The notes under the pieces are model-generated. The model searched no databases. It saw only the letters and a list, made by a program, of their open reading frames with translations, and was not told where the DNA came from. A stretch of 64,000 nucleotides of DNA, taken from the NCBI RefSeq assembly GCF_000384315.1, contig NZ_ARVW01000001.1:3906157-3970156 (forward strand), given 5' to 3'. How positions within the stretch are numbered: position 1 is the stretch's first letter; each line of letters begins with the position of its first letter. The position numbers were made by a program, and so were the translations under genes. Source of the stretch: Amycolatopsis nigrescens CSC17Ta-90 (GTDB taxonomy: Bacteria > Actinomycetota > Actinomycetes > Mycobacteriales > Pseudonocardiaceae). Positions 1 to 64,000 of this stretch are shown here, one piece after another.

Positions 1-2
1 AG

Positions 3-1649
3 TTGGCCCTGCTGCGCGCGGTCGGCGCGAGCAAGCGGCAGGTGCTGCTCGGCGCGCTCGGTGAGGCCGGCATCGTCGGCGCGGTGGCCGCCCTGTTCGG
101 CCTCGGCGGCGGGCTGCTGCTCACCCTCGGCCTCAAGGGCGCCTTCGCCGGGTTCAACGTGATGCTGCCGGGCAGCGGTCTCGTGGTGCGCCCGGCCGGG
201 CTGCTGATCTCCTTCGCGGCCGGGGTGCTGGCCACCGTGCTGGCCGGCCTGGTGCCCGCGCTCCGCGCGTCCAGGGTCGCGCCGCTGGCCGCGCTGCGGG
301 ACGTGGAGGCCCGCGCCGCGAACCCGGGCGGTGCCAGGGCGCCGATCGGGCTCGGGCTGCTCGGGTTCGGAGTGCTCGGCGTGGTCGGTTCGATGGCTGG
401 GCTCGGCGTGGTCACCGGTGGTGTCGGCGTGCTGCTGGTGGTGGCGGGCGCGATCGCGCTCGGGCCGATCGCGGCGGGCCCGGCGATGAAGTACTTCAGC
501 GCGCCGTTCGGTGCGCGCCGCGGCGCTCCGCTGGATCTGGCCGTGCGCAACGCGGTCCGCGACCCGCATCGGGTGGCCGGCGCGGCCACCGCGCTGCTGG
601 TGGGCACCCTGCTGGTGACGCTGGCGACGGTGCTGGCCGGTTCGCTGCGCGCCTCACTGGACGCGGCCGCCGCCGGTTCGCTGCGGGCGGACCTGGTGAT
701 CAGCGCGCCGGGGGCGAACGGGGCCACCTCGGGGCTTGGCACCGGCGTGGTCACCGCCGTCCGGCACGGTGACGGGGTCGGCAAGGCCGCCGCGCTCGGC
801 ACCGGCCGGGTGCTGGCCGGTGGCGCCGGGCAGGCGGTCACCGTGGCCGACCCCGGGCAACTGGACGGGCTGGTCGAGTTCGAGTTCCGCTCCGGCGACC
901 CGGCCGGCCTGCACGGCGACGCGGTCGCGGTTCGCCAGGCCTTCGCCGAGGAAAGGGGCTGGCGCAGCGGGGACACGGTGCCGATCGGCTTCCCGGACGG
1001 GGCCACCGTGCACACCCCGATCGCCGCCGTGTTCGCCGCGCCGGGCCTGGTGCGCGACGTGGTGCTGCCGCCGGAAACCTGGGCCGCGCACAACGGGCAG
1101 CAGGGCGCGAGCGAGGTGCTCGTCGATCTCCAGCCCGGCGCCGACCGGGCGCGCACGATCAGCGCGCTGGAGCACGCGATGCGGGCGTTCGGTGATCCGC
1201 CGGTGCGGGACCGGCAGGAGTACATCGACTCGGAGACCGAGGCCGTCGGCACCGCGCTGAACCTGGTGTACGCGATGCTGGCGCTCGCCGTGCTGATCGC
1301 GGTGCTCGGGATCGCGAACACCGTTTCGCTGTCGGTCTTCGAGCGCACCCGCGAACTGGGGCTGCTGCGCGCGGTCGGGCTGACCCGCGGCCAGACCAGG
1401 ACCACGGTGCGCTCCGAAGCCGTGCTGATGTCGGTGTTCGGCAGTTTGGGCGGGGTGCTGCTCGGCTGCCTCGCCGGCGCGGTGACCGTGCTTTCCGCGA
1501 ACTCGATCTTGCTGACCCAACTGGAACTTCCGGTGCTGCCGCTGGTGATCATCCTGATCGCCGGCGCACTGTCCGGGGTGCTGGCCGCCGCGAGGCCGGC
1601 CAGCAGAGCCGCCCGGCTCAACGTCCTGACCGCTATTTCTGCGAGTTGA
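3..1649 (+). CDS. FtsX-like ABC transporter permease, C-terminal part (5' truncated by window)
   Basis: This is the C-terminal part of a large membrane permease of the MacB/FtsX type, the membrane half of an ABC system that usually acts on envelope substrates or exports lipids or peptides. Two copies of the family signature are visible: LLRAVGASKRQV near the start and LGLLRAVGLTRGQ near residue 455. Each is followed by hydrophobic segments, with a soluble extracytoplasmic domain between them (about residues 230-410). That is the layout of the large actinobacterial permeases with two FtsX domains. The reading frame enters from outside the window, so the start and the partner ATPase are not seen. 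It could be linked to the nearby phenazine cluster, but nothing in the sequence shows this. Confidence 0.88.
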   Translation: MALLRAVGASKRQVLLGALGEAGIVGAVAALFGLGGGLLLTLGLKGAFAGFNVMLPGSGLVVRPAGLLISFAAGVLATVLAGLVPALRASRVAPLAALRDVEARAANPGGARAPIGLGLLGFGVLGVVGSMAGLGVVTGGVGVLLVVAGAIALGPIAAGPAMKYFSAPFGARRGAPLDLAVRNAVRDPHRVAGAATALLVGTLLVTLATVLAGSLRASLDAAAAGSLRADLVISAPGANGATSGLGTGVVTAVRHGDGVGKAAALGTGRVLAGGAGQAVTVADPGQLDGLVEFEFRSGDPAGLHGDAVAVRQAFAEERGWRSGDTVPIGFPDGATVHTPIAAVFAAPGLVRDVVLPPETWAAHNGQQGASEVLVDLQPGADRARTISALEHAMRAFGDPPVRDRQEYIDSETEAVGTALNLVYAMLALAVLIAVLGIANTVSLSVFERTRELGLLRAVGLTRGQTRTTVRSEAVLMSVFGSLGGVLLGCLAGAVTVLSANSILLTQLELPVLPLVIILIAGALSGVLAAARPASRAARLNVLTAISAS

Positions 1650-1709
1650 AAAATGACCACCATTATTGAGCCAGACCACGTAAAATCGTTACCCAGCCGC
1701 GGAGGTCAC

Positions 1710-2570
1710 ATGGTGAACGTGCTGCTGTTGGGCGCCGCCGGAGTAGCCGGCCGCGCTGCGCTGACCGCTCTGACGAGCGAGGGTCATCCGGTCACGGTCT
1801 GGGACAACCAGCGCCTCCCGGTGGGGGTTCCGGTCGCCGGCGGGCCGATCAGCGTGGACCTGGTCGGCGGTTTCGACGCCGTGGTGGACCTGCGGCCGAG
1901 CTGCGAGCTGCCCGACCGCGGGGTCGCGGACCTGGTCAGCACCTGCATCGCGGCCGGTGTTCCCCGGCTCATCCGCGGTTCGGTCACCTGCGGCTACGCC
2001 GACGGCGGGGACGGCTACGTGGCCGCGGACCGGACCGTCCGGGACGCCGTCGGCGGCCTCGCCTGGGCGATGGCGGTGGAGCGGCAGGTCGCGGACTTCA
2101 CCGCCGCCGGCGGGGCCGGGGTGGTGCTGCGGTTCGGCAAGTCCTACGGGCCGGACGACGTGGCGACCTGGCGGATGCTGAACCTGGCCAGGCGCGGCTG
2201 GTGCCTGCTGCCCGGCCGTGCCGGCGCCTGGCACAGCGCGATCCACACCGCCGACGTCGGCACCGCGGTCGAGGCAGCATTGCGGGCACGGGCCGGAATC
2301 TGGGACGTGGCCGACTCGGAACCCTTGCGCCGCGCCGATCTGGTGCAGGTACTGGCGAGCGTGGTGGGCAGGCCCACCTTGCGCCGCCCGCCTCGCTGGC
2401 TGGCCGCCGCGGCCGGTGCGTCGTCGATGGGCCGTTCGCACCGGGTCTGCAGCACCGAGTTCCGCGCCGAGACCGGCTGGGCCCCTTCGGTGCCGAGCCG
2501 CCGCGACGGGCTGCCGGTGGTCGCCAGGCAGCTTTCCTTTCCCTGCGCCGATACCAGCGTCCGGAGCTAG
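1710..2570 (+). CDS. NAD-dependent epimerase/dehydratase-like protein (atypical SDR)
   Basis: The protein is 286 residues with an N-terminal Rossmann nucleotide-binding start, VNVLLLGAAGVAGRAAL, matching the GxxGxxG pattern of extended or atypical short-chain dehydrogenases. The substrate is unknown. A catalytic YxxxK is not obvious, so it could be a sugar-nucleotide epimerase relative or an NmrA-like sensor. The ATG at 1710 is preferred over the upstream in-frame ATG at 1653 because GGAGG lies at 1701-1705. Its TAG stop shares CTAG with the stop of the convergent GAF-ANTAR gene (2567-2570), so the two coding ends overlap by four bases. Confidence 0.8.
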   Translation: MVNVLLLGAAGVAGRAALTALTSEGHPVTVWDNQRLPVGVPVAGGPISVDLVGGFDAVVDLRPSCELPDRGVADLVSTCIAAGVPRLIRGSVTCGYADGGDGYVAADRTVRDAVGGLAWAMAVERQVADFTAAGGAGVVLRFGKSYGPDDVATWRMLNLARRGWCLLPGRAGAWHSAIHTADVGTAVEAALRARAGIWDVADSEPLRRADLVQVLASVVGRPTLRRPPRWLAAAAGASSMGRSHRVCSTEFRAETGWAPSVPSRRDGLPVVARQLSFPCADTSVRS

Positions 2571-3298
2571 ACCTTGGGGGGTTTGCCGAGCAGGCGGTCG
2601 GTGGACAGCGATCCGGTCACGACCTCGTTCGCGACCTCGCTCAGCCGGCGGTTGTTCGTCCGCGCGTACCCGCGCAGCGCGTTGAACGCCGCGCCGAGGT
2701 CAGTGCCGAGCCGTTCGGCCACCAGCCCCTTGGCCTGCTCGATCACCACCCTGCTGTTCAGCGCCGACTGCAGCTGTTCGATCAGCACTTCCTGGCTGCG
2801 CATGGAACGTTCCTGGAGCAGGCCGATGGTGGCCACCGAGACCAGCGCGTTGGCCGTGCGGATCGCGTCCTGGTCCAGTTCGCCGGGTTTGTCGCGGAAC
2901 AGGTTGAGCGCGCCGATCACTTCGTCGCGCAGCCGCATCGGCAGTGCGTGCACCGACTTGAAACCGGCCGCTTTGGCCGCGCTCGGGAACCTGGTCCACC
3001 GCGAGTTCGACGCGGTGAGATCGGGGTGGCTGATCGTGGAGCCGGTCCGGAAGGCGTCCAGGCAGGGACCTTCGTCGTTCTGGAGCTGGAGCAGCTCGAG
3101 CAGCCGTACCCGCTCGTCCGAGCTGGCGATCAGCTGCAGCTCGCCGGCCGTGTTGGCCAGCAGCAGCCCGGCCGCGTCGATGTCCAGCAACTCCACGCAC
3201 CGATCCACCAGCAGGTGCATGAAATCGATGACGTCGAAGTCGTCGATCAGGGTGTCTGCTAGTTCGACGAACGTGTCGACGAGGCGCTCATGACTCAT
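2567..3298 (-). CDS. GAF-ANTAR transcription antitermination regulator
   Basis: The protein is 243 residues with an N-terminal GAF sensory domain (about 20-160) and a C-terminal ANTAR RNA-binding domain (about 175-235, with the pattern LQSALNSRVVIEQAKGLVAE). ANTAR proteins bind paired hairpins in leader RNA and prevent termination; the GAF domain may sense a small ligand. The start at 3298 (MSHERL) is chosen because a near-perfect Shine-Dalgarno, GGAGGTGA, lies just upstream. The open frame extends to 3313 but that ATG is part of the ribosome site. A second GAF-ANTAR gene lies immediately upstream on the same strand, which suggests an ancient duplication or paired sensors. The target RNA is not identified. 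Confidence 0.9.
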   Translation of the reverse strand: MSHERLVDTFVELADTLIDDFDVIDFMHLLVDRCVELLDIDAAGLLLANTAGELQLIASSDERVRLLELLQLQNDEGPCLDAFRTGSTISHPDLTASNSRWTRFPSAAKAAGFKSVHALPMRLRDEVIGALNLFRDKPGELDQDAIRTANALVSVATIGLLQERSMRSQEVLIEQLQSALNSRVVIEQAKGLVAERLGTDLGAAFNALRGYARTNNRRLSEVANEVVTGSLSTDRLLGKPPKV

Positions 3299-3352
3299 CG
3301 AGGTCACCTCCATGGGGTTGCCAGGGTACTTGTCTTGCGCGCGGTCTGTGCG

Positions 3353-4168
3353 TCAAGCGGGCGTCTCTTCCGGTGAGAAGCGGATTCGCCGGGTCACCAC
3401 GTCGGTGGCCAGCTCGGTCAAGGTCCGCTGGTCGGTGAAGGCTCTGGCGCGTAGCCGGGCGAAGGCGTCTTCCATGCTGACGCCGAGCTGCCCGGCGACC
3501 ATGCCGGTGGCCTGGTGCACCTGCGGGCTGTTCAGCGGCAGGCCGTCGCCATCCGGCACGCCGTCTCCGACCGGGCGTCCGGCCTGCTCGTCCAGCAGCA
3601 GCCGCAGGGCCAGGTCGGCGAAGACCACCGAGTTCGCCAGCGCGTCGCTGCCCAGCGAGCCCACTTCGACCTGGTGCAGGGTGAGCACGCCGACCGGGAT
3701 GGCGCCGATGCACAGCGGCAGTGCGAACACCGCCCGCGCCCCGGCGTCCACGGCCAGCGGCGCGAACAGCGGCCAGCGGCGGGCGCCGGCCGACGTGCCC
3801 AGATCGCTGACCAGCACCGGCCGGCGCTGGTCAGCGGCGTCAACGGAGGGGCCCTCGCCGGTGGTGACCTGCAGCTCTGCCAGGCTCCCTGCCAGCGCGT
3901 CCGTGGCGTACTTCAACTCTGGCCAGCCGGAACCGTTGGCGAGGGTCAGCGCGGCGCCGCTCACCGTGAGCCGGTGCACCGCGGCGTCGCACAGCACTCG
4001 CGGGGACACCACCACGGCCTTGGCCGCCGCGTGCTCGGACAGCCAGTTCCACACCCGGACGATCCGGCTGCCGTCGCTGACCAACGCGATCGCCTGGCCC
4101 TTTCGGCTGTGCACACCCGGCAGCGGCTCGTACGGCCGGCCGGTTCGCGGTTCAGCGAGTGGCCGCAC
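3353..4168 (-). CDS. GAF-ANTAR regulator, second copy
   Basis: The C-terminal about 60 residues (LNSPQVHQATGMVAGQLGVS and onward) form an ANTAR domain, preceded by a GAF domain with conserved phrases such as GEGPSVDA and ALPLCIGAIPVGVL. The GTG start at 4168 overlaps the end of the desaturase gene by 17 bases but has no clear ribosome site. A TTG at 4084, giving a protein that begins VSDGSRIVRVWNWL, fits the family length better and is a serious alternative. Together with the downstream GAF-ANTAR gene it probably forms a transcription unit with the desaturase, which would make lipid or redox state a possible signal. That link is inference. Confidence 0.85.
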   Translation of the reverse strand: MRPLAEPRTGRPYEPLPGVHSRKGQAIALVSDGSRIVRVWNWLSEHAAAKAVVVSPRVLCDAAVHRLTVSGAALTLANGSGWPELKYATDALAGSLAELQVTTGEGPSVDAADQRRPVLVSDLGTSAGARRWPLFAPLAVDAGARAVFALPLCIGAIPVGVLTLHQVEVGSLGSDALANSVVFADLALRLLLDEQAGRPVGDGVPDGDGLPLNSPQVHQATGMVAGQLGVSMEDAFARLRARAFTDQRTLTELATDVVTRRIRFSPEETPA

Positions 4169-5174
4169 GCAGTGGTGCGCCGACTGCGTGTAGATGTTCT
4201 AGCACGTACCCGTAGGTCCGCAGCCAGCCGCACTGGGCGTAGTCGATCCCCCGCTGGCGGCAGAATTCGCGCACGATCGGCTGAGCGCGGCGCAGGTGCG
4301 GCCTCGGTAGGGTCGGGAAGAGGTGGTGCTCGATCTGGTAGTTCAGTCCGCCGAGCGCGAAGTCCACCCAGATGCCACCGCGCACGTTGCGCGACGTGAG
4401 CACCTGCTTGCGCAGGAAGTCCAGCGTGTGTCTTTCGGCCAGGGTGGGCATGCCCTTGTGCCCCGGGGCGAACGAGCATCCCATGTAGACACCCCAGAGG
4501 CACTGGTGCACCAGGATGAACACCACCGCGGTGAGCGGCGAGAGCACCAGGAACACCGCGGTCAGGTAGAGCGCGAAATGCCCGGCCAGCAACAGAATCT
4601 CGCCGCGCCGCGCCTTCACCCCGGGGTGCCGCAGCGCCTGCACGCTGGACGCGTGCAGGCTCAGCCCTTCGAGCAGCAGCAGCGGGAAGAACAGGAACGC
4701 CTGGTACTTGGCCATCCAGCGCAGGAAACCCCGTTTGTGCCCGCCCTGGCCGACGGTGAAGGCGAGTGCGGGGATGTCCAGGTCGGGATCGTCCTGTTCG
4801 TGGTTCGGGTTGGCGTGGTGGCGGTTGTGCTGGCCGAGCCACATCCCGTAGCTGATCCCCACCAGTCCACCGTGGACATAGCCGATCAGGTCGTTGGCCT
4901 GGCGTTTGCGGAAGATCTGCTTGTGCCCGGCGTCGTGCCCGATGAAGGCGAACTGGCCGAACATCACGGCGAAGAAGGCGGCCAGGAACAGCTGCCACCA
5001 GGAGTCGCCGAGGAAGGCGAAAGCCACCCAGCCGCCGGCGAACGCGAGGATGTTGAGCCCGATCTTCACCGCGTAGTAGCCGTACCGCCGGCGCAGCAGG
5101 CCGGCCTGCCGGATCTCGCGCGAGAGTTCGGCGTAGTCGCTGTTCTGCGTGGGCAGGGCCTCGGTGGAGGTCAT
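4152..5174 (-). CDS. membrane fatty-acid desaturase, front-end type (QIEHH)
   Basis: The protein is 340 residues and is an integral-membrane di-iron desaturase. All three histidine boxes are present: HDAGH at about 80, HNRHH at about 116 and QIEHH at about 280. The glutamine in the third box is typical of the delta-6/linoleoyl-CoA-like branch rather than the delta-9 stearoyl type found at 41475. It inserts a double bond into an acyl-CoA or lipid-bound acyl chain using O2 and reduced ferredoxin. Hydrophobic segments flank the boxes (about 35-75 and 170-215). The start at 5174 (MTSTEAL) is preferred over 5276 because the extra 34 residues look non-coding and a purine-rich site precedes 5174. 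The final bases overlap the GAF-ANTAR gene. Confidence 0.9.
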   Translation of the reverse strand: MTSTEALPTQNSDYAELSREIRQAGLLRRRYGYYAVKIGLNILAFAGGWVAFAFLGDSWWQLFLAAFFAVMFGQFAFIGHDAGHKQIFRKRQANDLIGYVHGGLVGISYGMWLGQHNRHHANPNHEQDDPDLDIPALAFTVGQGGHKRGFLRWMAKYQAFLFFPLLLLEGLSLHASSVQALRHPGVKARRGEILLLAGHFALYLTAVFLVLSPLTAVVFILVHQCLWGVYMGCSFAPGHKGMPTLAERHTLDFLRKQVLTSRNVRGGIWVDFALGGLNYQIEHHLFPTLPRPHLRRAQPIVREFCRQRGIDYAQCGWLRTYGYVLEHLHAVGAPLRAATR

Positions 5175-5299
5175 CAAACGCCCGCTTCCCGGTTGGCGTC
5201 TACAGCGCACCGGGGTCTCGGGCGGCACCGCTCGCGGTTCTTCCCGCGTTCCCCACCAGCGTCCCACCCCCACCACCTATCAGCAACCACCCCCGGTTA

Positions 5300-5360
5300 A
5301 CTGTCCGTGAAGGCCACCTTGCCTACCTTCAAGGTAGTGAAGGTGGCCTTCACGGACAGT
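5300..5360. terminator. Perfect 21-bp inverted repeat with inner hairpin (palindrome family A)
   Basis: The arms 5300-5320 and 5340-5360 are perfectly complementary and contain GTGAAGGCCACCTT. The loop holds a second 7-bp hairpin (CTACCTT, 5323-5329; AAGGTAG, 5331-5337). It lies 16 bases past the methyltransferase stop and upstream of the desaturase, so it probably terminates phzB-methyltransferase transcripts. It has no clear U tract. Related elements occur at 52076 and 53993. Confidence 0.7.
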
Positions 5361-5376
5361 GAGGCGGCTGGTGGGG

Positions 5377-6390
5377 TCAGTGGCGGGGCTTGGCGATGAT
5401 GGCGGTGTTCTCCAGCGGCAGGTCGGCGGTGCGTTCGACGTCGAAACCGGCCCGGTTCAGCATCGAGGTGAAGCTCTCCAGCGTGCGGTGCTTGCCACCG
5501 GCGGTCATCAGCAGGTGCAGGTCCCACATCGACGGCAGCACGGTGGCTTCGGCGTCCGCGGTGGCCCGCACCAGCCGGTCGAACACCAGCACGCGCCCGT
5601 CCGCGGGCAGCTCGCGCCGGCACCGCTCGAACACGCCGACCACGTCGTCGTCGGCCCAGCCGGCCAGCACCCGGCAGAACATGTACACGTCCCCGCCAGG
5701 CGGCACGGACTCGAACATGCTGCCGCCGGCCAGCTCGACCCGGTCCAGGCCGACCGTGGCGGTCAGGTTCTCGCGGGCGAGCGGCACCACGTGCTCGCGG
5801 TCGAACAGGATGCCGGTGGCGTCCGGGGTGGCGGACAGGATGGCCGCCAGCAGCTGCCCGTTGCCGCCGCCGACGTCCACCACCTTCTTGCCGGAGAAGT
5901 CGAACACGTCCGGCACGTAGTCGAAGAAGACGTTGCCGGCCTTCATCGCGCGCTGGAAGCGGTCGGCCGCGTCCTCGTGCTCGCCGAGATAGCTGTACAG
6001 CGGCTGGCCGTACGCCTCCTCGAACCCGGAGCCGACCGTGGTGATGGCCTTCTTCGGGTGTCCCCAGGCGGTGTAGAACTCCTCGCCGTAGAGCAGGCAC
6101 ATCTCGCGCATGGAGTCGGGCTCGTCCAGCAGCGTCCGGCTCAGCGCGGTGTTGCGGAAGCCGGTCTCGCCGTCGCCTTCGAACACCTTCATCGCGACCA
6201 GCAGCCGCATCAGGCGGTGGATGCCCTCTTCCTTCGAGCCGGTCGACGCCGCCAGCTCGACGGTGGTGACCCGGCCCGCCTCGATGTGATCCGGCAGTCC
6301 CAGCTTGACCGCGGTGTAGAGGGCCTGTGCCCGCCACCCGCCGGTGATCACTTCCAGCGCTTCGCGGGTGGCCTGCAAGTCGACCTTCAC
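5377..6390 (-). CDS. SAM-dependent methyltransferase of the phenazine cluster (PhzM-like)
   Basis: The protein is 337 residues with the two-part plan of plant-type O-methyltransferases: an N-terminal winged-helix dimerisation domain (about 10-95) and a C-terminal Rossmann domain with the SAM loop VVDVGGGNG at about 170-178. Length and plan match PhzM of Pseudomonas. It is likely to methylate the phenazine core on O or N. The segment where this family usually has LHDW, carrying the catalytic histidine, reads LAGW here (about residue 227), so the usual general base is missing. The GTG start has GGAGG nine bases upstream. It is 37 bases downstream of phzB and probably cotranscribed with it. Confidence 0.85.
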   Translation of the reverse strand: MKVDLQATREALEVITGGWRAQALYTAVKLGLPDHIEAGRVTTVELAASTGSKEEGIHRLMRLLVAMKVFEGDGETGFRNTALSRTLLDEPDSMREMCLLYGEEFYTAWGHPKKAITTVGSGFEEAYGQPLYSYLGEHEDAADRFQRAMKAGNVFFDYVPDVFDFSGKKVVDVGGGNGQLLAAILSATPDATGILFDREHVVPLARENLTATVGLDRVELAGGSMFESVPPGGDVYMFCRVLAGWADDDVVGVFERCRRELPADGRVLVFDRLVRATADAEATVLPSMWDLHLLMTAGGKHRTLESFTSMLNRAGFDVERTADLPLENTAIIAKPRH

Positions 6391-6427
6391 TCTGCCTAAC
6401 CTCCGGTTCGGGCGGTGCTCAGGTGGG

Positions 6428-6919
6428 TCAGGTGGGGATGCCCTCGCGCCTGATCACCGGCACCTCGATGCCAAGCGCGCGCAGCTGGTTGTACGGGTTC
6501 ATGAATTCCCGATTCTGCACGATCTTGCCTTCCTTCAGCAAGAACGAGTGGATGAAATGGTTCTCGTAGTACCCCTCGGGGTAGCCGGGGAAGAGAATCT
6601 TGCCCTTCCCGTCGCATTCCACCCAGAATCGGTTCGGGTCCTGCGTCTCGAAGATCTCGATGTTGTACCAGACCCAGTCCGGAAAGACCTGGAGCGACCA
6701 GGCGCCGTGCGCCTTGAGCTTTTCGCGGCCACGGGAAACGATCGGTTCCTTGGTGTCGCCGGTGTACAGGCCGCCGCTGCCGTCCTCGGTGAAGAGCTGG
6801 TACCGCGTCAGGCGGCCTTCACCTTTTCTGCTCATGTAGTCCGCGACCACTTCGCGGTGGACGCGCCGCAACTCCACGTCGTCGGAGAATCCTTGATTGT
6901 TCGAGGTGACGTCGGTCAT
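6428..6919 (-). CDS. phzB: PhzA/PhzB-family phenazine biosynthesis protein
   Basis: The protein is 163 residues and belongs to the delta5-3-ketosteroid-isomerase/NTF2-like fold family of PhzA and PhzB. It catalyses the condensation of two PhzF products into the tricyclic phenazine precursor. Family phrases are easily seen, such as REVVADYMSRKGEGRLTRY, LFTEDGSGGLYTG and YYENHFIHSFLLKEGK. Only one copy is present, as is usual outside Pseudomonas, which has a phzA/phzB duplication. GAGG about ten bases upstream supports the ATG at 6919. The gene is divergent from phzF and shares a 149-bp promoter region holding the StrR-type site at 6998-7026. Confidence 0.95.
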   Translation of the reverse strand: MTDVTSNNQGFSDDVELRRVHREVVADYMSRKGEGRLTRYQLFTEDGSGGLYTGDTKEPIVSRGREKLKAHGAWSLQVFPDWVWYNIEIFETQDPNRFWVECDGKGKILFPGYPEGYYENHFIHSFLLKEGKIVQNREFMNPYNQLRALGIEVPVIRREGIPT

Positions 6920-6997
6920 AATCGAAACCTCACAAAGTGTTGGAGAGGCTGGCCTGCCCGAACTTTTTTAGTGGCCGACCAGGCGATCTGTCAACGT

Positions 6998-7026
6998 GTC
7001 CAACTGACGATTTTCCCTGGTTGGAC
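6998..7026. promoter_or_regulatory. Candidate StrR-type operator between phzB and phzF
   Basis: The site reads GTCCAACTG, 11 bases, TGGTTGGAC. The outer 7 bp of each arm are perfectly inverted. The total length of 29 bp and the N11 spacer match the published StrR operator architecture GTTCGACTG-N11-CAGTCGAAC; the left half matches at 7 of 9 positions and the right half at 5 of 9. It is 43 bases upstream of phzF and 79 bases upstream of phzB. The StrR-like regulator encoded at 12755-13783 is the obvious candidate ligand. Confidence 0.55.
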
Positions 7027-7068
7027 GCCCCGCTTGGCGCCCAGGACCGGCGCCGGTAGCTTGAGCGA

Positions 7069-7905
7069 ATGCACGATTATGTGGTCGCCGATGTCTTTAC
7101 CGGTACCCCGCTGGAGGGTAATCCCGTCGCCGTCTTCCTGGACGCGGCAGATTTGTCCCCAGCGACCATGCAGCGCATCGCCCGTGAAATGAATCTTTCG
7201 GAAACCACTTTCGTGCTCCCGCCGGAGAACGGCGGCGACGTGCGGGTCCGGATCTTCACCCCGGTCAACGAACTTCCCTTCGCCGGCCATCCGACCCTGG
7301 GCACCGCCATCGTGCTCGGTGGCTCGACCACGGCGGAACGCATCGAGCTGGAAACCCATATGGGCACCATCCCGTTCGATTTCGACCGTTCCGACGACCG
7401 GCTGCTCTCCGCCAGCATGCGCCAGCCGATTCCCACCTGGGGCCCGTACGAGCAGGCCGAAGAGCTGCTCGACGCGCTCGGCTGCGAGTCCTCCATCCTG
7501 CCGGTGACCGTCTACCACAACGGGCCGCGGCACGTTTTCGTTGGACTGGAAAGCGTTTCGGCGCTGTCCGCGGTCAAACCGGACCTGCTCGCGCTGGCCC
7601 ACCACCTGGACATGGCCGCGAACTGCTTCGCCGGCTCCGGCCGGCACTGGCGGATGCGGATGTTCTCGCCCGCCTACGGGGTGGCCGAGGACGCGGCCAC
7701 CGGTTCGGCGGCGGGCCCGCTCGGAGTGCACCTGGCCAGGCACGGCCTCGCCCCGTTCGGCGAGCAGATCGAAATCCTGCAGGGCGTGGAGATGGGCCGC
7801 CCGTCCACCATGCTCTCCACCGTGCGCGGCACCGCCGACAAGATCGAGCAGGTGGACGTGGCCGGTTCCGCGATCGTGATCGCCCGTGGCACCCTGCAGA
7901 TTTGA
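7069..7905 (+). CDS. phzF: trans-2,3-dihydro-3-hydroxyanthranilate isomerase PhzF
   Basis: The protein is 278 residues with the diaminopimelate-epimerase-like two-lobed fold. It isomerises DHHA to the ketone that dimerises into the phenazine skeleton. The catalytic glutamate is in NLSETTF at position 45, the number used for Pseudomonas PhzF, and the active-site histidine in GHPTLGTA is at 74. A family phrase, EDAATGSAAGPLG, follows near residue 205. It is the only core phz gene on the plus strand; it diverges from phzB and converges on phzG. The ribosome site is weak. Its stop is followed three bases later by a perfect palindrome at 7909-7950. Confidence 0.97.
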   Translation: MHDYVVADVFTGTPLEGNPVAVFLDAADLSPATMQRIAREMNLSETTFVLPPENGGDVRVRIFTPVNELPFAGHPTLGTAIVLGGSTTAERIELETHMGTIPFDFDRSDDRLLSASMRQPIPTWGPYEQAEELLDALGCESSILPVTVYHNGPRHVFVGLESVSALSAVKPDLLALAHHLDMAANCFAGSGRHWRMRMFSPAYGVAEDAATGSAAGPLGVHLARHGLAPFGEQIEILQGVEMGRPSTMLSTVRGTADKIEQVDVAGSAIVIARGTLQI

Positions 7906-7908
7906 CGT

Positions 7909-7950
7909 CGTGAGTGGAAAGTGTTGCCAGGGCAACACTTTCCACTCACG
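7909..7950. terminator. Perfect 20-bp inverted repeat between convergent phzF and phzG (palindrome family B)
   Basis: The arms 7909-7928 and 7931-7950 are exact inverse complements, CGTGAGTGGAAAGTGTTGCC and its partner, with only two bases between them, so the top pairs must open to form a loop. It fills the 50-bp gap between the two convergent stops and should act as a bidirectional terminator. A close relative, 18 of 20 positions paired, sits at 36572-36613. Confidence 0.75.
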
Positions 7951-7955
7951 AGGCT

Positions 7956-8588
7956 TTAGGGCTGGAGCCGCTGGCTGGTCCAGGTGTCGCCGTCGAGGTC
8001 GTAGCGCAGCCGGCGGTGCAGCCGGTCCGGGCTGCCCCGCCAGAACTCCACTGTGGACGGAGCGAGCCGGTAGCCGACCCAGGCGGCGGGGCGGGGCAGT
8101 GCTTCGCCAGGCTCGGCCAGCTTGGCGGCCTCGGCGCGCAGTTCCTCCTCGTCGGCCAGTGGCGCGCTCTGGTCCGCGGCGACCGACATCGGGTGCGTGC
8201 TGATCGGGCGGGCGTTCCACAAAGCGTCGGATTCGGCGTCCGGCAGCTGCGTGACGCGCCCGCCGAAGATCACCTGCTGGCTGGTCTCGCGCCAGTAGAA
8301 CACCCCCGAGGCCCAGTCGTTGCCGGCCAGGTCACGGCCCTTGGGGCTGGTGTTGTGGCTGGTGAACACCCAGCCTTCGGCGGTGATCTTGATGGTCTGC
8401 ACGATCCGGTTGGACGGACGGCCCTTGGCGTCCGCGGTGGCCAGCGCGACCACTCCCGGCTCCCGCACCCCGAGCTCGACCGCGGTTTCGAACCACTTGC
8501 GCAGCAGCGCGATCGGGTCCGCCGGTGGTGTGTCGAACTCGGGTAGCTCCAGCGCGATCGGCGGTGCGAACGTCGGCGCGTTGTTCAC
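7956..8588 (-). CDS. phzG: FMN-dependent phenazine oxidase PhzG (pyridoxamine-phosphate-oxidase fold)
   Basis: The protein is 210 residues with the split-barrel flavin fold of pyridoxine 5'-phosphate oxidase. PhzG oxidises the unstable hexahydro/tetrahydro-phenazine dicarboxylates towards PCA or PDC. The FMN-binding region RPSNRIVQTIKITAEGWVF and the C-terminal PAAWVGYRLAPSTVEFW, shared with PdxH, are visible. The GTG start at 8588 follows GGAGGAG. It is the last gene of the minus-strand phz operon, 34 bases after the small YdhR-like gene. Confidence 0.93.
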   Translation of the reverse strand: MNNAPTFAPPIALELPEFDTPPADPIALLRKWFETAVELGVREPGVVALATADAKGRPSNRIVQTIKITAEGWVFTSHNTSPKGRDLAGNDWASGVFYWRETSQQVIFGGRVTQLPDAESDALWNARPISTHPMSVAADQSAPLADEEELRAEAAKLAEPGEALPRPAAWVGYRLAPSTVEFWRGSPDRLHRRLRYDLDGDTWTSQRLQP

Positions 8589-8622
8589 TTACTCCTCCAC
8601 ATGTTTCCGCTGATGATGCGTC

Positions 8623-8958
8623 TCAGTTGCCCAGCGCCAGCCCGAGCCCGGACAGGACCGCCTGGTCGTAGCGCCCCTCCACGGTGGCTTCGACGTCGAA
8701 CCGTACTCGTTCGGTCGGCCCGTAACCGATCAGTTCGGCCGCCCGGTGCGGGGGCAGCGGCTGCTTGGTCGCCTCCTCGGACTCCCACAGCATCACCGCG
8801 CCCCAGCGGTTTCCCTCGCGGTCGGAGATCCAGAACTTGAAGCGCAGCCCGCGGACGTCCTTCCACGGATCGACGCCCTCGTCCCGCAGGTAGACCCGCA
8901 GCGTGTCGATGGTCTGCTCGGAGTCGGTCAGGTCCCACCAGGCAATCGTTGCCCTCAT
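8623..8958 (-). CDS. Small YdhR/ABM-like protein embedded in the phz operon
   Basis: The protein is 111 residues and begins [10 protein letters not shown]. The central phrase LRFKFWISDREGNRWGAVML followed by WESEEA resembles the ferredoxin-like (dimeric alpha-beta barrel) YdhR or antibiotic-biosynthesis-monooxygenase families. The assignment rests on pattern only. Its ATG overlaps the phzE stop as ATGA (8955-8958), so translation is coupled to phzE, and phzG follows 34 bases on. It is not part of the known core phzBCDEFG set. That position suggests a cofactor-free tailoring oxygenase, a chaperone for unstable intermediates or a binding protein. The catalytic role is unknown. Confidence 0.8.
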   Translation of the reverse strand: MRATIAWWDLTDSEQTIDTLRVYLRDEGVDPWKDVRGLRFKFWISDREGNRWGAVMLWESEEATKQPLPPHRAAELIGYGPTERVRFDVEATVEGRYDQAVLSGLGLALGN

Positions 8959-10832
8959 ACGCCCAATACCTCTTTCATCCGGTCGGTGACGATCCTGGGT
9001 CCGTCTTGGGTGAGTACCGATTCGGCGTGGAACTGCATGGACGCGAAATGCGGTCCGCGCAGCGCGTGCACCTCGCCAGTTTCGGCGTCCCGGCTGATCT
9101 CCACCAGCCCTACGCCTGGCCGGTCCACCTCGTTCTCGCTGCTGTGCGCGGCGAAGGTGTTGTAGAAGCCGACCCGTTCGCGCGCGCCGAACAGGTCGAT
9201 CTCCCGTTGCGCGCCCTGGTTGGGCACGTCCCGGCGGACCAGCTTCAGGCCGAGGTGCGTGCTCAGCACCTGATGGCTGAGGCAGACCGCGATGAACGGC
9301 CGCCGCTCCCGCAGCAGGGTGCCGATCGCGGAGTGCAGGTGCGCGATCCGGGGATGGCTCAGGTCGCCGGGGTCGCCTGGACCTGGCCCCATGATCACCA
9401 GGTCGTGCTCGTCGAAGTGGTAGGGCTGGTCGAACCGGCGCACGGTGACCGTCAGGCCCAGCGAGCGGAGCTGGTGGTCGATCATCGAGGTGAAGGTGTC
9501 CTCCGCGTCCACCACCAGCACTCGCCGCCCGGCCAGTCCCGGCTCGGCTGTCGCGCGCGCGGCGTTGTCGGCCAGCCAGAACCGGGCCAGCCCGGTGTTG
9601 CGCCTGCCGAGCGCGGCCCGCACGTCCGGGTGATCGCCGAACCTGGCCGGCCGTTCCGCGTCCAGCGCAGCCAGCAGCCCGGCCGCCTTCGCCCTGGTTT
9701 CGGCCACCTCGGACACCGGGTCGGAATGGCGCACCAGGGTGGCGCCGACGCCGATCTCCACCCGGCCGCTGGAGTCGATGTCGGCGGTGCGGATCAGGAT
9801 CGACGAGTCCAGCGTGCGCTCGCCGCGCTCGTCCCGGCCGATCAGCGCGATGATGCCGCTGTAGTAGCCGCGGCCACGCGGCTCGTACCGGCCGATCACC
9901 CGGCAGGCGCTCTCCAGCGGGCTGCCGGTCACCGTCGGCGCGAACATCGTCTCGCGCAGGATCTCGCGCGGGTCGCGGCTGGAGCGGCCCTTGATGAAGT
10001 ACTCGGTGTGCGCCAGCCAGGCCATCTCCTTGAGGTAGGGGCCGACCACCCGGCCGCCGTTCTCGCAGATGCGGGCCATCATCTTCAGCTCTTCGTCCAC
10101 CACCATGTACAGCTCGTCGGTCTCCTTGCCGTCCGCGAGGAAGGCCATCACCTCGGACAGCGTCGGCCCGGTCGGCGGGTACCGGTAGGTGCCGCTGATC
10201 GGGTTCATCACCGCCACGCCCTCGTGCAGGCTGACATGCCGTTCCGGGGTCGCGCCGACGAAGGTCCGGGTGCCGGTGTGCACGACGAAGGTCCAGTACG
10301 CGCCCGATTCCCGCTCCCACAGCCGCCGGAAGAAGGTCAGCGCGCTGTGCGCGCCGTAGCCGGTGATCTCCGCGATGAACGAGCGCTTGATCACGAAGTT
10401 GGCGCCCTCGCCGGTGCCGATCTCCTCGGCGACCACCTTGCGCACGGTTTCCGCGTAGGTCTCGTCGTCCACGTCGAAAGCGCCGCCGGCCAGCCGGATG
10501 TCCTCGTCCGGGATGCGCGCCAGCACCTCGGCGGCCGGCACTCGCGCCTGCCCGGTCACCCGCATCGCGATCAGCGGGGACCCGTCGTCGACGCAGTCGA
10601 ATCCCCGTTCGCCGATCTGCCGGTAGGGCACGATCGCCAGCACCTCGTGCCCGGGCCCGCCGTCTTCCTCCGGTACCGGCAGCCCGGCAAGAGTGTCCGG
10701 TGTGGACACTTCGCCGACCAATACCTCCAGGCAGTGCCTGCCGGTCGACTCGGGGCGGTGCAGCAGGGCGAACGGCGGTGGCTTCGGTCCGAGCACCTGG
10801 CCGAGCAGGTCTGTGTTCACGGCAGGGTTCAT
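8955..10832 (-). CDS. phzE: 2-amino-2-deoxyisochorismate synthase PhzE
   Basis: The protein is 625 residues, the usual PhzE length, and fuses an anthranilate-synthase component I-like chorismate domain (about 1-400) to a class I glutamine amidotransferase (about 430-620). It converts chorismate and glutamine to ADIC. Visible signatures are [18 protein letters not shown] and [10 protein letters not shown] in the chorismate domain. The amidotransferase cysteine is C517 in AVCLSHQVL, with HAES near residue 603. The serine in CLSHQ, where most amidotransferases have glycine, is as I recall it for PhzE. The ATG at 10832 overlaps the phzD stop as ATGA. The larger upstream frame to 11381 lies over phzD and is not used. 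Confidence 0.96.
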
Positions 10833-11458
10833 GGCAGGACCTCTTTGGCGGTGAGCACCACGGCGCAGCGCTCGGCCGCGTACTCCACGGCCAGCCGGTG
10901 GTAGTCCTCGGTGAAGTCCGCGATCGCGTCCGCCACCACGAAGGCCTGGATGTCGTTGGTGAACGCCTCCACCGCGCTCATCAGCACGCCGACATGCGCG
11001 TACACCCCGCAGATCACCAGCTGGTCGCGGCCGAGCTCGCGCATCCGCTCGAGCAGGTCCGAGCGGAAGAACGCGCTGTAGCGCCATTTCGTGAACACCC
11101 AGTCGGACGGCCGGGGGGTCAGCGGCTCCACCACCTCCCTGTCCACCGGGTCCACCCGCATGCCGGGTCCCCAGAAGTCCTTCAGCAGCCCGCGTTGCTC
11201 CTCGGTCATGCCGCCCGGCTGTGCGGTGTAGGCGATCGGCATGCCGAGCTCGTCGCACCGGTCGCGCAGCCAGGCGGTGTTGGCGACCAGCTGTTCTCTG
11301 ATGCCGTCGGGGAACGGTTGCAGGAAATAGCGCTGCATATCGTGAATCAGCAGCACCGCTCTGGCCGGATCCACTGCCCACCGCGCGACGTTGCCGGGCA
11401 GCTCGGCCGCCATCGGCAACGGATACGGCGCAATCGGAGGAATACCCACCACTACCAT
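10829..11458 (-). CDS. phzD: Isochorismatase PhzD
   Basis: The protein is 209 residues of the isochorismatase hydrolase family and hydrolyses ADIC to DHHA and pyruvate. The catalytic aspartate is in [10 protein letters not shown] (D40) and the catalytic lysine in TKWRYSAF (K124). These are two more than the Pseudomonas numbering D38/K122, which hints that the true start may be a GTG two codons in. CGVYAHVGV carries the third active-site region and ends in a cis-peptide-type turn. phzC ends 34 bases upstream and phzE starts inside the stop codon, so the three genes are cotranscribed. Confidence 0.96.
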
Positions 11459-11492
11459 CCCCTCTTCGAAAAGTCTCTTGTGCGGACGAGCG

Positions 11493-12659
11493 TCAGCCGT
11501 TCCAGGCCGAGACCACGTCGACGGCCTGTCGTGGATTGAGCCGCGGGTCGCACAGGCTGGTGTACTTGTCGCCGACCTGGCCGACCCCGGCGTCCCCGCG
11601 CACGCATTCGGTGACGTCGTCCGGGGTGGTCTCCAGGTGCAGCCCGCCGGCCACCCCGCCGGCAGCGCCGACGGCGAGCTGGAACCCCTCGACCTCGCGG
11701 ATCACCGTTTCCAGGAAACGGGTCTTCAGCCCGGCCGGGGTGTTCACCGTGTTGCCGTGCATCGGGTCGCAGAGCCAGATCACCGGATGCCCCGCCGCGC
11801 GCACGGCCACCACCAGCGGGACCAGCAGCCTGGTCACCGCCTCCGCGCCCATCCTGGCGATCAGGGTGAGCCTGCCCGGCTCCCGGCCGGGGTCCAGCCG
11901 CTCGCACAGCGCGACCAGCTCGTCGGTGGTGGTGTTCGGGCCAACCTTGCAGGCCAGCGGGTTGACCACGTCCGCGAGCATCGCCACATGCGCCCCGTCC
12001 ACCTGCCTGGTCCGCTCGCCGATCCACGGCCAGTGCGTGGAGGTGAGCAGCGGGCGACCCTGCTCGTCCTGGCGCAGCATCGGCATCTCGTAGTCCATCA
12101 GCAGCGCTTCGTGGCTGGTCCACACCGGCGGTTCGATCCGTGACCTGGCGTCGCGCCAGCCGAGCAGTTCGATCGCGTCGCTGGCCGCCCGGTAGCCGCT
12201 GAGCAGCCGGCGAGGGTCGGCCCGGCGGCCGTCCGGGTCCGGTTCCGGGCTGTTCACCATGTGCCCGCGGTACACCGGCAGCTCCACGTCCCCGACCAGC
12301 TCGGTGGGTCTGGATCTCGGTTTGGCGAACTGGCCGGCGATCCGGCCGGCCCGCACCACCGGCCGGTGGGTGTTCATCTTCAGCACCCCGGCCAGCACGT
12401 CGAGCAGCCCCGCCTTGCGGGCGACGTAACCGGGGGTGCATTCCGCTGGGTCTTCCGCGCAGTCGCCGGCCTGCACCACATGGGCCTGGCCGGTGGCCAC
12501 ACCGGCCAGTATCGAACGCAGGGTCCGCACCGCTTCGGCGTCGACGAGCCCTGGCAGCGCCGCCAGCTCCCGGCGCACGCTCAGCACTTGCGCGTCGTCT
12601 TCCCACTGCGGCTGCTGCCGGGCCAAGAACACCGGATTGTCGAGCAGAGCGTGGTCCAC
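11493..12659 (-). CDS. phzC: Type II 3-deoxy-7-phosphoheptulonate (DAHP) synthase PhzC
   Basis: The protein is 388 residues of the plant-type (class II) DAHP synthase family. It condenses phosphoenolpyruvate and erythrose-4-phosphate at the entry of the shikimate pathway and so raises chorismate supply for phenazine synthesis. Family phrases include [29 protein letters not shown] and CDPMHGNT. The GTG start at 12659 is preferred because GGAGAG precedes it; the open frame runs to 12884 but the extra 75 residues are low-quality and overlap the regulator gene. It heads the structural part of the minus-strand operon. A TTCGCC-TGGT-GGCGAA palindrome lies 41 bases upstream (12700-12715). Confidence 0.93.
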
Positions 12660-12754
12660 TGATCTCTCCAAAGGGGAATGGGGTGGTACGCATACCGTTT
12701 TCGCCTGGTGGCGAACGACAGTGGTGAAATCGGAATGGAAAGACCCGCCCGCCG

Positions 12755-13783
12755 CTACACTGCGCCGGTCGTGTCCCTTTCGAGTTGTTCCGCGAACATT
12801 TTCCAGACCTCGGCGCATTCCATCGCCACGTTCGCGATGGTGTCCCGGCAGTGCGGCGGCACACTGTCGATGATGGTTGCCCATTTCTCCTCACTCATCG
12901 CGTGCACGTCGAGCAGACGCAGCAGCATCCGGCCGGTCTCGGTGAACCTGAGGGTGGGGTCCGCCCGGAGGCGGTGCAGCACCGAAGCCCGGCCGGGTGT
13001 CCTGGCGGCCTCCGGTTCTCCTCGTCGTTCCGGTTTCGCCGCCGGCTCGGCGGCCTGTTTCGGGTCGCGTTGTTTCGGCAGGATCGGGTTCTCACCGCAG
13101 CGCAGCCTGCTGCGCACCGCGCGCGCGGTCTCCGGTGAGATGCCGGCGGCCCTGGCCACCTGGCGCAGCGAAAGATGCGGGTTGTCCGCCATCAGCTCGC
13201 CGGCCAGCCGCCGCCGTTCGGCGCTGTTGATCGGGCGCACCCTGCCGTCCTGGCCGATCCGGACGTCGGGCTGCGGCACCGCACCGCCGGGACGGCGGCG
13301 CAGCTCCGCGATCGTCTTCGCGGACAGCCCGGTCACCGAGGCGAGCAGCCGGTCCGACCACTGCGGATGCGAGGTGATGATCCTGGCCGCGGCGGCCTTG
13401 CGGTCGGCCGGCGAGAGCGGCAGGCCGTGCGCCGCGTTCGCCTTGACCGCGAGCACGAAGGCGTCCGCCTCGTCACCGTCGAAGAACCGCACGGAGATCT
13501 CGGTTTCCGCGCGAAGCTGGGCGGCCCGCAGCCGGTGCAGCCCGTCGATCACGCGCATGGTGGCCCGGTGCACGATGATCGGCGGCAGCTCGTCCTGGGT
13601 GTCCGCGAGCGCGCGGGCGTGCTCCGGGTCGGCGCCCGCGGTGCGCGGGGAGCCGGCCACCGACAGCGCGGCGATGGCGACCCTGACCACCGGTTCCTCG
13701 GCGGGCTGTCGTTTTTCCGTCAACTTTCCGTTTGTGTCAACGCATCCGAATTCTCCCGGAACGCGGACAGCTAGATCTGTCAC
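12755..13783 (-). CDS. StrR-like (ParB-N domain) pathway-specific regulator
   Basis: The protein is 342 residues with an N-terminal ParB/Srx-like domain (about 35-110; ELPPIIVHRATMRVIDGLHR, then RFFDGDEADAFVLAV) and central helix-turn-helix segments (about 145-225). This matches StrR and the glycopeptide regulators Bbr and Tei15*. These proteins activate antibiotic clusters by binding 29-bp palindromes with an N11 spacer. The C-terminal third (about 230-342) is charged and may be regulatory. It lies 95 bases upstream of phzC on the same strand and is probably autoregulated and dedicated to the phz genes. The GTG start at 13783 has a ribosome-like GAGG almost abutting it. Confidence 0.87.
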   Translation of the reverse strand: MTDLAVRVPGEFGCVDTNGKLTEKRQPAEEPVVRVAIAALSVAGSPRTAGADPEHARALADTQDELPPIIVHRATMRVIDGLHRLRAAQLRAETEISVRFFDGDEADAFVLAVKANAAHGLPLSPADRKAAAARIITSHPQWSDRLLASVTGLSAKTIAELRRRPGGAVPQPDVRIGQDGRVRPINSAERRRLAGELMADNPHLSLRQVARAAGISPETARAVRSRLRCGENPILPKQRDPKQAAEPAAKPERRGEPEAARTPGRASVLHRLRADPTLRFTETGRMLLRLLDVHAMSEEKWATIIDSVPPHCRDTIANVAMECAEVWKMFAEQLERDTTGAV

Positions 13784-14514
13784 CTCGTAACACCCCAGTC
13801 GTCATAACTCAACTCAACGAGATCGAGCGCGGCGCTAGACGGCTCACAGGTCGATGCGGGGATCTTGAAACATCAACTTGTTCTACTGCGTTCACTACCC
13901 GGACGTTCGGCCCGTGGTTCCCGCTGCGCGCCCTACCGTGCTCGGGCGACCAGTCTTGATCTTCCCCAGTTCATCTTGACGCAAGCCTTTCCCCAGTCGT
14001 CATATAAGGGCAGAGTGCCACAACTCGTGCCGTGACGACAGGTCTTTCAGTAGCTCATGCGGTGATCTTGGCGAGTCTGGTTGCCGCAACCTCACGATCT
14101 TGGCTGTGTGGGCGAAGCCACATACGGTGCGATGCAGTATTCGATGACGAATGCCAATGTCCCAGTCGTATGATTTGCCGCCTTCTGCCAGCTTGCCCAG
14201 TGCGGAACGCGGGGTGTAGGTCAGTTTGGTCAGCACCGCGGTCAGCTTGGTCAGCGAGCGGCCGGCGAAACCCTGACCTGGTGGACAAAGGCATTGATCA
14301 AGAGGGTGTTGAGCTGCGGAAACATCGGTTCCGGTCGCGCCGGGGCAAAGCTGAGAACGTGCCCGACTTGATAAACTAATACTTTCCGCACTTGACATCG
14401 GCTAAGCGCTGCCCTTAAGGGCAAAGACGCTACTCCGATCGGGCGGCGGTGTCTCGCGGTCCGAGCCCGCCGAGGCCGAACTGTGGCAATCTTGGTGGGG
14501 AACCATGACACTGC
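13784..14514. other. Gene-poor, lower-GC interval upstream of the phz regulator
   Basis: No convincing gene is seen in these 731 bases on either strand. Base composition is visibly poorer in GC than the flanks. It holds an exact 14-bp direct repeat (CCCCAGTCGTCATA at 13793-13806 and 13991-14004), shorter echoes near 13966 and 14161, a degenerate StrR-type site at 13880-13908, a perfect palindrome GCCCTTAAGGGC at 14411-14422 and a TTGACA at 14392. Open frames of 80-130 codons inside it have poor codon bias and no recognisable domain. It probably combines promoters of the two divergent regulators with decayed sequence. Confidence 0.5.
13880..13908. promoter_or_regulatory. Degenerate StrR-type site upstream of the phz regulator
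   Basis: GTTCTACTG at 13880-13888 matches the StrR left half-site GTTCGACTG at 8 of 9 positions. After an 11-base spacer, CGGACGTTC matches the right half at only 5 of 9. It is about 97-125 bases upstream of the regulator start, where an autoregulatory site would be expected. The weak right half makes this tentative. Confidence 0.3.
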
Positions 14515-15903
14515 ATGCGCGGTTTGGGGGCTGCCTCTGTGGACGGTTTTTCCTCGCTCGCCGTGTACCTGGACAGACTGCACTGGTCGCCGGAACGGCT
14601 GGCCCGTGAAATAAACCGGTTACACGGTCCCGGAACCGTTAGCAGCAAGGCTCCGTACGGTTGGTTGAAGGGATCGTACCCACGAGGGCGGGTTCCCGCC
14701 ATGGTTTGCGGAATTCTGTCCGAACAACTCGGTGAAATCATTGATGTCGGAAAGATCTGGCCCCACCGGTTCTCGAGCGGGGGTCGAGATTTCTCCGATA
14801 ACGACCTGCAACTGCCTTGGTCCGCCGAGTACATCGGCCGGGCGATGGATTCTTTGCTGGGGCCAGCCGAACAAGATGTTCCCGGCATGTTCACTCCGGT
14901 GCCGAGTTCGGTACTGGTCTCCCTCGGGGTGGACTGGCTGACCGCCACCGACCGGCCACCGCCCGCACGCCGGTGCGGGGAGGAGGTCACCGCCGGCGCG
15001 ATGGAGCTGCTGGCCGGCCGGATCGGCCAGTTGCGCGGGCTGGACGACGCGCAGGGCGCGCTGGTGGCGAACTGGATGGCGCACGACCTGCGCTGGGCGA
15101 TGCGGCTGGCGCGCACCGGTTCCTACGACCAGTCCACCGGGACCCAGCTCTACCGCGCGATCGCCGAGCTGGCCCAGCTGGCCGGCTGGCTGCTGGTCGA
15201 CCTCGGCCAGCGAGCCAGGGGGCAGCGCTATCTGCTCGCCGGGCTGCGGGCCGCGAGCCTGGCCGGCGACCGCGACCTCGGTGCGTACATCCTTTCCTGC
15301 CTCAGCTACCACCTAGTCTGGAGCGGCAACGCCCGCGATGCCGTGCGGCTGGCGAAGATCGCCCGCAACGGCGCCGCCTGCTCGTCGGCCGGGATGGCCG
15401 GTTCGCTGCTGGCCACCCGGCAGGCGCGGGCGCACGCCAGCCTCGGCGAGCAGCGGGAGTGCCAGCAGGCGCTGGAGGAGGCGGCGCAGGCTTTCGTCCG
15501 GCCGTCTCCCGGCGAACCGCCTTCGTGGAGTTCCTGGGTGACGTTGCCGGTGCTGGAGGCGGACGCCGGTCGCGCGCGACTGGACCTCGGCGACCCGCGG
15601 CGCGCCGAGCAGCATCTGGTGACCGGAATCCGGCGGCTGGACCAGAGCCGCCGCCGCGACCGGATGCTGCATTCGATGTCGGTGGCCGAAGCGCGGCTCG
15701 CGCGGGGCGAGGTGGACGGCGCGGCCGAAGTCACCCGCGTCGCGCTGGAACTCGGCAGGGAGATCGAGTCCACCCGCGCCCGCAGCAGGCTGGTCGGCCT
15801 GCGCGCCCACTTCGCCGGGCACGATGCCGTGACGGCGAAGGAAATGACCGACGACATCGATCAGGTGCTGGCCGCGCTGCGGCCGTCCGGCCGGCGCCTT
15901 TGA
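14515..15903 (+). CDS. TPR-containing helix-turn-helix-like transcriptional regulator
   Basis: The protein is 462 residues. The first about 75 residues read like a DNA-binding segment (SPERLAREINRLHGPGTVSSKAPYGWLKG, split across two helices), and the rest (about 150-450) is alanine- and leucine-rich tetratricopeptide-like helices. This architecture is common in actinobacterial XRE/TPR regulators that respond to peptide or metabolic cues. A GTG at 14539 (MDGFSSLAVYL) is an alternative start, because the first eight residues are poorly supported. It diverges from the phz regulator across a 731-bp gap, so it could be a cluster-situated regulator, but that is only positional. Confidence 0.75.
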   Translation: MRGLGAASVDGFSSLAVYLDRLHWSPERLAREINRLHGPGTVSSKAPYGWLKGSYPRGRVPAMVCGILSEQLGEIIDVGKIWPHRFSSGGRDFSDNDLQLPWSAEYIGRAMDSLLGPAEQDVPGMFTPVPSSVLVSLGVDWLTATDRPPPARRCGEEVTAGAMELLAGRIGQLRGLDDAQGALVANWMAHDLRWAMRLARTGSYDQSTGTQLYRAIAELAQLAGWLLVDLGQRARGQRYLLAGLRAASLAGDRDLGAYILSCLSYHLVWSGNARDAVRLAKIARNGAACSSAGMAGSLLATRQARAHASLGEQRECQQALEEAAQAFVRPSPGEPPSWSSWVTLPVLEADAGRARLDLGDPRRAEQHLVTGIRRLDQSRRRDRMLHSMSVAEARLARGEVDGAAEVTRVALELGREIESTRARSRLVGLRAHFAGHDAVTAKEMTDDIDQVLAALRPSGRRL

Positions 15904-15963
15904 CCGGTGGGACCGCCCGAGCCGGGTGGCCCCACCGATGAATTCCGTTGCCGGGTAAGGCTT

Positions 15964-16113
15964 TCAGGACGCCCGATCACCGGTGGCCAGCCGCAGGCCG
16001 ATTTCGACCATTGCCCAGCCGAGCCGCTGACGCCGGGTGAGGGTGCTGCGCAGAACCCGGCGCGCCGGTGATTCGAGATCGGTGCGATTTTCTCGTGCGA
16101 CGATTTCCGCCAT
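15964..16113 (-). CDS. Small 49-residue hypothetical protein
   Basis: This small ORF reads MAEIVARENR, TDLESPARRV, LRSTLTRRQR, LGWAMVEIGL, RLATGDRAS in ten-residue blocks. It is arginine-rich with an amphipathic C-terminal helix and codon use that looks coding. No strong ribosome site is visible. It lies between the convergent TPR regulator and the NTF2-like gene, on the same strand as the latter. Function is unknown. Confidence 0.5.
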   Translation of the reverse strand: MAEIVARENRTDLESPARRVLRSTLTRRQRLGWAMVEIGLRLATGDRAS

Positions 16114-16215
16114 TACCACGTGGAGCAAGACCGACCCCTCTCCATGGGTTGCTCTAGTCTTACCGTGTTACCGCGGTCCGGCGAAACTGATTTCTCGCAG
16201 CGCGATCACGCGGAA

Positions 16216-16611
16216 TCAGGCGGTACCGAAAGGATTGTCGATCGCGCAGCGCCACCGGCCGTCGTCGTCGCGCCGGAGCACGTCGGACGAGGTGCCGTCG
16301 AGGTCCACCTCGATGCCGTCGGCGGTGGTGCCCTTGATCGACCAGTCCACGATGATCAGCGCGAGGTCCCCGACGACGTAGGAGTGCCGCAGCCGGGCGT
16401 CGATCGGCAGCCCGAACCCGAGCAGGTGCTGGGTGGCGGCACTGCGGACCTGACCGGTCACCGGATGGCCGGGGCTCGGCACGAGCACGGCGCCGTCCTC
16501 GTAACCCCGCTCGATGGCGGTGAGGTCCGCGGCGTTGAAGGCCGCCACAAAGGCATGGACGTGCTCGGCGGGATCCGGGCCGGTCGTCTGGTCGTCATGT
16601 TCGATCGTCAT
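16216..16611 (-). CDS. SnoaL/NTF2-like protein of the SgcJ/EcaC type
   Basis: The protein is 131 residues with a single NTF2-like cone fold. The phrases HVHAFVAAFNAADLTAIERGY, split around the first helix, and RDDDGRWRCAIDNPFG at the end are typical of the SgcJ/EcaC (DUF4440-like) family. Members act as small hydrolases or isomerases or simply bind hydrophobic ligands. PhzB has the same general fold, but this protein lacks the PhzA/B phrases, so membership of the phenazine pathway is unlikely. The gene stands alone upstream of tRNA-Lys. Confidence 0.8.
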   Translation of the reverse strand: MTIEHDDQTTGPDPAEHVHAFVAAFNAADLTAIERGYEDGAVLVPSPGHPVTGQVRSAATQHLLGFGLPIDARLRHSYVVGDLALIIVDWSIKGTTADGIEVDLDGTSSDVLRRDDDGRWRCAIDNPFGTA

Positions 16612-16718
16612 GACCCCGGTAGTCTAGCGCCCCCGAAAAACGCAGGTCACGGCCGTCGGCACCAGGCCGGCGGGGATGGCCGCCCATGCCCGCCACCGGG
16701 GCGTTAAGATCGGGCGGC

Positions 16719-16791
16719 GGGCCGCTAGCTCAGTTGGTAGAGCAAGGGACTTTTAATCCCTGGGTCCAGGGTTCGAGCCCCTGGCGGCCCA
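16719..16791 (+). tRNA. tRNA-Lys (anticodon TTT)
   Basis: A full cloverleaf is seen. The acceptor stem is GGGCCGC/GCGGCCC, and the D arm is GCTC...GAGC with AGTTGGTA. The anticodon stem AGGGA/TCCCT holds the loop CTTTTAA (anticodon TTT). The T arm is CAGGG/CCCTG with TTCGAGC. The discriminator is A and the CCA end is not encoded. Confidence 0.97.
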
Positions 16792-16798
16792 CCCCGAC

Positions 16799-16830
16799 GA
16801 AGGCGTGCCCGGTTCTGCGGGCACGCCTTC
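16799..16830 (+). terminator. Hairpin terminator after tRNA-Lys
   Basis: A perfect 13-bp stem, GAAGGCGTGCCCG at 16799-16811 and its complement at 16818-16830, with loop GTTCTG, begins eight bases after the tRNA. There is no U tract, as is usual for actinobacterial terminators. Confidence 0.8.
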
Positions 16831-17044
16831 ACTGCTCCGGATGGCCAGGGCGATGACCTGGGATTTTAATGGATTCGCTGGTCGTCAGGGAACGGTATGC
16901 GGCCGGGGTGCGTCGGATGCGCCAACGACGTCGTCGCGTTTCGGTAAACGCGCGCGCAGGCAGGTGTGACCTCATAGACTGTGCGGTAAAGCAGCGCGGG
17001 CCACGCAGGCATGGGCGCAGGCGCCGACACTGGAGGGATCACTG

Positions 17045-17353
17045 ATGAGCCGCCGTTACGACCCAGATCAGATCGCCGTGCTGGCGAAGAAGGTCGGCGA
17101 CCTCAAGGACGCCTACCGCAAGACGGGTACGGACCTGGGTAATGGCGATCCCGGAGGCGCGTACGGCGACCTGAGCAACGCGGCCAGCGCGGGCAAGGCG
17201 ATGCAGGGGTTCTACGGCGGCGTGAACAGCCAGCTGGATGCCGCCGCGAAGCTCGTCGAAGCCGCGTCCAAAGCGCTGGCCAACGCTGCCGAGCGGATGC
17301 AGAACGACGAGGACGCGGTCATCCACACTCTCGAAGGCGGCAACCCCCGATGA
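17045..17353 (+). CDS. EspC/WXG100-like small helical protein (putative type VII partner)
   Basis: The protein is 102 residues, almost all alpha-helical, with a short central glycine-rich turn (GDPGGAYGDLS). It resembles EspC-type or WXG-like type VII secretion substrates and ends in an acidic helix (RMQNDEDAVIHTLEGG). A clear YxxxD/E export motif is not seen. GGAGGG precedes the ATG. Its stop overlaps the next gene as ATGA (17350-17353), so the two are translated together. It probably forms the helical partner or chaperone for the large neighbouring protein. A 250-bp promoter region separates it from the tRNA. Confidence 0.72.
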   Translation: MSRRYDPDQIAVLAKKVGDLKDAYRKTGTDLGNGDPGGAYGDLSNAASAGKAMQGFYGGVNSQLDAAAKLVEAASKALANAAERMQNDEDAVIHTLEGGNPR

Positions 17354-18558
17354 CCACCGCAGAACAGAATCTGAACCAGCTCGACGACCCGTCGCAGGAC
17401 CGTCCGAAGTCGCTGGACGCCATCGACAAACATGCCCAGCAGGCGGAAAAGCTCGACGCGAGGGCGGTCAACGACCAGGCGGGGAAGGTCGGCGGAGCCG
17501 CCACCAGTGCCAGCGATCTCGGCGACGATCTCAAGATCTTCCGCGACGACGTGCTGCGCAACTGGGAGGGCAAGGACGCGGACGCCGTCGCCGACCACCT
17601 CGAACAGCTCGGCAAGGCCAGCTACAAGGTCAGCGACAAGGCCGAGGCGGCCAAGAACATCCTCCAGCGCGTTTCCGAGATTCTGGAAGACGTCAAGAAA
17701 AAGGTCGCCCAGCTCGCCCAGGAAGCCAACGACAAGGACGCGGACAACCGCGCGCTGATCGGCGCCGCCCGGCAGCGGAAGAACAGCTCGGACGACGAGA
17801 ACGAGATCGCGACCGCCGCGTCCGACATCGAACGGCTCCGGCAGCTCAACGAGAAAGACTCCAACGGCAAGAAGGAGGAGATCGAGCAGGCGCTGGACAA
17901 CGCCGAGAAGCAGATCGACGACCTCCTCAAGCCCCTTGGCATGGAGATCGAGGGCGGTTTCATCGAGCTGGTGCCCGCCGACACCGGCCAGACCACGGCG
18001 TCAAGCGCCGGCTCCCGCCCCATCGATTCCGGGGGCGGCCAGGCACCCGCCGTCGGCGGCGGTGCGAGCGCGAGCGGTGGCGGGGACACCGGTGGCGGGG
18101 CCGTCGCCGGGGTACAGGGCGACGGGAAGCCCGCCAAGCCGATCGATGCCCGCGGCGACAACCCGGCCAAGATCGCCGAGCAGTTCCTCGGCCGCAATGC
18201 CAGCGACCTCAAGGGCAGCGGTGAGCTGCCCGCGATGCAGTCCTGGGTGCCCAACGACGTCAACTGCGCGAACTTCGTGTCCGGCTGCCTGGAGGCATCC
18301 GGCCTGATCGACAAGGGCCAGGCCAGCGCCTCGGTCGCGGGCCTGACCGCCAACCTCGAGGCGGACGGCTGGAAGTCGGTGCCGCTGTCCGAGGCGAAGC
18401 CCGGCGACGTGGTGGTGTCGAACGGCGGCGGGCACGTGGTGCTGTACGCCGGCGACGGTCAGTTCATCGGCTCGAACAACATCAACTCGGACGGCTCGCA
18501 GCAGGTCAGCATGGGTGGCGGCGGCGGCCTGGTCAAGGTACTCACCCCGCCGGGCTGA
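17350..18558 (+). CDS. Putative type VII-exported protein with NlpC/P60-like peptidoglycan hydrolase domain
   Basis: The protein is 402 residues. The N-terminal half is helical and includes a WEG turn (NWEGKDADAVADHLEQL, about 70-86) reminiscent of WXG100 domains, then long coiled-coil-like helices to about 195. A glycine/serine linker (about 215-260) leads to a C-terminal cysteine-hydrolase-like domain. NCANFVSGCL holds the likely nucleophile C306, and GDVVVSNGGGHVVLYAG the likely histidine H362. There is no Sec signal peptide, which fits type VII export with the coupled EspC-like partner. The likely action is cleavage of peptidoglycan peptide bonds, as a self-remodelling enzyme or as an effector. 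Confidence 0.75.
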   Translation: MTTAEQNLNQLDDPSQDRPKSLDAIDKHAQQAEKLDARAVNDQAGKVGGAATSASDLGDDLKIFRDDVLRNWEGKDADAVADHLEQLGKASYKVSDKAEAAKNILQRVSEILEDVKKKVAQLAQEANDKDADNRALIGAARQRKNSSDDENEIATAASDIERLRQLNEKDSNGKKEEIEQALDNAEKQIDDLLKPLGMEIEGGFIELVPADTGQTTASSAGSRPIDSGGGQAPAVGGGASASGGGDTGGGAVAGVQGDGKPAKPIDARGDNPAKIAEQFLGRNASDLKGSGELPAMQSWVPNDVNCANFVSGCLEASGLIDKGQASASVAGLTANLEADGWKSVPLSEAKPGDVVVSNGGGHVVLYAGDGQFIGSNNINSDGSQQVSMGGGGGLVKVLTPPG

Positions 18559-18573
18559 GCCGGCCCGCGGTAG

Positions 18574-18984
18574 TCAGAACCCGAACAACGCGGGCGGTGC
18601 CTCGTGCTTGTCCGGCCAGGTCAGCCAGGCCACATCGGTCGGGCCGATGGCCCGGTCGGACAAGCGCCAGGACCGCGCGTCGTTGTCGACGATCGTGGCG
18701 TCGTCCTTCTTGACCAGGGCGACGTAGACGTCGGACACGACGCCGTCGGCCTGGCGCGACTCGTAGGCGGTGCCGGCGAAGTTCGGCCGGCCGCCGTCGC
18801 TGCCGCGCATCCTCCCCCGCAGGAACACCCAGGGTCCGACCCGGTTGAGATGCTCCACCTCCACCCGGACACGATCGCCGAAGGCCTCGCGCAACGGCGC
18901 GGTGGCCGCCTGGAGCACCGCGACGGAGACCGAGTCGTCGGGGTCCAGCGATCGCGGAACGGACTGCGCGGACGGGGTGTGCAT
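18574..18984 (-). CDS. Hypothetical protein convergent with the NlpC/P60-like gene
   Basis: The protein is 136 residues, and the start at 18984 (MHTPSAQ) is fixed by GGGAGG just upstream; an earlier ATG at 19035 is less likely. The body (VRVEVEHLNRVGPWVFLRGR, then GVVSDVYVALVKKDDA and ARSWRLSDRAIGPTDVAW) looks like a small NTF2- or cystatin-like sheet that may bind a ligand. It is cytoplasmic by prediction and has no catalytic motif. Only 15 bases separate its stop from that of the NlpC/P60-like gene. An immunity or regulatory role is possible, but opposite orientation argues against a classic effector-immunity operon. Confidence 0.6.
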   Translation of the reverse strand: MHTPSAQSVPRSLDPDDSVSVAVLQAATAPLREAFGDRVRVEVEHLNRVGPWVFLRGRMRGSDGGRPNFAGTAYESRQADGVVSDVYVALVKKDDATIVDNDARSWRLSDRAIGPTDVAWLTWPDKHEAPPALFGF

Positions 18985-19131
18985 CGAGCTACCTCCCAAT
19001 AGCAGGGCAGCGATCGGCCGACGGCAGCAACGCATCCTGCAGATCGGCCGGCTGGCCCCGCTGATGCTACAGCGTCGGGTGAGCGCGGTCCTGGCTTTGG
19101 CCCAGCACGCGCGCCCGCCCGCCGCTCCGGG

Positions 19132-20301
19132 TCAGCGGAGTTCGCGGAAGAACGTGCGGACGTCCTCGACCAGCGCGGACGGTGCCTCCATGGCCAGGAA
19201 GTGGCCGCCCTTGCCGAGTTCGGTCCAGCGCACGATGTTGTGGTCGCGCTCCGCCCAGCGGCGGATGGTCACGTCGTGCGCGGAGACCAGCACCCCGGTC
19301 GGCACCGTGCCGCGCGCACCGGCCGACCAGTCCGCCTCGCCGGCGTCCCAGTCGCCGGTCCAGTCGGCGGCGGAGAGCTCCTCGTAGTAGATCTGCGCCG
19401 CCGACCCGGCCGTGCCGGTCAGCCAGTACAGCGACACCTCGGTGAGCATCCGGTCCCGGTCGATGCTGTCCTCCGGCAGCCCGTCCGCCGGGATGGTGAG
19501 CTCCTTGAACTTCTCCACCATCCAGGCGAGCTGGCCGACCGGTGAATCGTGCAGCCCGTAGGTCACCGTCTGCGGCCGCTTGGAGTTGCACTGGAGATAG
19601 CCGTCGTTGAAGTTCTGCATGGCAGCCCAGCGGCCCTGCTCGATCTCGGTGAGGCCGTCCAGTTCGCCGTCGGCCCCGGCCGGGAAGGTGAGCATCGCGT
19701 TCAGGTGCACGCCGATCACCTGGTCCACGGCCTGCTTGCCCAGCTCCGGGCCGACCCACGCGCCGGTGTCGTAGCCCTGCACGCCGTAGCGGTCGTACCC
19801 GAGCCTGGCCATCAGCCGCGCGAGCAGCCCGGCCATCTTCGCCGCGCTCATCCCGGGACCGGCCAGCGGCGTGGAGAACCCGAACCCCGGTAGTGCGGGG
19901 ATCACCAGGTGGAAGGCGTCGGCCGGGTCGCCGCCGTGGGCGGCCGGATCGGACAGCGGGCCGATCACGTCGAGGAAGTCCACCACCCCACCGGGCCAGC
20001 CGTGCAGCAGGACCAGCGGCGTGGCGTCCGGTTCCGGCGAGCGGACGTGCAGGAAGTGGATGTTCTGCCCGTCCACCTCGGTGACGAACTGCGGGTGCTC
20101 GTTGAGCGCCGCCTCCTGCGCCCGCCAGTCGTAGCCGGTGCGCCAGTACTCGGCCAGTTCCTTCAGGTAGCCGACCGGGACGCCGCGGCTCCAGCCGACT
20201 CCGGGCAGCTCGTCCGGCCAGCGGGTGCCGGCCAGCCGCGCCTTGAGGTCGTCCAGCTGGGCCTGCGGGATGTCGAGGCGGAAGGGGTGAATGTTGGTCA
20301 T
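19132..20301 (-). CDS. Epoxide hydrolase (EHN domain plus alpha/beta hydrolase)
   Basis: The protein is 389 residues. An N-terminal EHN segment ([25 protein letters not shown], in two parts) precedes the hydrolase core. The oxyanion motif HGWPG is near residue 105, the nucleophile D178 is in GYDTG, and the C-terminal histidine is in [10 protein letters not shown]. It opens epoxides to diols through an alkyl-enzyme ester. Starts at 20310 and 20301 are both open; the ATG at 20301 (MTNIHPF) fits family members better. It is divergent from the WYL regulator at 20365, which may control it. Confidence 0.92.
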
Positions 20302-20364
20302 GAGCAGCACACTATGGGCCGGTTAGGACAGGTTCGCTCCTAATCGCACGGCATACTTCTCCGC

Positions 20365-21327
20365 GTGCTGGAAACGTCCGCGAGGCTGCTGAAACTGCTG
20401 TCTCTCCTGCAAGCGCACCGGGACTGGCCGGGCACCGAACTGGCCGGCCGGCTCGGGGTCACCACGCGTACGGTGCGCCGGGACGTCGAGCGGCTGCGTG
20501 CGCTCGGGTATCCGGTGCACGCCGTCCAGGGCACCGCGGGCTACCGGCTGGGCGCGGGTGCGGCGCTGCCGCCACTGCTGCTCGACGACGAGGAAGCGGT
20601 GGCCGTCGCGGTCGGGTTGCGCACGGCTGCGGGCGGCTCGGTCGCCGGGATCGAGGAGACCTCGCTGCGCGCGCTGACCAAGCTCGAACAGGTGCTGCCG
20701 TCCCGGCTCCGGCACCGGGTGAACACCCTGCGGGCCGCGACCGTCCGTGCCGGGGCGGCGCCGGGCCCGCAGGTTTCCGCGGACACCCTGATGACCATCG
20801 CGGACGCCTGCCGCCGCCGTGAACGGCTGCGCTTCGACTACACCAGCCCGCGCGGCGGCGACACGGTCCGCTCCGCCGAACCGCACAGCCTGGTCAACTA
20901 CGGCCGCCACTGGTACCTCGTCGCCTTCGACACCGGCCGCGACGACTGGCGCACGTTCCGGGTGGACCGGCTGACTCCCCGCACGCCCACCGGCCCGCGG
21001 TTCGCGCCGAGGCAGCCGCCGCACGGCGACGTCGCGACCTACCTGGCGCACCAGTTGTCGGTGCGTGCTTGGCCCTGTCAGGCGACCGTCGGGCTGCCCG
21101 AATCCGCCGAAGCCGTCGCCGACCGGCTCTGGCCGGGCATGGGCGTGGTCGAGGCCGTCGACGAGCACAACTGCCTGCTGCACGTCGGCGCCGACGACGT
21201 TTCCGCGCTGGTCTGGATGATCACCTCGGTGGACACCGGCTTCACCCTCGTCAGCGGTCCGCCCGGACTCGCCGACGCCTTTCGCGCCCAGGCCGCGCGC
21301 TGCCTGCACGCCATCGGTGACCATTAG
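20365..21327 (+). CDS. HTH-11/WYL-domain transcriptional regulator
   Basis: The protein is 320 residues. The N-terminal winged helix (TSARLLKLLSLLQAHRDWPG and then GVTTRTVRRDVERLRALGYPV, about 3-50) is DeoR-like, followed by a WYL domain (about 140-215; RLRFDYTSPRGGDTVRSAEP, NYGRHWYLVAFDTGRDDWRTF) and a WCX-like C terminus. WYL proteins sense ligands or nucleic acids and control metabolic or stress genes. Start is a GTG. The 63-bp gap to the divergent epoxide hydrolase holds the shared promoter, so the hydrolase is the likely target. Confidence 0.9.
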   Translation: MLETSARLLKLLSLLQAHRDWPGTELAGRLGVTTRTVRRDVERLRALGYPVHAVQGTAGYRLGAGAALPPLLLDDEEAVAVAVGLRTAAGGSVAGIEETSLRALTKLEQVLPSRLRHRVNTLRAATVRAGAAPGPQVSADTLMTIADACRRRERLRFDYTSPRGGDTVRSAEPHSLVNYGRHWYLVAFDTGRDDWRTFRVDRLTPRTPTGPRFAPRQPPHGDVATYLAHQLSVRAWPCQATVGLPESAEAVADRLWPGMGVVEAVDEHNCLLHVGADDVSALVWMITSVDTGFTLVSGPPGLADAFRAQAARCLHAIGDH

Positions 21328-21444
21328 CGCCGGAGAACGCAAGTCCGCCCGGCATGCGGAATGACTTATTTTCGGCATTTCACGAATATTGTGACCGCGG
21401 AAGATCGCTCTCTAATGTCGGTTGCGGTCTTCGAAAGGAAAACA

Positions 21445-22386
21445 ATGACTCTGCAGGCGGATATCCCGGCGACGGACCAGGGCGCCGAGGTCGAGGTGGT
21501 CAAACTCGGCGCGCACACCGGGGCGCGGGTCGACGGGGTACGTCTCGGCGGTGACCTGGAAGCCGTGACGGTGTCCCGGATCCGGGCCGCGCTGCTGGCG
21601 CACAAGGTGCTCTTCTTCCGCGACCAGCACCAGCTCGACGACCGGGCCCAGCTGGCGTTCGCCGCGCTGCTCGGTACCCCGACGCTGGCGCATCCCACCG
21701 TGCGCAACGCGGACAACGCGCACGTGCTGCCCATCGATTCGGACTACTCCAAGGCGAACAGCTGGCACACCGACGTGACGTTCGTGGACAGGGTGCCGGC
21801 GATCAGCATCCTGCGCGCGGTCCGGTTGCCGTCCTACGGCGGCACCACGACTTGGGCGAACACCGTTACCGCGTATGAGAAACTGCCCGCGTCACTGCGG
21901 GCGCTGGTGGACGAGCTGTGGGCTGTGCACACCAACGCCTACGACTACGCGTCCAATGTGGACGAAGCGCGGACCGGCGGGGTGGACGTCAAGTTCCAGG
22001 CCTACCGCGACGAGTTCCGCGGCACCGTCTACGAAACCGAGCATCCGGTGGTGCGGGTGCATCCGGAGACCGGCGAGCGGGCCCTGCTGCTGGGGCATTT
22101 CGTCAAGCGGCTGGTCGGGCTGACCAGCGCCGAGTCGCAGACCGTCTTCCAGTTGCTGCAACAGCGGGTGACCCAGCTGGAGAACACCGTGCGCTGGGAC
22201 TGGCGCGACGGCGATGTGGCGATCTGGGACAACCGCGCCACCCAGCACTACGCGGTCGCCGACTACGACGACCAGCCGAGGCTGCTGCACCGGGTGACGC
22301 TGGCCGGGGACGTCCCGGTCAGCGTCGAGGGCGTGTCCAGCACGATCCGCACCGGGGACGCCGGGCACTACGCCGCGCTGGGCTGA
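21445..22386 (+). CDS. TauD/TfdA-family Fe(II)/2-oxoglutarate dioxygenase
   Basis: The protein is 313 residues of the taurine dioxygenase family. The iron ligands are H108 and D110 in SWHTDVTF and the distal histidine in NRATQHYAV, and the arginine that binds 2-oxoglutarate is in LLHRVTL. It hydroxylates or cleaves a small substrate such as a sulfonate, sulfate ester or amino-acid derivative; the substrate is not evident. The ATG at 21445 (MTLQADIP) is chosen because AAAGGA precedes it; the frame is open to 21361. It is followed closely by the convergent SDR gene. Confidence 0.92.
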
Positions 22387-22390
22387 CCGG

Positions 22391-23293
22391 TCAGGTCAGG
22401 CGGGCGTCCGAGAACTCGTAGCCGACGCCGGTCAGCTCGGTGGAGACCGCCCACAGCCGCCGGGCGGTCTCCGGGTCGGTGGCCCGCGGTCCCGGTTCCA
22501 GCAGGATCGGGTGCCCTCTCATGCCGGTGCGCCCGCCAGGCCCGAAGAACTGGCCGCCTTCGACGTCCCGCGCGGTCGCCGCGTAAAGCTGGCTCCACGC
22601 GCCACGTTCCGCGGGCTGGGCCACCAGCTTGTTGCCGAGGCGCAGCGCCAGGCCGGGATGCGCGAGCAGGCTGGCCACCGGCATCCCGTCGGTGCGCAGC
22701 CGTCGGTCCAGTTCCAGCCCGAACAGCACGTTGGCGAGCTTGGACTGCCGGTAGCGGGCGGCGGGCCGGTAGGAGCGCTCGCCGTGCAGGTCGTCGAAGT
22801 GGATGGACCCGCCGCGGAACGCCCCCGAGCCGACCGTCACCACCCGCGCGCCGGAGCCGCGGCGCAGCAGCGGCAGCAGCAACCCGGTCAGCGCGAAGTG
22901 CCCGAGGTGGTTGACGCCGAACTGCGACTCGAAGCCCTGCGCGGTCAGCGTCCGCGGCGGCATCCCGATGCCGGCGTTGTTGACCAGCAGGTCGAGCGGT
23001 TTGCCGCGCTCGATCAGGCCGTTCGCGAACGCGCGCACGGAGTCCAGGTCCGCCAGGTCCAGTCGGGCCACCTCCAGCCTGCCGCTGCCCTGGGTGCGCA
23101 GGCTGGCCAGCGCCGCCCTGCCCTTGCCGAGGTCGCGCACGGCCATGATCACGGTGGCGTTGCGCGCCGCCAGCGCCCGGCAGGTCTCGAACCCGAGGCC
23201 GCTGTTCGCGCCGGTGACGACGGCCGTGCGACCGGTCTGGTCCGGCATGTCCGCGGCCGTCCACCGGCCACCAGTGGCGGGAGAAGTGCTCAT
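22391..23293 (-). CDS. Short-chain dehydrogenase/reductase (retinol-dehydrogenase/WWOX-like)
   Basis: The protein is 300 residues with the classic SDR motifs: TGANSGLG near residue 31 for NAD(P) binding, NNAGIG near 105 and YRQSK near 183 for catalysis. The length and AVRDLGKG phrase fit the oxidoreductase subgroup related to retinol dehydrogenases, which use NADPH. GGAGG upstream supports the ATG at 23293. It is divergent from the DGPF/sigma pair by 91 bases and may be one of that sigma factor's targets. Only four bases separate its end from the convergent dioxygenase gene. Confidence 0.9.
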   Translation of the reverse strand: MSTSPATGGRWTAADMPDQTGRTAVVTGANSGLGFETCRALAARNATVIMAVRDLGKGRAALASLRTQGSGRLEVARLDLADLDSVRAFANGLIERGKPLDLLVNNAGIGMPPRTLTAQGFESQFGVNHLGHFALTGLLLPLLRRGSGARVVTVGSGAFRGGSIHFDDLHGERSYRPAARYRQSKLANVLFGLELDRRLRTDGMPVASLLAHPGLALRLGNKLVAQPAERGAWSQLYAATARDVEGGQFFGPGGRTGMRGHPILLEPGPRATDPETARRLWAVSTELTGVGYEFSDARLT

Positions 23294-23384
23294 GCCGCCA
23301 TCCTCCTCGGAAATAATTCACCGGGCAGGTGTCCGGCTGGGGAAGATCGCTTCGACGTCTCCAGTACGACCGAGAGGAGACGAC

Positions 23385-23759
23385 ATGAAATACGTGATCC
23401 TGGTGCACGGCTCGCAACGGGACTTCGACGCGGCCACGTCCGCCGAGGAGCTGACCGCGATCGGGGACTACCTGCGGGAGTTCAACCGGGAACTGGAGGA
23501 GGCCGGGGAGTTCGTCGACGCGCAGGGGCTCGCCGCCCCGGTGCACACCAGGCGGGTCGAGCTGAAGCAGGGGGTGCCGGTGGTGACCGACGGGCCGTAC
23601 GCCGAAACGCAGGAGGTCGTGATCGGCTACTGGATGGTGGACTGCGAAAGCTTCGACCGGGCGACCGAGATCGCCGCCAGGCTGAGCCTGTGCCCCGGGC
23701 CGGAGTCGGCCGTCGACGTCCGGCCGGTGATGGGTGCCGAGCCGGGGCCGGAGCTCTGA
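23385..23759 (+). CDS. YCII/DGPF-domain protein paired with an ECF sigma factor
   Basis: The protein is 124 residues with the YCII-related dimeric alpha-beta barrel fold. The family motif appears as VVTDGPYAETQE (about 65-76), here DGPY rather than DGPF. Such proteins are the constant companions of ECF42-type sigma factors, with which this one is adjacent (three bases). Their role is unsettled: not a classic anti-sigma factor, possibly an enzyme controlled by the sigma factor. AGAGGAGA upstream supports the ATG at 23385; the larger open frame back to 22803 lies antisense to the SDR gene. Confidence 0.88.
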   Translation: MKYVILVHGSQRDFDAATSAEELTAIGDYLREFNRELEEAGEFVDAQGLAAPVHTRRVELKQGVPVVTDGPYAETQEVVIGYWMVDCESFDRATEIAARLSLCPGPESAVDVRPVMGAEPGPEL

Positions 23760-23762
23760 AGC

Positions 23763-25022
23763 GTGTCCGCTGCCGAGATCGAGGGCCTGCTGCGCGACCT
23801 GGCGCCGCAGGCCCTCGGCGCGGTGGTCCGCCGGTTCGGGCACTTCGACCTGGCCGAGGACGCCGTGCAGGAGGCGCTGCTCGCGGCGGCGACCCAGTGG
23901 CCGGCCGATGGCGTGCCGGACAGTCCGCGCGGCTGGCTGATCACGGTCGCGTCCCGCCGGCTGACCGACCTGTTGCGTCGCGAGCAGGCCCGCCGGCGCA
24001 GGGAGGAGGCGCTGCTCCAGTGGACCTTGCCCGGTGCCGACCTGGCGCCCGCCGCCGACCGGGATTCCGAAGACAGCGCCGACACCGACGACACGCTGCC
24101 CCTGCTTTTCCTGTGCTGCCACCCGTCGCTGTCCCCGGCTTCGCAGATCGCGCTGACCCTGCGCGCGGTGGGCGGGCTGAGCACCGCGGAGATCGCCCGC
24201 GCGTTCCTCGTGCCGGAGGCGACCATGACCCGGCGCATCACCAGGGCCAAGCAGCGGATCACCGCCAGCGGCCTCCGGTTCGGCATGCCGGCCGCCGACG
24301 AGCGCGCGGAACGTCTCGATGTCGTCCTGCACGTGCTGTACCTGATCTTCAACGAGGGCTACGCGAGCTTGCGGCGCGGCGACCTCACCGCCGAGGCGAT
24401 CCGGCTCACCCGCCTGCTGCACCGGCTGCTGCCCGGAGACAGCGAGATCGCCGGCCTGCTCGCGCTGCTCCTGCTCACCGACGCGCGCACGCCCGCGCGC
24501 ACCGGGCCGGACGGTTCGCTGATCCCGATGGCCGAGCAGGACCGTTCCCGCTGGCACACCGATCTCATCGCCGAAGGCACCGCGCTGATCACCGCCGCGC
24601 TGCCGCACGGTCCCACCGGTCCCTACCAGTTGCAGGCGGCGATCGCCGCGGTGCACGACGAGGCGCCCACCGCCGAGCGGACCGACTGGCCGCAGATCGA
24701 GGCGCTCTACGAACTGTTGATGCGCACCTCCGACAACCCGGTGGTCGCGTTGAACCACGTGGTGGCCAGTGCCATGGTGCACGGCGCCGCCACCGGGCTC
24801 CGGCTGCTCGCCGAGCTCGAGTCCGACGAACGGCTCGCCGGGGACCCGCGGCTGCACGCGGTCCGGGCGCATCTGCTGGAGAAGAGCGGTGACCTCGAAG
24901 CCGCCAGGGTGGCGTACCTCGAAGCGGCCCGGCGCACCACCGACCTCCCCCGGCAGCGCTATCTCCGCGCACAAGCCGCTCTGATTGCTCAACAATCTAA
25001 AGGCAGTTCGGGCCAGTTGTAG
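23763..25022 (+). CDS. ECF42-like RNA polymerase sigma factor with C-terminal TPR extension
   Basis: The protein is 419 residues. Sigma region 2 (FGHFDLAEDAVQEALLAAAT, about 26-45; RGWLITVASRRLTDLLRR) and region 4 (LRAVGGLSTAEIARAFLVPE, ATMTRRITRAKQRI) are clear within the first 190. The remaining about 220 residues form the helical, TPR-like extension typical of ECF42, which is known to be required for activity. The GTG start follows the DGPF gene by three bases. No transmembrane anti-sigma gene is nearby, in line with this group. Likely targets are the linked DGPF and SDR genes. Confidence 0.9.
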   Translation: MSAAEIEGLLRDLAPQALGAVVRRFGHFDLAEDAVQEALLAAATQWPADGVPDSPRGWLITVASRRLTDLLRREQARRRREEALLQWTLPGADLAPAADRDSEDSADTDDTLPLLFLCCHPSLSPASQIALTLRAVGGLSTAEIARAFLVPEATMTRRITRAKQRITASGLRFGMPAADERAERLDVVLHVLYLIFNEGYASLRRGDLTAEAIRLTRLLHRLLPGDSEIAGLLALLLLTDARTPARTGPDGSLIPMAEQDRSRWHTDLIAEGTALITAALPHGPTGPYQLQAAIAAVHDEAPTAERTDWPQIEALYELLMRTSDNPVVALNHVVASAMVHGAATGLRLLAELESDERLAGDPRLHAVRAHLLEKSGDLEAARVAYLEAARRTTDLPRQRYLRAQAALIAQQSKGSSGQL

Positions 25023-25091
25023 CGGACATAGTCGCGCTGTGGGCTGAACAGCGGCCTTGATTGTTGAACAGTCTGGGGTTAGCGTGGCGGT

Positions 25092-25763
25092 GTGACAGCG
25101 GACGAAGCCACCGAGGCGCTGAGCGCGACGGACCGGGTCGTGGACGCGCTCCGGACCCGCATCCTGGAAGGGGCGCTGTCCCCGGGTGCGGCCCTGCGCG
25201 AGGTGCCGGTCGCCGCCGAACTGGACGTCTCGCGCAACACCCTGCGCGAGGCGCTGCGCCTGCTGGCCTCCGAAGGGCTGGTGATCCAGCCGCCGAACAA
25301 GGGCGCGTCGGTCAAGACCTTCACCGCTTCGGAAGTGCGGGACATCTACCGCACCCGCCGGGTGCTGGAGGTGCAGGCGGCCACCGAGAGCGCGGTGGCC
25401 GAGGAGGACCGGTTCGCCGCGATGGAGGCGGCCGTCCTCGCGAAGGAACGCGCCGAGCAGGCAAAGCAGTGGCGCGCGGCCGGCACCGCGAGCCTGCGCT
25501 TCCACCAGGCGCTGATCGCGGTGCTGGGCAGCCACCGGCTCGACGACTTCTTCCGCACCCTGCTCGCCCAACTGCGGCTGGCCTGGGCGACCTCCTGCGA
25601 CGAGGAGCAGTTCCAGCGAGGTTGGGCCGCCCGCGACCGCGAACTGTACGAACTACTGCGCCAGGGCCGCCGCACGCAGAGCGTCGGCGTGCTCCTTGGC
25701 TACCTGGAGGACTCCGAGCGGCAGGTGCTCGACGGGCTCCGCCGGGCGGCCACCGCGCGCTGA
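25092..25763 (+). CDS. GntR-family regulator, FadR/FCD type
   Basis: The protein is 223 residues with an N-terminal winged helix (VVDALRTRILEGALSPGAAL, DVSRNTLREALRLLASEGLV, about 15-65) and a C-terminal FCD all-helical ligand domain (about 85-215) that commonly binds a metal and a carboxylate. It starts with a GTG. It lies 16 bases upstream of the DUF1989 gene and is probably its local regulator, with a nitrogen-compound ligand as the likely signal. That last point is inference from the neighbour. Confidence 0.9.
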   Translation: MTADEATEALSATDRVVDALRTRILEGALSPGAALREVPVAAELDVSRNTLREALRLLASEGLVIQPPNKGASVKTFTASEVRDIYRTRRVLEVQAATESAVAEEDRFAAMEAAVLAKERAEQAKQWRAAGTASLRFHQALIAVLGSHRLDDFFRTLLAQLRLAWATSCDEEQFQRGWAARDRELYELLRQGRRTQSVGVLLGYLEDSERQVLDGLRRAATAR

Positions 25764-25779
25764 CCGAGTGAGGAGCGAA

Positions 25780-26622
25780 ATGGGTTCACCCGCCGCCGCA
25801 TACCAGCCGAAGGCCGGCAGTCTGCTCGACGTCGACACCGTCTTCTACGACGAGCTGGCGCGGCACACCGACAGCCGGGAGCTGGTCGAGGAGTTCGTGC
25901 TGCCCATCCGGTCCGGCCGCGCCTGGGAGGTGCCGGCCGGGCACCTGTGCCGGGTGCTCACCCCGGAAGGCGCGCAGGCCGGCGACTTCAACGTCTGGAA
26001 CCGCCACGACCCGCGGGAACGCCTGTGGACCTCGCGCACCCGCCAGTTGCAGAGCACGCACGTGACCCGCTACGACCGGCTGTGGTCCACCCTGCCGTTC
26101 CTGCGCCCGTTGCTCACGATCACCAACGACACGCTGGAGTGGTACGGGGTGGACGCCGACGGCGGCCGGATCCACGATCTGCTCGGCGCGCGCTGCGACC
26201 CGTACGTCAACCGCATGCTCAGCGACGAGGACTTCGACTTCCACTGCCATTCGAACCTGACCCGCGCCGTGCTGCCGTACGGGCTGACCGAGTTCGACGT
26301 GCACGACGTGCTCAACATCTTCAACTGCGCCGGGATCAACGACGAGGGCAAGTACTTCATGAAGGGCTCGCCGGCCAGGCCCGGGGACTTCTTCGAGTTC
26401 TTCGCCGAGCAGGACCTGCTCTGCGCGCTGTCCACCTGCCCGGCGGGCGACCTTTCGATTCCGTTCTGGGGGCCCGACGCGCGTGACCCGATCGAGGTCT
26501 GCCGTCCGCTGGCGGTCGAGGTCTACCGCCCGGCCGCCGAGCTGACCGAGGGCTGGCGCAGGCCCGAAAAGGCCGCGTACCGGGGGCTGCACGGCGTCAC
26601 CCTGCCCACCTGGCAGAGCTAG
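25780..26622 (+). CDS. DUF1989 (urea-carboxylase-associated) family protein
   Basis: The protein is 280 residues with DUF1989 features: a histidine/cysteine-rich core containing FHCHSNLTRAVLPYG, DVLNIFNCAGINDEG and LSTCPAGDLS, where the cysteines may bind metal. The family is linked to urea carboxylase and allophanate hydrolase operons and to guanidine or amidine metabolism, but its exact reaction is not settled here. No carboxylase gene is adjacent. GAGGAG supports the ATG at 25780. Its TAG stop shares CTAG with the convergent TetR gene (26619-26622). Confidence 0.88.
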   Translation: MGSPAAAYQPKAGSLLDVDTVFYDELARHTDSRELVEEFVLPIRSGRAWEVPAGHLCRVLTPEGAQAGDFNVWNRHDPRERLWTSRTRQLQSTHVTRYDRLWSTLPFLRPLLTITNDTLEWYGVDADGGRIHDLLGARCDPYVNRMLSDEDFDFHCHSNLTRAVLPYGLTEFDVHDVLNIFNCAGINDEGKYFMKGSPARPGDFFEFFAEQDLLCALSTCPAGDLSIPFWGPDARDPIEVCRPLAVEVYRPAAELTEGWRRPEKAAYRGLHGVTLPTWQS

Positions 26623-27374
26623 GACCGTTCGTCCGCCCGCCGGACGGTGACCTCGACCCCGTCCAGGATCAGTTCCAGGCCGAAGGTGAAGTCGTAGTCG
26701 GCCTCCTGGTCCGGGGTTTCGAAGAGGGGGGACGCGAACAGTTTTGCTGTCTCGGGAAAGCGGTCCGGTTCGACGAGCTTGGCCAGCGCGCGGCCGTAGT
26801 CGCGTTCGGCGCCTGCCTGGTCGACCCCTTCCGCCCTGCCATGGGCAAGGTCCTGGAACAGCAGCGCCGAGTGCCGCACGTACCCGCTGACCAGTGCCAG
26901 CACGCCGACCTTCGCCGCCCAGTCGAGGCCGGTGTCGCGCAGCACCGCCAGCGCGACCTCCATCCTGGCGATCTCGTTCGGCCCCGACGGCGGGCCGGAC
27001 AGCGGCACCCTGGCCAGCCACGGCCGCCGCAGGTAGGCGTGGCGCTCGTCGTCGGCCCAGCGCCGCAGGCCGTCGCGCCATGACTTCGCGTCGCGGGTGA
27101 TCTCGGGCGGCGGCGGGCCAAGGCCGGCGTCGCGCATCAGCACCAGCAGCTCGTCCTTCGAGCCGATGTACCGGTACAGGGACATGCTCGTGAAGCCGAG
27201 TTCCTTCGCGACCTTGGGCAGCGTCACCCCCGCGAGGCCGTCGCGGTCGGCCAGCTCGACGGCGGCCGCCACCACCCGTCGCACGTCGAGTTCGGCGGGG
27301 CGCCCGAGCCGTGCGGGTTCGGACAGTCCCCAGAGCCTGCGCAGCCCGGCCGGCAGCCCCTCCTCGCTGGTCAT
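26619..27374 (-). CDS. TetR-family regulator with TetR_C_1-type C terminus
   Basis: The protein is 251 residues. The helix-turn-helix is at about 25-70 (AVELADRDGLAGVTLPKVAK, ELGFTSMSLYRYIGSKDELL), and the C-terminal half resembles the TetR_C_1 domain of tetracycline-type repressors. Typical targets are efflux or tailoring genes. The start at 27374 (MTSEEGL) is preferred to the open frame back to 27452, because the extra residues overlap a repeat array and GAAAGGG precedes 27374. The target is unknown; the array at 27429-27566 lies in its 5' region. Confidence 0.87.
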   Translation of the reverse strand: MTSEEGLPAGLRRLWGLSEPARLGRPAELDVRRVVAAAVELADRDGLAGVTLPKVAKELGFTSMSLYRYIGSKDELLVLMRDAGLGPPPPEITRDAKSWRDGLRRWADDERHAYLRRPWLARVPLSGPPSGPNEIARMEVALAVLRDTGLDWAAKVGVLALVSGYVRHSALLFQDLAHGRAEGVDQAGAERDYGRALAKLVEPDRFPETAKLFASPLFETPDQEADYDFTFGLELILDGVEVTVRRADERS

Positions 27375-27428
27375 TCGAGCCCTTTCGCCGTCGCCGCCCC
27401 GGTGCCAGCCCATCATGACCCACTGGCG

Positions 27429-27566
27429 AACTCGCCGTGCGCCAACGTTCAACTCGCCGAGGCTGAACGTAGAACTCGCCGAAACAAGCCGACCTCACCG
27501 GCGAGTCCCACACTCACGTACCGCGAGTCCCACGTTCGCGCACCGCGAGTTCCGCGTTCGCGGCTG
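27429..27566. repeat. Mirrored 3+3 array of 22-bp units
   Basis: Three units starting AACTCGCC at 27429, 27451 and 27473 repeat at an exact 22-bp period. They are followed by three units in inverse orientation starting GCGAGT at 27501, 27523 and 27545, again at 22 bp. A unit reads GCGAGTCCCACGTTCGCGCA followed by CC; the left units match its inverse with a few changes. The whole 138-bp block can fold into one long imperfect hairpin or cruciform. It fills most of the gap between the divergent TetR and DUF418 genes. Confidence 0.8.
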
Positions 27567-27625
27567 ACCCGATATTAGTTTTCCTGATATAGTTTATGGC
27601 GTACACGAACTAGTCGGGGGATGAC

Positions 27626-28825
27626 ATGACCGTTCGAAGTGATCCGCGCGTGGCGCGCGGGCCGGTCCAGCGCGCGGAACGAGCGCTCGCGCCGGACCTC
27701 GCCAGGGGTGCGATGCTGCTGATCATCGCGCTGGCCAATGCGGCCGGGGTGGCGCTCGCCGGTGAGCCGGGGGTCGAGCCGTCGCCAGAGGGCGCCGAAC
27801 GCGGGTTCAACCTGCTCATGTTCACCTTCGTGCACGCGCGCGGCTATCCGGTGTTCGCGCTGATGTTCGGTTACGGGCTGGTGCAGCTCTACCGGCGGCA
27901 GCAGGCCGCGGGCGCGGCACCGGCCGTGGCCAGGTCGGTGCTGCTGCGGCGAAACGCCTGGCTGGTGGCCTTCGGCCTGGCACATGCCACCCTGCTCTAC
28001 TACGGCGATTTCCTTGGCGCGTATGGGATTGTCGGCCTCGTGATGACGCTGGTGCTGTTGCGGCGAAGTGATCGCACGCACCGGTTCGTGCTCTGGATCT
28101 GGGCGCTGTTCGTGGCCGAGGTGCTGGTGATCGGCGTGCTGGTGGTGCTCGCGATCCTGCGCGGAGGCGGGTCCGCCGGGGTGGCGAACGAGCACATCGG
28201 CTCGCTCGCGGCGCCGGACTACCCGCACAGCCTGCTGGACCGGCTCGGCGAGTGGCCGGCGCACACGGCGACCGTGCTGCCGTTCATCCTGATCGTCTGG
28301 CTCGGCACCTGGGCCGCGCGCCGCCGCATCCTGGAGGAGCCGGCACGGCACCTGAAGCTGTTGCGCTGGACCGCCGCGGGCGGGCTCGGCATCGCCGTCG
28401 CGGGCGGGTTGCCGCAGGCGCTGCTCAGCGCCGGCCTGCTGCGGGTGGACGAGTCGGCGGCGTCGCTGATGTCGATGCTCTACGGGGCGAGCGGGATGTT
28501 CGCCGGTCCCGGTTACGCCGCCCTGATCGGCCTGGTTGCGGTGCGCGTCTCGCGAAAGACCACCGGACCGGTGACGGGTGCGCTGGCCGCGCTGGGCCGG
28601 CGCCCGCTGTCGGGCTACCTGTTCCAGTCCGTGGCGTGGCTCGTGCTGCTGGCGCCGTACACCCTCGCGCTGGGCGAGAAGTTCGGCAGCCCGTCGCTCA
28701 CCGCGGCCGTGCTCGCGGTGCTCGTCTGGCTCGCTAGTGTCGCCGTCGCGCGGCTGCTGGACCGCCGCGGCCTGAGCGGGCCGGCCGAGCGGCTGCTCCG
28801 GCGGCTCACCTACGGGTCGCGTTGA
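27626..28825 (+). CDS. DUF418-family integral membrane protein
   Basis: The protein is 399 residues with about eight to ten transmembrane segments. The N terminus (ALAPDLARGAMLLIIALANA) and the late phrase LGRRPLSGYLFQSVAWLV are typical of DUF418, which is distantly related to membrane acyltransferases such as heparan-alpha-glucosaminide acetyltransferase. The role is unknown, perhaps transfer of an acyl group across the membrane. The ATG at 27626 follows GGGGGATG. It ends against the convergent membrane protein gene with no spacer. Confidence 0.87.
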   Translation: MTVRSDPRVARGPVQRAERALAPDLARGAMLLIIALANAAGVALAGEPGVEPSPEGAERGFNLLMFTFVHARGYPVFALMFGYGLVQLYRRQQAAGAAPAVARSVLLRRNAWLVAFGLAHATLLYYGDFLGAYGIVGLVMTLVLLRRSDRTHRFVLWIWALFVAEVLVIGVLVVLAILRGGGSAGVANEHIGSLAAPDYPHSLLDRLGEWPAHTATVLPFILIVWLGTWAARRRILEEPARHLKLLRWTAAGGLGIAVAGGLPQALLSAGLLRVDESAASLMSMLYGASGMFAGPGYAALIGLVAVRVSRKTTGPVTGALAALGRRPLSGYLFQSVAWLVLLAPYTLALGEKFGSPSLTAAVLAVLVWLASVAVARLLDRRGLSGPAERLLRRLTYGSR

Positions 28826-29248
28826 TCACCGCTTGGCGGTGCGCCGCAGCCAGAGCAGGCCGAGCACCGGCAGCACCAGCGGGATGAACAGGTAGCCGCG
28901 GCCGTAGACCGACCAGACGGTCGCGTGCGGGAACGCCTCCGCGTCGAACACGCTGAGCGTGCCGACGGTGAGCACGCCGAGGAACTCCACCGTGCACGCC
29001 ACCAGCGCGATCCGGAACCAGGTCCGCCCGGAGCGGGCCAGCGCGAAGGTGGCCAGCAGGTACACCACGGCGGCGAACGCGGACAGCAGGTAGGCCAGCG
29101 GTGCCTCGTGGAACTTGCCGGCGATCTGCACGGCCGCCCGTGAAGTCGCGGCGATGGCGAAGATCGCGTAGACCGCGACCAGCAGCCGCCCGGGCCCGGT
29201 CGCCGTTGTCACTGCGCTCTTGTCGGCCGCCTCAGGCACTTGCCCCAC
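28826..29248 (-). CDS. Small four-helix membrane protein
   Basis: The protein is 140 residues with four predicted transmembrane segments (about 22-42, 52-72, 80-100 and 112-135) and a short polar N terminus. No catalytic motif or known family is recognised. Its start overlaps the end of the upstream membrane-protein gene by 17 bases (29232-29248), so they form an operon and may form a complex. It abuts the convergent DUF418 gene. Confidence 0.75.
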   Translation of the reverse strand: MGQVPEAADKSAVTTATGPGRLLVAVYAIFAIAATSRAAVQIAGKFHEAPLAYLLSAFAAVVYLLATFALARSGRTWFRIALVACTVEFLGVLTVGTLSVFDAEAFPHATVWSVYGRGYLFIPLVLPVLGLLWLRRTAKR

Positions 29249-29597
29249 TCCAAACCTCGCTCAACCGCAGCACCATCACCGGCACCGCGATGCAGGCGAC
29301 CCCGAGTACCATCGTGCTGGACCGGCTGCGTTCGGCGAGTGCCCAGAAGGCGCCCAGCGGCAGCACGATCAGCGAGCCGATCAGGTAGGCCAGGTAGGTG
29401 GCCATGCTGCCGGGGCGCTGCCCGCCGATCAGCAGTACCACGCCGATCACGAGCTGGGCCACCAGCAGCAGTTCGAGTACGGCGAGCCCGATCAGCAGCG
29501 CGCCCTTCGGCGCCCGGTTCAGGGCCGCGAGCAGGAAGCTCCAGCCCGCGACGATCAGCGAGCAGACCGCGATCGTGATCGCGAAACCTGTGAGCAC
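29232..29597 (-). CDS. Small four-helix membrane protein, first gene of the pair
   Basis: The protein is 121 residues with four hydrophobic segments (about 3-23, 34-57, 65-85 and 95-113) and little polar sequence between them. Size and topology resemble its downstream partner, although the sequences are not clearly alike. It is preceded 19 bases upstream of the start by a TACTAC/GTAGTA palindrome and a TATACT promoter-like hexamer on the minus strand. The function is not recognised. Confidence 0.75.
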   Translation of the reverse strand: MLTGFAITIAVCSLIVAGWSFLLAALNRAPKGALLIGLAVLELLLVAQLVIGVVLLIGGQRPGSMATYLAYLIGSLIVLPLGAFWALAERSRSSTMVLGVACIAVPVMVLRLSEVWSGASA

Positions 29598-29616
29598 CCG
29601 TCCTCCCGTGTCCGTT

Positions 29617-29633
29617 TACTACCTTTCGTAGTA
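29617..29633 (-). promoter_or_regulatory. BlaI/MecI-like operator palindrome with minus-strand -10 hexamer
   Basis: TACTAC, five bases, GTAGTA forms a perfect inverted repeat. The pattern TACTAC-N5-GTAGTA resembles actinobacterial BlaI/CopY-type operators. A minus-strand TATACT overlaps its upstream edge, placing the palindrome where a repressor would block the promoter of the two small membrane-protein genes. Confidence 0.5.
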
Positions 29634-30012
29634 TAGGGTGCCGCCTTTCGGCGGTACGCCCGGATGCCCTCCCCGTGCCCGTCAGACCGCTCTGACCAGC
29701 ACGTAAGAAACTTACCAAGTAGCCGGTAAGGGAAGGTTCACATCTTTTACCTAGATTAATCTCGTGGTCTGGACCAGCACTTTCGGAGCAGTTGGGATCT
29801 GTTACAGACCGTCTGGGTGATCCGTCTGAAGATCCATTTCACCCAGGGTCGTACTACCTGTGGGTAATTGCTGCTTTTCCCTACCTCAATCAGCGCAGCA
29901 TAAACCCCCGGGTTGGCGGATTGGCCGCACGCCGGTCTACGTGCGGGAATGTTGCAGGCGGAACGAATGTCCGCGTAAACCCCGTTAGTCGTGCGGCATG
30001 GAAGGGCGGCAG
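29634..30012. promoter_or_regulatory. Upstream region of the lanthipeptide operon
   Basis: About 380 bases without a gene, less GC-rich than the flanks. It contains a CTTACC/GGTAAG inverted repeat (29711-29716 and 29725-29730), an AT-rich stretch with plus-strand promoter-like hexamers near 29745-29760, and a CTGGGTGA/TCACCCAG inverted repeat (29813-29820 and 29839-29846). These are candidate regulator sites for ramC. No ramR-like gene is adjacent. Confidence 0.4.
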
Positions 30013-32607
30013 ATGGATCTCCGTTACGAGGCTTATTGCTTCGCGGATCCACTGTTCTTCGACGAACAGCGAGACACCGGCAGCGCCGGCGATGAATTCG
30101 CCGCCAAGCTGCCGCCGGCCGGCGACGGTTGGGTCGACGGTGAACGGAACATCTGGCGGGCGTTACATCCAAAGGGTCACGATCTGTCTTTGCAGGGCTG
30201 GAAGATCCACGTATCGGCGAACCTCGAAAATGCCGACCGAGTGCTGGCCGTGGTGTACGCTTACTGCATCGAGCACCGGATCCCCTTCAAGCACCTCCGT
30301 ACCAGGTCGATCCTGCTGGCACGCAATTCGAAATATGCACCACGGGAAGCCAGTGGCAAGCTCGTTGCCATTTATCCGGGCAGTAACCAGGAACTGGAAC
30401 GTGTTCTCGTTGAACTTTCGACTGCACTGGCCGGGGAGTCCGGACCCTATATTCTCAGCGATCTTCGTTATGGCGACGGACCGCTCTACGTCCGCTACGG
30501 GGGATTTCTCGAGCAGTACGTCGAAGCGGACGGAGCCAGAGTGCTGGCGATCCGTAAGCCGGACGGCACCCTGGTGCCCGACAAACGCGGGCCGAGCTTC
30601 CATGTGCCGGAATGGGAACCACTGCCGGATTGCCTCGTGCCACACCTCGCGGCCCGCAAGGGTGGGGATCCCACGCAATTCCCCTACAAGGTGAAATCCT
30701 CACTGCATTTCTCCAACGGCGGCGGGGTCTACCTCGCCGACCGCGACTCCGACGGCGCGCGGGTGGTGCTCAAGGAGGCCAGGCCGTTCGCGGGCCTGGA
30801 CCGGGCCGGCACGGACGCGGTGGCCAGGCTGCGCCGCGAGCACGACATCCTCCAGCGGCTGGCCGGAATTACCGGCATACCAGCGGTATACGACTTGTTC
30901 CCGGTCTGGGAGCACCACTTCCTCGCCATGGAGCAGGTGCCCGGCATCTCGCTCGGCAGCTGGCTCGCCCGCAACTACCCGCTCACCCGCCGCGAAGTCA
31001 CCGAAGACGACCTGGTGGCTTACACCAAGCGGGCGCTGGCCATGGTGGCCGAAGTGGAGCGGCTGGTCGCCGAGGTGCACGAGCGCGGGGTGGTGTTCGG
31101 CGATCTGCATCCGCTCAATATTTTGGTGGAGACCGATGACGACTCCGGCGAGGACACCATCGCGCTGATCGACTTCGAGATGGCGGCGCCGATCGAGGAG
31201 GGCGGCCGGCCCGCGCTGGGCGCGCCCGGCTTCCGGGCACCGGCCGACCGCGAGGGTTTCGACATCGACCGGCACGCGCTCGCCGCGTTCCGGCTCTGGC
31301 TCTTCCTGCCGCTGAACACCCTGCTCGAACTGGCTCCGGCCAAGCTGACCAGCCTGGTCCAGTTCGTACAGCACCGCTTTTCGCTGCCCAGCAGCTACGG
31401 TGCGAGCATCCTGGCGGACCTGCTGCCGCGCCAGGCGGACGCGGAGCCGCCGTCGTCAACCGAGCTCGACCGGGCGGATCCGGACTGGCGAGTGGTCCGC
31501 AAGTCCATCGCCACCGCGATCCTCGCCAGCGCCACTCCCGAGCGGGAGGACCGGCTGTTCCCCGGCGACATCGAGCAGTTCCGGGTCGGCGGCGCCTGCT
31601 TCGCCTACGGTGCGGCCGGTGTGCTGCACGCGCTGCACGTGACCGGCGAGGGCCGCTACCCCGAACACGAGCGGTGGCTGCTGGAGGCGGTCCGCCGCGA
31701 GCCGCCGAACCGGCCGGGCTTCTACGACGGTGCACACGGGATCGCCTACGTGCTGGAGAACTTCGGCCACCACGACGCCGCGTCGGAGCTGCTCTCCGGT
31801 GCCGCCGCGATGGTCGAGCAGACCAGGGAGCACAGCTTGGACACCGGCCTCGCCGGGATCGGGCTGAACCTGCTGCACTTCGCCGAATCCAGGCAGGACA
31901 AGGATTTCCAGGCGCAGGCCGGGCGCATCGGGGACCAGCTGGCCGAGGCGCTGGCGGTGGCCGCTCCGCCGGGCGACTTCGCAAGGGCCGGCCTGATGAG
32001 CGGCTGGTCCGGCCCGGCGCTGCTGTTCGTGCGGCTGTTCGAGCGCACCGGCGAGCACCGCTGGCTCGGCCTCGCGGACCAGGCACTGCAGCGCGACCTG
32101 GAGGAGTGCGTGCCGGCGGACGACGCGTCGCTGCAGGTGCGCGACGGTGAGCTGCGCACCCTGCCCTACGTCGGCATCGGCAGCGCCGGGGTGGCGATGG
32201 TGACCGAGCAGCTCGCCCCGCACCTGCCCGGCGCGTCCAGTGTGGCCAAGCTGCCCGGCCTCCGGCAGGCGTGCCGCGGCGAGTTCGTCATCCACCCCGG
32301 GCTGGTCTTCGGCCGCGGCGGGCTGATGACCGCGCTCGCGATGGGCGCGGACCGCGGCCCCGACCCGGTGGCCGAGCGTGCGGTCGAACTACATCTGTCC
32401 CGTCTCGCCTGGTACGCCGTGCCGTACCGCGACGGGCTGGCGTTCCCCGGCAACCAGCTGCTCCGGTTGTCGATGGACGTGCACACCGGCGGCGCCGGCG
32501 TACTGCTCGCCATCGCCGCCACCCTCGACGGAACCGCGGTCCTGCCGTTCTTCGGCAGCACCCGCCGTCCACAGACCCCCGGTCCCCCGGACCGGTGGAA
32601 AAAGTAA
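30013..32607 (+). CDS. ramC: Class III lanthipeptide synthetase (LanKC, RamC-like)
   Basis: The protein is 864 residues with the three-part LanKC plan. An N-terminal lyase-like domain (about 1-220) begins MDLRYEAYCFADPLFF, as in RamC. A Ser/Thr kinase-like domain (about 225-510) has the ATP lysine in VVLKEARPF (about K254), the catalytic loop GDLHPLNIL (about 363) and DFE (about 387). A C-terminal LanC-like cyclase domain (about 545-830) lacks the CHG/C zinc ligands of class I, II and IV cyclases, which marks class III. It phosphorylates precursor serines, eliminates phosphate and forms lanthionine or labionin rings. The start at 30013 fits family N termini better than 29998. The precursor gene follows after 19 bases. 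Confidence 0.95.
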   Translation: MDLRYEAYCFADPLFFDEQRDTGSAGDEFAAKLPPAGDGWVDGERNIWRALHPKGHDLSLQGWKIHVSANLENADRVLAVVYAYCIEHRIPFKHLRTRSILLARNSKYAPREASGKLVAIYPGSNQELERVLVELSTALAGESGPYILSDLRYGDGPLYVRYGGFLEQYVEADGARVLAIRKPDGTLVPDKRGPSFHVPEWEPLPDCLVPHLAARKGGDPTQFPYKVKSSLHFSNGGGVYLADRDSDGARVVLKEARPFAGLDRAGTDAVARLRREHDILQRLAGITGIPAVYDLFPVWEHHFLAMEQVPGISLGSWLARNYPLTRREVTEDDLVAYTKRALAMVAEVERLVAEVHERGVVFGDLHPLNILVETDDDSGEDTIALIDFEMAAPIEEGGRPALGAPGFRAPADREGFDIDRHALAAFRLWLFLPLNTLLELAPAKLTSLVQFVQHRFSLPSSYGASILADLLPRQADAEPPSSTELDRADPDWRVVRKSIATAILASATPEREDRLFPGDIEQFRVGGACFAYGAAGVLHALHVTGEGRYPEHERWLLEAVRREPPNRPGFYDGAHGIAYVLENFGHHDAASELLSGAAAMVEQTREHSLDTGLAGIGLNLLHFAESRQDKDFQAQAGRIGDQLAEALAVAAPPGDFARAGLMSGWSGPALLFVRLFERTGEHRWLGLADQALQRDLEECVPADDASLQVRDGELRTLPYVGIGSAGVAMVTEQLAPHLPGASSVAKLPGLRQACRGEFVIHPGLVFGRGGLMTALAMGADRGPDPVAERAVELHLSRLAWYAVPYRDGLAFPGNQLLRLSMDVHTGGAGVLLAIAATLDGTAVLPFFGSTRRPQTPGPPDRWKK

Positions 32608-32626
32608 ATCAACGAAAGGAATCACC

Positions 32627-32779
32627 ATGGACCTCGTCCTGGACCTGCAGGCGATGGAGACCCCCGACCTGGCCGAGGGCGTCATGGCCGGCAACAGCCA
32701 CGGCGGCGGTGGCGGCAGCAACCTGAGCCTGCTCGCCTCCTGCGCCAACAGCACCATCAGCCTGCTGACCTGCCACTGA
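32627..32779 (+). CDS. ramS: Class III lanthipeptide precursor (SapB/AmfS-like)
   Basis: The precursor is 50 residues, and AAAGGA precedes its ATG. The leader carries the class III recognition motif LDLQ at residues 5-8 and ends in a glycine-rich stretch (HGGGGGS). The core, NLSLLASCANSTISLLTCH, has two Ser-x2-Ser-xn-Cys motifs: S31/S34/C39 with four spacing residues, and S42/S45/C49 with three. The second spacing equals that of SapB; the first fits the x3-x5 range known for labionin motifs. The product should be a hydrophobic two-ring surfactant peptide that supports aerial growth. The leader protease is not encoded nearby, which is usual. Confidence 0.93.
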   Translation: MDLVLDLQAMETPDLAEGVMAGNSHGGGGGSNLSLLASCANSTISLLTCH

Positions 32780-32814
32780 CAGGTTCGCGCGGTAACCCGT
32801 AACGGGTGGTAAGG

Positions 32815-32853
32815 GCGTGGGAGCGGCACAGGCCAAGTGCGCCGCTCCCACGC
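32815..32853 (+). terminator. Strong hairpin between ramS and ramA (partial terminator)
   Basis: A perfect 13-bp stem, GCGTGGGAGCGGC at 32815-32827 and its complement at 32841-32853, with a 13-base loop, is followed by TTCTTTATT. It lies 36 bases after the precursor stop and 55 bases before the transporter. It is likely to stop most transcripts and let a fraction read into ramA-ramB, which would raise the precursor to transporter ratio. A smaller ACCCG/CGGGT hairpin lies at 32795-32807. Confidence 0.8.
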
Positions 32854-32907
32854 TTCTTTATTGTCCCCAGTTTCGTACCGAAAATCACTTGTTGAAAGAG
32901 GACCCAC

Positions 32908-34617
32908 ATGGCGGGATCGGGCGACCGGCTGCTGGTCACGGTGGCCAGGTTGGACCGCGCCCGGCTGGCCGGCATGGTGCTCGCCGCGCTGCTCGCCTCC
33001 GCCGCCGGGCTGCTGCTGCCCGGTGCGCTGGCCGCCGCGGTGGACGCCGCCATCGCCGGGCAGCGCAGCTGGCCGCAGGTGCTCTGGCTGCTCACCGTCG
33101 GTGGCACCGAGATCCTCGCCGACGTGCTGGGCGGCATCCTGACCATCCGCGCCACCAGCGCCGCTTCGGCCTGGCTGCGCCGCCGCCTTTCCGACCGGCT
33201 GCTCGCGGCCGGCACCAGTTCCGGGTTCGCCCACGGCGACACCGTCAGCAGGCTGACCACCGACTGCGCCGGGGCCGGCGGGGTGGTGCCGATCGTGGTG
33301 CGACTGGCCTCGGCGGCGGTCGTCTCTGGCGGTGCGATCATCCTGCTCGCCCTGCTGGACTGGCGGCTGGCGCTGGTGTTCCTGGCCAGTGTGCCGCTCG
33401 CGCTGCTGCTCGCGCGCACCCATCTGCGGCACACCGCCGGAGACGTGCTGACCTACCAGGAGGTCTCCGGGGAGATCTCGGCCAGGCTGCTGGACGCGGT
33501 GCGCGGGCTGCGCACCATCGCCGCCTCCGGTACGGCGGACCAGGAGACCAGCCGGGTGCTGCGGCCGTTGCCGCGGCTCGGCGGCGCCGGCGCCGGCATG
33601 TGGCGGACCCAGGCGAAAATGGTCTGGCGGGCCGCGTTGCTGCTGCCCGCGGTGGAGCTAGCGGTGCTGGCCGCGGCCGGTTTCGGCGTGCTGGCCGGGC
33701 GGCTGAGCATCGGCGAGGTGCTCGCCGCGCTCGGCTACGTGGCGCTCGGCATGAGCATGGTCGGCCAGATCCCGCTGCTGACCACCCTGGCCAGGGCGCG
33801 TTCCTGCGCGGAACGGCTGACCGAGGTGCTGGACGCACCGCTGCCGGAGGCCGGCACCAGGGCCGCACCGCCGGGCCGCGGCTCGGTCGAGCTGCGTGGC
33901 GTCACCGCGCCCGGTGCGCTCGTGGACGTGAACCTGATCATCCGGCCGGGAACTTTCCTCGCCGTGACCGGAAAATCCGGCTCCGGGAAATCCGCGCTGG
34001 TGAACGCGATCGGCGGGCTGCTGGTGCCGGAGCAGGGCTCGGTGCTGCTCGACGGTGTGCCGGTGGCCGAACTGCGCCCCGAGGACCTGCGGGCGATGGT
34101 CGGCTACGCCTTCGAACGCCCGGCGCTGCTCGGGGACACCGTGGAGGACGCGGTCGGCTACGGCAGCTGGGCCAGTCCCGCCGCGGTGCGCCGGGCCTGC
34201 CGGATCGCCCAGGTGCACGACCTGATCGTCCGGCTGCCAGAGGGATACCAGACGCCGCTGGGGGAAACTCCGCTGTCCGACGGGGAAGCGCAGCGCCTCG
34301 GCCTGGCTCGCGCGCTGGTGCGCGGCCCGCGGGTGCTGATCCTCGACGACGCGACCGCCAGCCTGGACACCGTCACCGAGTCCATAGTGGACAGTGAGAT
34401 GGAGAACGCGATGCCGGGCCGGACCAGGGTGGTGGTGACCCATCGGGCCGGCACCGCGGCCCGCGCCGACCTGGTCGCCTGGCTGGACGGCGGCCGGCTC
34501 CGCGCGATCGGCCCGCACGCCGTGCTGTGGTCGGATCCGGCCTACCGCGCGGTGTTCACCGAGTCCGAAGTGGACGATCTAACGCCAGCCGTGCCCATCG
34601 AGGGGGTACCGCGGTGA
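32908..34617 (+). CDS. ramA: ABC exporter, fused permease-ATPase (RamA-like)
   Basis: The protein is 569 residues. An N-terminal transmembrane domain (about 20-300, six helices) is followed by an ATPase domain with Walker A GKSGSGKS (about 355), signature LSDGEAQR (about 455) and Walker B VLILDDATASLD. The residue after the Walker B aspartate is Asp, not the usual catalytic Glu, so one ATP site of the heterodimer is likely degenerate. With RamB it should export the modified lanthipeptide. There is no N-terminal peptidase domain, so leader removal is done elsewhere. It ends inside the start of the next gene (GTGA, 34614-34617). Confidence 0.92.
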   Translation: MAGSGDRLLVTVARLDRARLAGMVLAALLASAAGLLLPGALAAAVDAAIAGQRSWPQVLWLLTVGGTEILADVLGGILTIRATSAASAWLRRRLSDRLLAAGTSSGFAHGDTVSRLTTDCAGAGGVVPIVVRLASAAVVSGGAIILLALLDWRLALVFLASVPLALLLARTHLRHTAGDVLTYQEVSGEISARLLDAVRGLRTIAASGTADQETSRVLRPLPRLGGAGAGMWRTQAKMVWRAALLLPAVELAVLAAAGFGVLAGRLSIGEVLAALGYVALGMSMVGQIPLLTTLARARSCAERLTEVLDAPLPEAGTRAAPPGRGSVELRGVTAPGALVDVNLIIRPGTFLAVTGKSGSGKSALVNAIGGLLVPEQGSVLLDGVPVAELRPEDLRAMVGYAFERPALLGDTVEDAVGYGSWASPAAVRRACRIAQVHDLIVRLPEGYQTPLGETPLSDGEAQRLGLARALVRGPRVLILDDATASLDTVTESIVDSEMENAMPGRTRVVVTHRAGTAARADLVAWLDGGRLRAIGPHAVLWSDPAYRAVFTESEVDDLTPAVPIEGVPR

Positions 34618-36329
34618 ACGTGTCCAGGCTGTACTGGTCCACGCTGGCCGGGCAGTGGCGCGGTGCGCTGGTGCTGCTCGGCTGCTCGGTGCTGGAAAGC
34701 GTGCCGGCCTTCTTTTCCGGGCGGCTGGTCGAGTTGGCGGTGGACCGCGGTTTCGCGGCCGGGCAGCCGGGGACGGGCCTGCTCTGGCTGCTGGTGTTCG
34801 GCGTGTTCGCGGTGCTCGGCGCGTTCGGCTCGCGACTGGTCTGGCATCGGCTCGGCACGCTGGTCGAGCCGATGCGCGACGCGCTGGTCACCGTGGTCGT
34901 GCGCGGGGTGCTGCACGACGCGGCGCCGAAGCGGAACCAGCCGGATGCCAGCGGGGTCGCCAGGGTCACCCAGCACGTGGAGGTGGTCCGCGACGCCACC
35001 GCCGGGCTGCTCGTGCAGGCCAGGGGCATGCTGGTGACCACGGTGGCGGCGCTGGCCGGGCTGTTCACCGTGGCCGGCCCGCTGGCCTGGCTGGTCGCGG
35101 TGCCGGTGGTCGTCTCGGTGACGTTGTTCGGGTTCTTGCTGCCCGCGCTGGCCAAGCGGCAGCGCGCGGTGGCGCTGGCGGACGAGGCCACCGCGGAGAC
35201 CGCGGGCGGGCTGCTGGTCGGCATGCGGGACGTGGTGGCCTGCGGTGCCGAGCCCGCCGCCGGGCTGGCCATGGACAACCGGGTCGGCGCACAGGCCGCG
35301 GCCGCGGTGCGGATGGCGCGCGCGACCGCCTTGCGCACCCTGGTGATCGCGGTGGGCGGGTTCCTGCCGTTGCTGCTGGTGCTCGGGTTCGCCCCGGGCA
35401 TGGTCAACTCCGGCCGGATGACCGCGGGTGCCGCGCTCGGTTCGCTGGTGTACCTGGCCAGCACCATGCAGCCCGCGTTGCAGGGACTGGCCGCGACCGC
35501 GAGCACAGTGGTGCTGCGGCTGCTGGTCGCGCTGCGCCGGCTCGGCGAGGCGATCGAAGGACCGACCGCGGCGGCGGGCACCGCGGAACCAGCGAACTCC
35601 GCGATCTCCGTGCGCGGGCTGACCTTCGGCTGGGGCGAGCACGCCGAACCGGTGGTCCGCGGGCTGGACCTGGACCTGGCCGCGCGCGAGCACCTGGCCG
35701 TGGTCGGGCCGAGCGGGATCGGCAAGTCGACTTTGGCCGGGCTGCTCACCGGGATGCTGGTCCCGCAGGACGGCCTGGTGCTGCTCGGCGGCGTCGGCGT
35801 GCGGGACGTGCGGCCGGCTTCGCTGCACCGGATGGTCGCGCTGATCCCGCAGGAGGCTTATGTCTTCGCCGGTACCGTGCGCGAGAACCTGGCCCTGTTC
35901 GCCCCGTCGGCGTCGGACGAGGAACTGCTCTCGGCGGTGCACGCGGTGCGGGCCGGTGAGCTGCTGGCCAGGCTGGGCGGGCTGGACGCCGAGCTGGGCA
36001 CCGGCGCCGGGGGCATCTCCGCCGGGGAGGCGCAGCTGCTCGCGCTGGCCAGGGTCTATGCGAGCCCCGCGTCGGTGGTGATCCTGGACGAGGCCACTTC
36101 GCACCTGGACCCGGTGGCCGAAGCCCGCGCCGAACGTGCCTTCGCCGCCCGCGGTGGAATCCTGGTCGTCATCGCCCACCGCCTCACCTCGGCCTTACGC
36201 GCCAACCGCGTCCTGGTCATGGACGGCAACGCCACCCTGCTCGGCTCCCACGACGAGCTGCTCACGTCGTCCCCCCGCTACGCCGCCATGATGCTCGCCT
36301 GGACCACCCCCGTCCCCTCCGTCGCCTAA
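34614..36329 (+). CDS. ramB: ABC exporter, second fused permease-ATPase (RamB-like)
   Basis: The protein is 571 residues, and its GTG start at 34614 overlaps the ramA stop. Transmembrane helices occupy about 15-290 and the ATPase follows, with Walker A GPSGIGKST (about 372), signature ISAGEAQLLA and a canonical Walker B VVILDEATSHLD. It forms the heterodimeric exporter with RamA and supplies a canonical catalytic glutamate. It is the last gene of the ram operon and is followed by a mirrored repeat array. The frame is open back to 34527 but the upstream part lies inside ramA. Confidence 0.92.
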   Translation: MNVSRLYWSTLAGQWRGALVLLGCSVLESVPAFFSGRLVELAVDRGFAAGQPGTGLLWLLVFGVFAVLGAFGSRLVWHRLGTLVEPMRDALVTVVVRGVLHDAAPKRNQPDASGVARVTQHVEVVRDATAGLLVQARGMLVTTVAALAGLFTVAGPLAWLVAVPVVVSVTLFGFLLPALAKRQRAVALADEATAETAGGLLVGMRDVVACGAEPAAGLAMDNRVGAQAAAAVRMARATALRTLVIAVGGFLPLLLVLGFAPGMVNSGRMTAGAALGSLVYLASTMQPALQGLAATASTVVLRLLVALRRLGEAIEGPTAAAGTAEPANSAISVRGLTFGWGEHAEPVVRGLDLDLAAREHLAVVGPSGIGKSTLAGLLTGMLVPQDGLVLLGGVGVRDVRPASLHRMVALIPQEAYVFAGTVRENLALFAPSASDEELLSAVHAVRAGELLARLGGLDAELGTGAGGISAGEAQLLALARVYASPASVVILDEATSHLDPVAEARAERAFAARGGILVVIAHRLTSALRANRVLVMDGNATLLGSHDELLTSSPRYAAMMLAWTTPVPSVA

Positions 36330-36344
36330 CCCCCTCCCGGCCCG

Positions 36345-36480
36345 GCGTGTTGGCCCTCCCCGTCGGCGTGTTGGCCATTCCGGTCAGCGTGTTGGCTCCT
36401 CGCGGCGGCGACGCGGCGACGTGAATGGGCCAACTCGGCGGCATGACCGGCCAACACAGTGTCGCGAACAGCCAACACGG
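36345..36480. repeat. Mirrored 3+3 array of 21-bp units
   Basis: GCGTGTTGGC recurs at 36345, 36366 and 36387 (exact 21-bp period). Its inverse, GCCAAC followed by ACG-like bases, recurs at 36429, 36450 and 36471, again 21 bp apart. The arrangement equals that at 27429-27566 but with a different unit sequence. The block can form a long imperfect hairpin and lies just after ramB. It might serve as a terminator or a protein-binding scaffold. Confidence 0.75.
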
Positions 36481-36571
36481 CGCTCGCCGGCGTGTCCGCA
36501 CGCTGCGCGCAAGCGTCCGCGTTTCCCGGCGGTTGGCACTAGCCTTCGGTGCTATCTGGCTACCGGGACCT

Positions 36572-36613
36572 CGTGAGTGAAAACGGTTGCCCTGGCAACA
36601 CTTTTCACTCACG
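36572..36613. terminator. Imperfect 20-bp inverted repeat (palindrome family B, second copy)
   Basis: The arms 36572-36591 and 36594-36613 pair at 18 of 20 positions and share CGTGAGTG and GGTTGCC/GGCAAC with the element at 7909-7950. The right arm overlaps the stop codon of the DUF397 gene (36605-36607). It probably terminates the XRE-DUF397 transcript. Confidence 0.65.
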
Positions 36614-36787
36614 ACCGCTGACCTGGGAAAGGAAGGCGGACCAAGCGGGGAGGGGTAGGTCGAGCGTGCCGTGTAAGCGATCCTTGCTGTCCCGCACCTG
36701 GACGACGTCCTTGTCGCAGGCCACTTCGACGCAGTTAGATGCTTCGCCGCTGTGGCTCGACTTGCGCCAGTGTGCGGACAGGGTCAT
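36605..36787 (-). CDS. DUF397-domain small protein
   Basis: The protein is 60 residues and contains the DUF397 pattern WRKSSHSGEASNCVEVA and VQVRDSKD (about 7-38). Such proteins are encoded next to XRE/DUF5753 regulators throughout actinomycetes, and the pair may work like a toxin-antitoxin or regulator-antagonist system, as with BldB-WhiJ-type neighbours. The ATG overlaps the XRE stop as ATGA (36784-36787). Its stop codon lies inside a palindrome. Confidence 0.92.
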   Translation of the reverse strand: MTLSAHWRKSSHSGEASNCVEVACDKDVVQVRDSKDRLHGTLDLPLPAWSAFLSQVSGRE

Positions 36788-37629
36788 GTCATCGCCTCCA
36801 GCTTGGTGATGCGGTGGGCTACGAGCCGGGCGGTGTCGGCCGGGCTCAGCGCAGCATTGACCAGCCTAGGCACTACATCCCGGTACGCGTCAACATCCTC
36901 GGGCTGGTGGAAGAACGCGCCGGTTCGTACGTATTCCAGGTGCACTACCGACTGGCCGTCGTGGTCCTCCAGCAACACGAAGGCGCCAACCAGCATCGGC
37001 GTGTATCCAGCCGAGTTCGGGACAATGCGTATGTCGATGTTCGGCCGTTCCATGAGCTTGGCCAGATACTTCAGCTGGGTCAGCAGGGTCGACGGACCGC
37101 CGATTTCGTGGTGCAGGGCAGCCTCATCGATCAGCGAAAGTAGCTCCACTGGAGTCGGCTTGGTCAGTACTTCGCGTCTGTTGATGCGAGTCTGGACCCG
37201 CTCTTCCGCCTCCGAAGCGGATAGTTTTCCCGAGGTCATGATGGCCCTGGCATAGGCACTGGTCTGCAGGAGTCCAGGCACCAGGCCCGGCTCAACATGG
37301 ATGATCCGCCTGGCGGTCCGCTCGTATTCCAGGAACGCCGCCATCATGAGTTCCCGGTCGGCCGGACGCAGGGAAAGCCAGTGCTGTTTGTCAACGTTGC
37401 GCGCCAGTTCGACCAGTTGCTCGCGCCGCTTGGGATCGGCGTTGACGGCGGTCAGCATCGCGGACACGTCCTCCGGGCGCGGGAAACGATCACCGGTTTC
37501 CCAGCGGGAAATCGTCGGAAAGCTGACTCCTATCCGCTCACCTACTTCGCGAAGGCTCTGCCCTGCTGCTTCGCGCTCTGTACGCAGCGCCCTGCCCAGC
37601 GCTCTTGCTATCGGGGAATTGCCGCTCAT
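36784..37629 (-). CDS. XRE-family regulator with DUF5753 domain
   Basis: The protein is 281 residues. The N-terminal helix-turn-helix (GQSLREVGERIGVSFPTISR, about 23-42) is followed by a DUF5753 domain (about 95-275; VPGLLQTSAYARAIM, RPNIDIRIVPNSAGYTPML, FVLLEDHDGQSVVHLEY). The family includes WhiJ-like regulators of development and antibiotic production. It is coupled to the DUF397 gene. Linkage to the lanthipeptide operon downstream of ramB is suggestive because both classes affect aerial growth, but this is only positional. Confidence 0.93.
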   Translation of the reverse strand: MSGNSPIARALGRALRTEREAAGQSLREVGERIGVSFPTISRWETGDRFPRPEDVSAMLTAVNADPKRREQLVELARNVDKQHWLSLRPADRELMMAAFLEYERTARRIIHVEPGLVPGLLQTSAYARAIMTSGKLSASEAEERVQTRINRREVLTKPTPVELLSLIDEAALHHEIGGPSTLLTQLKYLAKLMERPNIDIRIVPNSAGYTPMLVGAFVLLEDHDGQSVVHLEYVRTGAFFHQPEDVDAYRDVVPRLVNAALSPADTARLVAHRITKLEAMT

Positions 37630-37759
37630 GTCGCGGATACTACGGGCGGTCAGGCCAGCGGGCTTTCGCTCGATTGGCTAGTTATGTTTACCGTAGATCC
37701 TGCCGATCCCATTCTTGAGTATCCCGAGAATGTGTTACCGCTGTGGTAACAAATTGCGC

Positions 37760-38176
37760 CTACTCGACTTTCAGTGCGGCGAGTGACTCGCGGAGTTTGC
37801 CGGTGACCTCCACCGGCCGCCGCGACTCGCGGTCCACGAACACGTGCACGAAATGGCCCTCCGCGATCAGTTCGGCGCGGTCCTCGCGGAAGATGCCGAT
37901 CTCGTAGCGCACGCTGGACCGGCCGAGGTGGGCGACCCGGAGGCCGACCGCCAGCACGTCCGGGAACGCCACCGAGCCGTGGTAGTTGCAGTGTGATTCG
38001 ACGCACAGCCCGATCACCTGTCCGGCGTGCACGTCCAGGCCACCCCGTTCGATCAGCCAGGTGTTGATCACGGTGTCCATCAGCGCGTAGTGCACGACGT
38101 TGTTCACGTGTCCGTAGACGTCGTTGTCCTTCCACCGCGTCGGCACCGGCTGCCAGTGCGCGTACTCGTTCACCAC
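37760..38176 (-). CDS. Hot-dog acyl-CoA thioesterase (4-hydroxybenzoyl-CoA thioesterase type)
   Basis: The protein is 138 residues with a single hot-dog fold. The motif RWKDNDVYGHVNNVVHY (about 14-30) holds the catalytic aspartate and the helix start of the YbgC/4HBT family. It hydrolyses an acyl- or aryl-CoA. The start overlaps the upstream alcohol dehydrogenase end by seven bases, so the two are coupled and may work in sequence on a hydroxy acid or its CoA ester. The substrate is unknown. Confidence 0.9.
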   Translation of the reverse strand: MVNEYAHWQPVPTRWKDNDVYGHVNNVVHYALMDTVINTWLIERGGLDVHAGQVIGLCVESHCNYHGSVAFPDVLAVGLRVAHLGRSSVRYEIGIFREDRAELIAEGHFVHVFVDRESRRPVEVTGKLRESLAALKVE

Positions 38177-39456
38177 AGCGAAACCGACCGCCGCAGGATC
38201 CCGGTCAGGTCCTCTTCACTCGGCTCGCGGGGTGCGGTGGCCAGCAGTCGCTGCTGCTTCAGCGTGCCCTGCACCAAATCGTCCACATCGGACTCCGTGT
38301 AGCCGACCGCGCCGATTCCGTTGGGAATGCCGATCTTCCGCAGCAGGTCGCGCAGCACGGCGGGCAGCCGGTCCTCGTCGGCGCCGGTGTGCTCGAAGCC
38401 GGGCGCGAGCAGTTCGGCCACCCGCAGGTGCCGTTCCGGCGCGGCCGGGAAGGTGAACCGGAACGCCTCCGGTGCGGTCAGCGAGACCGCCATCCCGTGC
38501 GGCACCATCGGTTCCTCGTCCGGATAGCCGTCCGGGTGGAAGTCACGAACCTGCCCGGCGATCGGGTATGCGTTCGCGTGCGGGATGTGCACCCCGGCGT
38601 TGCCGAAACCGAGCCCGGCGAAGGTCGCGGCCAGCGCCATGTCCTCGCGCGCGGCCAGGTTGTCACCGTCGGCCACCGCGGCCGGCAGCGCGTTCCGGAG
38701 CAGGCCGAGCGCGCGCTCGGCGAACATGTCGGCTAGGGGGTTCGACCCGCAGTACGGCACCCGCTGCTCGGGCCGTTTGCGGGCGAACTCGGTGTAGGGC
38801 TTGGCGGTGTAGCTCTCCGCGGCATGACACAGAATGTCCATCCCGCTGGCCGCGGTGACCCCGGCCGGCTGGCTCATCGTCAGCCTCGGGTCCACGACTG
38901 CCAGCGTCGGCCGCATCCGCAGGTGGCTGATCCCGCTCTTCACCCGCAGTGACAACACGTCCAGCACGCAGACCGTGGTGCTCTCCGCGCCGGTGCCGGT
39001 GGTGGTCGGCACCGCGACCAGCGGCTTCAACGGTTTGCTCGGCGCCCGTCCGCCGCCGACCGGCGCGTTGACGTAGTCCATCAGCTCGCCGTCGTTGCTG
39101 GTCAGCAGGTTCACCGCCTTCGCGGTGTCGATGCTGGACCCGCCGCCGACCGCGACGAACGCGTCCCACGGCCCGGTGCCTCGCGCGTGGTCCACCGCCT
39201 TGCCCATGCTGACGTCGGTGGGTTCGACGTGCGCGTCGTCGAAGATCTCGACTTCGAGGCCGTACCCCGCGATCCCGTCCGCGATCCGGCGTGGCCAGCC
39301 GGTGGCAGCCACCCGCGGGTCGGTGAGCACGAGTACCCGGCGCGCGCCGTACTGGGTCAGGTCGTAGCCGATCTCGTCGGCCGCGCCGCGGCCGAACTTC
39401 AGCGCCGGAGCGCCGTAGGTGAACACGGTCTCCAGGCTGCTGGCGTCGAGTGTCAC
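38170..39456 (-). CDS. Iron-containing alcohol dehydrogenase (hydroxyacid-oxoacid transhydrogenase-like)
   Basis: The protein is 428 residues. The NAD region (VAVGGGSSIDTAKAVNLL, about 95-112) and the metal-binding histidines (MDILCHAAESY, HIPHANAYPIAG, PMVPHGMAVS) are those of group III iron alcohol dehydrogenases. The length and the ETVFTYGAPALKFGRGA start match ADHFE1-type hydroxyacid-oxoacid transhydrogenase, which oxidises 4-hydroxybutyrate while reducing 2-oxoglutarate. GTG at 39456 with AAGGAG upstream is the chosen start. It diverges from the ThDP enzyme gene. Confidence 0.92.
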   Translation of the reverse strand: MTLDASSLETVFTYGAPALKFGRGAADEIGYDLTQYGARRVLVLTDPRVAATGWPRRIADGIAGYGLEVEIFDDAHVEPTDVSMGKAVDHARGTGPWDAFVAVGGGSSIDTAKAVNLLTSNDGELMDYVNAPVGGGRAPSKPLKPLVAVPTTTGTGAESTTVCVLDVLSLRVKSGISHLRMRPTLAVVDPRLTMSQPAGVTAASGMDILCHAAESYTAKPYTEFARKRPEQRVPYCGSNPLADMFAERALGLLRNALPAAVADGDNLAAREDMALAATFAGLGFGNAGVHIPHANAYPIAGQVRDFHPDGYPDEEPMVPHGMAVSLTAPEAFRFTFPAAPERHLRVAELLAPGFEHTGADEDRLPAVLRDLLRKIGIPNGIGAVGYTESDVDDLVQGTLKQQRLLATAPREPSEEDLTGILRRSVSLW

Positions 39457-39622
39457 GCTGCGTACTCCTTCGTGGCTCGGGACTCGCTCCAGATTAAGGG
39501 GCTCAACTCTCAGTGGGGATGGCCACTTTCGTGAGATTGAAAGTTCACTTGACCGGGCTAGTAAAGACTCATTACCGTGCCGCATCAGGTATCACCGGGG
39601 GTGGACCGTCGCCCAGACGGCC

Positions 39623-41242
39623 GTGCGAATCCTCGCCGACGCCGGGGTGCGCCGAGCGTACGCCGTGCCCGGCGAGTCTTTTTTGGAACTTCTGGACGCC
39701 GTCCAATTCGAACCATCGATGACATTGGTCTCGACCAGGTACGAAACGGGCGCGGCCTACATGGCGGAGGCCGAGGGCAAGCTCCGCGACGCGCCCGCGC
39801 TGGTGCTGGGCAGCCGGGGGCCCGGCACGACCAACCTGGCGATCGGCGTGCACACCGCATATCAGGACGAAACGCCCATGCTGGTGCTGCTCGGCCTGAC
39901 CCCGTCCGCCTTTCAGCTCGGTGATCGCGCGGACGGCGGTGAGGAGATCGACCTGGCCGCCTTCTTCCAGCCGTTCGCCAAATGGGCGCGTACCGCGGAA
40001 ACCGCCGCGGACGTGCCCAGGCTGCTGGTGGAGGCGCTGAACCAGACCCGCACCGGCCGGCGAGGACCGGCGGTACTGGCGGTGCCCGCCGATTTCTGGG
40101 TCGCGCCCTTCGACGCGGCGGTCGCCGAACCGGAACTGGAGAAGCCGAACCTCGGCGCGCTGCGCCGGTCCGCGGCCGAGGTCGCCGCCCTGCTGGAGGA
40201 TTCGAAGTACCCGGTGGTGATCGCCGGCGGCCGGGCTCGCAACGCCCGGGACGAACTGATCACCGCCGCGGACCAGCTCGGCTTCGCGGTCTACAACGCC
40301 TTTCGCCGCCAGGACGCCTTTCCGGAGAACCACGCCCGCTACGCCGGCCACCTCGGCAAGGGCATCCCCGCCCGCCAGCTGGACGCGCTGGACCGGGCCG
40401 ACCTGGTGCTCTCCCTCGGCGCCAGGCTGGACGAGATCACCACGCAGAACTTCCGCTACCCGCTGCCGTCGCAGACCCTGGTGATGGTCGGCACCGGCCT
40501 GCCGAACACCCGCCGCCGCGGCCTCACCTTCCGGGTCGAGGCCGAGGTGGAGCCGTTCCTGCGCGAGCTGCGCGCGATCGCGGCGCCGCGGGCCCGGCGC
40601 AGTTCGGCCGCCAACGCGGCGGTGCACACCTTCATGACCCCGCCGGACACCAGCGAGAGCGTTTTCGTGCACCCGGCCGACGTGGTCCGCGCGGTCCGCA
40701 AGCTCGCGCCGGAGGACACCATCGTGACCAGCGACGGCGGCAACTTCTCCGGTTTCGTGCACCGCTACTGGTGTTTCACCGCGCCGAGGACGCAACTCGG
40801 CCCGGCGAACGGCGCGATGGGCTACGCGGTGCCGGCGGCGGTGGCGGCCAAGCTGGTCGAGCCGGAGCGAACGGTGGTCGCGATGGTCGGTGACGGCGGC
40901 GCGCTGATGACCGGCCAGGAGATCGAGACCGCGGTCCGCTACCGCACCCCGGTGATCGTGCTGGTCTTCCAGAACGGCTTGTTCGGCACGGTTGCGATGC
41001 ACCAGGCGCGCACGCACGGCCGGTTGTCCGGGGTGTCCCTCGGCGCGGTCGACTTCGCCACCTGGGCGCGCGGCCTCGGCGCGGCCGGGTACACCGTGGA
41101 GGGTCCGGACGAGCTCGAAGCGGCCATCGCCAGGGCGCTGCTGCATCAGCGGCCGAGCGTGATCGACGTGCGCACCGATCCGGACGTGATCACCCCGGAA
41201 ACCCGGCTGAGCAGCCTGTTCCACGGCGACCGTTCGGTCTGA
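39623..41242 (+). CDS. Thiamine diphosphate-dependent enzyme (acetolactate synthase-like)
   Basis: The protein is 539 residues from the GTG at 39623 and has the three domains of the IlvB/benzoylformate decarboxylase superfamily. The N-terminal domain has the catalytic glutamate (VSTRYETGAAYMAE), the middle domain spans about 180-310, and the C-terminal domain has the ThDP motif GDGGALMTGQ running to FQNGLFGT. The substrate is not clear; it could be an acetolactate synthase paralogue or a 2-oxoacid decarboxylase. The start is doubtful: coding-like residues (TVAQTAV) continue in frame upstream to about 39602, but no ATG, GTG or TTG exists there. It is divergent from the alcohol dehydrogenase. 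Confidence 0.85.
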   Translation: MRILADAGVRRAYAVPGESFLELLDAVQFEPSMTLVSTRYETGAAYMAEAEGKLRDAPALVLGSRGPGTTNLAIGVHTAYQDETPMLVLLGLTPSAFQLGDRADGGEEIDLAAFFQPFAKWARTAETAADVPRLLVEALNQTRTGRRGPAVLAVPADFWVAPFDAAVAEPELEKPNLGALRRSAAEVAALLEDSKYPVVIAGGRARNARDELITAADQLGFAVYNAFRRQDAFPENHARYAGHLGKGIPARQLDALDRADLVLSLGARLDEITTQNFRYPLPSQTLVMVGTGLPNTRRRGLTFRVEAEVEPFLRELRAIAAPRARRSSAANAAVHTFMTPPDTSESVFVHPADVVRAVRKLAPEDTIVTSDGGNFSGFVHRYWCFTAPRTQLGPANGAMGYAVPAAVAAKLVEPERTVVAMVGDGGALMTGQEIETAVRYRTPVIVLVFQNGLFGTVAMHQARTHGRLSGVSLGAVDFATWARGLGAAGYTVEGPDELEAAIARALLHQRPSVIDVRTDPDVITPETRLSSLFHGDRSV

Positions 41243-41474
41243 AGGCGAAACGCTTTCCGGCTTTGCCGCGCCGGGAAAACTCAGCGAAAACTCAGGTTCC
41301 TGGCGTCTGGCGGGTTCGTCGGGTACCGTCGGCCGGGTAGGCACAGCCGGTTTGATAGCGGAGGAATTTTCCCCAACTTTTCAACCGAGCAATTCCCGTT
41401 GCCGCAAATTGATCTCCAAAACCCTGGGCGGTGCTGTCCGGGTGTTTACTCGTTTTCTTGATCTAGAGGTGTGC

Positions 41475-42410
41475 ATGACGGCTACCGAAGCCCGTACCCG
41501 ACGACCGAAACCCATTATTTCCGGCCTGCGTTCGATGCCCGAACACGTCACCGTGAAGGTGTTCGTGCTGCTGCCGCTGCTGGCCATCGCCGCCGCGGTG
41601 CCGTTCGCATGGGGATGGGGGCTGAGCTGGCTGGACGTCGGGATCGGTGCGGCCTTCTTCGTGTTCACCGGTCTCGGGGTGACCGCCGGGTACCACCGGC
41701 TGTTCACGCACGGCTCGTTCAAGGCGAAGCGCCCGCTGCGGATCGGCCTCGCGATCGCCGGCAACATGGCCGCGCAGGGCCCGGTCACCACCTGGGTGGC
41801 CGACCACCGGCGCCACCACGCCTTCTCCGACCGGGCCGGCGACCCGCATTCGCCGTGGCTGTTCGGCACCGGGCCGAAAGCGCTGGCCAAGGGCTTCCTG
41901 CACGCCCACATGGGCTGGCTGTTCGAGCGCAGCGTGACCAATGTGGAACGGTTCGCGCCCGATCTGCAGGCCGACCGGGACATCCGGATCGTGGACCGGC
42001 TGTTCCCGCTCTGGGTGGTGCTCACCTTCGTCGGGCCCGGTGTGCTCGGCGGCCTGATCAGCTGGTCGGTGTGGGGCGGGGTGACCGCAATGTTCTGGGC
42101 CGGGTTCGTCCGGGTCGGCTTGCTGCACCACGTGACCTGGTCGGTCAACTCGATCTGCCACATGATCGGCGAGCGGCCGTTCACCAGTCGGGACAAGGCG
42201 GCGAACTTCTGGCCACTGGCCATCTTCTCCTTCGGTGAGTCGTGGCACAATCTGCATCACGCCGACCCGACTTGTGCTCGGCACGGCGTTCTCCGCGGGC
42301 AGATCGACATCTCCGCGCGGCTGATCTGGGTCTTCGAGAAGCTCGGCTGGGCGACCAGTGTGCGCTGGCCGACGCCGGCCCGCCTGAGCCGGATCAGCGT
42401 CAAGAACTAG
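41475..42410 (+). CDS. Acyl-CoA delta-9 desaturase (stearoyl-CoA type)
   Basis: The protein is 311 residues with the three histidine boxes of the stearoyl-CoA desaturase family: HRLFTH (about 72), HRRHH (about 110) and HNLHH (about 258). Transmembrane pairs lie at about 30-70 and 165-210. It introduces a cis double bond at C9 of acyl-CoA and adjusts membrane fluidity. The ATG at 41475 follows GAGGTG; the frame is open to 41352 but those residues are not family-like. A 55-codon ORF and a cold-shock gene follow, consistent with a cold-response neighbourhood. Confidence 0.93.
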   Translation: MTATEARTRRPKPIISGLRSMPEHVTVKVFVLLPLLAIAAAVPFAWGWGLSWLDVGIGAAFFVFTGLGVTAGYHRLFTHGSFKAKRPLRIGLAIAGNMAAQGPVTTWVADHRRHHAFSDRAGDPHSPWLFGTGPKALAKGFLHAHMGWLFERSVTNVERFAPDLQADRDIRIVDRLFPLWVVLTFVGPGVLGGLISWSVWGGVTAMFWAGFVRVGLLHHVTWSVNSICHMIGERPFTSRDKAANFWPLAIFSFGESWHNLHHADPTCARHGVLRGQIDISARLIWVFEKLGWATSVRWPTPARLSRISVKN

Positions 42411-42432
42411 GCAAATTCGGAAGGGGCCGAAG

Positions 42433-42600
42433 ATGGCCGAAGAGACCGCTCGAAACGACCAGCGGCACGCGGCCCAAGCGCCGGTGCAGTTCAGCTCGGC
42501 CGACGACACGAAGGACGACACCACGGTCGATGTGGACCTGGCCGCGGTGACCCGCTCCCCGTTCGCCGCATCCCCCGTCCGGGGTGCGAGCGCCGAATAG
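42433..42600 (+). CDS. Small acidic 55-residue protein downstream of the desaturase
   Basis: This ORF begins MAEETARNDQRHAAQAPVQF and ends RSPFAASPVRGASAE. It is acidic in the middle (DDTKDDTTVDVDL) and has no cysteine, hydrophobic segment or known domain. GGAAGGGG lies at the right distance before the ATG, 22 bases after the desaturase stop, so it is likely cotranscribed. It could be a small regulator of the desaturase, a disordered stress protein or a RiPP-like precursor; none is demonstrated. Confidence 0.6.
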   Translation: MAEETARNDQRHAAQAPVQFSSADDTKDDTTVDVDLAAVTRSPFAASPVRGASAE

Positions 42601-42814
42601 AGTTCACAAGATCACCCGATGGGCCGGTTGGCGAGGGGCCCCTACCTGTGATTTACTGTTGGCGGTCTCAAAGTTTTTGTGTTCGTGCTAACCCACGCTC
42701 GCAAGACGTAGCGGGCGTTGAGGTTCCTCGTTCGAGGAAGCAAATCGCTCGTTATCGGACCCGGGGTGCTGAAGTGGCTTCCTCGTTGTGTTTGTTACAT
42801 ATGGAGATTTTTTT

Positions 42815-43018
42815 ATGACTCAGGGCACTGTGAAGTGGTTCAACTCCGAGAAGGGGTTCGGCTTCATCACCCCCGACAACGGTGGCGGCGACGTCTTCGT
42901 GCACTACTCGGAAATCCAGGGCAACGGCTTCCGTAGCCTGGACGAGAACGCTCGCGTCGAGTTCGAGATCGGTCAGGGCGCCAAGGGCCCCCAGGCCACC
43001 TCGGTCACCGTCATCTGA
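42815..43018 (+). CDS. Cold-shock protein (CspA family)
   Basis: The protein is 67 residues with both RNA-binding motifs, KGFGFITPD (RNP1) and VFVHYSEI (RNP2), typical of the five-stranded cold-shock domain that melts RNA structure. The ATG at 42815 follows GGAG and an A/T-rich spacer. About 210 bases of untranslated sequence precede it, which is typical of cold-shock genes regulated at mRNA level. A second member lies at 63038. A strong terminator follows at 43036. Confidence 0.95.
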
Positions 43019-43035
43019 CGAGACTTCGAGTAGGA

Positions 43036-43066
43036 GCCGCCACCTCATCGAGGTGGCGGCTTCTTT
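43036..43066 (+). terminator. Rho-independent terminator of the cold-shock gene
   Basis: A perfect 10-bp stem GCCGCCACCT (43036-43045) with its complement at 43051-43060 and loop CATCG, followed by TTCTTT, 17 bases past the stop codon. Confidence 0.9.
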
Positions 43067-43215
43067 CGTTTCCGCACCGGGGAAGTTCGGTCCACTTTGG
43101 GGTGTTCGCACGGACCGGCGACGAGATCGTGATGTACCCGGGACAACTTGACCCGCGGACCGGGCGTCTACCGCATCAGGAGAGTCGCAGCACCTTCGAA
43201 AAAGGGGTTTGAGCC

Positions 43216-43824
43216 GTGCGGAAGATCCTGGTTTCGGTGTCCACTTTGGCCGTCGCGGCCGTGCTCGGTGCGTGTTCGGCTGGAGCCGGTGACGGCGCGG
43301 GCGAAACGCAGCTCGCGGTGGCTCAGCCGACCAGTTCGGTGCCGACGACCACGGCGCCCAGTACCAGCGAGCCGCCGTCGTCGCCGAGCAGCACGCCATC
43401 TCCGAGCAGCACCAAGAAGAGCACGCCCAAGAGCACGCCGTCCACCAGCAAGCCGGCTGTGAAGGCGGCCGAGGGGGTGCCCTGTTCGTCGCCCGACGGC
43501 GCCTGTGTGGACCTGTCCGCGCACAAGGCGTGGATCTCCCGCGGCGGAAAGATCATCTACGGTCCGGTGCCGATGCTGCCCGGCAAGAAGGGCAGCACCA
43601 CGCCGGTGGGCAACTTCCGCGTGCTGTCCAAGGAGAAAATGCACTACAGCAAGGAGTTCGACAACGCGCCGATGCCGAACTCGGTGTTCTTCTACCCCGG
43701 TGATGCCTTCCACGCCGGCAGCCTGAGCAACTACTCCAACGGCTGCATCCACCTGTCCAACGCGGCTTCGCTGAAGTTCTACAACACGCTCAAGATCGGT
43801 GACGTGGTGCAGGTCGTGCGCTAG
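43216..43824 (+). CDS. L,D-transpeptidase lipoprotein (YkuD domain)
   Basis: The protein is 202 residues. The signal peptide ends in the lipobox LGAC (about 17-20), so it is a lipoprotein. A Ser/Thr/Pro/Lys-rich spacer (about 35-82) reaches through the wall to a C-terminal YkuD domain with the catalytic SNGCIHL, cysteine about 177. It forms 3-3 crosslinks in peptidoglycan or attaches proteins to it. The GTG at 43216 is used. Its TAG stop shares CTAG with the convergent membrane gene. Confidence 0.93.
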   Translation: MRKILVSVSTLAVAAVLGACSAGAGDGAGETQLAVAQPTSSVPTTTAPSTSEPPSSPSSTPSPSSTKKSTPKSTPSTSKPAVKAAEGVPCSSPDGACVDLSAHKAWISRGGKIIYGPVPMLPGKKGSTTPVGNFRVLSKEKMHYSKEFDNAPMPNSVFFYPGDAFHAGSLSNYSNGCIHLSNAASLKFYNTLKIGDVVQVVR

Positions 43825-44315
43825 CGCGGCAGCAGTCGGATCCCGTCCTGCGAAGGTGCGAAGGGAAGGCCCGTTCGCTTCGCGCGGTAGGCGATCACCA
43901 GCGCCTCACCGAGCAGGCTGATTCCGATGGACAGCGTGGTCGGCCGCGCTTCGGGGAGCATCCCGGCCGTCGCGGCCAGTAGGGCGAAACCCAGGTTGAC
44001 CGCCAGCGAGAGCACCCAGATGCCGAAGGTCCAGCCGGTGTAGCGCTGCCAGAGCACGCCGTCGCGTTCGAACAGCCGGGTGGTCGTGGCGCGCACGGCG
44101 CCGAAGCCGAGCCCGATCACCGAACCCGCCAACACCCACAGCACGTCGGCGAAGGTGAGCACGTCCAGCTTGCTCATGCTGTAGATCCCGATCGCGATCA
44201 GGATCGCCGGTGTGCCGAACACGTCCCGGGCGACCAGCGGTTCACCTCGGAGCCTGCGGATGATCACCGCCACCACGGCGGCCAGCACGATCCCGGCGAT
44301 CAGCCATGAGCTCAT
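43821..44315 (-). CDS. Integral membrane protein (DUF1453/CcdC-like)
   Basis: The protein is 164 residues with four to five transmembrane helices (about 3-20, 35-50, 55-78, 95-115 and 125-145). The layout and the phrase GLGFGAVRATTTRLFERDG resemble small DUF1453/CcdC-type membrane proteins; the assignment is tentative. It is divergent from a TetR gene, and its start lies 15 bases from the first of two palindromic operators, so it is the likely target of that regulator. Function is unknown. Confidence 0.75.
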   Translation of the reverse strand: MSSWLIAGIVLAAVVAVIIRRLRGEPLVARDVFGTPAILIAIGIYSMSKLDVLTFADVLWVLAGSVIGLGFGAVRATTTRLFERDGVLWQRYTGWTFGIWVLSLAVNLGFALLAATAGMLPEARPTTLSIGISLLGEALVIAYRAKRTGLPFAPSQDGIRLLPR

Positions 44316-44329
44316 CGGTTCCCCCTTTG

Positions 44330-44368
44330 TAGCAACGTCATGCTAAATAAAATAGCAAGGCTGTGCTA
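44330..44368. promoter_or_regulatory. Two tandem TAGCA-N6-TGCTA operators
   Basis: TAGCA-ACGTCA-TGCTA occupies 44330-44345 and TAGCA-AGGCTG-TGCTA occupies 44353-44368, 23 bp apart (about two helical turns). They lie between the divergent membrane-protein gene (start 44315) and the TetR gene (start 44379). They are the obvious binding sites of the adjacent TetR protein and would control both genes. Confidence 0.82.
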
Positions 44369-44378
44369 TAAAGGCAAC

Positions 44379-44996
44379 GTGCCCAAGATCGTGGACGCCG
44401 AAGCCCGTCGCCAGGAGATCGCCGAAGCGGTCTTCCGGGTGGTCCGCCGGGACGGCCTGGAGCAGGCTTCGCTGCGGCTGGTCGCGGCCGAGGCCGGCCT
44501 GGTCGTCGGGTCCGTCCGGCACTACTTCGCGACCCACGACGAGCTGATCGTGTTCGCCATGCGGACCCTGAGCGAGCGCGTGCGCAAACGTTTGCTGGTG
44601 CACGCCGAGCGGCTGCTGGACCCGGCCGGGCCGCCCGTCGACCGGCTCGAGCTGACCGAGCGCCTGCTCGGCGAGCTGCTCCCGCTGGACGACACCCGCC
44701 GCGCCGAGACCGAGGTCTGGCTCGCGTTCACCGCCGCCGCCAGAACGAGGCCCGAGCTCGCCGGGGACGTCACCAGGTCCCACGACGAGATCCGCGCGGT
44801 CACCCGGCGGGTGCTGGTCGAGGCGCGCCGGATGGGCGGCCTGGCCGACGGGCTGGATCTCGACCTGGAGGCCGAACGGCTGGCCGCGCTGCTCGACGGC
44901 CTCGCCATGGCCGCCGCCACCCAGCCGGGCCGCACCACTCCCGCCCTGATGCGGCAGATCCTCCGCCGTCACCTTTCCTCGCTCAAGCGTCAGTGA
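44379..44996 (+). CDS. TetR-family regulator
   Basis: The protein is 205 residues. The helix-turn-helix is at about 10-55 (RRQEIAEAVFRVVRRDGLEQ, ASLRLVAAEAGLVVGSVRHY), and the C-terminal domain resembles the BetI/PfmR-like TetR_C group. The GTG at 44379 (VPKIVDAEA) is preferred to the ATG at 44340, which would put the operators inside the coding region. It probably represses itself and the divergent membrane protein. The ligand is unknown. Confidence 0.88.
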   Translation: MPKIVDAEARRQEIAEAVFRVVRRDGLEQASLRLVAAEAGLVVGSVRHYFATHDELIVFAMRTLSERVRKRLLVHAERLLDPAGPPVDRLELTERLLGELLPLDDTRRAETEVWLAFTAAARTRPELAGDVTRSHDEIRAVTRRVLVEARRMGGLADGLDLDLEAERLAALLDGLAMAAATQPGRTTPALMRQILRRHLSSLKRQ

Positions 44997-45144
44997 AGTC
45001 GGTTCTCCACCTCGATCTCCACCGGTGCGTGGTGGGCATCCACCCCGCGCGATTCCTAGGGTGCCGGTCATGAACAAAAAGGAGCTGCTTGCGGACGGCG
45101 GCGGTGAAAGCACAGGAGCGGGTCCGGTGGTGTGAGATCAGGAG

Positions 45145-46275
45145 ATGAGCAAGCGGCCGCTACTGCCGGACAACATCGCGCCGGGCTGGCTGGTGGTGCA
45201 CGTCTTCGGCACCTTGATGATCGGGCTGACTTTGGTCACCGCGCGGGAGACGTCGCCGTGGGTCTGGGGGTCTCACGGCGTCGTTTCCTTGTGCTGGCTG
45301 GTTTTCCTGGTCGCCGAGTACCGGAAGAGGCCCAGTGCGGCGGCAGTCGTGCTCGGGCTGGGCGCGCTGGCCGCGGGGCTGACCGTGAGCTGGGCGGCGG
45401 ACCCCTCCGCGCTGATCTTCTGCATGGTCCTGCTCGGCCGGTTCGCCGCGCTGGTGACCCCGGCCGTGACGGCGATCGCGTCGGTCGCCCTTGCCTGCGC
45501 GGCGTTCATGATCCTGCCGTACCCGCTTTCCCGTGCCAGTGCGGGCGAGGTGCTCGGCAACGCATTGCTGGTACTGGCGATCGTGCTGCTCGGGCTGAAC
45601 CGGCGGCAGTACGAGGTGCAGGCGATCCAAGCCGAACGGCTGCTGGTGCAGACCAGGCTGGCGCAGGCCGAGCACAGCCGCGCCGCCGCGCTGGACGAGC
45701 GCACCAGGATCGCCAGGGAAATCCACGACGTGCTGGCGCATTCCCTTGGCGCACTGGGCGTGCAGCTCGAGCTGGCCGAGGCGCTGCTCGCCGAGAAGTC
45801 CGATCTAGACAGTGCACTCGCGACGGTAAGGCGGTCGCGGCGGCTGGCCGCGGACGGGCTCAGCGAGGCGCGTGACGCGGTGGCCGCGTTGCGGCGCGAT
45901 GTGCCTTCGCTGACCGAGGCGCTGCGGTCGATGGCCGCCGCGCACAGCGCGGACCACCAGGTACCGGTGGAGTTCGAAGCCGTCGGCGAAGCGCGCCCGA
46001 TCTCGTCCGCCGCCACCGTCTCACTGGCCGGGACGGCACGGGAGGCGCTGACCAACGCGGCGAAGCACGCCCCCGGCCGCCCGGTGACCATGTCGCTGGA
46101 GTTCACCGCTGGAGCGGTCAGGTTGCGGGTGTACAACGAGTTGCCGGGCCAGCCGGTCGAACGCGCAGGCCACGGGCTGACCGGGATGCGCGAGCGGCTC
46201 GCGCTGGCCGGTGGCACGCTGAGTGCCGGTCCTGCCGGTTCCGGCTGGCGGCTGGTGGCGGAGGTGGGTGCGTGA
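45145..46275 (+). CDS. Sensor histidine kinase (HisKA_3/NarL-partner type)
   Basis: The protein is 376 residues. The N-terminal half carries about five or six transmembrane helices (about 15-150) with no large sensor loop. The dimerisation domain has the phospho-accepting H194 in EIHDVLAHSLGAL, then an HATPase_c domain with the late motif GHGLTGMRERLALAGG. It belongs to the LiaS/DesK group that sense membrane or envelope state. GGAG abuts the ATG, which is unusually close for a ribosome site. The stop overlaps the response regulator start (GTGA). Confidence 0.92.
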   Translation: MSKRPLLPDNIAPGWLVVHVFGTLMIGLTLVTARETSPWVWGSHGVVSLCWLVFLVAEYRKRPSAAAVVLGLGALAAGLTVSWAADPSALIFCMVLLGRFAALVTPAVTAIASVALACAAFMILPYPLSRASAGEVLGNALLVLAIVLLGLNRRQYEVQAIQAERLLVQTRLAQAEHSRAAALDERTRIAREIHDVLAHSLGALGVQLELAEALLAEKSDLDSALATVRRSRRLAADGLSEARDAVAALRRDVPSLTEALRSMAAAHSADHQVPVEFEAVGEARPISSAATVSLAGTAREALTNAAKHAPGRPVTMSLEFTAGAVRLRVYNELPGQPVERAGHGLTGMRERLALAGGTLSAGPAGSGWRLVAEVGA

Positions 46276-46919
46276 TCAGGGTGCTCGTGGTCGACGACCA
46301 GCAGGTGATGCGCGAAGGGCTGGCCGCGCTGCTCGGCCTGCTCGAAGACGTGCGGGTGCTCGGCATCGCGGCCGACGGCGCGCAGGCACTGGAAGCACTG
46401 GAGAAAGATCCGGCCGACGTGGTGCTGATGGACCTCCGGATGCCGGTGCTGGACGGGGTCGAAGCGACCCGGCGGATCGTCGCCGAGCACCCGGGCACCG
46501 CCGTGGTCGTGCTGACCACCTACGCCGACGACGAGTCCATCGGCAATGCGTTGCGCGCGGGCGCCCGCGGCTATCTCACCAAGGATGCCGGCCGGGCCGA
46601 GATCGCCGCCGCGTTGCGCTCGGCGGTGGCCGGGCAGTCCACCTTCGGCCCCGAGGTTTCCGGCAGGCTGGTCGCCGCCGCTTTCGGCGAGCGACGGCCG
46701 GTCCGGCCGAAGACGGCGCCGCCGGACGGGCTCACCGCCAGGGAAGCCGAGGTGCTCGGCCTGATCGCCACCGGGCTGAGCAATGCGGAGATCGCCGGTG
46801 AGCTTTTCATCGGCGAGGCCGGTGTGAAGACACATATCAACAACGCCTACGCGAAGATCGGCGTGCGCAATCGAGCGGAAGCCGTCCGTTACGCCCTTGC
46901 GCACCGGCTGGCCGAATAA
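46272..46919 (+). CDS. NarL/LuxR-family response regulator
   Basis: The protein is 215 residues. The receiver domain (about 1-120) has the phosphoryl-accepting D54 in VVLMDLRMP and acidic residues VVDDQQ, and the C-terminal LuxR-type helix-turn-helix (about 148-210) reads LTAREAEVLGLIATGLSNAE followed by GEAGVKTHINNAYAKIGVRN. It acts as the partner of the coupled kinase. GTG at 46272 overlaps the kinase stop. The regulated genes are unknown; the glnX operon begins 127 bases downstream but has its own leader. Confidence 0.95.
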   Translation: MIRVLVVDDQQVMREGLAALLGLLEDVRVLGIAADGAQALEALEKDPADVVLMDLRMPVLDGVEATRRIVAEHPGTAVVVLTTYADDESIGNALRAGARGYLTKDAGRAEIAAALRSAVAGQSTFGPEVSGRLVAAAFGERRPVRPKTAPPDGLTAREAEVLGLIATGLSNAEIAGELFIGEAGVKTHINNAYAKIGVRNRAEAVRYALAHRLAE

Positions 46920-47046
46920 CCGGCTTTAGCCCTGCCGGAGCGTCGAAAAGACGGCTATTCGTCGTCCGGCGTGGTGTCGCTGGTTCAGGAGTTCGTGACT
47001 CAGATACCTTCTTCTTCGAGTGCGGTACCGAGGGTGGAGGAGAAAT

Positions 47047-48453
47047 ATGACGAGCACCGCGACCCGGCCGGGGGGACCCGGCGTGGGGCACGGGCCGGAA
47101 CCCGGAGTTCCCGCGCGTGAGCCGCGCTCCGGCGTGGCCGGGCTGCTGGACCTGCCAGGCCAGGCGGTGCGCGGGGTGATGGACTTCGCCCGCACCACCC
47201 CGGGCCGGCTGTCCGTGATCGCGGTCGGCCTCGCCCTGCTCGCCCTGATCACCGGTCTGGTCGGCACCTTCGAGGTGCAGGGCAAGAAGAACACCATCAA
47301 CGAGCTGATCGACCACCGGGAGCCGCTGGCCGCCGCGGCGCAGCAGGTCTATCGCTCGCTTTCGGACGCGGACGCGACCGCGGCCAGTGGTTTCCTCTCC
47401 ACCGGTACCGAACCGCCCGAGCTGCGAAAGCGTTATGACACCGATATCGCGCAGGCCGGGGCCGCGCTGGCGAAGGCCGCCTCCGACTCGGCCGGGGTGT
47501 CCGACGCGGCGACCAAGGTCGGCGTGCTCGGCCAGCAACTGCCGGTCTACACCGGGCTGGTGGAGACCGCACGGGCGAACAACCGCCAGGGTTTCCCCGC
47601 CGGTGCCTCGTATCTGCGCGAGGCATCCGAACTGATGCGGGCCAAGATCCTGCCCGCCGCGCAGGACCTCTACCGGATCGACACCGACCGGCTCGCCGAG
47701 GAACAGGACGACGCCACCGACTTCCCGTGGCTGACCACGCTGCTGGTGCTCGGCCTTGTCGCCGCGCTGGTCGGTACCCAGCTGCACCTGACCCGAAAGA
47801 CCAACCGGCTGCTCAACGTGGGCCTGGTGGTGGCCAGCGGCGCGATCGCGCTGACCATCGTGTGGAGCGCGGTCGCGCTGGTGGTGCAGAGCGTGCTGGT
47901 CAACGCCGGCCAGACCGCCGGCACCCAGCAGGTCGACGTGCTGGTCCGGGCCAGGATCGCGGCGCTGCAGGCGCGTGCCGACGAGACCCTCACCCTGGTC
48001 GCCCGCGGCGACGGGGCCGGTTACGAGAAGGACTTCGTCGACCTCGCCGTGCAGCTGATCGGGCCGGACGGCAAGGGCGGCCTGCTCAACGAGGCCAAGG
48101 CGTCCGCCGAGGGACTGGACTCGGCCGGGCACGTGGACTCCGCGATGCGGAACACGATCACCTGGTTCCAGGCGCACCAGGAGGTGCGCAAGCGGGACGA
48201 CAGCGGCGACTACGACGGCGCGGTCAAGCTGGCGATCGACACCGGCGCCAAGGACAGTGCGGCGAGTGCCTTCCTGAGCCTGGACCACGATCTGGTGGAG
48301 GCGATCAACGTGGGCCGTCAGGAGTTCCTGGACGAGACGCGCAATGCCGAACGCGCGCTGATCCTGCTCGCGCCCGGGTTCGCGGTGCTCTGCGTGGTGG
48401 CCGCGGCCGGGGTGACGATGGGGATCAGGGAACGGCTGAGGGAGTACCGCTGA
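47047..48453 (+). CDS. glnX: GlnX-like membrane protein of the pknG operon
   Basis: The protein is 468 residues with three to four transmembrane helices: one near 55-78, one near 235-255, one near 265-290 and a last one at about 440-460. Two helical extracytoplasmic domains lie between them, as in chemoreceptor-like sensors. In corynebacteria and mycobacteria the same order glnX-glnH-pknG passes an amino-acid signal, aspartate or glutamate bound by GlnH, across the membrane to PknG. GGTGGAGG precedes the ATG at 47047. The stop overlaps the glnH start by one base (TGATG). Confidence 0.9.
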   Translation: MTSTATRPGGPGVGHGPEPGVPAREPRSGVAGLLDLPGQAVRGVMDFARTTPGRLSVIAVGLALLALITGLVGTFEVQGKKNTINELIDHREPLAAAAQQVYRSLSDADATAASGFLSTGTEPPELRKRYDTDIAQAGAALAKAASDSAGVSDAATKVGVLGQQLPVYTGLVETARANNRQGFPAGASYLREASELMRAKILPAAQDLYRIDTDRLAEEQDDATDFPWLTTLLVLGLVAALVGTQLHLTRKTNRLLNVGLVVASGAIALTIVWSAVALVVQSVLVNAGQTAGTQQVDVLVRARIAALQARADETLTLVARGDGAGYEKDFVDLAVQLIGPDGKGGLLNEAKASAEGLDSAGHVDSAMRNTITWFQAHQEVRKRDDSGDYDGAVKLAIDTGAKDSAASAFLSLDHDLVEAINVGRQEFLDETRNAERALILLAPGFAVLCVVAAAGVTMGIRERLREYR

Positions 48454-49427
48454 TGAAGCTGGTGAAACAGAAACGTTTGGCCGTACTGATTTCGGCCGTA
48501 GCGATGGCGGCGGCCGGTTGTGGATCGGCGGGTAAGCCGGTGGATCCGGCACCGGTCACCGACGTGCAGCCGCCGCAGCCGGCGCACGTCGGCGGGGTGG
48601 ACGCCGGTGGTCCCGGTTCGGCGAACAAGGACTGCAATACCGGCAGCCTGGCGCCGAACAACGGCACCGGTATTCCGTCCGGCTCGACCATGGCGAAGAT
48701 CAAGGAACGCGGCAAGCTGATCGCCGGAGTGGACCAGACCACTTTCCTCTTCGGTTTCCGCAACCCCACCAACGGAAGCCTCGAGGGTTTCGATATCGAC
48801 ATCGCCAAGCAGGTGGCGATCGCGATCTTCGGCACCGCGGAGAACCGCATCCAGTTCCGCGCGATCACCTCTTCGCAGCGGGAGGCAGTGCTGGAGCGCA
48901 ACGAGGTCGACATCGTCGTGCGGACGTACACGATCAACTGCGACCGGTTGAAGCGGGTCAACTTCTCCACCGCGTACTACGTCGCCGGGCAGCGGGTGCT
49001 GGTGCCGAACTCGGTCGCCGACAAGGTGGACGGCCTCGAAGACCTCGGCGGCCAGAAAGTGTGTGCGGCCAAGGGATCCACCCCGCTCAAGACGATCGCG
49101 GCGGCCCCGTCGAAGCCGGTGCCGGTGTCCGTGGACAACTGGTCGGACTGCCTGGTGATGTTGCAGCAGGGCCAGGTGGCCGCGGTCTCCACCGACGACG
49201 TGATCCTGGTCGGCATGGCCGAGCAGGACCCAACGACCCGGATCGTCGGCGACAAGTTCACCAGGGAGCCGTACGGTATCGGTATCCCGAAGGCGAACGA
49301 GGACATGGTCCGGTTCGTCAACGCGGTACTGGACAACGTGCGCGCCGGGCCGTGGCGGCAGAGCTACGACAAGTGGCTGAGCAAGCTGCTCGGTGACGGC
49401 AGCCCGCCGCCCGCCGAATACAAGTAG
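48453..49427 (+). CDS. glnH: GlnH-like amino-acid-binding lipoprotein
   Basis: The protein is 324 residues. The signal peptide ends in a lipobox (MAAAGCGSAG, cysteine about 23), and the rest is an SBP_bac_3 amino-acid-binding domain (KLIAGVDQTTFLFGFRNPTN, EGFDIDIAKQVAIAIFG, VDIVVRTYTINCDRLKRVNF). No ABC permease or ATPase genes follow, so it serves as a sensor component rather than transport, in keeping with the known GlnH-GlnX-PknG pathway. It starts within the glnX stop, and pknG follows 40 bases on. Confidence 0.93.
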   Translation: MKLVKQKRLAVLISAVAMAAAGCGSAGKPVDPAPVTDVQPPQPAHVGGVDAGGPGSANKDCNTGSLAPNNGTGIPSGSTMAKIKERGKLIAGVDQTTFLFGFRNPTNGSLEGFDIDIAKQVAIAIFGTAENRIQFRAITSSQREAVLERNEVDIVVRTYTINCDRLKRVNFSTAYYVAGQRVLVPNSVADKVDGLEDLGGQKVCAAKGSTPLKTIAAAPSKPVPVSVDNWSDCLVMLQQGQVAAVSTDDVILVGMAEQDPTTRIVGDKFTREPYGIGIPKANEDMVRFVNAVLDNVRAGPWRQSYDKWLSKLLGDGSPPPAEYK

Positions 49428-49467
49428 GAAACGATGGGTACGCACGTGGACAGCTCGGGAGGCAGCC

Positions 49468-52071
49468 GTGTCGGATGAGTCACGCCGTCCTCGGCACCGC
49501 GCACCGGAGGACGAGCCCGACGCTGGTCCCGGAGCGCTGTCGGAGGAGACCGGAAGCGGCTGGAGCAGGTCGCCGGAGGTGCTGTCCGGCTCGCTGCCGC
49601 CGGACCGGCCACCCCGGCAGCAGCAACCCCAGCAACCACCGCAACCCCAGCAACAGCAACAACAACCACAGCAGCCACCCCGGCAGCCTCAGCAGCAGCA
49701 ACCTCAGCAGCGCCCGCCGATGCGCCGCCCGGCCGGCCCGCCACCGCCCGCCGCGCAGCCGACCAGCGTGCTCGCCGCGCGCGCCCCGGCCACGCAGAGC
49801 ATCCAGCCGCCGACCCCGCGGGTGGAGCCGGGGCCCGGGGTGCCGTTGCCGGACCCCGGCACGGAAAGCGTGCTGCCCGAGCGGACCAGCGACGGCAGGC
49901 ACACCGGCTCGGGCTCGGGCAGCGGTCCCGGCAGCGGGCCGGGCACCGGTTCCGGCGCGTTCCCCGGCACCTCCCGGCGGACGTCCTCGCGCAGGTCGCG
50001 CCGCGGCAGGCTGGGCGCCGGACTGGTCGACGTGCCGCAGGTGCCCTATCGCGACCCGACGTCCGCGGTACTGACCAACCCGGTGGTCGCGGAGGAGAAA
50101 CGCTTCTGCGGCAACTGCAGCGCCAAGGTCGGCCGCGGCACTGACGGCAGGCCCGGCTCGCCGGAGGGGACCTGCGCGAACTGCGGCACCCCGTTCTCCT
50201 TCGTGCCGAAGCTGCGCCCGAAAGAGGTGCTCGGCGGCCAGTACGAGGTGCTCGGCGCGCTGGCCTACGGCGGGCTCGGCTGGATCTACCTGGCACAGGA
50301 CCACAACGTCAGCGACCGCTGGGTGGTCCTCAAAGGACTGATCGACACCGGGGACTCCACCGCGATGGCGGCCGCGGCCAACGAGCAGCGGTTCCTGGCC
50401 GAGGTCGAGCACCCGAACATCGTCAAGATCCACAACTTCGTGCAGCATCCGGACGCGCGGACCGGCAGCTCGGTCGGCTACATCGTGATGGAGTACGTCG
50501 GCGGCCAATCGCTGCGGCAGCTCGCGCTGGCGCACCACCGGGCCACCGGCCGCCCCGAACCGCTGCCGATCGGCCAGGTGATCGCGTACGGCCTGGAGAT
50601 CCTGCCCGCGCTCGGCTACCTGCACGGCCAGGGCCTGCTGTACTGCGACCTCAAGCCGGACAACGTGATCCAGACGCACGAGCAGCTCAAGCTGATCGAC
50701 CTCGGCGCGGTCCGGCGGACCGACGACTACGAGAGCCCGCTGTTCTTCACCACCGGCTACAGCGCGCCGGAACTGCCCAAGCAGGGCGCCTCGGTGGCGT
50801 CGGACCTGTACACCGTCGGCCGCACGCTGGCCGTGCTCAGCTTCGAGTTCACCGGCTACACGACCAAGTACAAAACCAGCCTGCCCAGCGCCGAAGACGT
50901 GCCGCTGTTCGCGCTTTTCCCTTCGTACCACCGGTTTCTCAAGCGCGCGACGCATCAGGACCCGGATCGCCGGTTCATCTCCGCGGAGGACATGGCCGAC
51001 CAGCTCACCGGGGTGCTGCGCGAGATCATGGCGCTGGGCACCGGCAAGCCGCGGCCCGGCGCGTCCACCGTGTTCGGGCCGGAGACGAACACCTTCGGCG
51101 TGGACATGGTGGTGCCCGATCCCGGGCAGAGCGTGCCGCTGCCGGACGTGAACGAGGTGGTGTCCGGGCTGCCGGTGCCGCAGGTGGACACCGGTGACCC
51201 GGCCGCCGGCGTGCTCGCCACCACCACCTCCACCGACCCGCGCGGCACCATCGAGGCGCTGGCCGGCGCGCCGCGCGAGTCCATCGAGGTGCGGCTGCGG
51301 ATCGTCCGCGCGCGGATCGACCTCGGCGAGCTGGCCGAGGCGAACCGGCAGCTGCAGGCCGCGCAGTACCTGGCGATCAGGGCCGGGTTCCCGCACGACT
51401 GGCGGATCGACTGGTTCCGCGGGCTGATCGAGCTGGCCGGCGGCCGGGCGCGGGTGGCGCATGTGGCCTTCGAGTCGGCCTACGACGAGCTGCCCGGCGA
51501 GATCGCGCCGAAGCTGGCGCTGGCGGTCAGCGCGGAGGGCGTCGGGGACTACTTCGGCGCGGCCAGGTTCTACGAGCTGGTCTGGCGGATCGACCACAGC
51601 TACGTGAGCGCCGCCTTCGGCCTGGCCAGGGTGTATCTGGCGCAGGGCGCGCGGAACTCGGCGATCGAGGTGCTGGAGTCGGTCTCGCCGTCGTCCAGTC
51701 ACCACGTTGCCGCGCAGGTGGCCGCGATCAAGATCAAGACACGGGCCACCGGGCGGGAGCCGACCGCGGTCCTGCAGGGCGACCTGGTGGACGCCGCGGC
51801 CAAGCTGGAGCGGCTCGCCCTGGACGCGGAACGCCGGACCAGGCTTTCCGCCGAGGTGCTCGAGGCGGCGCACGACTGGGTGCGTGAGGACGCCGCCCGC
51901 GCCGAGCAGGCCAAGGGCGCCACGGTGCTCGGCTGCGCACTGGCCGAGCGTGACCTGCGCTTCGGCCTGGAGCGCTGCTACCGCGCGCTGGCCAGGCTGG
52001 CCGGTTCCGTCGAGCAGCGCATCGAGCTGGTCGACCGCGCCAACGCCATCCGCCCCCGCACCCTCACCTGA
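49468..52071 (+). CDS. pknG: Serine/threonine protein kinase PknG
   Basis: The protein is 867 residues. Its N-terminal about 200 residues are proline/glutamine-rich and disordered, with a Gln/Pro tract at about 48-85. A rubredoxin-like metal site follows, with CGNC (C214, C217) and CANC (C236, C239). The kinase domain (about 255-530) has YCDLKPDNV with catalytic D394, and a C-terminal TPR region (about 590-860) completes it. PknG phosphorylates GarA/OdhI to control 2-oxoglutarate flux. The GTG at 49468 follows GGGAGG. The disordered arm is longer than in the 750-residue mycobacterial protein. Confidence 0.95.
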   Translation: MSDESRRPRHRAPEDEPDAGPGALSEETGSGWSRSPEVLSGSLPPDRPPRQQQPQQPPQPQQQQQQPQQPPRQPQQQQPQQRPPMRRPAGPPPPAAQPTSVLAARAPATQSIQPPTPRVEPGPGVPLPDPGTESVLPERTSDGRHTGSGSGSGPGSGPGTGSGAFPGTSRRTSSRRSRRGRLGAGLVDVPQVPYRDPTSAVLTNPVVAEEKRFCGNCSAKVGRGTDGRPGSPEGTCANCGTPFSFVPKLRPKEVLGGQYEVLGALAYGGLGWIYLAQDHNVSDRWVVLKGLIDTGDSTAMAAAANEQRFLAEVEHPNIVKIHNFVQHPDARTGSSVGYIVMEYVGGQSLRQLALAHHRATGRPEPLPIGQVIAYGLEILPALGYLHGQGLLYCDLKPDNVIQTHEQLKLIDLGAVRRTDDYESPLFFTTGYSAPELPKQGASVASDLYTVGRTLAVLSFEFTGYTTKYKTSLPSAEDVPLFALFPSYHRFLKRATHQDPDRRFISAEDMADQLTGVLREIMALGTGKPRPGASTVFGPETNTFGVDMVVPDPGQSVPLPDVNEVVSGLPVPQVDTGDPAAGVLATTTSTDPRGTIEALAGAPRESIEVRLRIVRARIDLGELAEANRQLQAAQYLAIRAGFPHDWRIDWFRGLIELAGGRARVAHVAFESAYDELPGEIAPKLALAVSAEGVGDYFGAARFYELVWRIDHSYVSAAFGLARVYLAQGARNSAIEVLESVSPSSSHHVAAQVAAIKIKTRATGREPTAVLQGDLVDAAAKLERLALDAERRTRLSAEVLEAAHDWVREDAARAEQAKGATVLGCALAERDLRFGLERCYRALARLAGSVEQRIELVDRANAIRPRTLT

Positions 52072-52075
52072 TCGC

Positions 52076-52126
52076 CCCTTAAGGCCACCATGAGGGCGTT
52101 GAACGCCCCTATGGTGGCCTTAAGGG
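52076..52126. terminator. 16-bp inverted repeat with inner hairpin (palindrome family A)
   Basis: CCCTTAAGGCCACCAT (52076-52091) is perfectly complemented at 52111-52126; the loop holds a second AGGGCGTT/AACGCCCCT hairpin with one bulge. It lies in the 61-bp gap between the convergent pknG and metallophosphoesterase genes and shares AAGGCCACC with 5300-5360. Confidence 0.75.
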
Positions 52127-52132
52127 ACTTGC

Positions 52133-53389
52133 TCAGGCGGTGGCGAGTTCGACGATGGTGATGTCCGGGCGGGCGCCGACCCGCACCGGCGGACCCCAGA
52201 AGCCGGCGCCGTTGGTGATGTAGAGCTGCGTGTCGCCGTGCTGGGACAGGCCGGTCACCGACACCTGGGTGCCGGACACGATGGCGGTGAACGGCCAGAG
52301 CTGACCGCCGTGGGTGTGCCCGGAGAGCACCAGGTCCACGCCCTCGGCCCGCGCCTCGTCCAGGTTCCGCGGCTGGTGCGAGAGCATCACCACGGAGCGC
52401 TGACGGTCCCAGCCCCGCAGGGCCTTCGCCACGTCCGGCTGCTCGGCTTCGGCGCGCTCGGCCTCCGGGTCGGTCAGCCCGGCCAGCTCGAAGGCGCCGC
52501 CGTTGTGCGTGATGGTCACCCGCTCGTTGAGCAGCGGGCGGATGCCCAGCGTGCGCACGTGGTCGATCCATTCCGCGTAGGCGTAGTAGTACTCGTGGTT
52601 TCCGGTCACGTAGAACGAACCCTGGGTGGCGCGCAGCTCGCGCAGCGGCTCGGTCGCCGCGGCCAGGTTCTGCAGGCTGCCGTCCATCAGGTCGCCGCAG
52701 ACGGCGATCAGGTCCGGCCGCTGCGAGTTGATCGTGTCCACCACCCGCTGGGTGAACGAGCGGCCGAGCAGTGCGCTCAGGTGGATGTCGCTGACCAGCG
52801 CGATCCGGCAGCCCGCTGCCCGCGGGTCCAGCCGCCGCAGCGCGATCCGCACCTGCTTGATGTCGGGGGCGCCCATCGCGGTGGGCACGCCGTAGCCGAC
52901 CGCGCCGACCGCGGTGACCCCGACGATCGCCGCGGTGCCCCTGGCCAGCAGCATCCGGCGCGACACCCCGCGCGGCGGCTCGGCGGGTTCCGCGGCGGGT
53001 TCGTCGGCCGGTTCTTCGGTGTTGTCGACGTCTTCGGGGGCCGTCTTCTTCTTTTTCTTCTTCTTGGGCGGCGGCGGGAACTTCGGGTCCCGGCGGATCC
53101 AGCCCAGCAGGGCGAGCCGCGGGATCTCCAGCACCAGCGCGGTGAGCAGGATGTAGACGAACAGCCCGAACCAGATCCAGCCCGGCCAGGCGAACCACTG
53201 CCCGATCGACGGCGGGACGAAGGTGCCCAGCAGCAGCGCGGCCACCATGAACAGGTCCAGCACGATCCAGAGCACGGTGAGCACCTGGCGCAGCCGGCCC
53301 GGCCTGGTGCTGTCCTTGATCAGCCTTTTCCAGATGTACCAGTGCAGCAGCGTGAAGATGATCGCGTAGGGAACGTGGTAGAACGGCAT
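52133..53389 (-). CDS. Membrane-anchored metallophosphoesterase (YkuE-like) with internal Tat-like motif
   Basis: The protein is 418 residues. Three hydrophobic segments (about 7-22, 36-62 and 70-92) come first, then a lysine tract and an acidic linker (about 105-140). Next comes a twin-arginine-like sequence SRRMLLARG (about 143) with a hydrophobic stretch, then a calcineurin-like phosphoesterase domain. Metal motifs are SDIHLS, GDLMD, GNHEYY and GHTHGGQ. YkuE of Bacillus is a Tat-exported wall-associated phosphoesterase; the extra helices before the Tat-like signal make this protein unusual. It shares one base with the downstream end of the thioesterase gene. Confidence 0.9.
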   Translation of the reverse strand: MPFYHVPYAIIFTLLHWYIWKRLIKDSTRPGRLRQVLTVLWIVLDLFMVAALLLGTFVPPSIGQWFAWPGWIWFGLFVYILLTALVLEIPRLALLGWIRRDPKFPPPPKKKKKKKTAPEDVDNTEEPADEPAAEPAEPPRGVSRRMLLARGTAAIVGVTAVGAVGYGVPTAMGAPDIKQVRIALRRLDPRAAGCRIALVSDIHLSALLGRSFTQRVVDTINSQRPDLIAVCGDLMDGSLQNLAAATEPLRELRATQGSFYVTGNHEYYYAYAEWIDHVRTLGIRPLLNERVTITHNGGAFELAGLTDPEAERAEAEQPDVAKALRGWDRQRSVVMLSHQPRNLDEARAEGVDLVLSGHTHGGQLWPFTAIVSGTQVSVTGLSQHGDTQLYITNGAGFWGPPVRVGARPDITIVELATA

Positions 53390-53967
53390 CAGGGGTTAAT
53401 GTCCCAATCTTTCTTTTCGGCCCGTCTGGCCGCGGCGAACCGTTCCAGCGCGTCCGGGTGGCCGTGCTCGGTGAAATGTTCGAAACCGACGATCACGAAC
53501 AGCGCACGGGCACGCACCGCGATCGGCCCGTCCTCCGCGTCCAGCCTGCCGTCCGCGCTGGCGTAGATCTTGCGCCCGGCGACGCCGTCCAGCTTCGCGG
53601 TGATGTACAGCGTGGAGCCGACCGGGACCGGGCGGCGGAAGTCCGTTTCGAGCTTCCCGGTCACCGCCGGTTTGCGCAGCAGGTTGCCCACCGCGGAACC
53701 GAGCGCCTCGTCGAAGGCGCAGGCCAGCAGGCCGCCGTGGGCCAGCCCTGGCGCGCCCTGATGCGCGGAGGTGACGGTGAACCGGGAACGCACCGTGAGC
53801 TCTTCGCCCACGGTGGAGCGCATGTGCAGACCTGCGTCCAGCTCGTCGCCGCAGCCGAAGCACTCCGCATAGTGGACGCCCAGTTCGCTACCTGGCTGAG
53901 GGGCCTTTTCGTGGGGCACCGCGGGCTCGGTGTCCACCGGTGGCCACGGTTGCGCGATCTTGTTCAC
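53389..53967 (-). CDS. PaaI-like hot-dog thioesterase
   Basis: The protein is 192 residues with a single hot-dog domain at about 50-160. Family phrases are CFGCGDELDAGLHM near residue 37 and GLAHGGLLACAFDEALG near 75, the second holding the catalytic acidic residue. It hydrolyses an acyl- or aryl-CoA. The start is a GTG at 53967 with a purine-rich stretch almost against it. Its end overlaps the start of the metallophosphoesterase gene by one base, so both are translated from one message, although no functional link is evident. Confidence 0.9.
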   Translation of the reverse strand: MNKIAQPWPPVDTEPAVPHEKAPQPGSELGVHYAECFGCGDELDAGLHMRSTVGEELTVRSRFTVTSAHQGAPGLAHGGLLACAFDEALGSAVGNLLRKPAVTGKLETDFRRPVPVGSTLYITAKLDGVAGRKIYASADGRLDAEDGPIAVRARALFVIVGFEHFTEHGHPDALERFAAARRAEKKDWDINP

Positions 53968-53992
53968 CTTTCAACGCTAACCCAAAGACCTC

Positions 53993-54033
53993 AAGGCCCC
54001 CATTGCGACCTTGAAGGTAGCAATGGGGGCCTT
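53993..54033. terminator. 14-bp inverted repeat with inner hairpin (palindrome family A)
   Basis: AAGGCCCCCATTGC (53993-54006) pairs perfectly with 54020-54033; the loop has ACCTT/AAGGT. It lies between the end of the MHS transporter gene and the start of the thioesterase gene, both minus strand, and so probably terminates the transporter transcript. The loop sequence echoes that at 5321-5339. Confidence 0.7.
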
Positions 54034-54053
54034 AAGGGACTCTCAGCTTCGCG

Positions 54054-55445
54054 CTAGCCGGTGGCGGGCTTGGGCTTCGCCGCCTGCGGACGGCGCCTGG
54101 CGATCCGCGAGTTGACGATGCCGCGCAGCGACACCCCGGCCGTTTCCGGCAGCAGCAGGATCGGGATCGCCGCGATCGCGGCCGAGCCCATCAGGTAGTA
54201 CGCCGGCCACAGGTTGTTCCCGGTGCTGTCCACCAGGCTGCCGATGATGTAGGACGCGGTACCGCCGAACAGCGCGGTCGACACGCTGTAGCCGATGGAG
54301 AAACCGCTGTAGCGCTCCTGGGTGGGGAACATCGCCGGCAGGGTCGCCGCCAGCACGGCCAGGATCAGCACCAGCGGGATGGCGATCATCGCCACGCCGA
54401 GTCCGAGCTGCAGCCCGTTCCGGTCGTCCGCGGCCGCGCCCATGATCGTGAACGCCGGGATGGGCAGCGCCAGGAAACACGCGCAGCAGACGATCAGGAT
54501 CGGTTTTCGGCCTATCCGGTCGGACAGCGAGCCGACCGGCACGATCAGCACCAGCATCAGCACGATGGTGGCCAGGATGATCAGCAGCGGCGTGTGCCCG
54601 GTGAAGCCGATGACGTCCTTGAGGTACGTCTCGAGATAGGTGATCACGATGTAGTCGGCCACGTTCAGCATGATCACGATGCCGATCAGGTGCAGGATCG
54701 AGGTCCAGTGCTTGCTGAGCAGCGCCCGCAGCGGGGCCTGCTCCACCTTTTTCTTCTGCTCCAACTCGACGAACAGCGGAGTGTCCTCGAGCCTGGACCG
54801 CAGCCACAGCCCGACGATGCCCAGCGGCCCGGCGATCAGGAACGGCAGCCGCCAGCCCCAGGAGTGCATCGCCTCTTCGCCGAAGATGACCGTGAACAGG
54901 GTGACGAACCCGGCGCCCATGGCGAAACCGACCAGGGTGCCGAACTCCAGCCAGCTACCCCAGAAGCCACGTTTCCGGTCCGGCGCGTACTCCGCGATGA
55001 AGGTGGCCGCGCCGCCGTACTCCCCACCGGCGGAGAATCCCTGGATCGCGCGGAGCAGGATTAGCAGCACCGCGGACGCCGGCCCGATGGTCGCGTAGGA
55101 CGGCAGCAGGCCGATGATGAACGTGGAGCCGGACATCAGGATGATGGTCAGCGCCAGTATCTTCTGGCGGCCGAGCTTGTCTCCGAGTGGCCCGAACACG
55201 AAGCTGCCGAACGGCCGCACCACGAAGGTGATGGCGAGTACCGCGAAAGTGGCCAGCGCGCCTTCGGAAGTGCTCGCCGCGTTGAAGAAGACTTGGCCGA
55301 GAATCGCCGGCATGAAGCCGAACACGCCGAAGTCGTACCACTCGATGCAGTTACCCATTGCCGCCCCGGCGACCGCTTTGCGAATCTGCTCCGGTTGGGC
55401 TTCCTTGGGTGCGTCGCCTTCTGCGAGCACTGCTTCTTCAGCCAT
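54054..55445 (-). CDS. MFS transporter, metabolite:H+ symporter (MHS) family
   Basis: The protein is 463 residues with twelve predicted transmembrane helices and the MFS loop 2-3 motif GDKLGRQKIL (about 105). The segments GNCIEWYDFGVFGFM and GFSAGGEYGGAATFIAEYAP mark the ProP/ShiA/KgtP group that imports proline, betaine, shikimate or dicarboxylates with protons. The start at 55445 (MAEEAVL) is chosen because AGGAGG precedes it; the frame is open to 55553. The substrate cannot be told from sequence. Its promoter lies in the gene-free interval up to 55829. Confidence 0.92.
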   Translation of the reverse strand: MAEEAVLAEGDAPKEAQPEQIRKAVAGAAMGNCIEWYDFGVFGFMPAILGQVFFNAASTSEGALATFAVLAITFVVRPFGSFVFGPLGDKLGRQKILALTIILMSGSTFIIGLLPSYATIGPASAVLLILLRAIQGFSAGGEYGGAATFIAEYAPDRKRGFWGSWLEFGTLVGFAMGAGFVTLFTVIFGEEAMHSWGWRLPFLIAGPLGIVGLWLRSRLEDTPLFVELEQKKKVEQAPLRALLSKHWTSILHLIGIVIMLNVADYIVITYLETYLKDVIGFTGHTPLLIILATIVLMLVLIVPVGSLSDRIGRKPILIVCCACFLALPIPAFTIMGAAADDRNGLQLGLGVAMIAIPLVLILAVLAATLPAMFPTQERYSGFSIGYSVSTALFGGTASYIIGSLVDSTGNNLWPAYYLMGSAAIAAIPILLLPETAGVSLRGIVNSRIARRRPQAAKPKPATG

Positions 55446-55829
55446 TGCCTGCCCTCCTGCCCACAGCCGCATCGGTGCCCGCGGCTGTGCCTGGTAGCTG
55501 CCCTGCCCCCTGAATGATCCCCTGACCGTAGGGGTTTCCGAAGCGTTGTCCAATCCTGCGGCGGCCGCAGAAGGGCGCTGCTAGCCCGTTTGGGTGACAT
55601 TTTCGCAGGTAGATGCTGGTGTCGGAAAATTTCCGGTTACCCGCGAAAACTCAGACATTCCGGGCGCGTGTCGCGGCCCTGTCCGGTACCGGCCTTGTCT
55701 GGCAGTGCGCAGCTAGTGTCCGTCTGAGCAGCCGAGGGCGTCAACACGGAGTAATCGGGTCATGCTGGTCTTGTCGCGTTCGTGCGGGCAAGATAGGGAC
55801 GCCCGCTCGCCAGGGGAGGAGGAACCGGC
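55446..55829. other. Gene-free interval between divergent MHS transporter and type VII-like operon
   Basis: These 384 bases show no coding sequence. A CCCC/GGGG inverted repeat near 55518-55533 and GGGAGGAGG at 55814-55822 (ribosome site of the next gene) are the only marks. It must contain the two divergent promoters. Confidence 0.4.
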
Positions 55830-56312
55830 GTGGACACGGTGCGTAGCAAGACCGAAGCTGCCGCCCTGCGAAAGAAGTACGCCGCGCAGGAGCACGGTGA
55901 CAAGGAGCCGGTCCGGCATGCCAGTGATGTGGCGGCGCCGACCGGGGCCGGCTCGGCGGGGGTGCTGGCCGAGGACAAGGACGGCATCGACCTCGACCTG
56001 GACGCGCTCAAGGCGGCCGAGGCCAAGCTCGCCGAGCACTACGACGAGCTGGTCGGCTATCTGGGCCAGGCGCGGGAGCTGGAAGGCAAGCTGTACGACG
56101 GGAAGAGCCCGGTCGCCGGCCCGATGGGCCGCTCGTTCAACAAGCGCGCCGGTGCGCACGAAGGTGGCGTACAGGCGACTCTGGTGGCTTATCTCGCCGA
56201 GCTGTCCGCGCTGCGCGAAGCCATCCAGGAGGTGGGCTCGACCCACCAGAACTTCGACGATGACGCCGCGGATACCCTGCGGCGCCGCGGATCCCACCAG
56301 CAAGCGGAGTGA
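55830..56312 (+). CDS. Helical protein, first gene of a type VII-like operon
   Basis: The protein is 160 residues. An unordered charged N terminus (about 1-50) is followed by a helical hairpin (LDALKAAEAKLAEHYDELVG, about 57-76; VQATLVAYLAELSALREAIQ, about 114-133) joined by a small loop. The two-helix form resembles ESX/WXG proteins, though no WxG turn is seen. GTG start with GGGAGGAGG upstream. The next gene follows after six bases. The C-terminal acidic stretch (FDDDAADTL) may be part of a secretion signal. Function is inferred from the operon only. Confidence 0.72.
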   Translation: MDTVRSKTEAAALRKKYAAQEHGDKEPVRHASDVAAPTGAGSAGVLAEDKDGIDLDLDALKAAEAKLAEHYDELVGYLGQARELEGKLYDGKSPVAGPMGRSFNKRAGAHEGGVQATLVAYLAELSALREAIQEVGSTHQNFDDDAADTLRRRGSHQQAE

Positions 56313-56318
56313 ACGACC

Positions 56319-57470
56319 ATGGCGCTGGCCTACGACGAGCATCGTAAGAAGCGGCAGTACCACGACGACCACCCGTTGACAAGGCGGCAGCGCCGCAAGC
56401 GTGCCCGGCAGCGACGTCGTCAGCGGGACAACCTCCGGGACAGCGCGTTCGGCAAGATCAACTGGTCGGCCTACGACCACCGCCAGCTCTGGGACATGAT
56501 CAAGTCGGCGGAGCCGGCCGCAATGGGCGAGCGCGCCCACCGCTGGGCCACCCTGGCCGCCAATGTGGACGCCGCGACCGCCGGGGTCAGGGCCACCTGC
56601 CAGGAGCTGCTGCTGTCCTGGCGCGGCGGCTCCGCGGTCCGCGCAGCAGAGTCCACCACCAAGCTGACCACCTGGGCCAGTGACGCGAGCCAGACCGCGC
56701 GGAAGATCGGTGACGGCCTCGACGACTACACCTCCGCGGTGGCCGAGGCCCAGCGCAAGATCCCCGAGCCGGTGCACCCCTACCTCGAACGCTGGTTCCG
56801 CGAGGGGTACGACGTCAGTGCGCTGGAGGGGCGGAACGGCGCGTACATGATGGACCAGCTGCTCGACGACCACCTGCCGTCCAAGCAGCAGGCCACCCGC
56901 GCGAAGGCCGAAGCCGTGCAGGTGATGGACACCTACGAGTCGGCCAGCAAGGGCGTGCAGACCAAGCTGCCGGGCTTCACCGACGCACCGGTGGTGACCG
57001 CGGACGGTTCGTCGTCGGCGGTACGACCGTTCGCCGCGGCGGCGACGGAGCCGCCTGGCGCCGATGAGACCACCACGTCGGCGGCTGCCGGTCCGGTGGT
57101 CGCCGGTGCCGGTCAGCTTCCGGGCGGGGCCGGACCCGGTCATGGCGGTGTTTCCGGCGTACCCGGTACCCCCGGCTACGGGGCACCTGGTGCCGGCCAT
57201 CCCGGTGGTCCCGGCGTCGCCACCCCCGGCATCGCAACTCCCGGTGGGGGAAGCGGCTCGGGGCTGCCGGGTTCCCCGGCCGCGGCCGGTGGCGCGGCGG
57301 CCGCCGCGGGCGCGCGGGGCGGGGCCGGCACGCCGTTCGGCATGTACCCGCCGATGGCCGGTGCCCGCGGGGAGAACAGCGAGGACACCGAGCACAAGAA
57401 CCGCTACGAGTTGGGCCTTGACCTGATGGACGACCTGCCCCCCGCCTACCCGCCGGTGTTCGGCCAATGA
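56319..57470 (+). CDS. PPE/WXG-like type VII substrate with Gly/Pro-rich tail
   Basis: The protein is 383 residues. After a very basic N terminus (about 9-40) comes a helical PPE-like domain (about 50-215) with the turn SWRGGSA, matching W-x-G. A long Gly/Pro/Ala-rich tail (about 245-345) of PG-rich repeats follows, and the protein ends with an acidic segment. PPE-like proteins are substrates or structural partners of ESX systems. The basic N terminus is unusual for a secreted substrate. The next gene overlaps its stop by four bases (ATGA). Confidence 0.75.
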   Translation: MALAYDEHRKKRQYHDDHPLTRRQRRKRARQRRRQRDNLRDSAFGKINWSAYDHRQLWDMIKSAEPAAMGERAHRWATLAANVDAATAGVRATCQELLLSWRGGSAVRAAESTTKLTTWASDASQTARKIGDGLDDYTSAVAEAQRKIPEPVHPYLERWFREGYDVSALEGRNGAYMMDQLLDDHLPSKQQATRAKAEAVQVMDTYESASKGVQTKLPGFTDAPVVTADGSSSAVRPFAAAATEPPGADETTTSAAAGPVVAGAGQLPGGAGPGHGGVSGVPGTPGYGAPGAGHPGGPGVATPGIATPGGGSGSGLPGSPAAAGGAAAAAGARGGAGTPFGMYPPMAGARGENSEDTEHKNRYELGLDLMDDLPPAYPPVFGQ

Positions 57471-57769
57471 GCGACGGTTATCGCGCCGATCTGCCCGGCA
57501 TGGCCGAGGCGGCCCGCTTGCTGGACGACGCGACCGAACGGCTGACGCCCATCCCGCCGTTGCTGGAAACCGAGCGCGATCCCGCCCTCGGCCCGGCCGA
57601 GCTGGTCGAAGAGGTGGACACGCTGAGCCACCGGTGGTCCGCGCGGGTCACCGCCGTGCGGTCCGATGTGGACTCCGCTTCGGCCGGCCTGCGCGCCGCC
57701 CGGCACCACTACCAGGTGGTGGACGAGAGCGGGGAAGCGGAACTGCGGCGGCTGCAAGATGACCGCTGA
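57467..57769 (+). CDS. EspC-like small helical protein
   Basis: The protein is 100 residues and forms a helix-turn-helix hairpin (MAEAARLLDDATERLTPIPP; VTAVRSDVDSASAGLRAARH), the general shape of EspC/DUF2580 type VII substrates. It overlaps the upstream PPE-like gene by four bases and the downstream gene by eleven. No secretion motif is obvious. It is likely to form a heterodimer with a neighbour. Confidence 0.72.
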   Translation: MSDGYRADLPGMAEAARLLDDATERLTPIPPLLETERDPALGPAELVEEVDTLSHRWSARVTAVRSDVDSASAGLRAARHHYQVVDESGEAELRRLQDDR

Positions 57770-58520
57770 CCACCGTGACTATCGCGGCCTCGGTTTCGAC
57801 CCGGTGCCCGGCGACCCGGACGCGGTCGCGGACGTGAGCAGTCGGTTCACCGAAGCCGCCGGGCACGCCGAGGCGGCGGAGGAGGACCTGCGCCGGGCCG
57901 GGCGCCCGCCGTCGGGCTGGACCGGTGCGGGCGCGGCCGCCTACGCCGAAAGGCTGGCCGGGGGCCCGGACGCGCTGGCCGCCACCCGTGCCGAACTCGT
58001 CGCCGCGGCGGGCGTCCTGGACGACTGGGCCGGCACGCTGGCGGCGGGCCGGCGCACCGCGGAGGAACTGGACCGGCGCGCCGTCGAGCTGCGCGGCCAG
58101 GTCCGGGACGAGTCGGACGCGATGGAGCGGGCCGCCACCGAGGCCGAGTTCTCCACCGGCCAGGCCAAGGCCGATGCCGAGCACGAACTGGCCGCGGCAC
58201 GCCGCCGGCACAGCACGCTGACCGCCGAGCTGGACCGGCTGCTGGACGAAGCCAGGCAGCTGCGGCATCGCCACCGCACCGAGGCGGAACGGGTGACCGC
58301 CCTGCTTCGATCCTTTGTGGACGGTACCGAGCCCGCATCGGCCAGCACCCGTTTCCGGCCGCAGACCGGTGCTTTGCGGGATTCCGCCGCACTGGGCGCC
58401 GGGCTGGCCACCCTGCTCAGCCCGCTGCACCGGTGGACGGGGTCACCGTCGCCGTTCACGGTCCCGCCGCCTGGTGGCGCGAGTGCGTTCGCCGCGGCGG
58501 TCGCCGACGGTGGCCGGTGA
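57759..58520 (+). CDS. Coiled-coil WXG-like protein
   Basis: The protein is 253 residues. Residues 20-105 form a helical pair with a GWTGAGAAAYAERL turn (W-T-G, a WXG variant), and residues 110-190 are a long, charged coiled coil. A low-complexity tail ends the protein. This arrangement matches large WXG-containing substrates of actinobacterial ESX-like clusters. ATG at 57759 is inside the end of the previous gene. It overlaps the next gene by four bases (GTGA). Confidence 0.75.
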   Translation: MTADHRDYRGLGFDPVPGDPDAVADVSSRFTEAAGHAEAAEEDLRRAGRPPSGWTGAGAAAYAERLAGGPDALAATRAELVAAAGVLDDWAGTLAAGRRTAEELDRRAVELRGQVRDESDAMERAATEAEFSTGQAKADAEHELAAARRRHSTLTAELDRLLDEARQLRHRHRTEAERVTALLRSFVDGTEPASASTRFRPQTGALRDSAALGAGLATLLSPLHRWTGSPSPFTVPPPGGASAFAAAVADGGR

Positions 58521-59047
58521 GGCTGCCCGCGGTTCCGGGTGTCACACCGGTTTCGCTGGATTCGGTGGAGCGCACCACGGCCGAGTTGACCGAACTGCTC
58601 GGCCGGTTGCGGGGCGCGGACGCGGCCCGCGACCCCGGGCTCGAACTGGCCGCCGTGGAAGCGGCCGAGCTGGCCCACCAGCATCGGGCCGGGCTGGTCG
58701 CGGTGGCCGAACACGTCGCCGCCGACCCGGCGATCCTGGTCGCCGCGGTGGTCGCGGTGGACCGCCCGATGGATCTCGAAGCCGCCGCCGAACTGCGCTA
58801 CCACCTCGGGGACGGGCCGGATATCCGCGAGGTGACCGAAGCGCGCACCGCCACCGGCTATCCGGTGGTGGTCGCGGAACGGATTCTGGTGACCGGCCGG
58901 TCCACCGGCGCGCAGCTGCAGGCGGTCGTGGTCGACCCCGGCGCGCCCAGGATCGCGGTGTTCACCCTGCACTCACCGACCGGCCGCGGCTGGCTGGAGC
59001 TGTCCGGCCTGGTCGGCACCCTGGTGGCCGGGGTCGAATTCGGCTGA
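58517..59047 (+). CDS. Hypothetical protein, last gene of the type VII-like operon
   Basis: The protein is 176 residues. A helical N terminus (about 10-60) precedes a mixed sheet domain (about 75-170; ATGYPVVVAERILVTGRSTG, LQAVVVDPGAPRIAVFTLHS). The second half resembles the EspG-like chaperone or DUF-type secretion-accessory fold; this is a guess. The GTG at 58517 overlaps the previous stop. The operon ends three bases before the convergent anti-sigma-like gene. Confidence 0.7.
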   Translation: MRLPAVPGVTPVSLDSVERTTAELTELLGRLRGADAARDPGLELAAVEAAELAHQHRAGLVAVAEHVAADPAILVAAVVAVDRPMDLEAAAELRYHLGDGPDIREVTEARTATGYPVVVAERILVTGRSTGAQLQAVVVDPGAPRIAVFTLHSPTGRGWLELSGLVGTLVAGVEFG

Positions 59048-59050
59048 CTC

Positions 59051-59545
59051 TTAGTTCGTGCTCGTCATCGGCCCGCTGTTCGGTGGTACCGGCACCGTGG
59101 TGCCCTGCGGAGCTGGCGCGTGTGTGCCCGGGACCGAGGCGGTCGGCTGCTGCGTGGGCGGTTTCGGGCTCATCGAGGGCTTTCGCGTGTTGTTGCTGGT
59201 TTCACGGGGTCGCGTGGTGACCTCGCTGCCCGGCTCGGCCGAAGGTGACGGGAGGCTTGAAGTGGGGGTGGGCGGTGGCGTGCTCGTCAGCTCGACCGCG
59301 GGCGGCGGTGCCGCCGGCTCCACCGGCGGAGGCGCGAGCTGGCGCTGCGGCAGGCCGAGCGCGATCGCGACGATCACGCCGGCCGTCGCGGTCGCGCTGC
59401 CGGCCGCGGCGAGCAGCTTGCGCCGCCGCCGGATCCGGCCGCCACGGCGCAGGATGTCCTCCGCGGACAGGGCCAGCGGCGGGCCGTGCTCCACGCCGGT
59501 GCCGGCGAACAAGTCCTTGATGTCCTCGGTTTCCTTACCGGTCAC
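59051..59545 (-). CDS. Putative membrane anti-sigma-like protein with Pro/Thr/Ser-rich external domain
   Basis: The protein is 164 residues. A cytoplasmic N terminus of about 45 residues is followed by an arginine cluster (RRGGRIRRRRKLL), one transmembrane helix (about 48-68) and an external Pro/Ser/Thr-rich tail. No zinc-binding HxxxCxxC is seen, so it is not a classic ZAS anti-sigma factor. It starts from a GTG five bases after the sigma factor, behind a very strong GGAGGGAGGTGA. Position and topology suggest control of that sigma factor. Confidence 0.75.
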   Translation of the reverse strand: MTGKETEDIKDLFAGTGVEHGPPLALSAEDILRRGGRIRRRRKLLAAAGSATATAGVIVAIALGLPQRQLAPPPVEPAAPPPAVELTSTPPPTPTSSLPSPSAEPGSEVTTRPRETSNNTRKPSMSPKPPTQQPTASVPGTHAPAPQGTTVPVPPNSGPMTSTN

Positions 59546-59549
59546 GATG

Positions 59550-60107
59550 TCACCTCCCTCCTTGCGCGGTCGTGAACAGTTCGCTGAAATGCGGCCCCAG
59601 CCGTTGCCGCAGGGTGGTGAGGCCACGCGTGCTCTGGCTTTTCACCGTCCCGGTGGAACAGCCGAGCGCGGCCGCAGTCTCCTCCACGCTCAGATCGTTC
59701 CAGTAACGCAGCACCAGCACCGCACGTTGTTTCGGCGGCACCGCACGCAGCGCGTGCAGCACCAGCATCCGCTGCTCCGAACCGTGCTCCCCGTCGTCGC
59801 CCGCGGTCTCCGGCGGCAGTTCGGTGAGGTTCTCCCGCCGCCGCCACGGCCGCCGGCGCTCGGCGAGAAAGGTGCGCAGCACGATCTTGCGGGCGTAGGC
59901 GTCCAGCGCGTCGTGCCGTGACAGCCGCGGCCAGGCCAGGTACAGCTTGAGCAGCGACTGCTGGGTGATGTCCTCCGCGTGGTGCCAGTCCCCGCAGAGC
60001 AGGAACGCGGTGGCGCGCAGGGAGTGTGCGCGCTCGCCGAAGTACCGGGCGAACTCGCCGTCCCACGGCGAGCTCGGCCCGGTCTTCGGCGCGCGCTCTT
60101 GCTTCAC
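59550..60107 (-). CDS. ECF sigma factor, SigE-family (Streptomyces-type)
   Basis: The protein is 185 residues with region 2 (FARYFGERAHSLRATAFLLC, HHAEDITQQSLLKLYLAWPR) and region 4 (RAVPPKQRAVLVLRYWNDLS, VEETAAALGCSTGTVKSQST). It matches the SigE-family (ECF39/SACE-like) sigma factors that are common in actinomycetes. GTG start at 60107. It lies four bases after a small secreted proline-rich protein and four before the anti-sigma-like gene. Likely an envelope-stress or secreted-protein regulon; this is inference. Confidence 0.92.
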   Translation of the reverse strand: MKQERAPKTGPSSPWDGEFARYFGERAHSLRATAFLLCGDWHHAEDITQQSLLKLYLAWPRLSRHDALDAYARKIVLRTFLAERRRPWRRRENLTELPPETAGDDGEHGSEQRMLVLHALRAVPPKQRAVLVLRYWNDLSVEETAAALGCSTGTVKSQSTRGLTTLRQRLGPHFSELFTTAQGGR

Positions 60108-60111
60108 CCGG

Positions 60112-60438
60112 TCAGTTGCCGCCGATGCTCGGCAGGTGCAGGTCGCCGGTCGGGCCGGCCGGCACCTTGCCCGGCACCCTGACCTTGCCGTCCGGACCCG
60201 CCGGTGCGGCGGTCGGCTTCGGCGCCTGGGTGACTGACGGCCGTTCGGCGGGCGCGGTCGTCCTGGTCGGTTCCGCGGAGGGCGGGGCCGACGTCGGCTG
60301 CGGTACCGGCGGGGTCGAGGTCGCCTGCGCGGGAGCGGGCTGCGGCGGGGCCGGGTTCGAGGTGGCCAGCGCGGTCCCGGTCATGGCGCCGCCCGCCAGC
60401 AGCAGGGCACCGGCCCACAGTGCGATTCGAGTACGCAA
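60112..60438 (-). CDS. Small secreted proline-rich protein with TTG start
   Basis: The protein is 108 residues. The likely start is a TTG at 60438, with TAGGAGAACTA just before it; the upstream frame to 60522 has no better site. A signal peptide (TRIALWAGALLLAGGAM, cleavage after TALA) leads to a Pro/Thr/Ala-rich mature chain with no cysteine. It is the first gene of the sigma/anti-sigma-like operon and may be an extracellular ligand or wall-associated sensor part. Function is unknown. Confidence 0.72.
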   Translation of the reverse strand: MRTRIALWAGALLLAGGAMTGTALATSNPAPPQPAPAQATSTPPVPQPTSAPPSAEPTRTTAPAERPSVTQAPKPTAAPAGPDGKVRVPGKVPAGPTGDLHLPSIGGN

Positions 60439-60549
60439 TAGTTCTCCTAGGTCGCCGGCGCCACCCCCTTGCGGTGACGCCTGTGCCGTTAGACATGCGC
60501 GTGCCCTCGCCCCGGGTTGCACCGAATTTTGCCGGCGCTTCGAGAAGTC

Positions 60550-61383
60550 TCATCCCGCACCGAGCCGCTCGTCCCGGTACTCGCGCGGGGTCCGGCCGAC
60601 CACCTTGCGGAAGGTCCGGGAGAAGTGCGCGGCGTTGCCGAATCCGCACTGCCTGGCGATCTCGGCGATTCCGTGCGCCGCCTTCGCCGGGTCGCCGAGC
60701 AGTGCCTTGGCGCGGGCCACGCGCAGCGCCCGGATCCGCCCGGAAACCCCGTCGCCGTCGTCGAAGAGCTGGTACAGCCGCCGCCGCGAGATGAACAGCG
60801 CGTCCGCGATCCGGTCCGCGCCGAGGCCGGGTTCACCGAGGTGCGCCCTGATGTACTCGATGGCGTCGCGCCGACGCGACGCCATCAGGTCCACCCGGTC
60901 CAGCTCGGCCCGCAGCGCGCTGCGCAGCACCAGTTCCGCCAGGCCGAGCAGGTGGTGCGCGACGCCGTGCGGGTCCAGCGTCCCGGCAGCGGCCAGCAGG
61001 TGCGCGATCGCGCCGGCGAACAACCCGCGCAGCGCCGGGTCCACCTCCACCGGCTGGAACATCAGCGGCCGCAGCTCGGTGAAGGAGACCGAAAGCGCGG
61101 AGGTGGCGACGGTCAGCATCACCACCCCGCGCCGCCCGCGCGACGCGTCCTGGCCGTCGTCCCTTTTGGACACCGGCAGCACGTGCAGGGTGCAGTCCGG
61201 AAAGCTCAGCGTGGAGCCGGTTTCGCGCACCGCGCCGGGAACCAGGCAGCGCATCAGCAGCTGCAGCCGTTCCGGCTCGCCGCCGGCACTGCCGCCGCCC
61301 ATCGCCCGCACCGCGGCACTGGCCCCGGATGCGCGAACGACCAGGAAGCCACTGGCGACTTCCTGGTCGTTCGCTTCCGTCAT
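60550..61383 (-). CDS. AraC-family regulator coupled to an L,D-transpeptidase
   Basis: The protein is 277 residues. The C-terminal AraC/XylS domain (about 175-272) has both helix-turn-helix motifs (GLGADRIADALFISRRRLYQ and IAEIARQCGFGNAAHFSRTF, the second ending in RKVVGRTPREYRDE). The N-terminal half resembles the AraC_binding_2-like region of actinobacterial members. The ATG at 61383 shares its first base with the transpeptidase stop (TGATG), so it is translated after the wall enzyme. A wall-stress feedback role is plausible. Confidence 0.9.
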   Translation of the reverse strand: MTEANDQEVASGFLVVRASGASAAVRAMGGGSAGGEPERLQLLMRCLVPGAVRETGSTLSFPDCTLHVLPVSKRDDGQDASRGRRGVVMLTVATSALSVSFTELRPLMFQPVEVDPALRGLFAGAIAHLLAAAGTLDPHGVAHHLLGLAELVLRSALRAELDRVDLMASRRRDAIEYIRAHLGEPGLGADRIADALFISRRRLYQLFDDGDGVSGRIRALRVARAKALLGDPAKAAHGIAEIARQCGFGNAAHFSRTFRKVVGRTPREYRDERLGAG

Positions 61384-62597
61384 CAGCTGTTCAGCGCCGA
61401 CTTGGCGGTCCACTCCTCCCAGGAGTAGGTCCAGTCCGCGTAGTCGTGGTCGTTCGGCCCCAGCTTCTGGGTGCTGCCCTCGATCTCCACCGGGTCACCG
61501 GGGAGCACGCCGTCGAAGTACTCCTTGGCGTTCTTCGGCGACAGGTTCAGGCAGCCGTGCGAGATGTTCTTCTTGCCCTGTGCCCAGATCGAGGCGGAAA
61601 GGCCGTGGATGAACTCGCCGTTGTTGGAGATCCGGACCGCCCACGGCACGTTCACGTCGGTGTAGTTGTAGCGCGGGTTGCTCATCGAATAGGTGGGGTG
61701 CTTGGACATCACCACATGCGTCCCGCTCTTGGTGACCCGGCCCGGATCGGAGTCGAGTCCGTAGCTGACCGGGTAGTCGGCGATCTGCTGGCCGTCCCGG
61801 ATCACCTGCATCCGGTGCTGCTGGGTGTTGCCCTTGACCAGCTGCGCGCGGCCGATCTGGAAGTTCGACGATACGTCCTGCTTGCCGTAGACGCCTTCGC
61901 CGAGCTTCACCCCGTACAGCTTGGCGTTCACCTTCACCTGCGTGCCCGGCTGGTAGTACTCCTTCGGCCGCCAGTGCACGGAGGTGTCGCCTTCGAGCCA
62001 GGCCCAGGATCCCTCGGTCTTCGGTGTGGTCTCCACCGAGATCGCCTTTTCCACCGCGGCCTTGTCGGTGACCTTGGCGGTGAAGGTCAGCGCGATCGGC
62101 ATCGCGATGCCGTAGGTCTGGTCGTCGCCGACGTTGAGCTTGCCCTCGAGCTGCTTCTTCGGCGTGACCGTGGTGAACGAGCCGGCCAGCGGCACCTGCT
62201 TGCCGTCGCTGCCGACCGCGTTCCCCTGCCAGCTGTAGCTCTTCCCGTAGCCGAGCGGCTCGGTGGTCGTCCAGCTGCGCTTGTCCTCGGAAACCTGGCC
62301 CTGTACCTGTTTTCCCTCCGGGTTGGTCAGGCTGACCGACCCGATGGTGCCGTCGGTGACCGAGACGCGCACCGGTTCGCCCGGTGCCACGTCCTTCGCG
62401 CCGTCCGATGGCTGTGCGACGAGCTTGGCCGCCGCGGTCTGCCCGGAATGCCCGCCTGCCGGGCCCTGCCCTGATTCCCCCGCCGCGGACGTGTCCGGTG
62501 TGCTCGTGCAGGCGCTCAGCCCGATGGCCGCGCTCATGACCAGCCCGAACAGCAAGGCGCTTCGCCTGCCGCGGATTTTGGTGTTCAGTCCTGTCAC
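61383..62597 (-). CDS. L,D-transpeptidase lipoprotein (LdtMt2-like, Ig-like plus YkuD)
   Basis: The protein is 404 residues. A signal peptide with lipobox LSAC (about 26-29) is followed by two Ig-like domains (about 60-150 and 155-245) and a YkuD catalytic domain with [11 protein letters not shown] and SHGCLNLS, catalytic cysteine about 349. It forms 3-3 crosslinks in peptidoglycan and is the second such enzyme in the window. The domain order equals LdtMt2 of mycobacteria. It is the promoter-proximal gene in front of the coupled AraC regulator. Confidence 0.95.
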
Positions 62598-63037
62598 CTG
62601 TCTGTCCCCTTACTCCCCTGTCCCCACAAGTGACGCCTGGCGTCTCCAGGACGTTGATCCGGTGCAACGTGACGAATATCACGCGAAGGCGGGTGGATCA
62701 TGGTGTTGACACATCCCGTTCGGACCAGGTCCGAGGGTCGGCCGGCGCGAGCGACAGAGTAACCGTTGGTGCCGACAAGATCAGGAACGTCGTACAACGT
62801 TTCGGTGACCCGTTCGGCAGTAGGAGCGAACCCTTGTTGGAGGGCTTCAGATTTCCGCAGATCCCGGTAGGCTGCCGTCAGGCCGTCGTTTTGCGTGTTC
62901 GTGGCTTCACACTCGCGGAACTTCTGACGCGAGCCCTGAGCCGGATGCGCTCTTCGCTCACTCGTTGGAACCGCCCGGGGCGGCCCGGGGACTACTGCGG
63001 TGGCCCCCGATGCGGATCTGTTACGAGGAGTAAAGCG
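62598..63037. other. Interval between L,D-transpeptidase and cold-shock genes
   Basis: About 440 bases with no supported gene. It holds the transpeptidase promoter on the minus strand and a long untranslated leader of the cold-shock gene on the plus strand. The open frame from 62630 that reads into the cold-shock gene has no ribosome site and no recognisable sequence before 63038. Confidence 0.45.
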
Positions 63038-63241
63038 GTGGCGCAAGGCACTGTGAAGTGGTTCAACGCCGAAAAGGGCTTCGGCTTCATTGCCCAGGAC
63101 GGCGGCGAGGGCGACGTTTTCGTGCACTACTCGGAGATCGACGGGCGCGGGTTCCGCACCCTCGAGGAGAACCAGCGAGTCGAGTTCGAGGTCGGCCAAG
63201 GACAGAAGGGCCCGCAGGCGCAGAAGGTCCGCCCCATCTGA
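63038..63241 (+). CDS. Cold-shock protein (CspA family), second copy
   Basis: The protein is 67 residues with RNP1 (KGFGFIAQD) and RNP2 (VFVHYSEI). It starts with GTG at 63038 after GAGGAG. It is closely similar to the one at 42815 but has more charged residues ([20 protein letters not shown]). A perfect, 18-bp-stem terminator follows. Such proteins bind RNA and help adaptation to cold or other stress. Confidence 0.95.
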
Positions 63242-63267
63242 GGTTGACCGGCTAGTCGTCTAGACAC

Positions 63268-63306
63268 CACGAGCCCCCGGCGAGAATTTCTCGCCGGGGG
63301 CTCGTG
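63268..63306 (+). terminator. Strong terminator after the second cold-shock gene
   Basis: CACGAGCCCCCGGCGAGA at 63268-63285 pairs perfectly with 63289-63306 with a three-base ATT-type loop. It also faces the convergent gene at 63324. Confidence 0.88.
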
Positions 63307-63323
63307 CGTCGTAAGGGGGCCGG

Positions 63324-63764
63324 TCAGAGCCGGCCTGCGAGGGGCTGGTTCCAGTCCTGGTCGAACACGTGCTGGTCGGTGTGGGCGTCCTCGTGGTCGT
63401 GGTCCGGGGCCGCCTGCTGACGCGGCCGCTGGGGCGCGGATTGCGCTTCCCAGGAGAGGCGCTCGAGGATCCAGTCGTGCGCCAGCCGCTGCGGGGAGAC
63501 GCCGCGCTCGGTGGCGATCTCCTTGAACTGCTCGCTGGCGATCAGGCTGAGCCGGAGCTGGTAGACCTGCGCGTCACCGAACCGCTTACCGGTCCCGGTG
63601 CTCTCCGGGTCGGCGTCGGGGGCGAGCGCGGCCAGGTAGCTGGTCAGCTCGTGGTCTTCGACGCCGGTTTCCGCCTCCTTGGCTGCGGAGTTCCGGTGCC
63701 GACCCTGGCCGACGGCCTTGAGGTTGGTGCGGCTGCTCAGACGTCCTAACGATGGAAGAGGCAC
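63324..63764 (-). CDS. Putative ribbon-helix-helix-like protein
   Basis: The protein is 146 residues if the GTG at 63764 is used; an ATG at 63818 is also in frame. The middle (VYQLRLSLIASEQFKEIATE, RGVSPQRLAHDWILERLSWE) has the strand-helix-helix look of CopG/Arc-type DNA-binding proteins, and the C-terminal about 35 residues are low-complexity and His/Asp-rich. No toxin gene is adjacent. It is convergent with the cold-shock gene. The assignment is by pattern only. Confidence 0.6.
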   Translation of the reverse strand: MPLPSLGRLSSRTNLKAVGQGRHRNSAAKEAETGVEDHELTSYLAALAPDADPESTGTGKRFGDAQVYQLRLSLIASEQFKEIATERGVSPQRLAHDWILERLSWEAQSAPQRPRQQAAPDHDHEDAHTDQHVFDQDWNQPLAGRL

Positions 63765-63818
63765 GCTGCCACGATAACGGTTGGATCTCGGCGACCAACC
63801 CAATGTGGTCCACGACAC

Positions 63819-64000
63819 ACTAGGTAATCCCTGTTGACCTTGGACTTTAGGCCGTTCAGGTCATTCACGCCCACTTGGCGCAACCCGCCCCACACCCCCC
63901 GCAACCAAATCTGTCGCCCCGTCACGTATCTGTGCGTAACCACCCCCCTCTTCTTGACAAACAATCCGCAAGATTTAGCCACTCGGGCGCCTGCAACCGA
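63819..64000. other. AT-richer window edge
   Basis: No coding sequence is supported in these 182 bases. TTGACCTTGGAC and TTCTTGACAAAC carry promoter-like TTGAC hexamers, and the stretch is poorer in GC than its flank. It may be the upstream region of a gene beyond the window. Confidence 0.3.

Follow-up and report, generated by a model that had tools for sequence, protein, structure and literature searches.

Phenazine core clusters of Pseudomonas, Burkholderia and Streptomyces contain the genes phzB to phzG. The StrR/Bbr/Dbv4/Tei15* activators of glycopeptide and aminoglycoside clusters combine a ParB-like domain, a helix-turn-helix (HTH) and C-terminal helices, and the consensus operator for Bbr and Dbv4 is GTCCAR(N)17TTGGAC according to PMC6022936; a consensus operator of the same type is given for the AoStrR1 electrophoretic mobility shift assay in PMC7852140. 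NosA (PDB 4za1), of the nosiheptide terminal-amide synthase family, has the catalytic residues K49 and E101 and a C-terminal substrate loop (residues 112-151), and belongs to a thiopeptide/YcaO cluster. The phz locus described here is from Amycolatopsis nigrescens CSC17Ta-90 and lies in a window (the whole stretch of DNA that was analysed) of 64,000 nucleotides, to which coordinates refer unless the genome is named. It holds a complete and intact set of phenazine core genes, which is fairly likely to be controlled by StrR in the manner of glycopeptide clusters. The association of StrR with phz genes is not unique to this locus; the unexpected part is a small NosA-like protein.

Cluster organization and core genes

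The locus shares all six core enzymes with the Pseudomonas, Burkholderia and Streptomyces clusters, and the top PDB matches of PhzB, D, E, F and G are each a Phz-named or Phz-like enzyme (Table 1). It differs from those clusters in lacking phzA, in its divergent phzF, and in the order phzC-D-E-nosA-G, in which the NosA-like gene is additional. The same gene order was found again in Streptomyces, Kibdelosporangium, Actinocrispum and Actinophytocola. The phzC product scores 414 bits to Pfam DAHP_synth_2 and falls under the NCBIfam class II cut-off (393 versus 615); its start was picked by eye at a GTG with a ribosome-site-like GGAGAG, and the open frame extends back to 12884. PhzC would supply the shikimate pathway, and chorismate would be converted to PCA and/or PDC via PhzE, D, F, B and G.

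An earlier interpretation of this DNA, the sequence-only reading, had described phzB, C, D, E, F and G as present and intact, which is borne out by the open frames and by the Pfam, NCBIfam and PDB matches. No internal stops were found in the reading frames of these six genes, the methyltransferase gene or the StrR-like gene, and the five catalytic residues that it had named (PhzF E45 and H74, PhzD D40 and K124, PhzE C517) are all present at the numbers given, as is PhzF D208, leaving no sign of pseudogene-level defects in the core. Its gene inventory was correct for the genes listed and overlooked the NosA-like gene and the operator between phzF and phzB.

Table 1 Features of the phz locus, in window coordinates
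Feature	Position	Strand	Description
PhzM-type SAM methyltransferase	5377..6390	-	337 aa; PDB 2ip2 'Probable phenazine-specific methyltransferase' E 4e-87, best match
phzB	6428..6919	-	163 aa; Pfam PHZA_PHZB 261 bits; PDB 3ff0 E 4e-74
Predicted phzB -10, TAAAAA	6965..6970	-	18 nt from -35
Predicted phzB -35, TTGACA	6989..6994	-	3 nt from operator
StrR/Bbr/Dbv4-type operator, GTCCAA-N17-TTGGAC	6998..7026		Perfect match to published consensus GTCCAR(N)17TTGGAC
Predicted phzF -10, TAGCTT	7057..7062	+	6 nt ahead of ATG
phzF	7069..7905	+	278 aa, divergent from rest; PDB 1t6k E 6e-117
phzG	7956..8588	-	210 aa; NCBIfam phena_PhzG 322 bits (cut-off 270); PDB 1t9m E 9e-64
NosA-like small protein	8623..8958	-	111 aa; ATGA overlap with phzE stop; PDB 4za1 NosA E 6e-24
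phzE	8955..10832	-	625 aa; PDB 3r74 E 2e-225
phzD	10829..11458	-	209 aa; PDB 1nf9 E 9e-99
phzC, class II DAHP synthase-like	11493..12659	-	388 aa from GTG 12659
StrR-type transcriptional regulator	12755..13783	-	342 aa; 311 aa from alternative GTG 13690

StrR-type regulator

The alternative start of the StrR-like gene fits a 311-aa database copy. No direct Pfam ParBc match was obtained for the protein; its homologues carry PF27534 and often ParB-N (PF02195), and some are named 'streptomycin biosynthesis protein'. The predicted structure (pTM 0.54) has a ParB-like N-terminal domain with a Foldseek match to Noc/ParB structures (E 9e-6, with low TM-scores of at most 0.33 against ParB for the full-length query), a central tri-helical HTH (helices 187-200, 206-213 and 217-228) and, as in the described activators, C-terminal helices, and an AsnC-type HTH match at 191-224 is under the Pfam cut-off (E 0.0025). 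The StrR/ParB-N type assigned by the sequence-only reading is thus supported by the homologues and by the ParB-like fold. That reading knew of no such regulator in a described phenazine cluster; the implication that it is unusual there is not supported, since a StrR-like gene is present in 14 of 45 distinct phz loci and the gene order recurs in the four genera named above. The gene precedes phzD in nine non-identical related clusters (L006, L007, L009, L015, L033, L073, L074, L076 and L077). The esmeraldin phenazine cluster of S. antibioticus probably carries a StrR-like gene too, judged from the citation of the esmeraldin paper in the supplement of a survey of StrR-like regulators (PMC10886168). 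Two regulators of the lomofungin cluster, lomo12 (342 aa) and lomo17 (337 aa), are described as members of the AsnC family and may be StrR-like. Whereas the described activators belong to glycopeptide and aminoglycoside clusters, the regulator here lies within a phenazine cluster, which it probably controls. A 14-nt direct repeat lies upstream of strR; no StrR site was seen there.

Operator between phzF and phzB

The cluster holds a consensus operator of the kind that goes with StrR-type activators, and this palindrome is the sole match to all 12 bases in the 9.11-Mb genome; genome site 2,020,607 likewise fits the published R-degenerate consensus. A looser 10-base pattern matched 13 genome sites, one of them (6998-7026) with all 12 bases, and was not enriched (21 sites for the reversed control), and with two mismatches allowed the window count was at chance (2 versus 1.44). 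All 13 upstream regions compared, that of this window among them, have the motif TANNNT 5-9 nt from the start of phzF, and a leaderless phzF transcript is suggested because the predicted -10 is so close to the ATG. The StrR-type protein probably binds this palindrome, which separates phzF from the divergently read phzB, adjoining the -35 of phzB and probably also that of phzF, and as pathway activator would turn on these two steps, which are indispensable to the core. Neither strR nor phzC was seen to have a StrR site ahead of it, so this scheme does not account for how phzC-phzG are controlled.

The operator is partly conserved in related clusters. In the 12 other orthologous intergenic regions, TTGGAC occurred on the phzB strand in 10 (1000 shuffles: mean 0.6, maximum 4) and TTGGAC-N2..6-TTGAC in 7 (1000 shuffles: mean 0.002, maximum 1). 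Both half-sites at a spacing of 16-18 were present in 6 of the 14 loci that carry a StrR-like gene and in 3 of the remaining 31, among them L005 and L075, which are of the same cluster type, and the perfect 12-base operator in only 3 of the 14 and in one of the 31, L005, whose contig ends before the expected strR position; the loci are related, so these counts are not independent. Two more StrR-bearing loci have half-sites at spacing 8, L009 and L033 have only one half-site in the phzF-phzB region, and no two-half-site match was found in L013, L018, L058 and L060, all StrR-bearing. K. banguiense has a phz cluster of different arrangement (L065), in which two perfect operators occur and one of them lies directly upstream of strR.

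The missing site ahead of strR, the scarcity of perfect operators among StrR-bearing loci, a StrR paralogue elsewhere in the genome and an NsdA-family regulator gene at 14515 would all fit a StrR gene that was picked up by chance or has its targets elsewhere, with phzF and phzB answering another regulator such as the NsdA-family neighbour. This is distinctly unlikely given the position of the genome's only 12-base match within the cluster and the recurrence of strR ahead of phzD, whereas NsdA was found in none of the related loci compared. In an insertion-site comparison of 25 genomes of the genus, which included FADS and NsdA-like searches, NsdA had only weak relatives: across the 24 other genomes the best match by E-value was 31% identical, and one 57% match spans 70 residues only. 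If the assignment of the operator to StrR is right, expression of the cognate StrR could awaken silent phenazine clusters of actinomycetes, and cross-talk via one common site may occur between the StrR regulators of glycopeptide clusters and those of phenazine clusters.

NosA-like protein

By sequence and predicted structure (AlphaFold pLDDT 90; top Foldseek match 4za1, E 1.8e-10), the small protein belongs to the nosiheptide terminal-amide synthase family. It has the fold of NosA, and the catalytic K49 and E101 are kept as K41 and E90; only 20 of the 27 phz-associated rows conserve the glutamate, and distant phz relatives do not keep it. It differs from NosA in stopping at 111 aa without the proline-rich substrate loop, in having phzE as operon partner rather than a place in a thiopeptide cluster, and in its phylogeny, the phz-associated relatives forming a clade apart from RiPP-associated NosA (support 99/99). 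The gene is probably co-translated with phzE.

Of 45 distinct phz loci, 27 hold a relative, and 12 of 13 plasmid matches are within phz clusters. The gene has phzE as its neighbour in actinobacteria and myxobacteria as well as in alpha-, beta- and gammaproteobacteria. It is missing from 11 of 37 loci that hold PhzB, D and E and is not known from the clusters of Pseudomonas, and is therefore not universally required. A NosA-PhzF fusion was found in Rhodococcus. A gene that position and length identify with this one is listed in a 2024 paper as a potential core enzyme with no assigned function, and Mpz5, given as a 388-aa PhzF, may be a further NosA-PhzF fusion, judged by its length only.

As a working hypothesis, the protein would be an accessory core factor near the PhzF/PhzB step, acting most likely on enol/enamine-imine intermediates. 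The fusion, the phzE neighbourhood across phyla and the lysine common to an enamide-processing enzyme point, tentatively, to a possible unrecognised core enzyme ('PhzX') on the PhzF product, with putative catalysis as a Lys-dependent enol/enamine-imine tautomerase or imine hydrolase. It would speed or proofread the condensation of two AOCHC molecules, and the Pseudomonas model system would have lost it or never had it. If the protein does act in the core, the textbook list of phenazine enzymes, drawn up from Pseudomonas, falls short for many other producers, and the NosA-PhzF fusion offers a direct handle on this role.

Weaker structural matches of the ferredoxin-like fold were to ABM monooxygenases and SnoaB (E about 1e-3), and a weak Pfam ydhR match lies under the cut-off (E 0.01), as might be expected of an ABM-type cofactor-free oxygenase acting on a reduced phenazine intermediate instead of an enamine/imine enzyme; this is unlikely, as NosA is by far the top match in both structure and sequence and a separate Pfam ABM protein is encoded near the NosA-PhzF fusion in Rhodococcus. 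Pseudomonas PCA clusters are not known to carry the gene, which would suit a protein that sets PDC versus PCA, for example by preventing spontaneous decarboxylation of the first tricyclic intermediate. Such a role would also fit the dermacozine cluster, which according to PMC7143476 has a NosA-like gene (a YdhR-family entry) and a route via a phenazine-1,6-dicarboxylic acid, and an E. coli plasmid cluster that has a NosA-like gene and gene content like that of ehp, which makes PDC (PMC3175449). It is nevertheless rather unlikely, since products are known for few of the clusters and the lomofungin gene table places nothing between lphzF and lphzE. Carboxamide formation, like that by NosA at peptide ends, is suggested by family membership and is highly improbable: the substrate loop is absent here, in contrast to the long proline-rich tails of L105 and L106, E101 is not universal among the relatives, clusters with an amide-forming asparagine synthetase also carry the NosA-like gene, and the phenazine pathway has no known serine-extended substrate.

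Methyltransferase and product

The methyltransferase is closest to PhzM, and the methylated product expected by the sequence-only reading is accordingly likely on sequence grounds. It has CRVLAGW where 2ip2 has SRIIGDL and 6c5b (LaPhzM) has LLLHDW, and so lacks the O-methyltransferase histidine; for a PhzM-like enzyme this makes N5-methylation likely, and ring methylation would follow the core steps. The pyocyanin pathway is similar in its PhzM without the catalytic histidine and differs in having PhzS. The absence of PhzS and PhzH noted earlier was confirmed: no convincing PhzS was found genome-wide, the best match being 39% identical to a PhzS-like query whose own best PDB matches, 3c96 and 2rgj, are presumably PhzS, and the cluster is without an asparagine synthetase.

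Two further genes were considered and rejected. An unlinked asparagine synthetase (genome 5,663,255), 71% identical to that of the K. banguiense cluster, was dropped as a PhzH because it is a genus-wide enzyme, with 82-85% relatives in 6 of 6 same-genus genomes searched. The fatty acid desaturase at 4152-5276 had no tblastn match (E 1e-4) in any related locus and was not retained as a cluster member; its family is present in 25 of 25 genomes of the genus.

Phenazine core genes and their distribution

The genome is a single contig of 9.11 Mb. Gene calls from codon-position GC, family scans and PDB comparisons identified phzB, phzC, phzD, phzE, phzF and phzG, all with open reading frames and with phzF on the strand opposite to the rest of the cluster, which bears out the sequence-only reading of these genes as present and intact; the catalytic residues it had named in PhzF, PhzD and PhzE were exact at their numbers. 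The phenazine cluster itself is ordinary.

Features of the phenazine region, in window positions
Feature	Position	Strand	Remarks
GAF-ANTAR proteins (two, adjacent)	2567-4168		adjoin fatty acid desaturase
Methyltransferase	5377-6390	-
phzB	6428-6919	-
StrR-type operator	6998-7026		between phzF and phzB; GTCCAA-N17-TTGGAC, perfect; GTCCAACTGACGATTTTCCCTGGTTGGAC; from sequence
phzF	7069-7905	+
phzG	7956-8588	-
NosA-like gene	8623-8958	-	111 aa; start inside phzE stop; PDB match NosA, E 6e-24
phzE	8955-10832	-
phzD	10829-11458	-
phzC	11493-12659	-
strR	12755-13783	-
Direct repeat, 14 nt	13793-13806, 13991-14004		identical copies, 198 bases apart; CCCCAGTCGTCATA
NsdA-family regulator gene	14515-15903		divergent from strR; family scan

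With PhzB as the query, 29 named loci were collected, and 24 strong loci were obtained in 21 of 297 family genomes. Twenty of the 23 strong family loci outside the window's genome were extended and, after removal of four duplicates (four locus pairs identical over a 200-base test stretch), 45 distinct phz loci were compared (29 + 20 - 4). A StrR-like gene was present in 14 of the 45 (tblastn, E 1e-4), including the loci L058 and L060, where the match is only 42 % identical. Loci of Kibdelosporangium, Actinocrispum and Actinophytocola, among others, share the gene order StrR-phzD-phzE-nosA-phzG-(phzF divergent)-phzB-methyltransferase, which is also seen in Streptomyces lushanensis and MnatMP-M17, where phzG was not found within the stretch; among loci of StrR-phzD-phzE-nosA-phzG order, only the window has phzC between strR and phzD. 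Of the 23 same-genus genomes shown, the window's own is the only one with a strong PhzB match, so that the genus carries the cluster only sporadically. One Kibdelosporangium banguiense genome carries two different StrR-associated phenazine clusters (L009 and L065).

StrR-type regulator and its putative operator

The regulator had no Pfam match at 1e-3. Its homologues (120 listed of 1981) carry PF27534, in many cases together with ParB-N (PF02195), and 'streptomycin biosynthesis protein' is the name of some of them; the structures closest to the AlphaFold model (mean pLDDT 80.6, pTM 0.54) are Noc/ParB at E 9e-6, and the TM-scores over the whole query are low. On these grounds the StrR/ParB-N type first proposed for the protein stands. 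A DG.HRLRA motif is conserved in its ParB-like domain and may be the counterpart of the site where ParB binds its nucleotide. A paralogue lies elsewhere in the genome (contig G000:C1:7700476-7701237; 54 % and 42 % over two stretches). The accessible text of a StrR survey gives 52 StrR-like regulators in MIBiG clusters besides lipodepsipeptide ones, and its supplementary references include the esmeraldin phenazine paper (PMC10886168), so the earlier remark that StrR was not known in a described phenazine cluster is probably out of date.

In the accessible parts of the published work, Bbr and Dbv4 have the consensus GTCCAR(N)17TTGGAC (PMC6022936), and AoStrR1 has GTCCAN18TTGGAC, demonstrated by EMSA (PMC7852140). 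A looser 10-base pattern is by itself uninformative, because it gave 13 genome sites versus 21 for the reversed control; among the genome sites all 12 operator bases occur only in the phzF-phzB interval, and genome position 2,020,607 is the one other fit to the R-degenerate form. At two mismatches the window held 2 matches versus 1.44 by chance. Across the 12 other orthologous intergenic regions, TTGGAC was found on the phzB strand in 10 (1000 shuffles: mean 0.6, max 4), the exceptions being L070 and L074; seven of the 12 have TTGGAC-N2..6-TTGAC (shuffles: mean 0.002, max 1). The second half-site is spaced by 17 in L005-L007, by 16-18 in L015, L073, L074 and L075, and by 8 in L076/L077, and is absent in L009, L033 and L070. 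A TANNNT box precedes phzF by 5-9 nt in 13/13 regions, window included (2000 mononucleotide shuffles: mean 0.46, max 4), which suggests that the phzF transcript may be leaderless. As the loci are related, these operator and TANNNT counts, like those over whole stretches that follow, measure conservation and not independent origins.

Over whole stretches, a perfect operator was found in 3/14 StrR-bearing versus 1/31 other loci, and half-sites spaced 16-18 in 6/14 versus 3/31. Two of the last three, L005 and L075, belong to the same type of cluster as the window's; in the third, L012, the site is far from the locus's own phz genes. Two perfect operators, one of them upstream of strR, lie in L065, the second and differently arranged cluster of K. 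banguiense. In L007, strR is preceded at a distance of about 0.5 kb by GTCCAG-N17-TTGGAC; no two-half-site match was found in L013, L018, L058 and L060, which bear StrR in other gene orders. The proposed regulation of the phenazine cluster is a new variant. StrR would bind the palindrome and recruit RNA polymerase at phzB, and probably at phzF too.

The direct repeat upstream of strR may be where a further regulator binds to control that gene. The NsdA-family regulator has, by E-value, a top match of 31 % identity across 24 other genomes of the genus.

Methyltransferase

The phz core would yield PCA/PDC, which a PhzM-like enzyme would then methylate. The top PDB match of the methyltransferase is 2ip2, a probable phenazine-specific methyltransferase (E 4e-87), followed by 6c5b (E 6e-55). 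The catalytic His of O-methyltransferases, seen as LLLHDW in 6c5b and in Dyella relatives (31-33 %), has no counterpart in the window's methyltransferase, in 2ip2 or in any of the 16 distinct aligned cluster orthologues (58-70 % identity); from the sequence, we infer action at N5. In L009, L015, L074 and L077 the genes following the methyltransferase belong to a single family, which Pfam identifies in L009 as asparagine synthetase; the window has no such gene. The best asparagine synthetase candidate in the genome was rejected as a cluster partner, being a genus-wide enzyme.

NosA-like protein

The part of the cluster worth an experiment is the protein resembling NosA, the nosiheptide terminal-amide synthase (PDB 4za1). 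By Foldseek its model is closest to NosA (E 1.8e-10); ABM proteins and SnoaB follow at about 1e-3. NosA needs K49 and E101, according to the accessible part of PMC4525488. Their equivalents in the window protein are K41 and E90; in an alignment judged by eye the Lys is kept in 27/27 phz-associated rows and the Glu in 20/27, and the C-terminal loop of NosA is absent. In the established phenazine pathway, PhzF and PhzB intermediates are enol, enamine or imine species. NosA, for its part, is described as acting on an imine that arises from an enamide (PMC4525488), and given these two kinds of chemistry the most economical guess is that the NosA-like protein may be a tautomerase or hydrolase near PhzF/PhzB. 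The Glu missing in seven rows speaks against the NosA mechanism being reproduced exactly.

A profile search found the gene in 27/45 distinct phz loci and in 26 of the 37 holding PhzB, PhzD and PhzE. The 297 family genomes gave 25 matches, 18 beside PhzB, two beside PhzE (L101, L107) and five elsewhere. Three of these genes (L102, L108, L109) adjoin YcaO genes (Pfam) and possibly mark uncharacterised thiopeptide or azole RiPP clusters in the same bacterial family; that of L106 adjoins a DegT-family aminotransferase, and the L105 and L106 proteins have long proline-rich tails. Phz-associated and RiPP-associated rows split in the tree with support of 99/99, subject to a long-branch warning. Among homologues (120 listed of 392) names were 'hypothetical', 'uncharacterized' or, twice, a PhzF name.

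In 72,556 plasmid records there were 13 matches, 12 of them in phz clusters (six stretches opened, the other six assigned from the annotation at the matched position, as PhzF or anthranilate synthase) and one outside, in Streptomyces camelliae. The opened S. camelliae stretch (L086:8001-8348) has a phz-type gene with no phenazine cluster around it, and its row falls on the phz side of the tree. The phenazine cluster of Rhodococcus qingshengii pLP156 encodes a NosA-PhzF fusion of 394 aa (L082:6980-8164; 36 % and 52 % to the window proteins), and on five further Rhodococcus plasmids the NosA-like match lies under a PhzF annotation (377 aa in one opened).

Searches of the literature on NosA, YdhR or thio_amide with phenazine found no link to NosA or to the fusion. 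The accessible text of a 2024 Proteus paper describes, between phzE and phzF, a hypothetical gene of 354 bp as possibly core and of unknown function; judged by position and length, it equals the E. coli plasmid NosA-like gene. In the accessible text of a paper on dermacozine, a table places a YdhR-family member between PhzE and PhzG (PMC7143476).

At the other end of the region, the adjacent GAF-ANTAR proteins are possible antiterminators.
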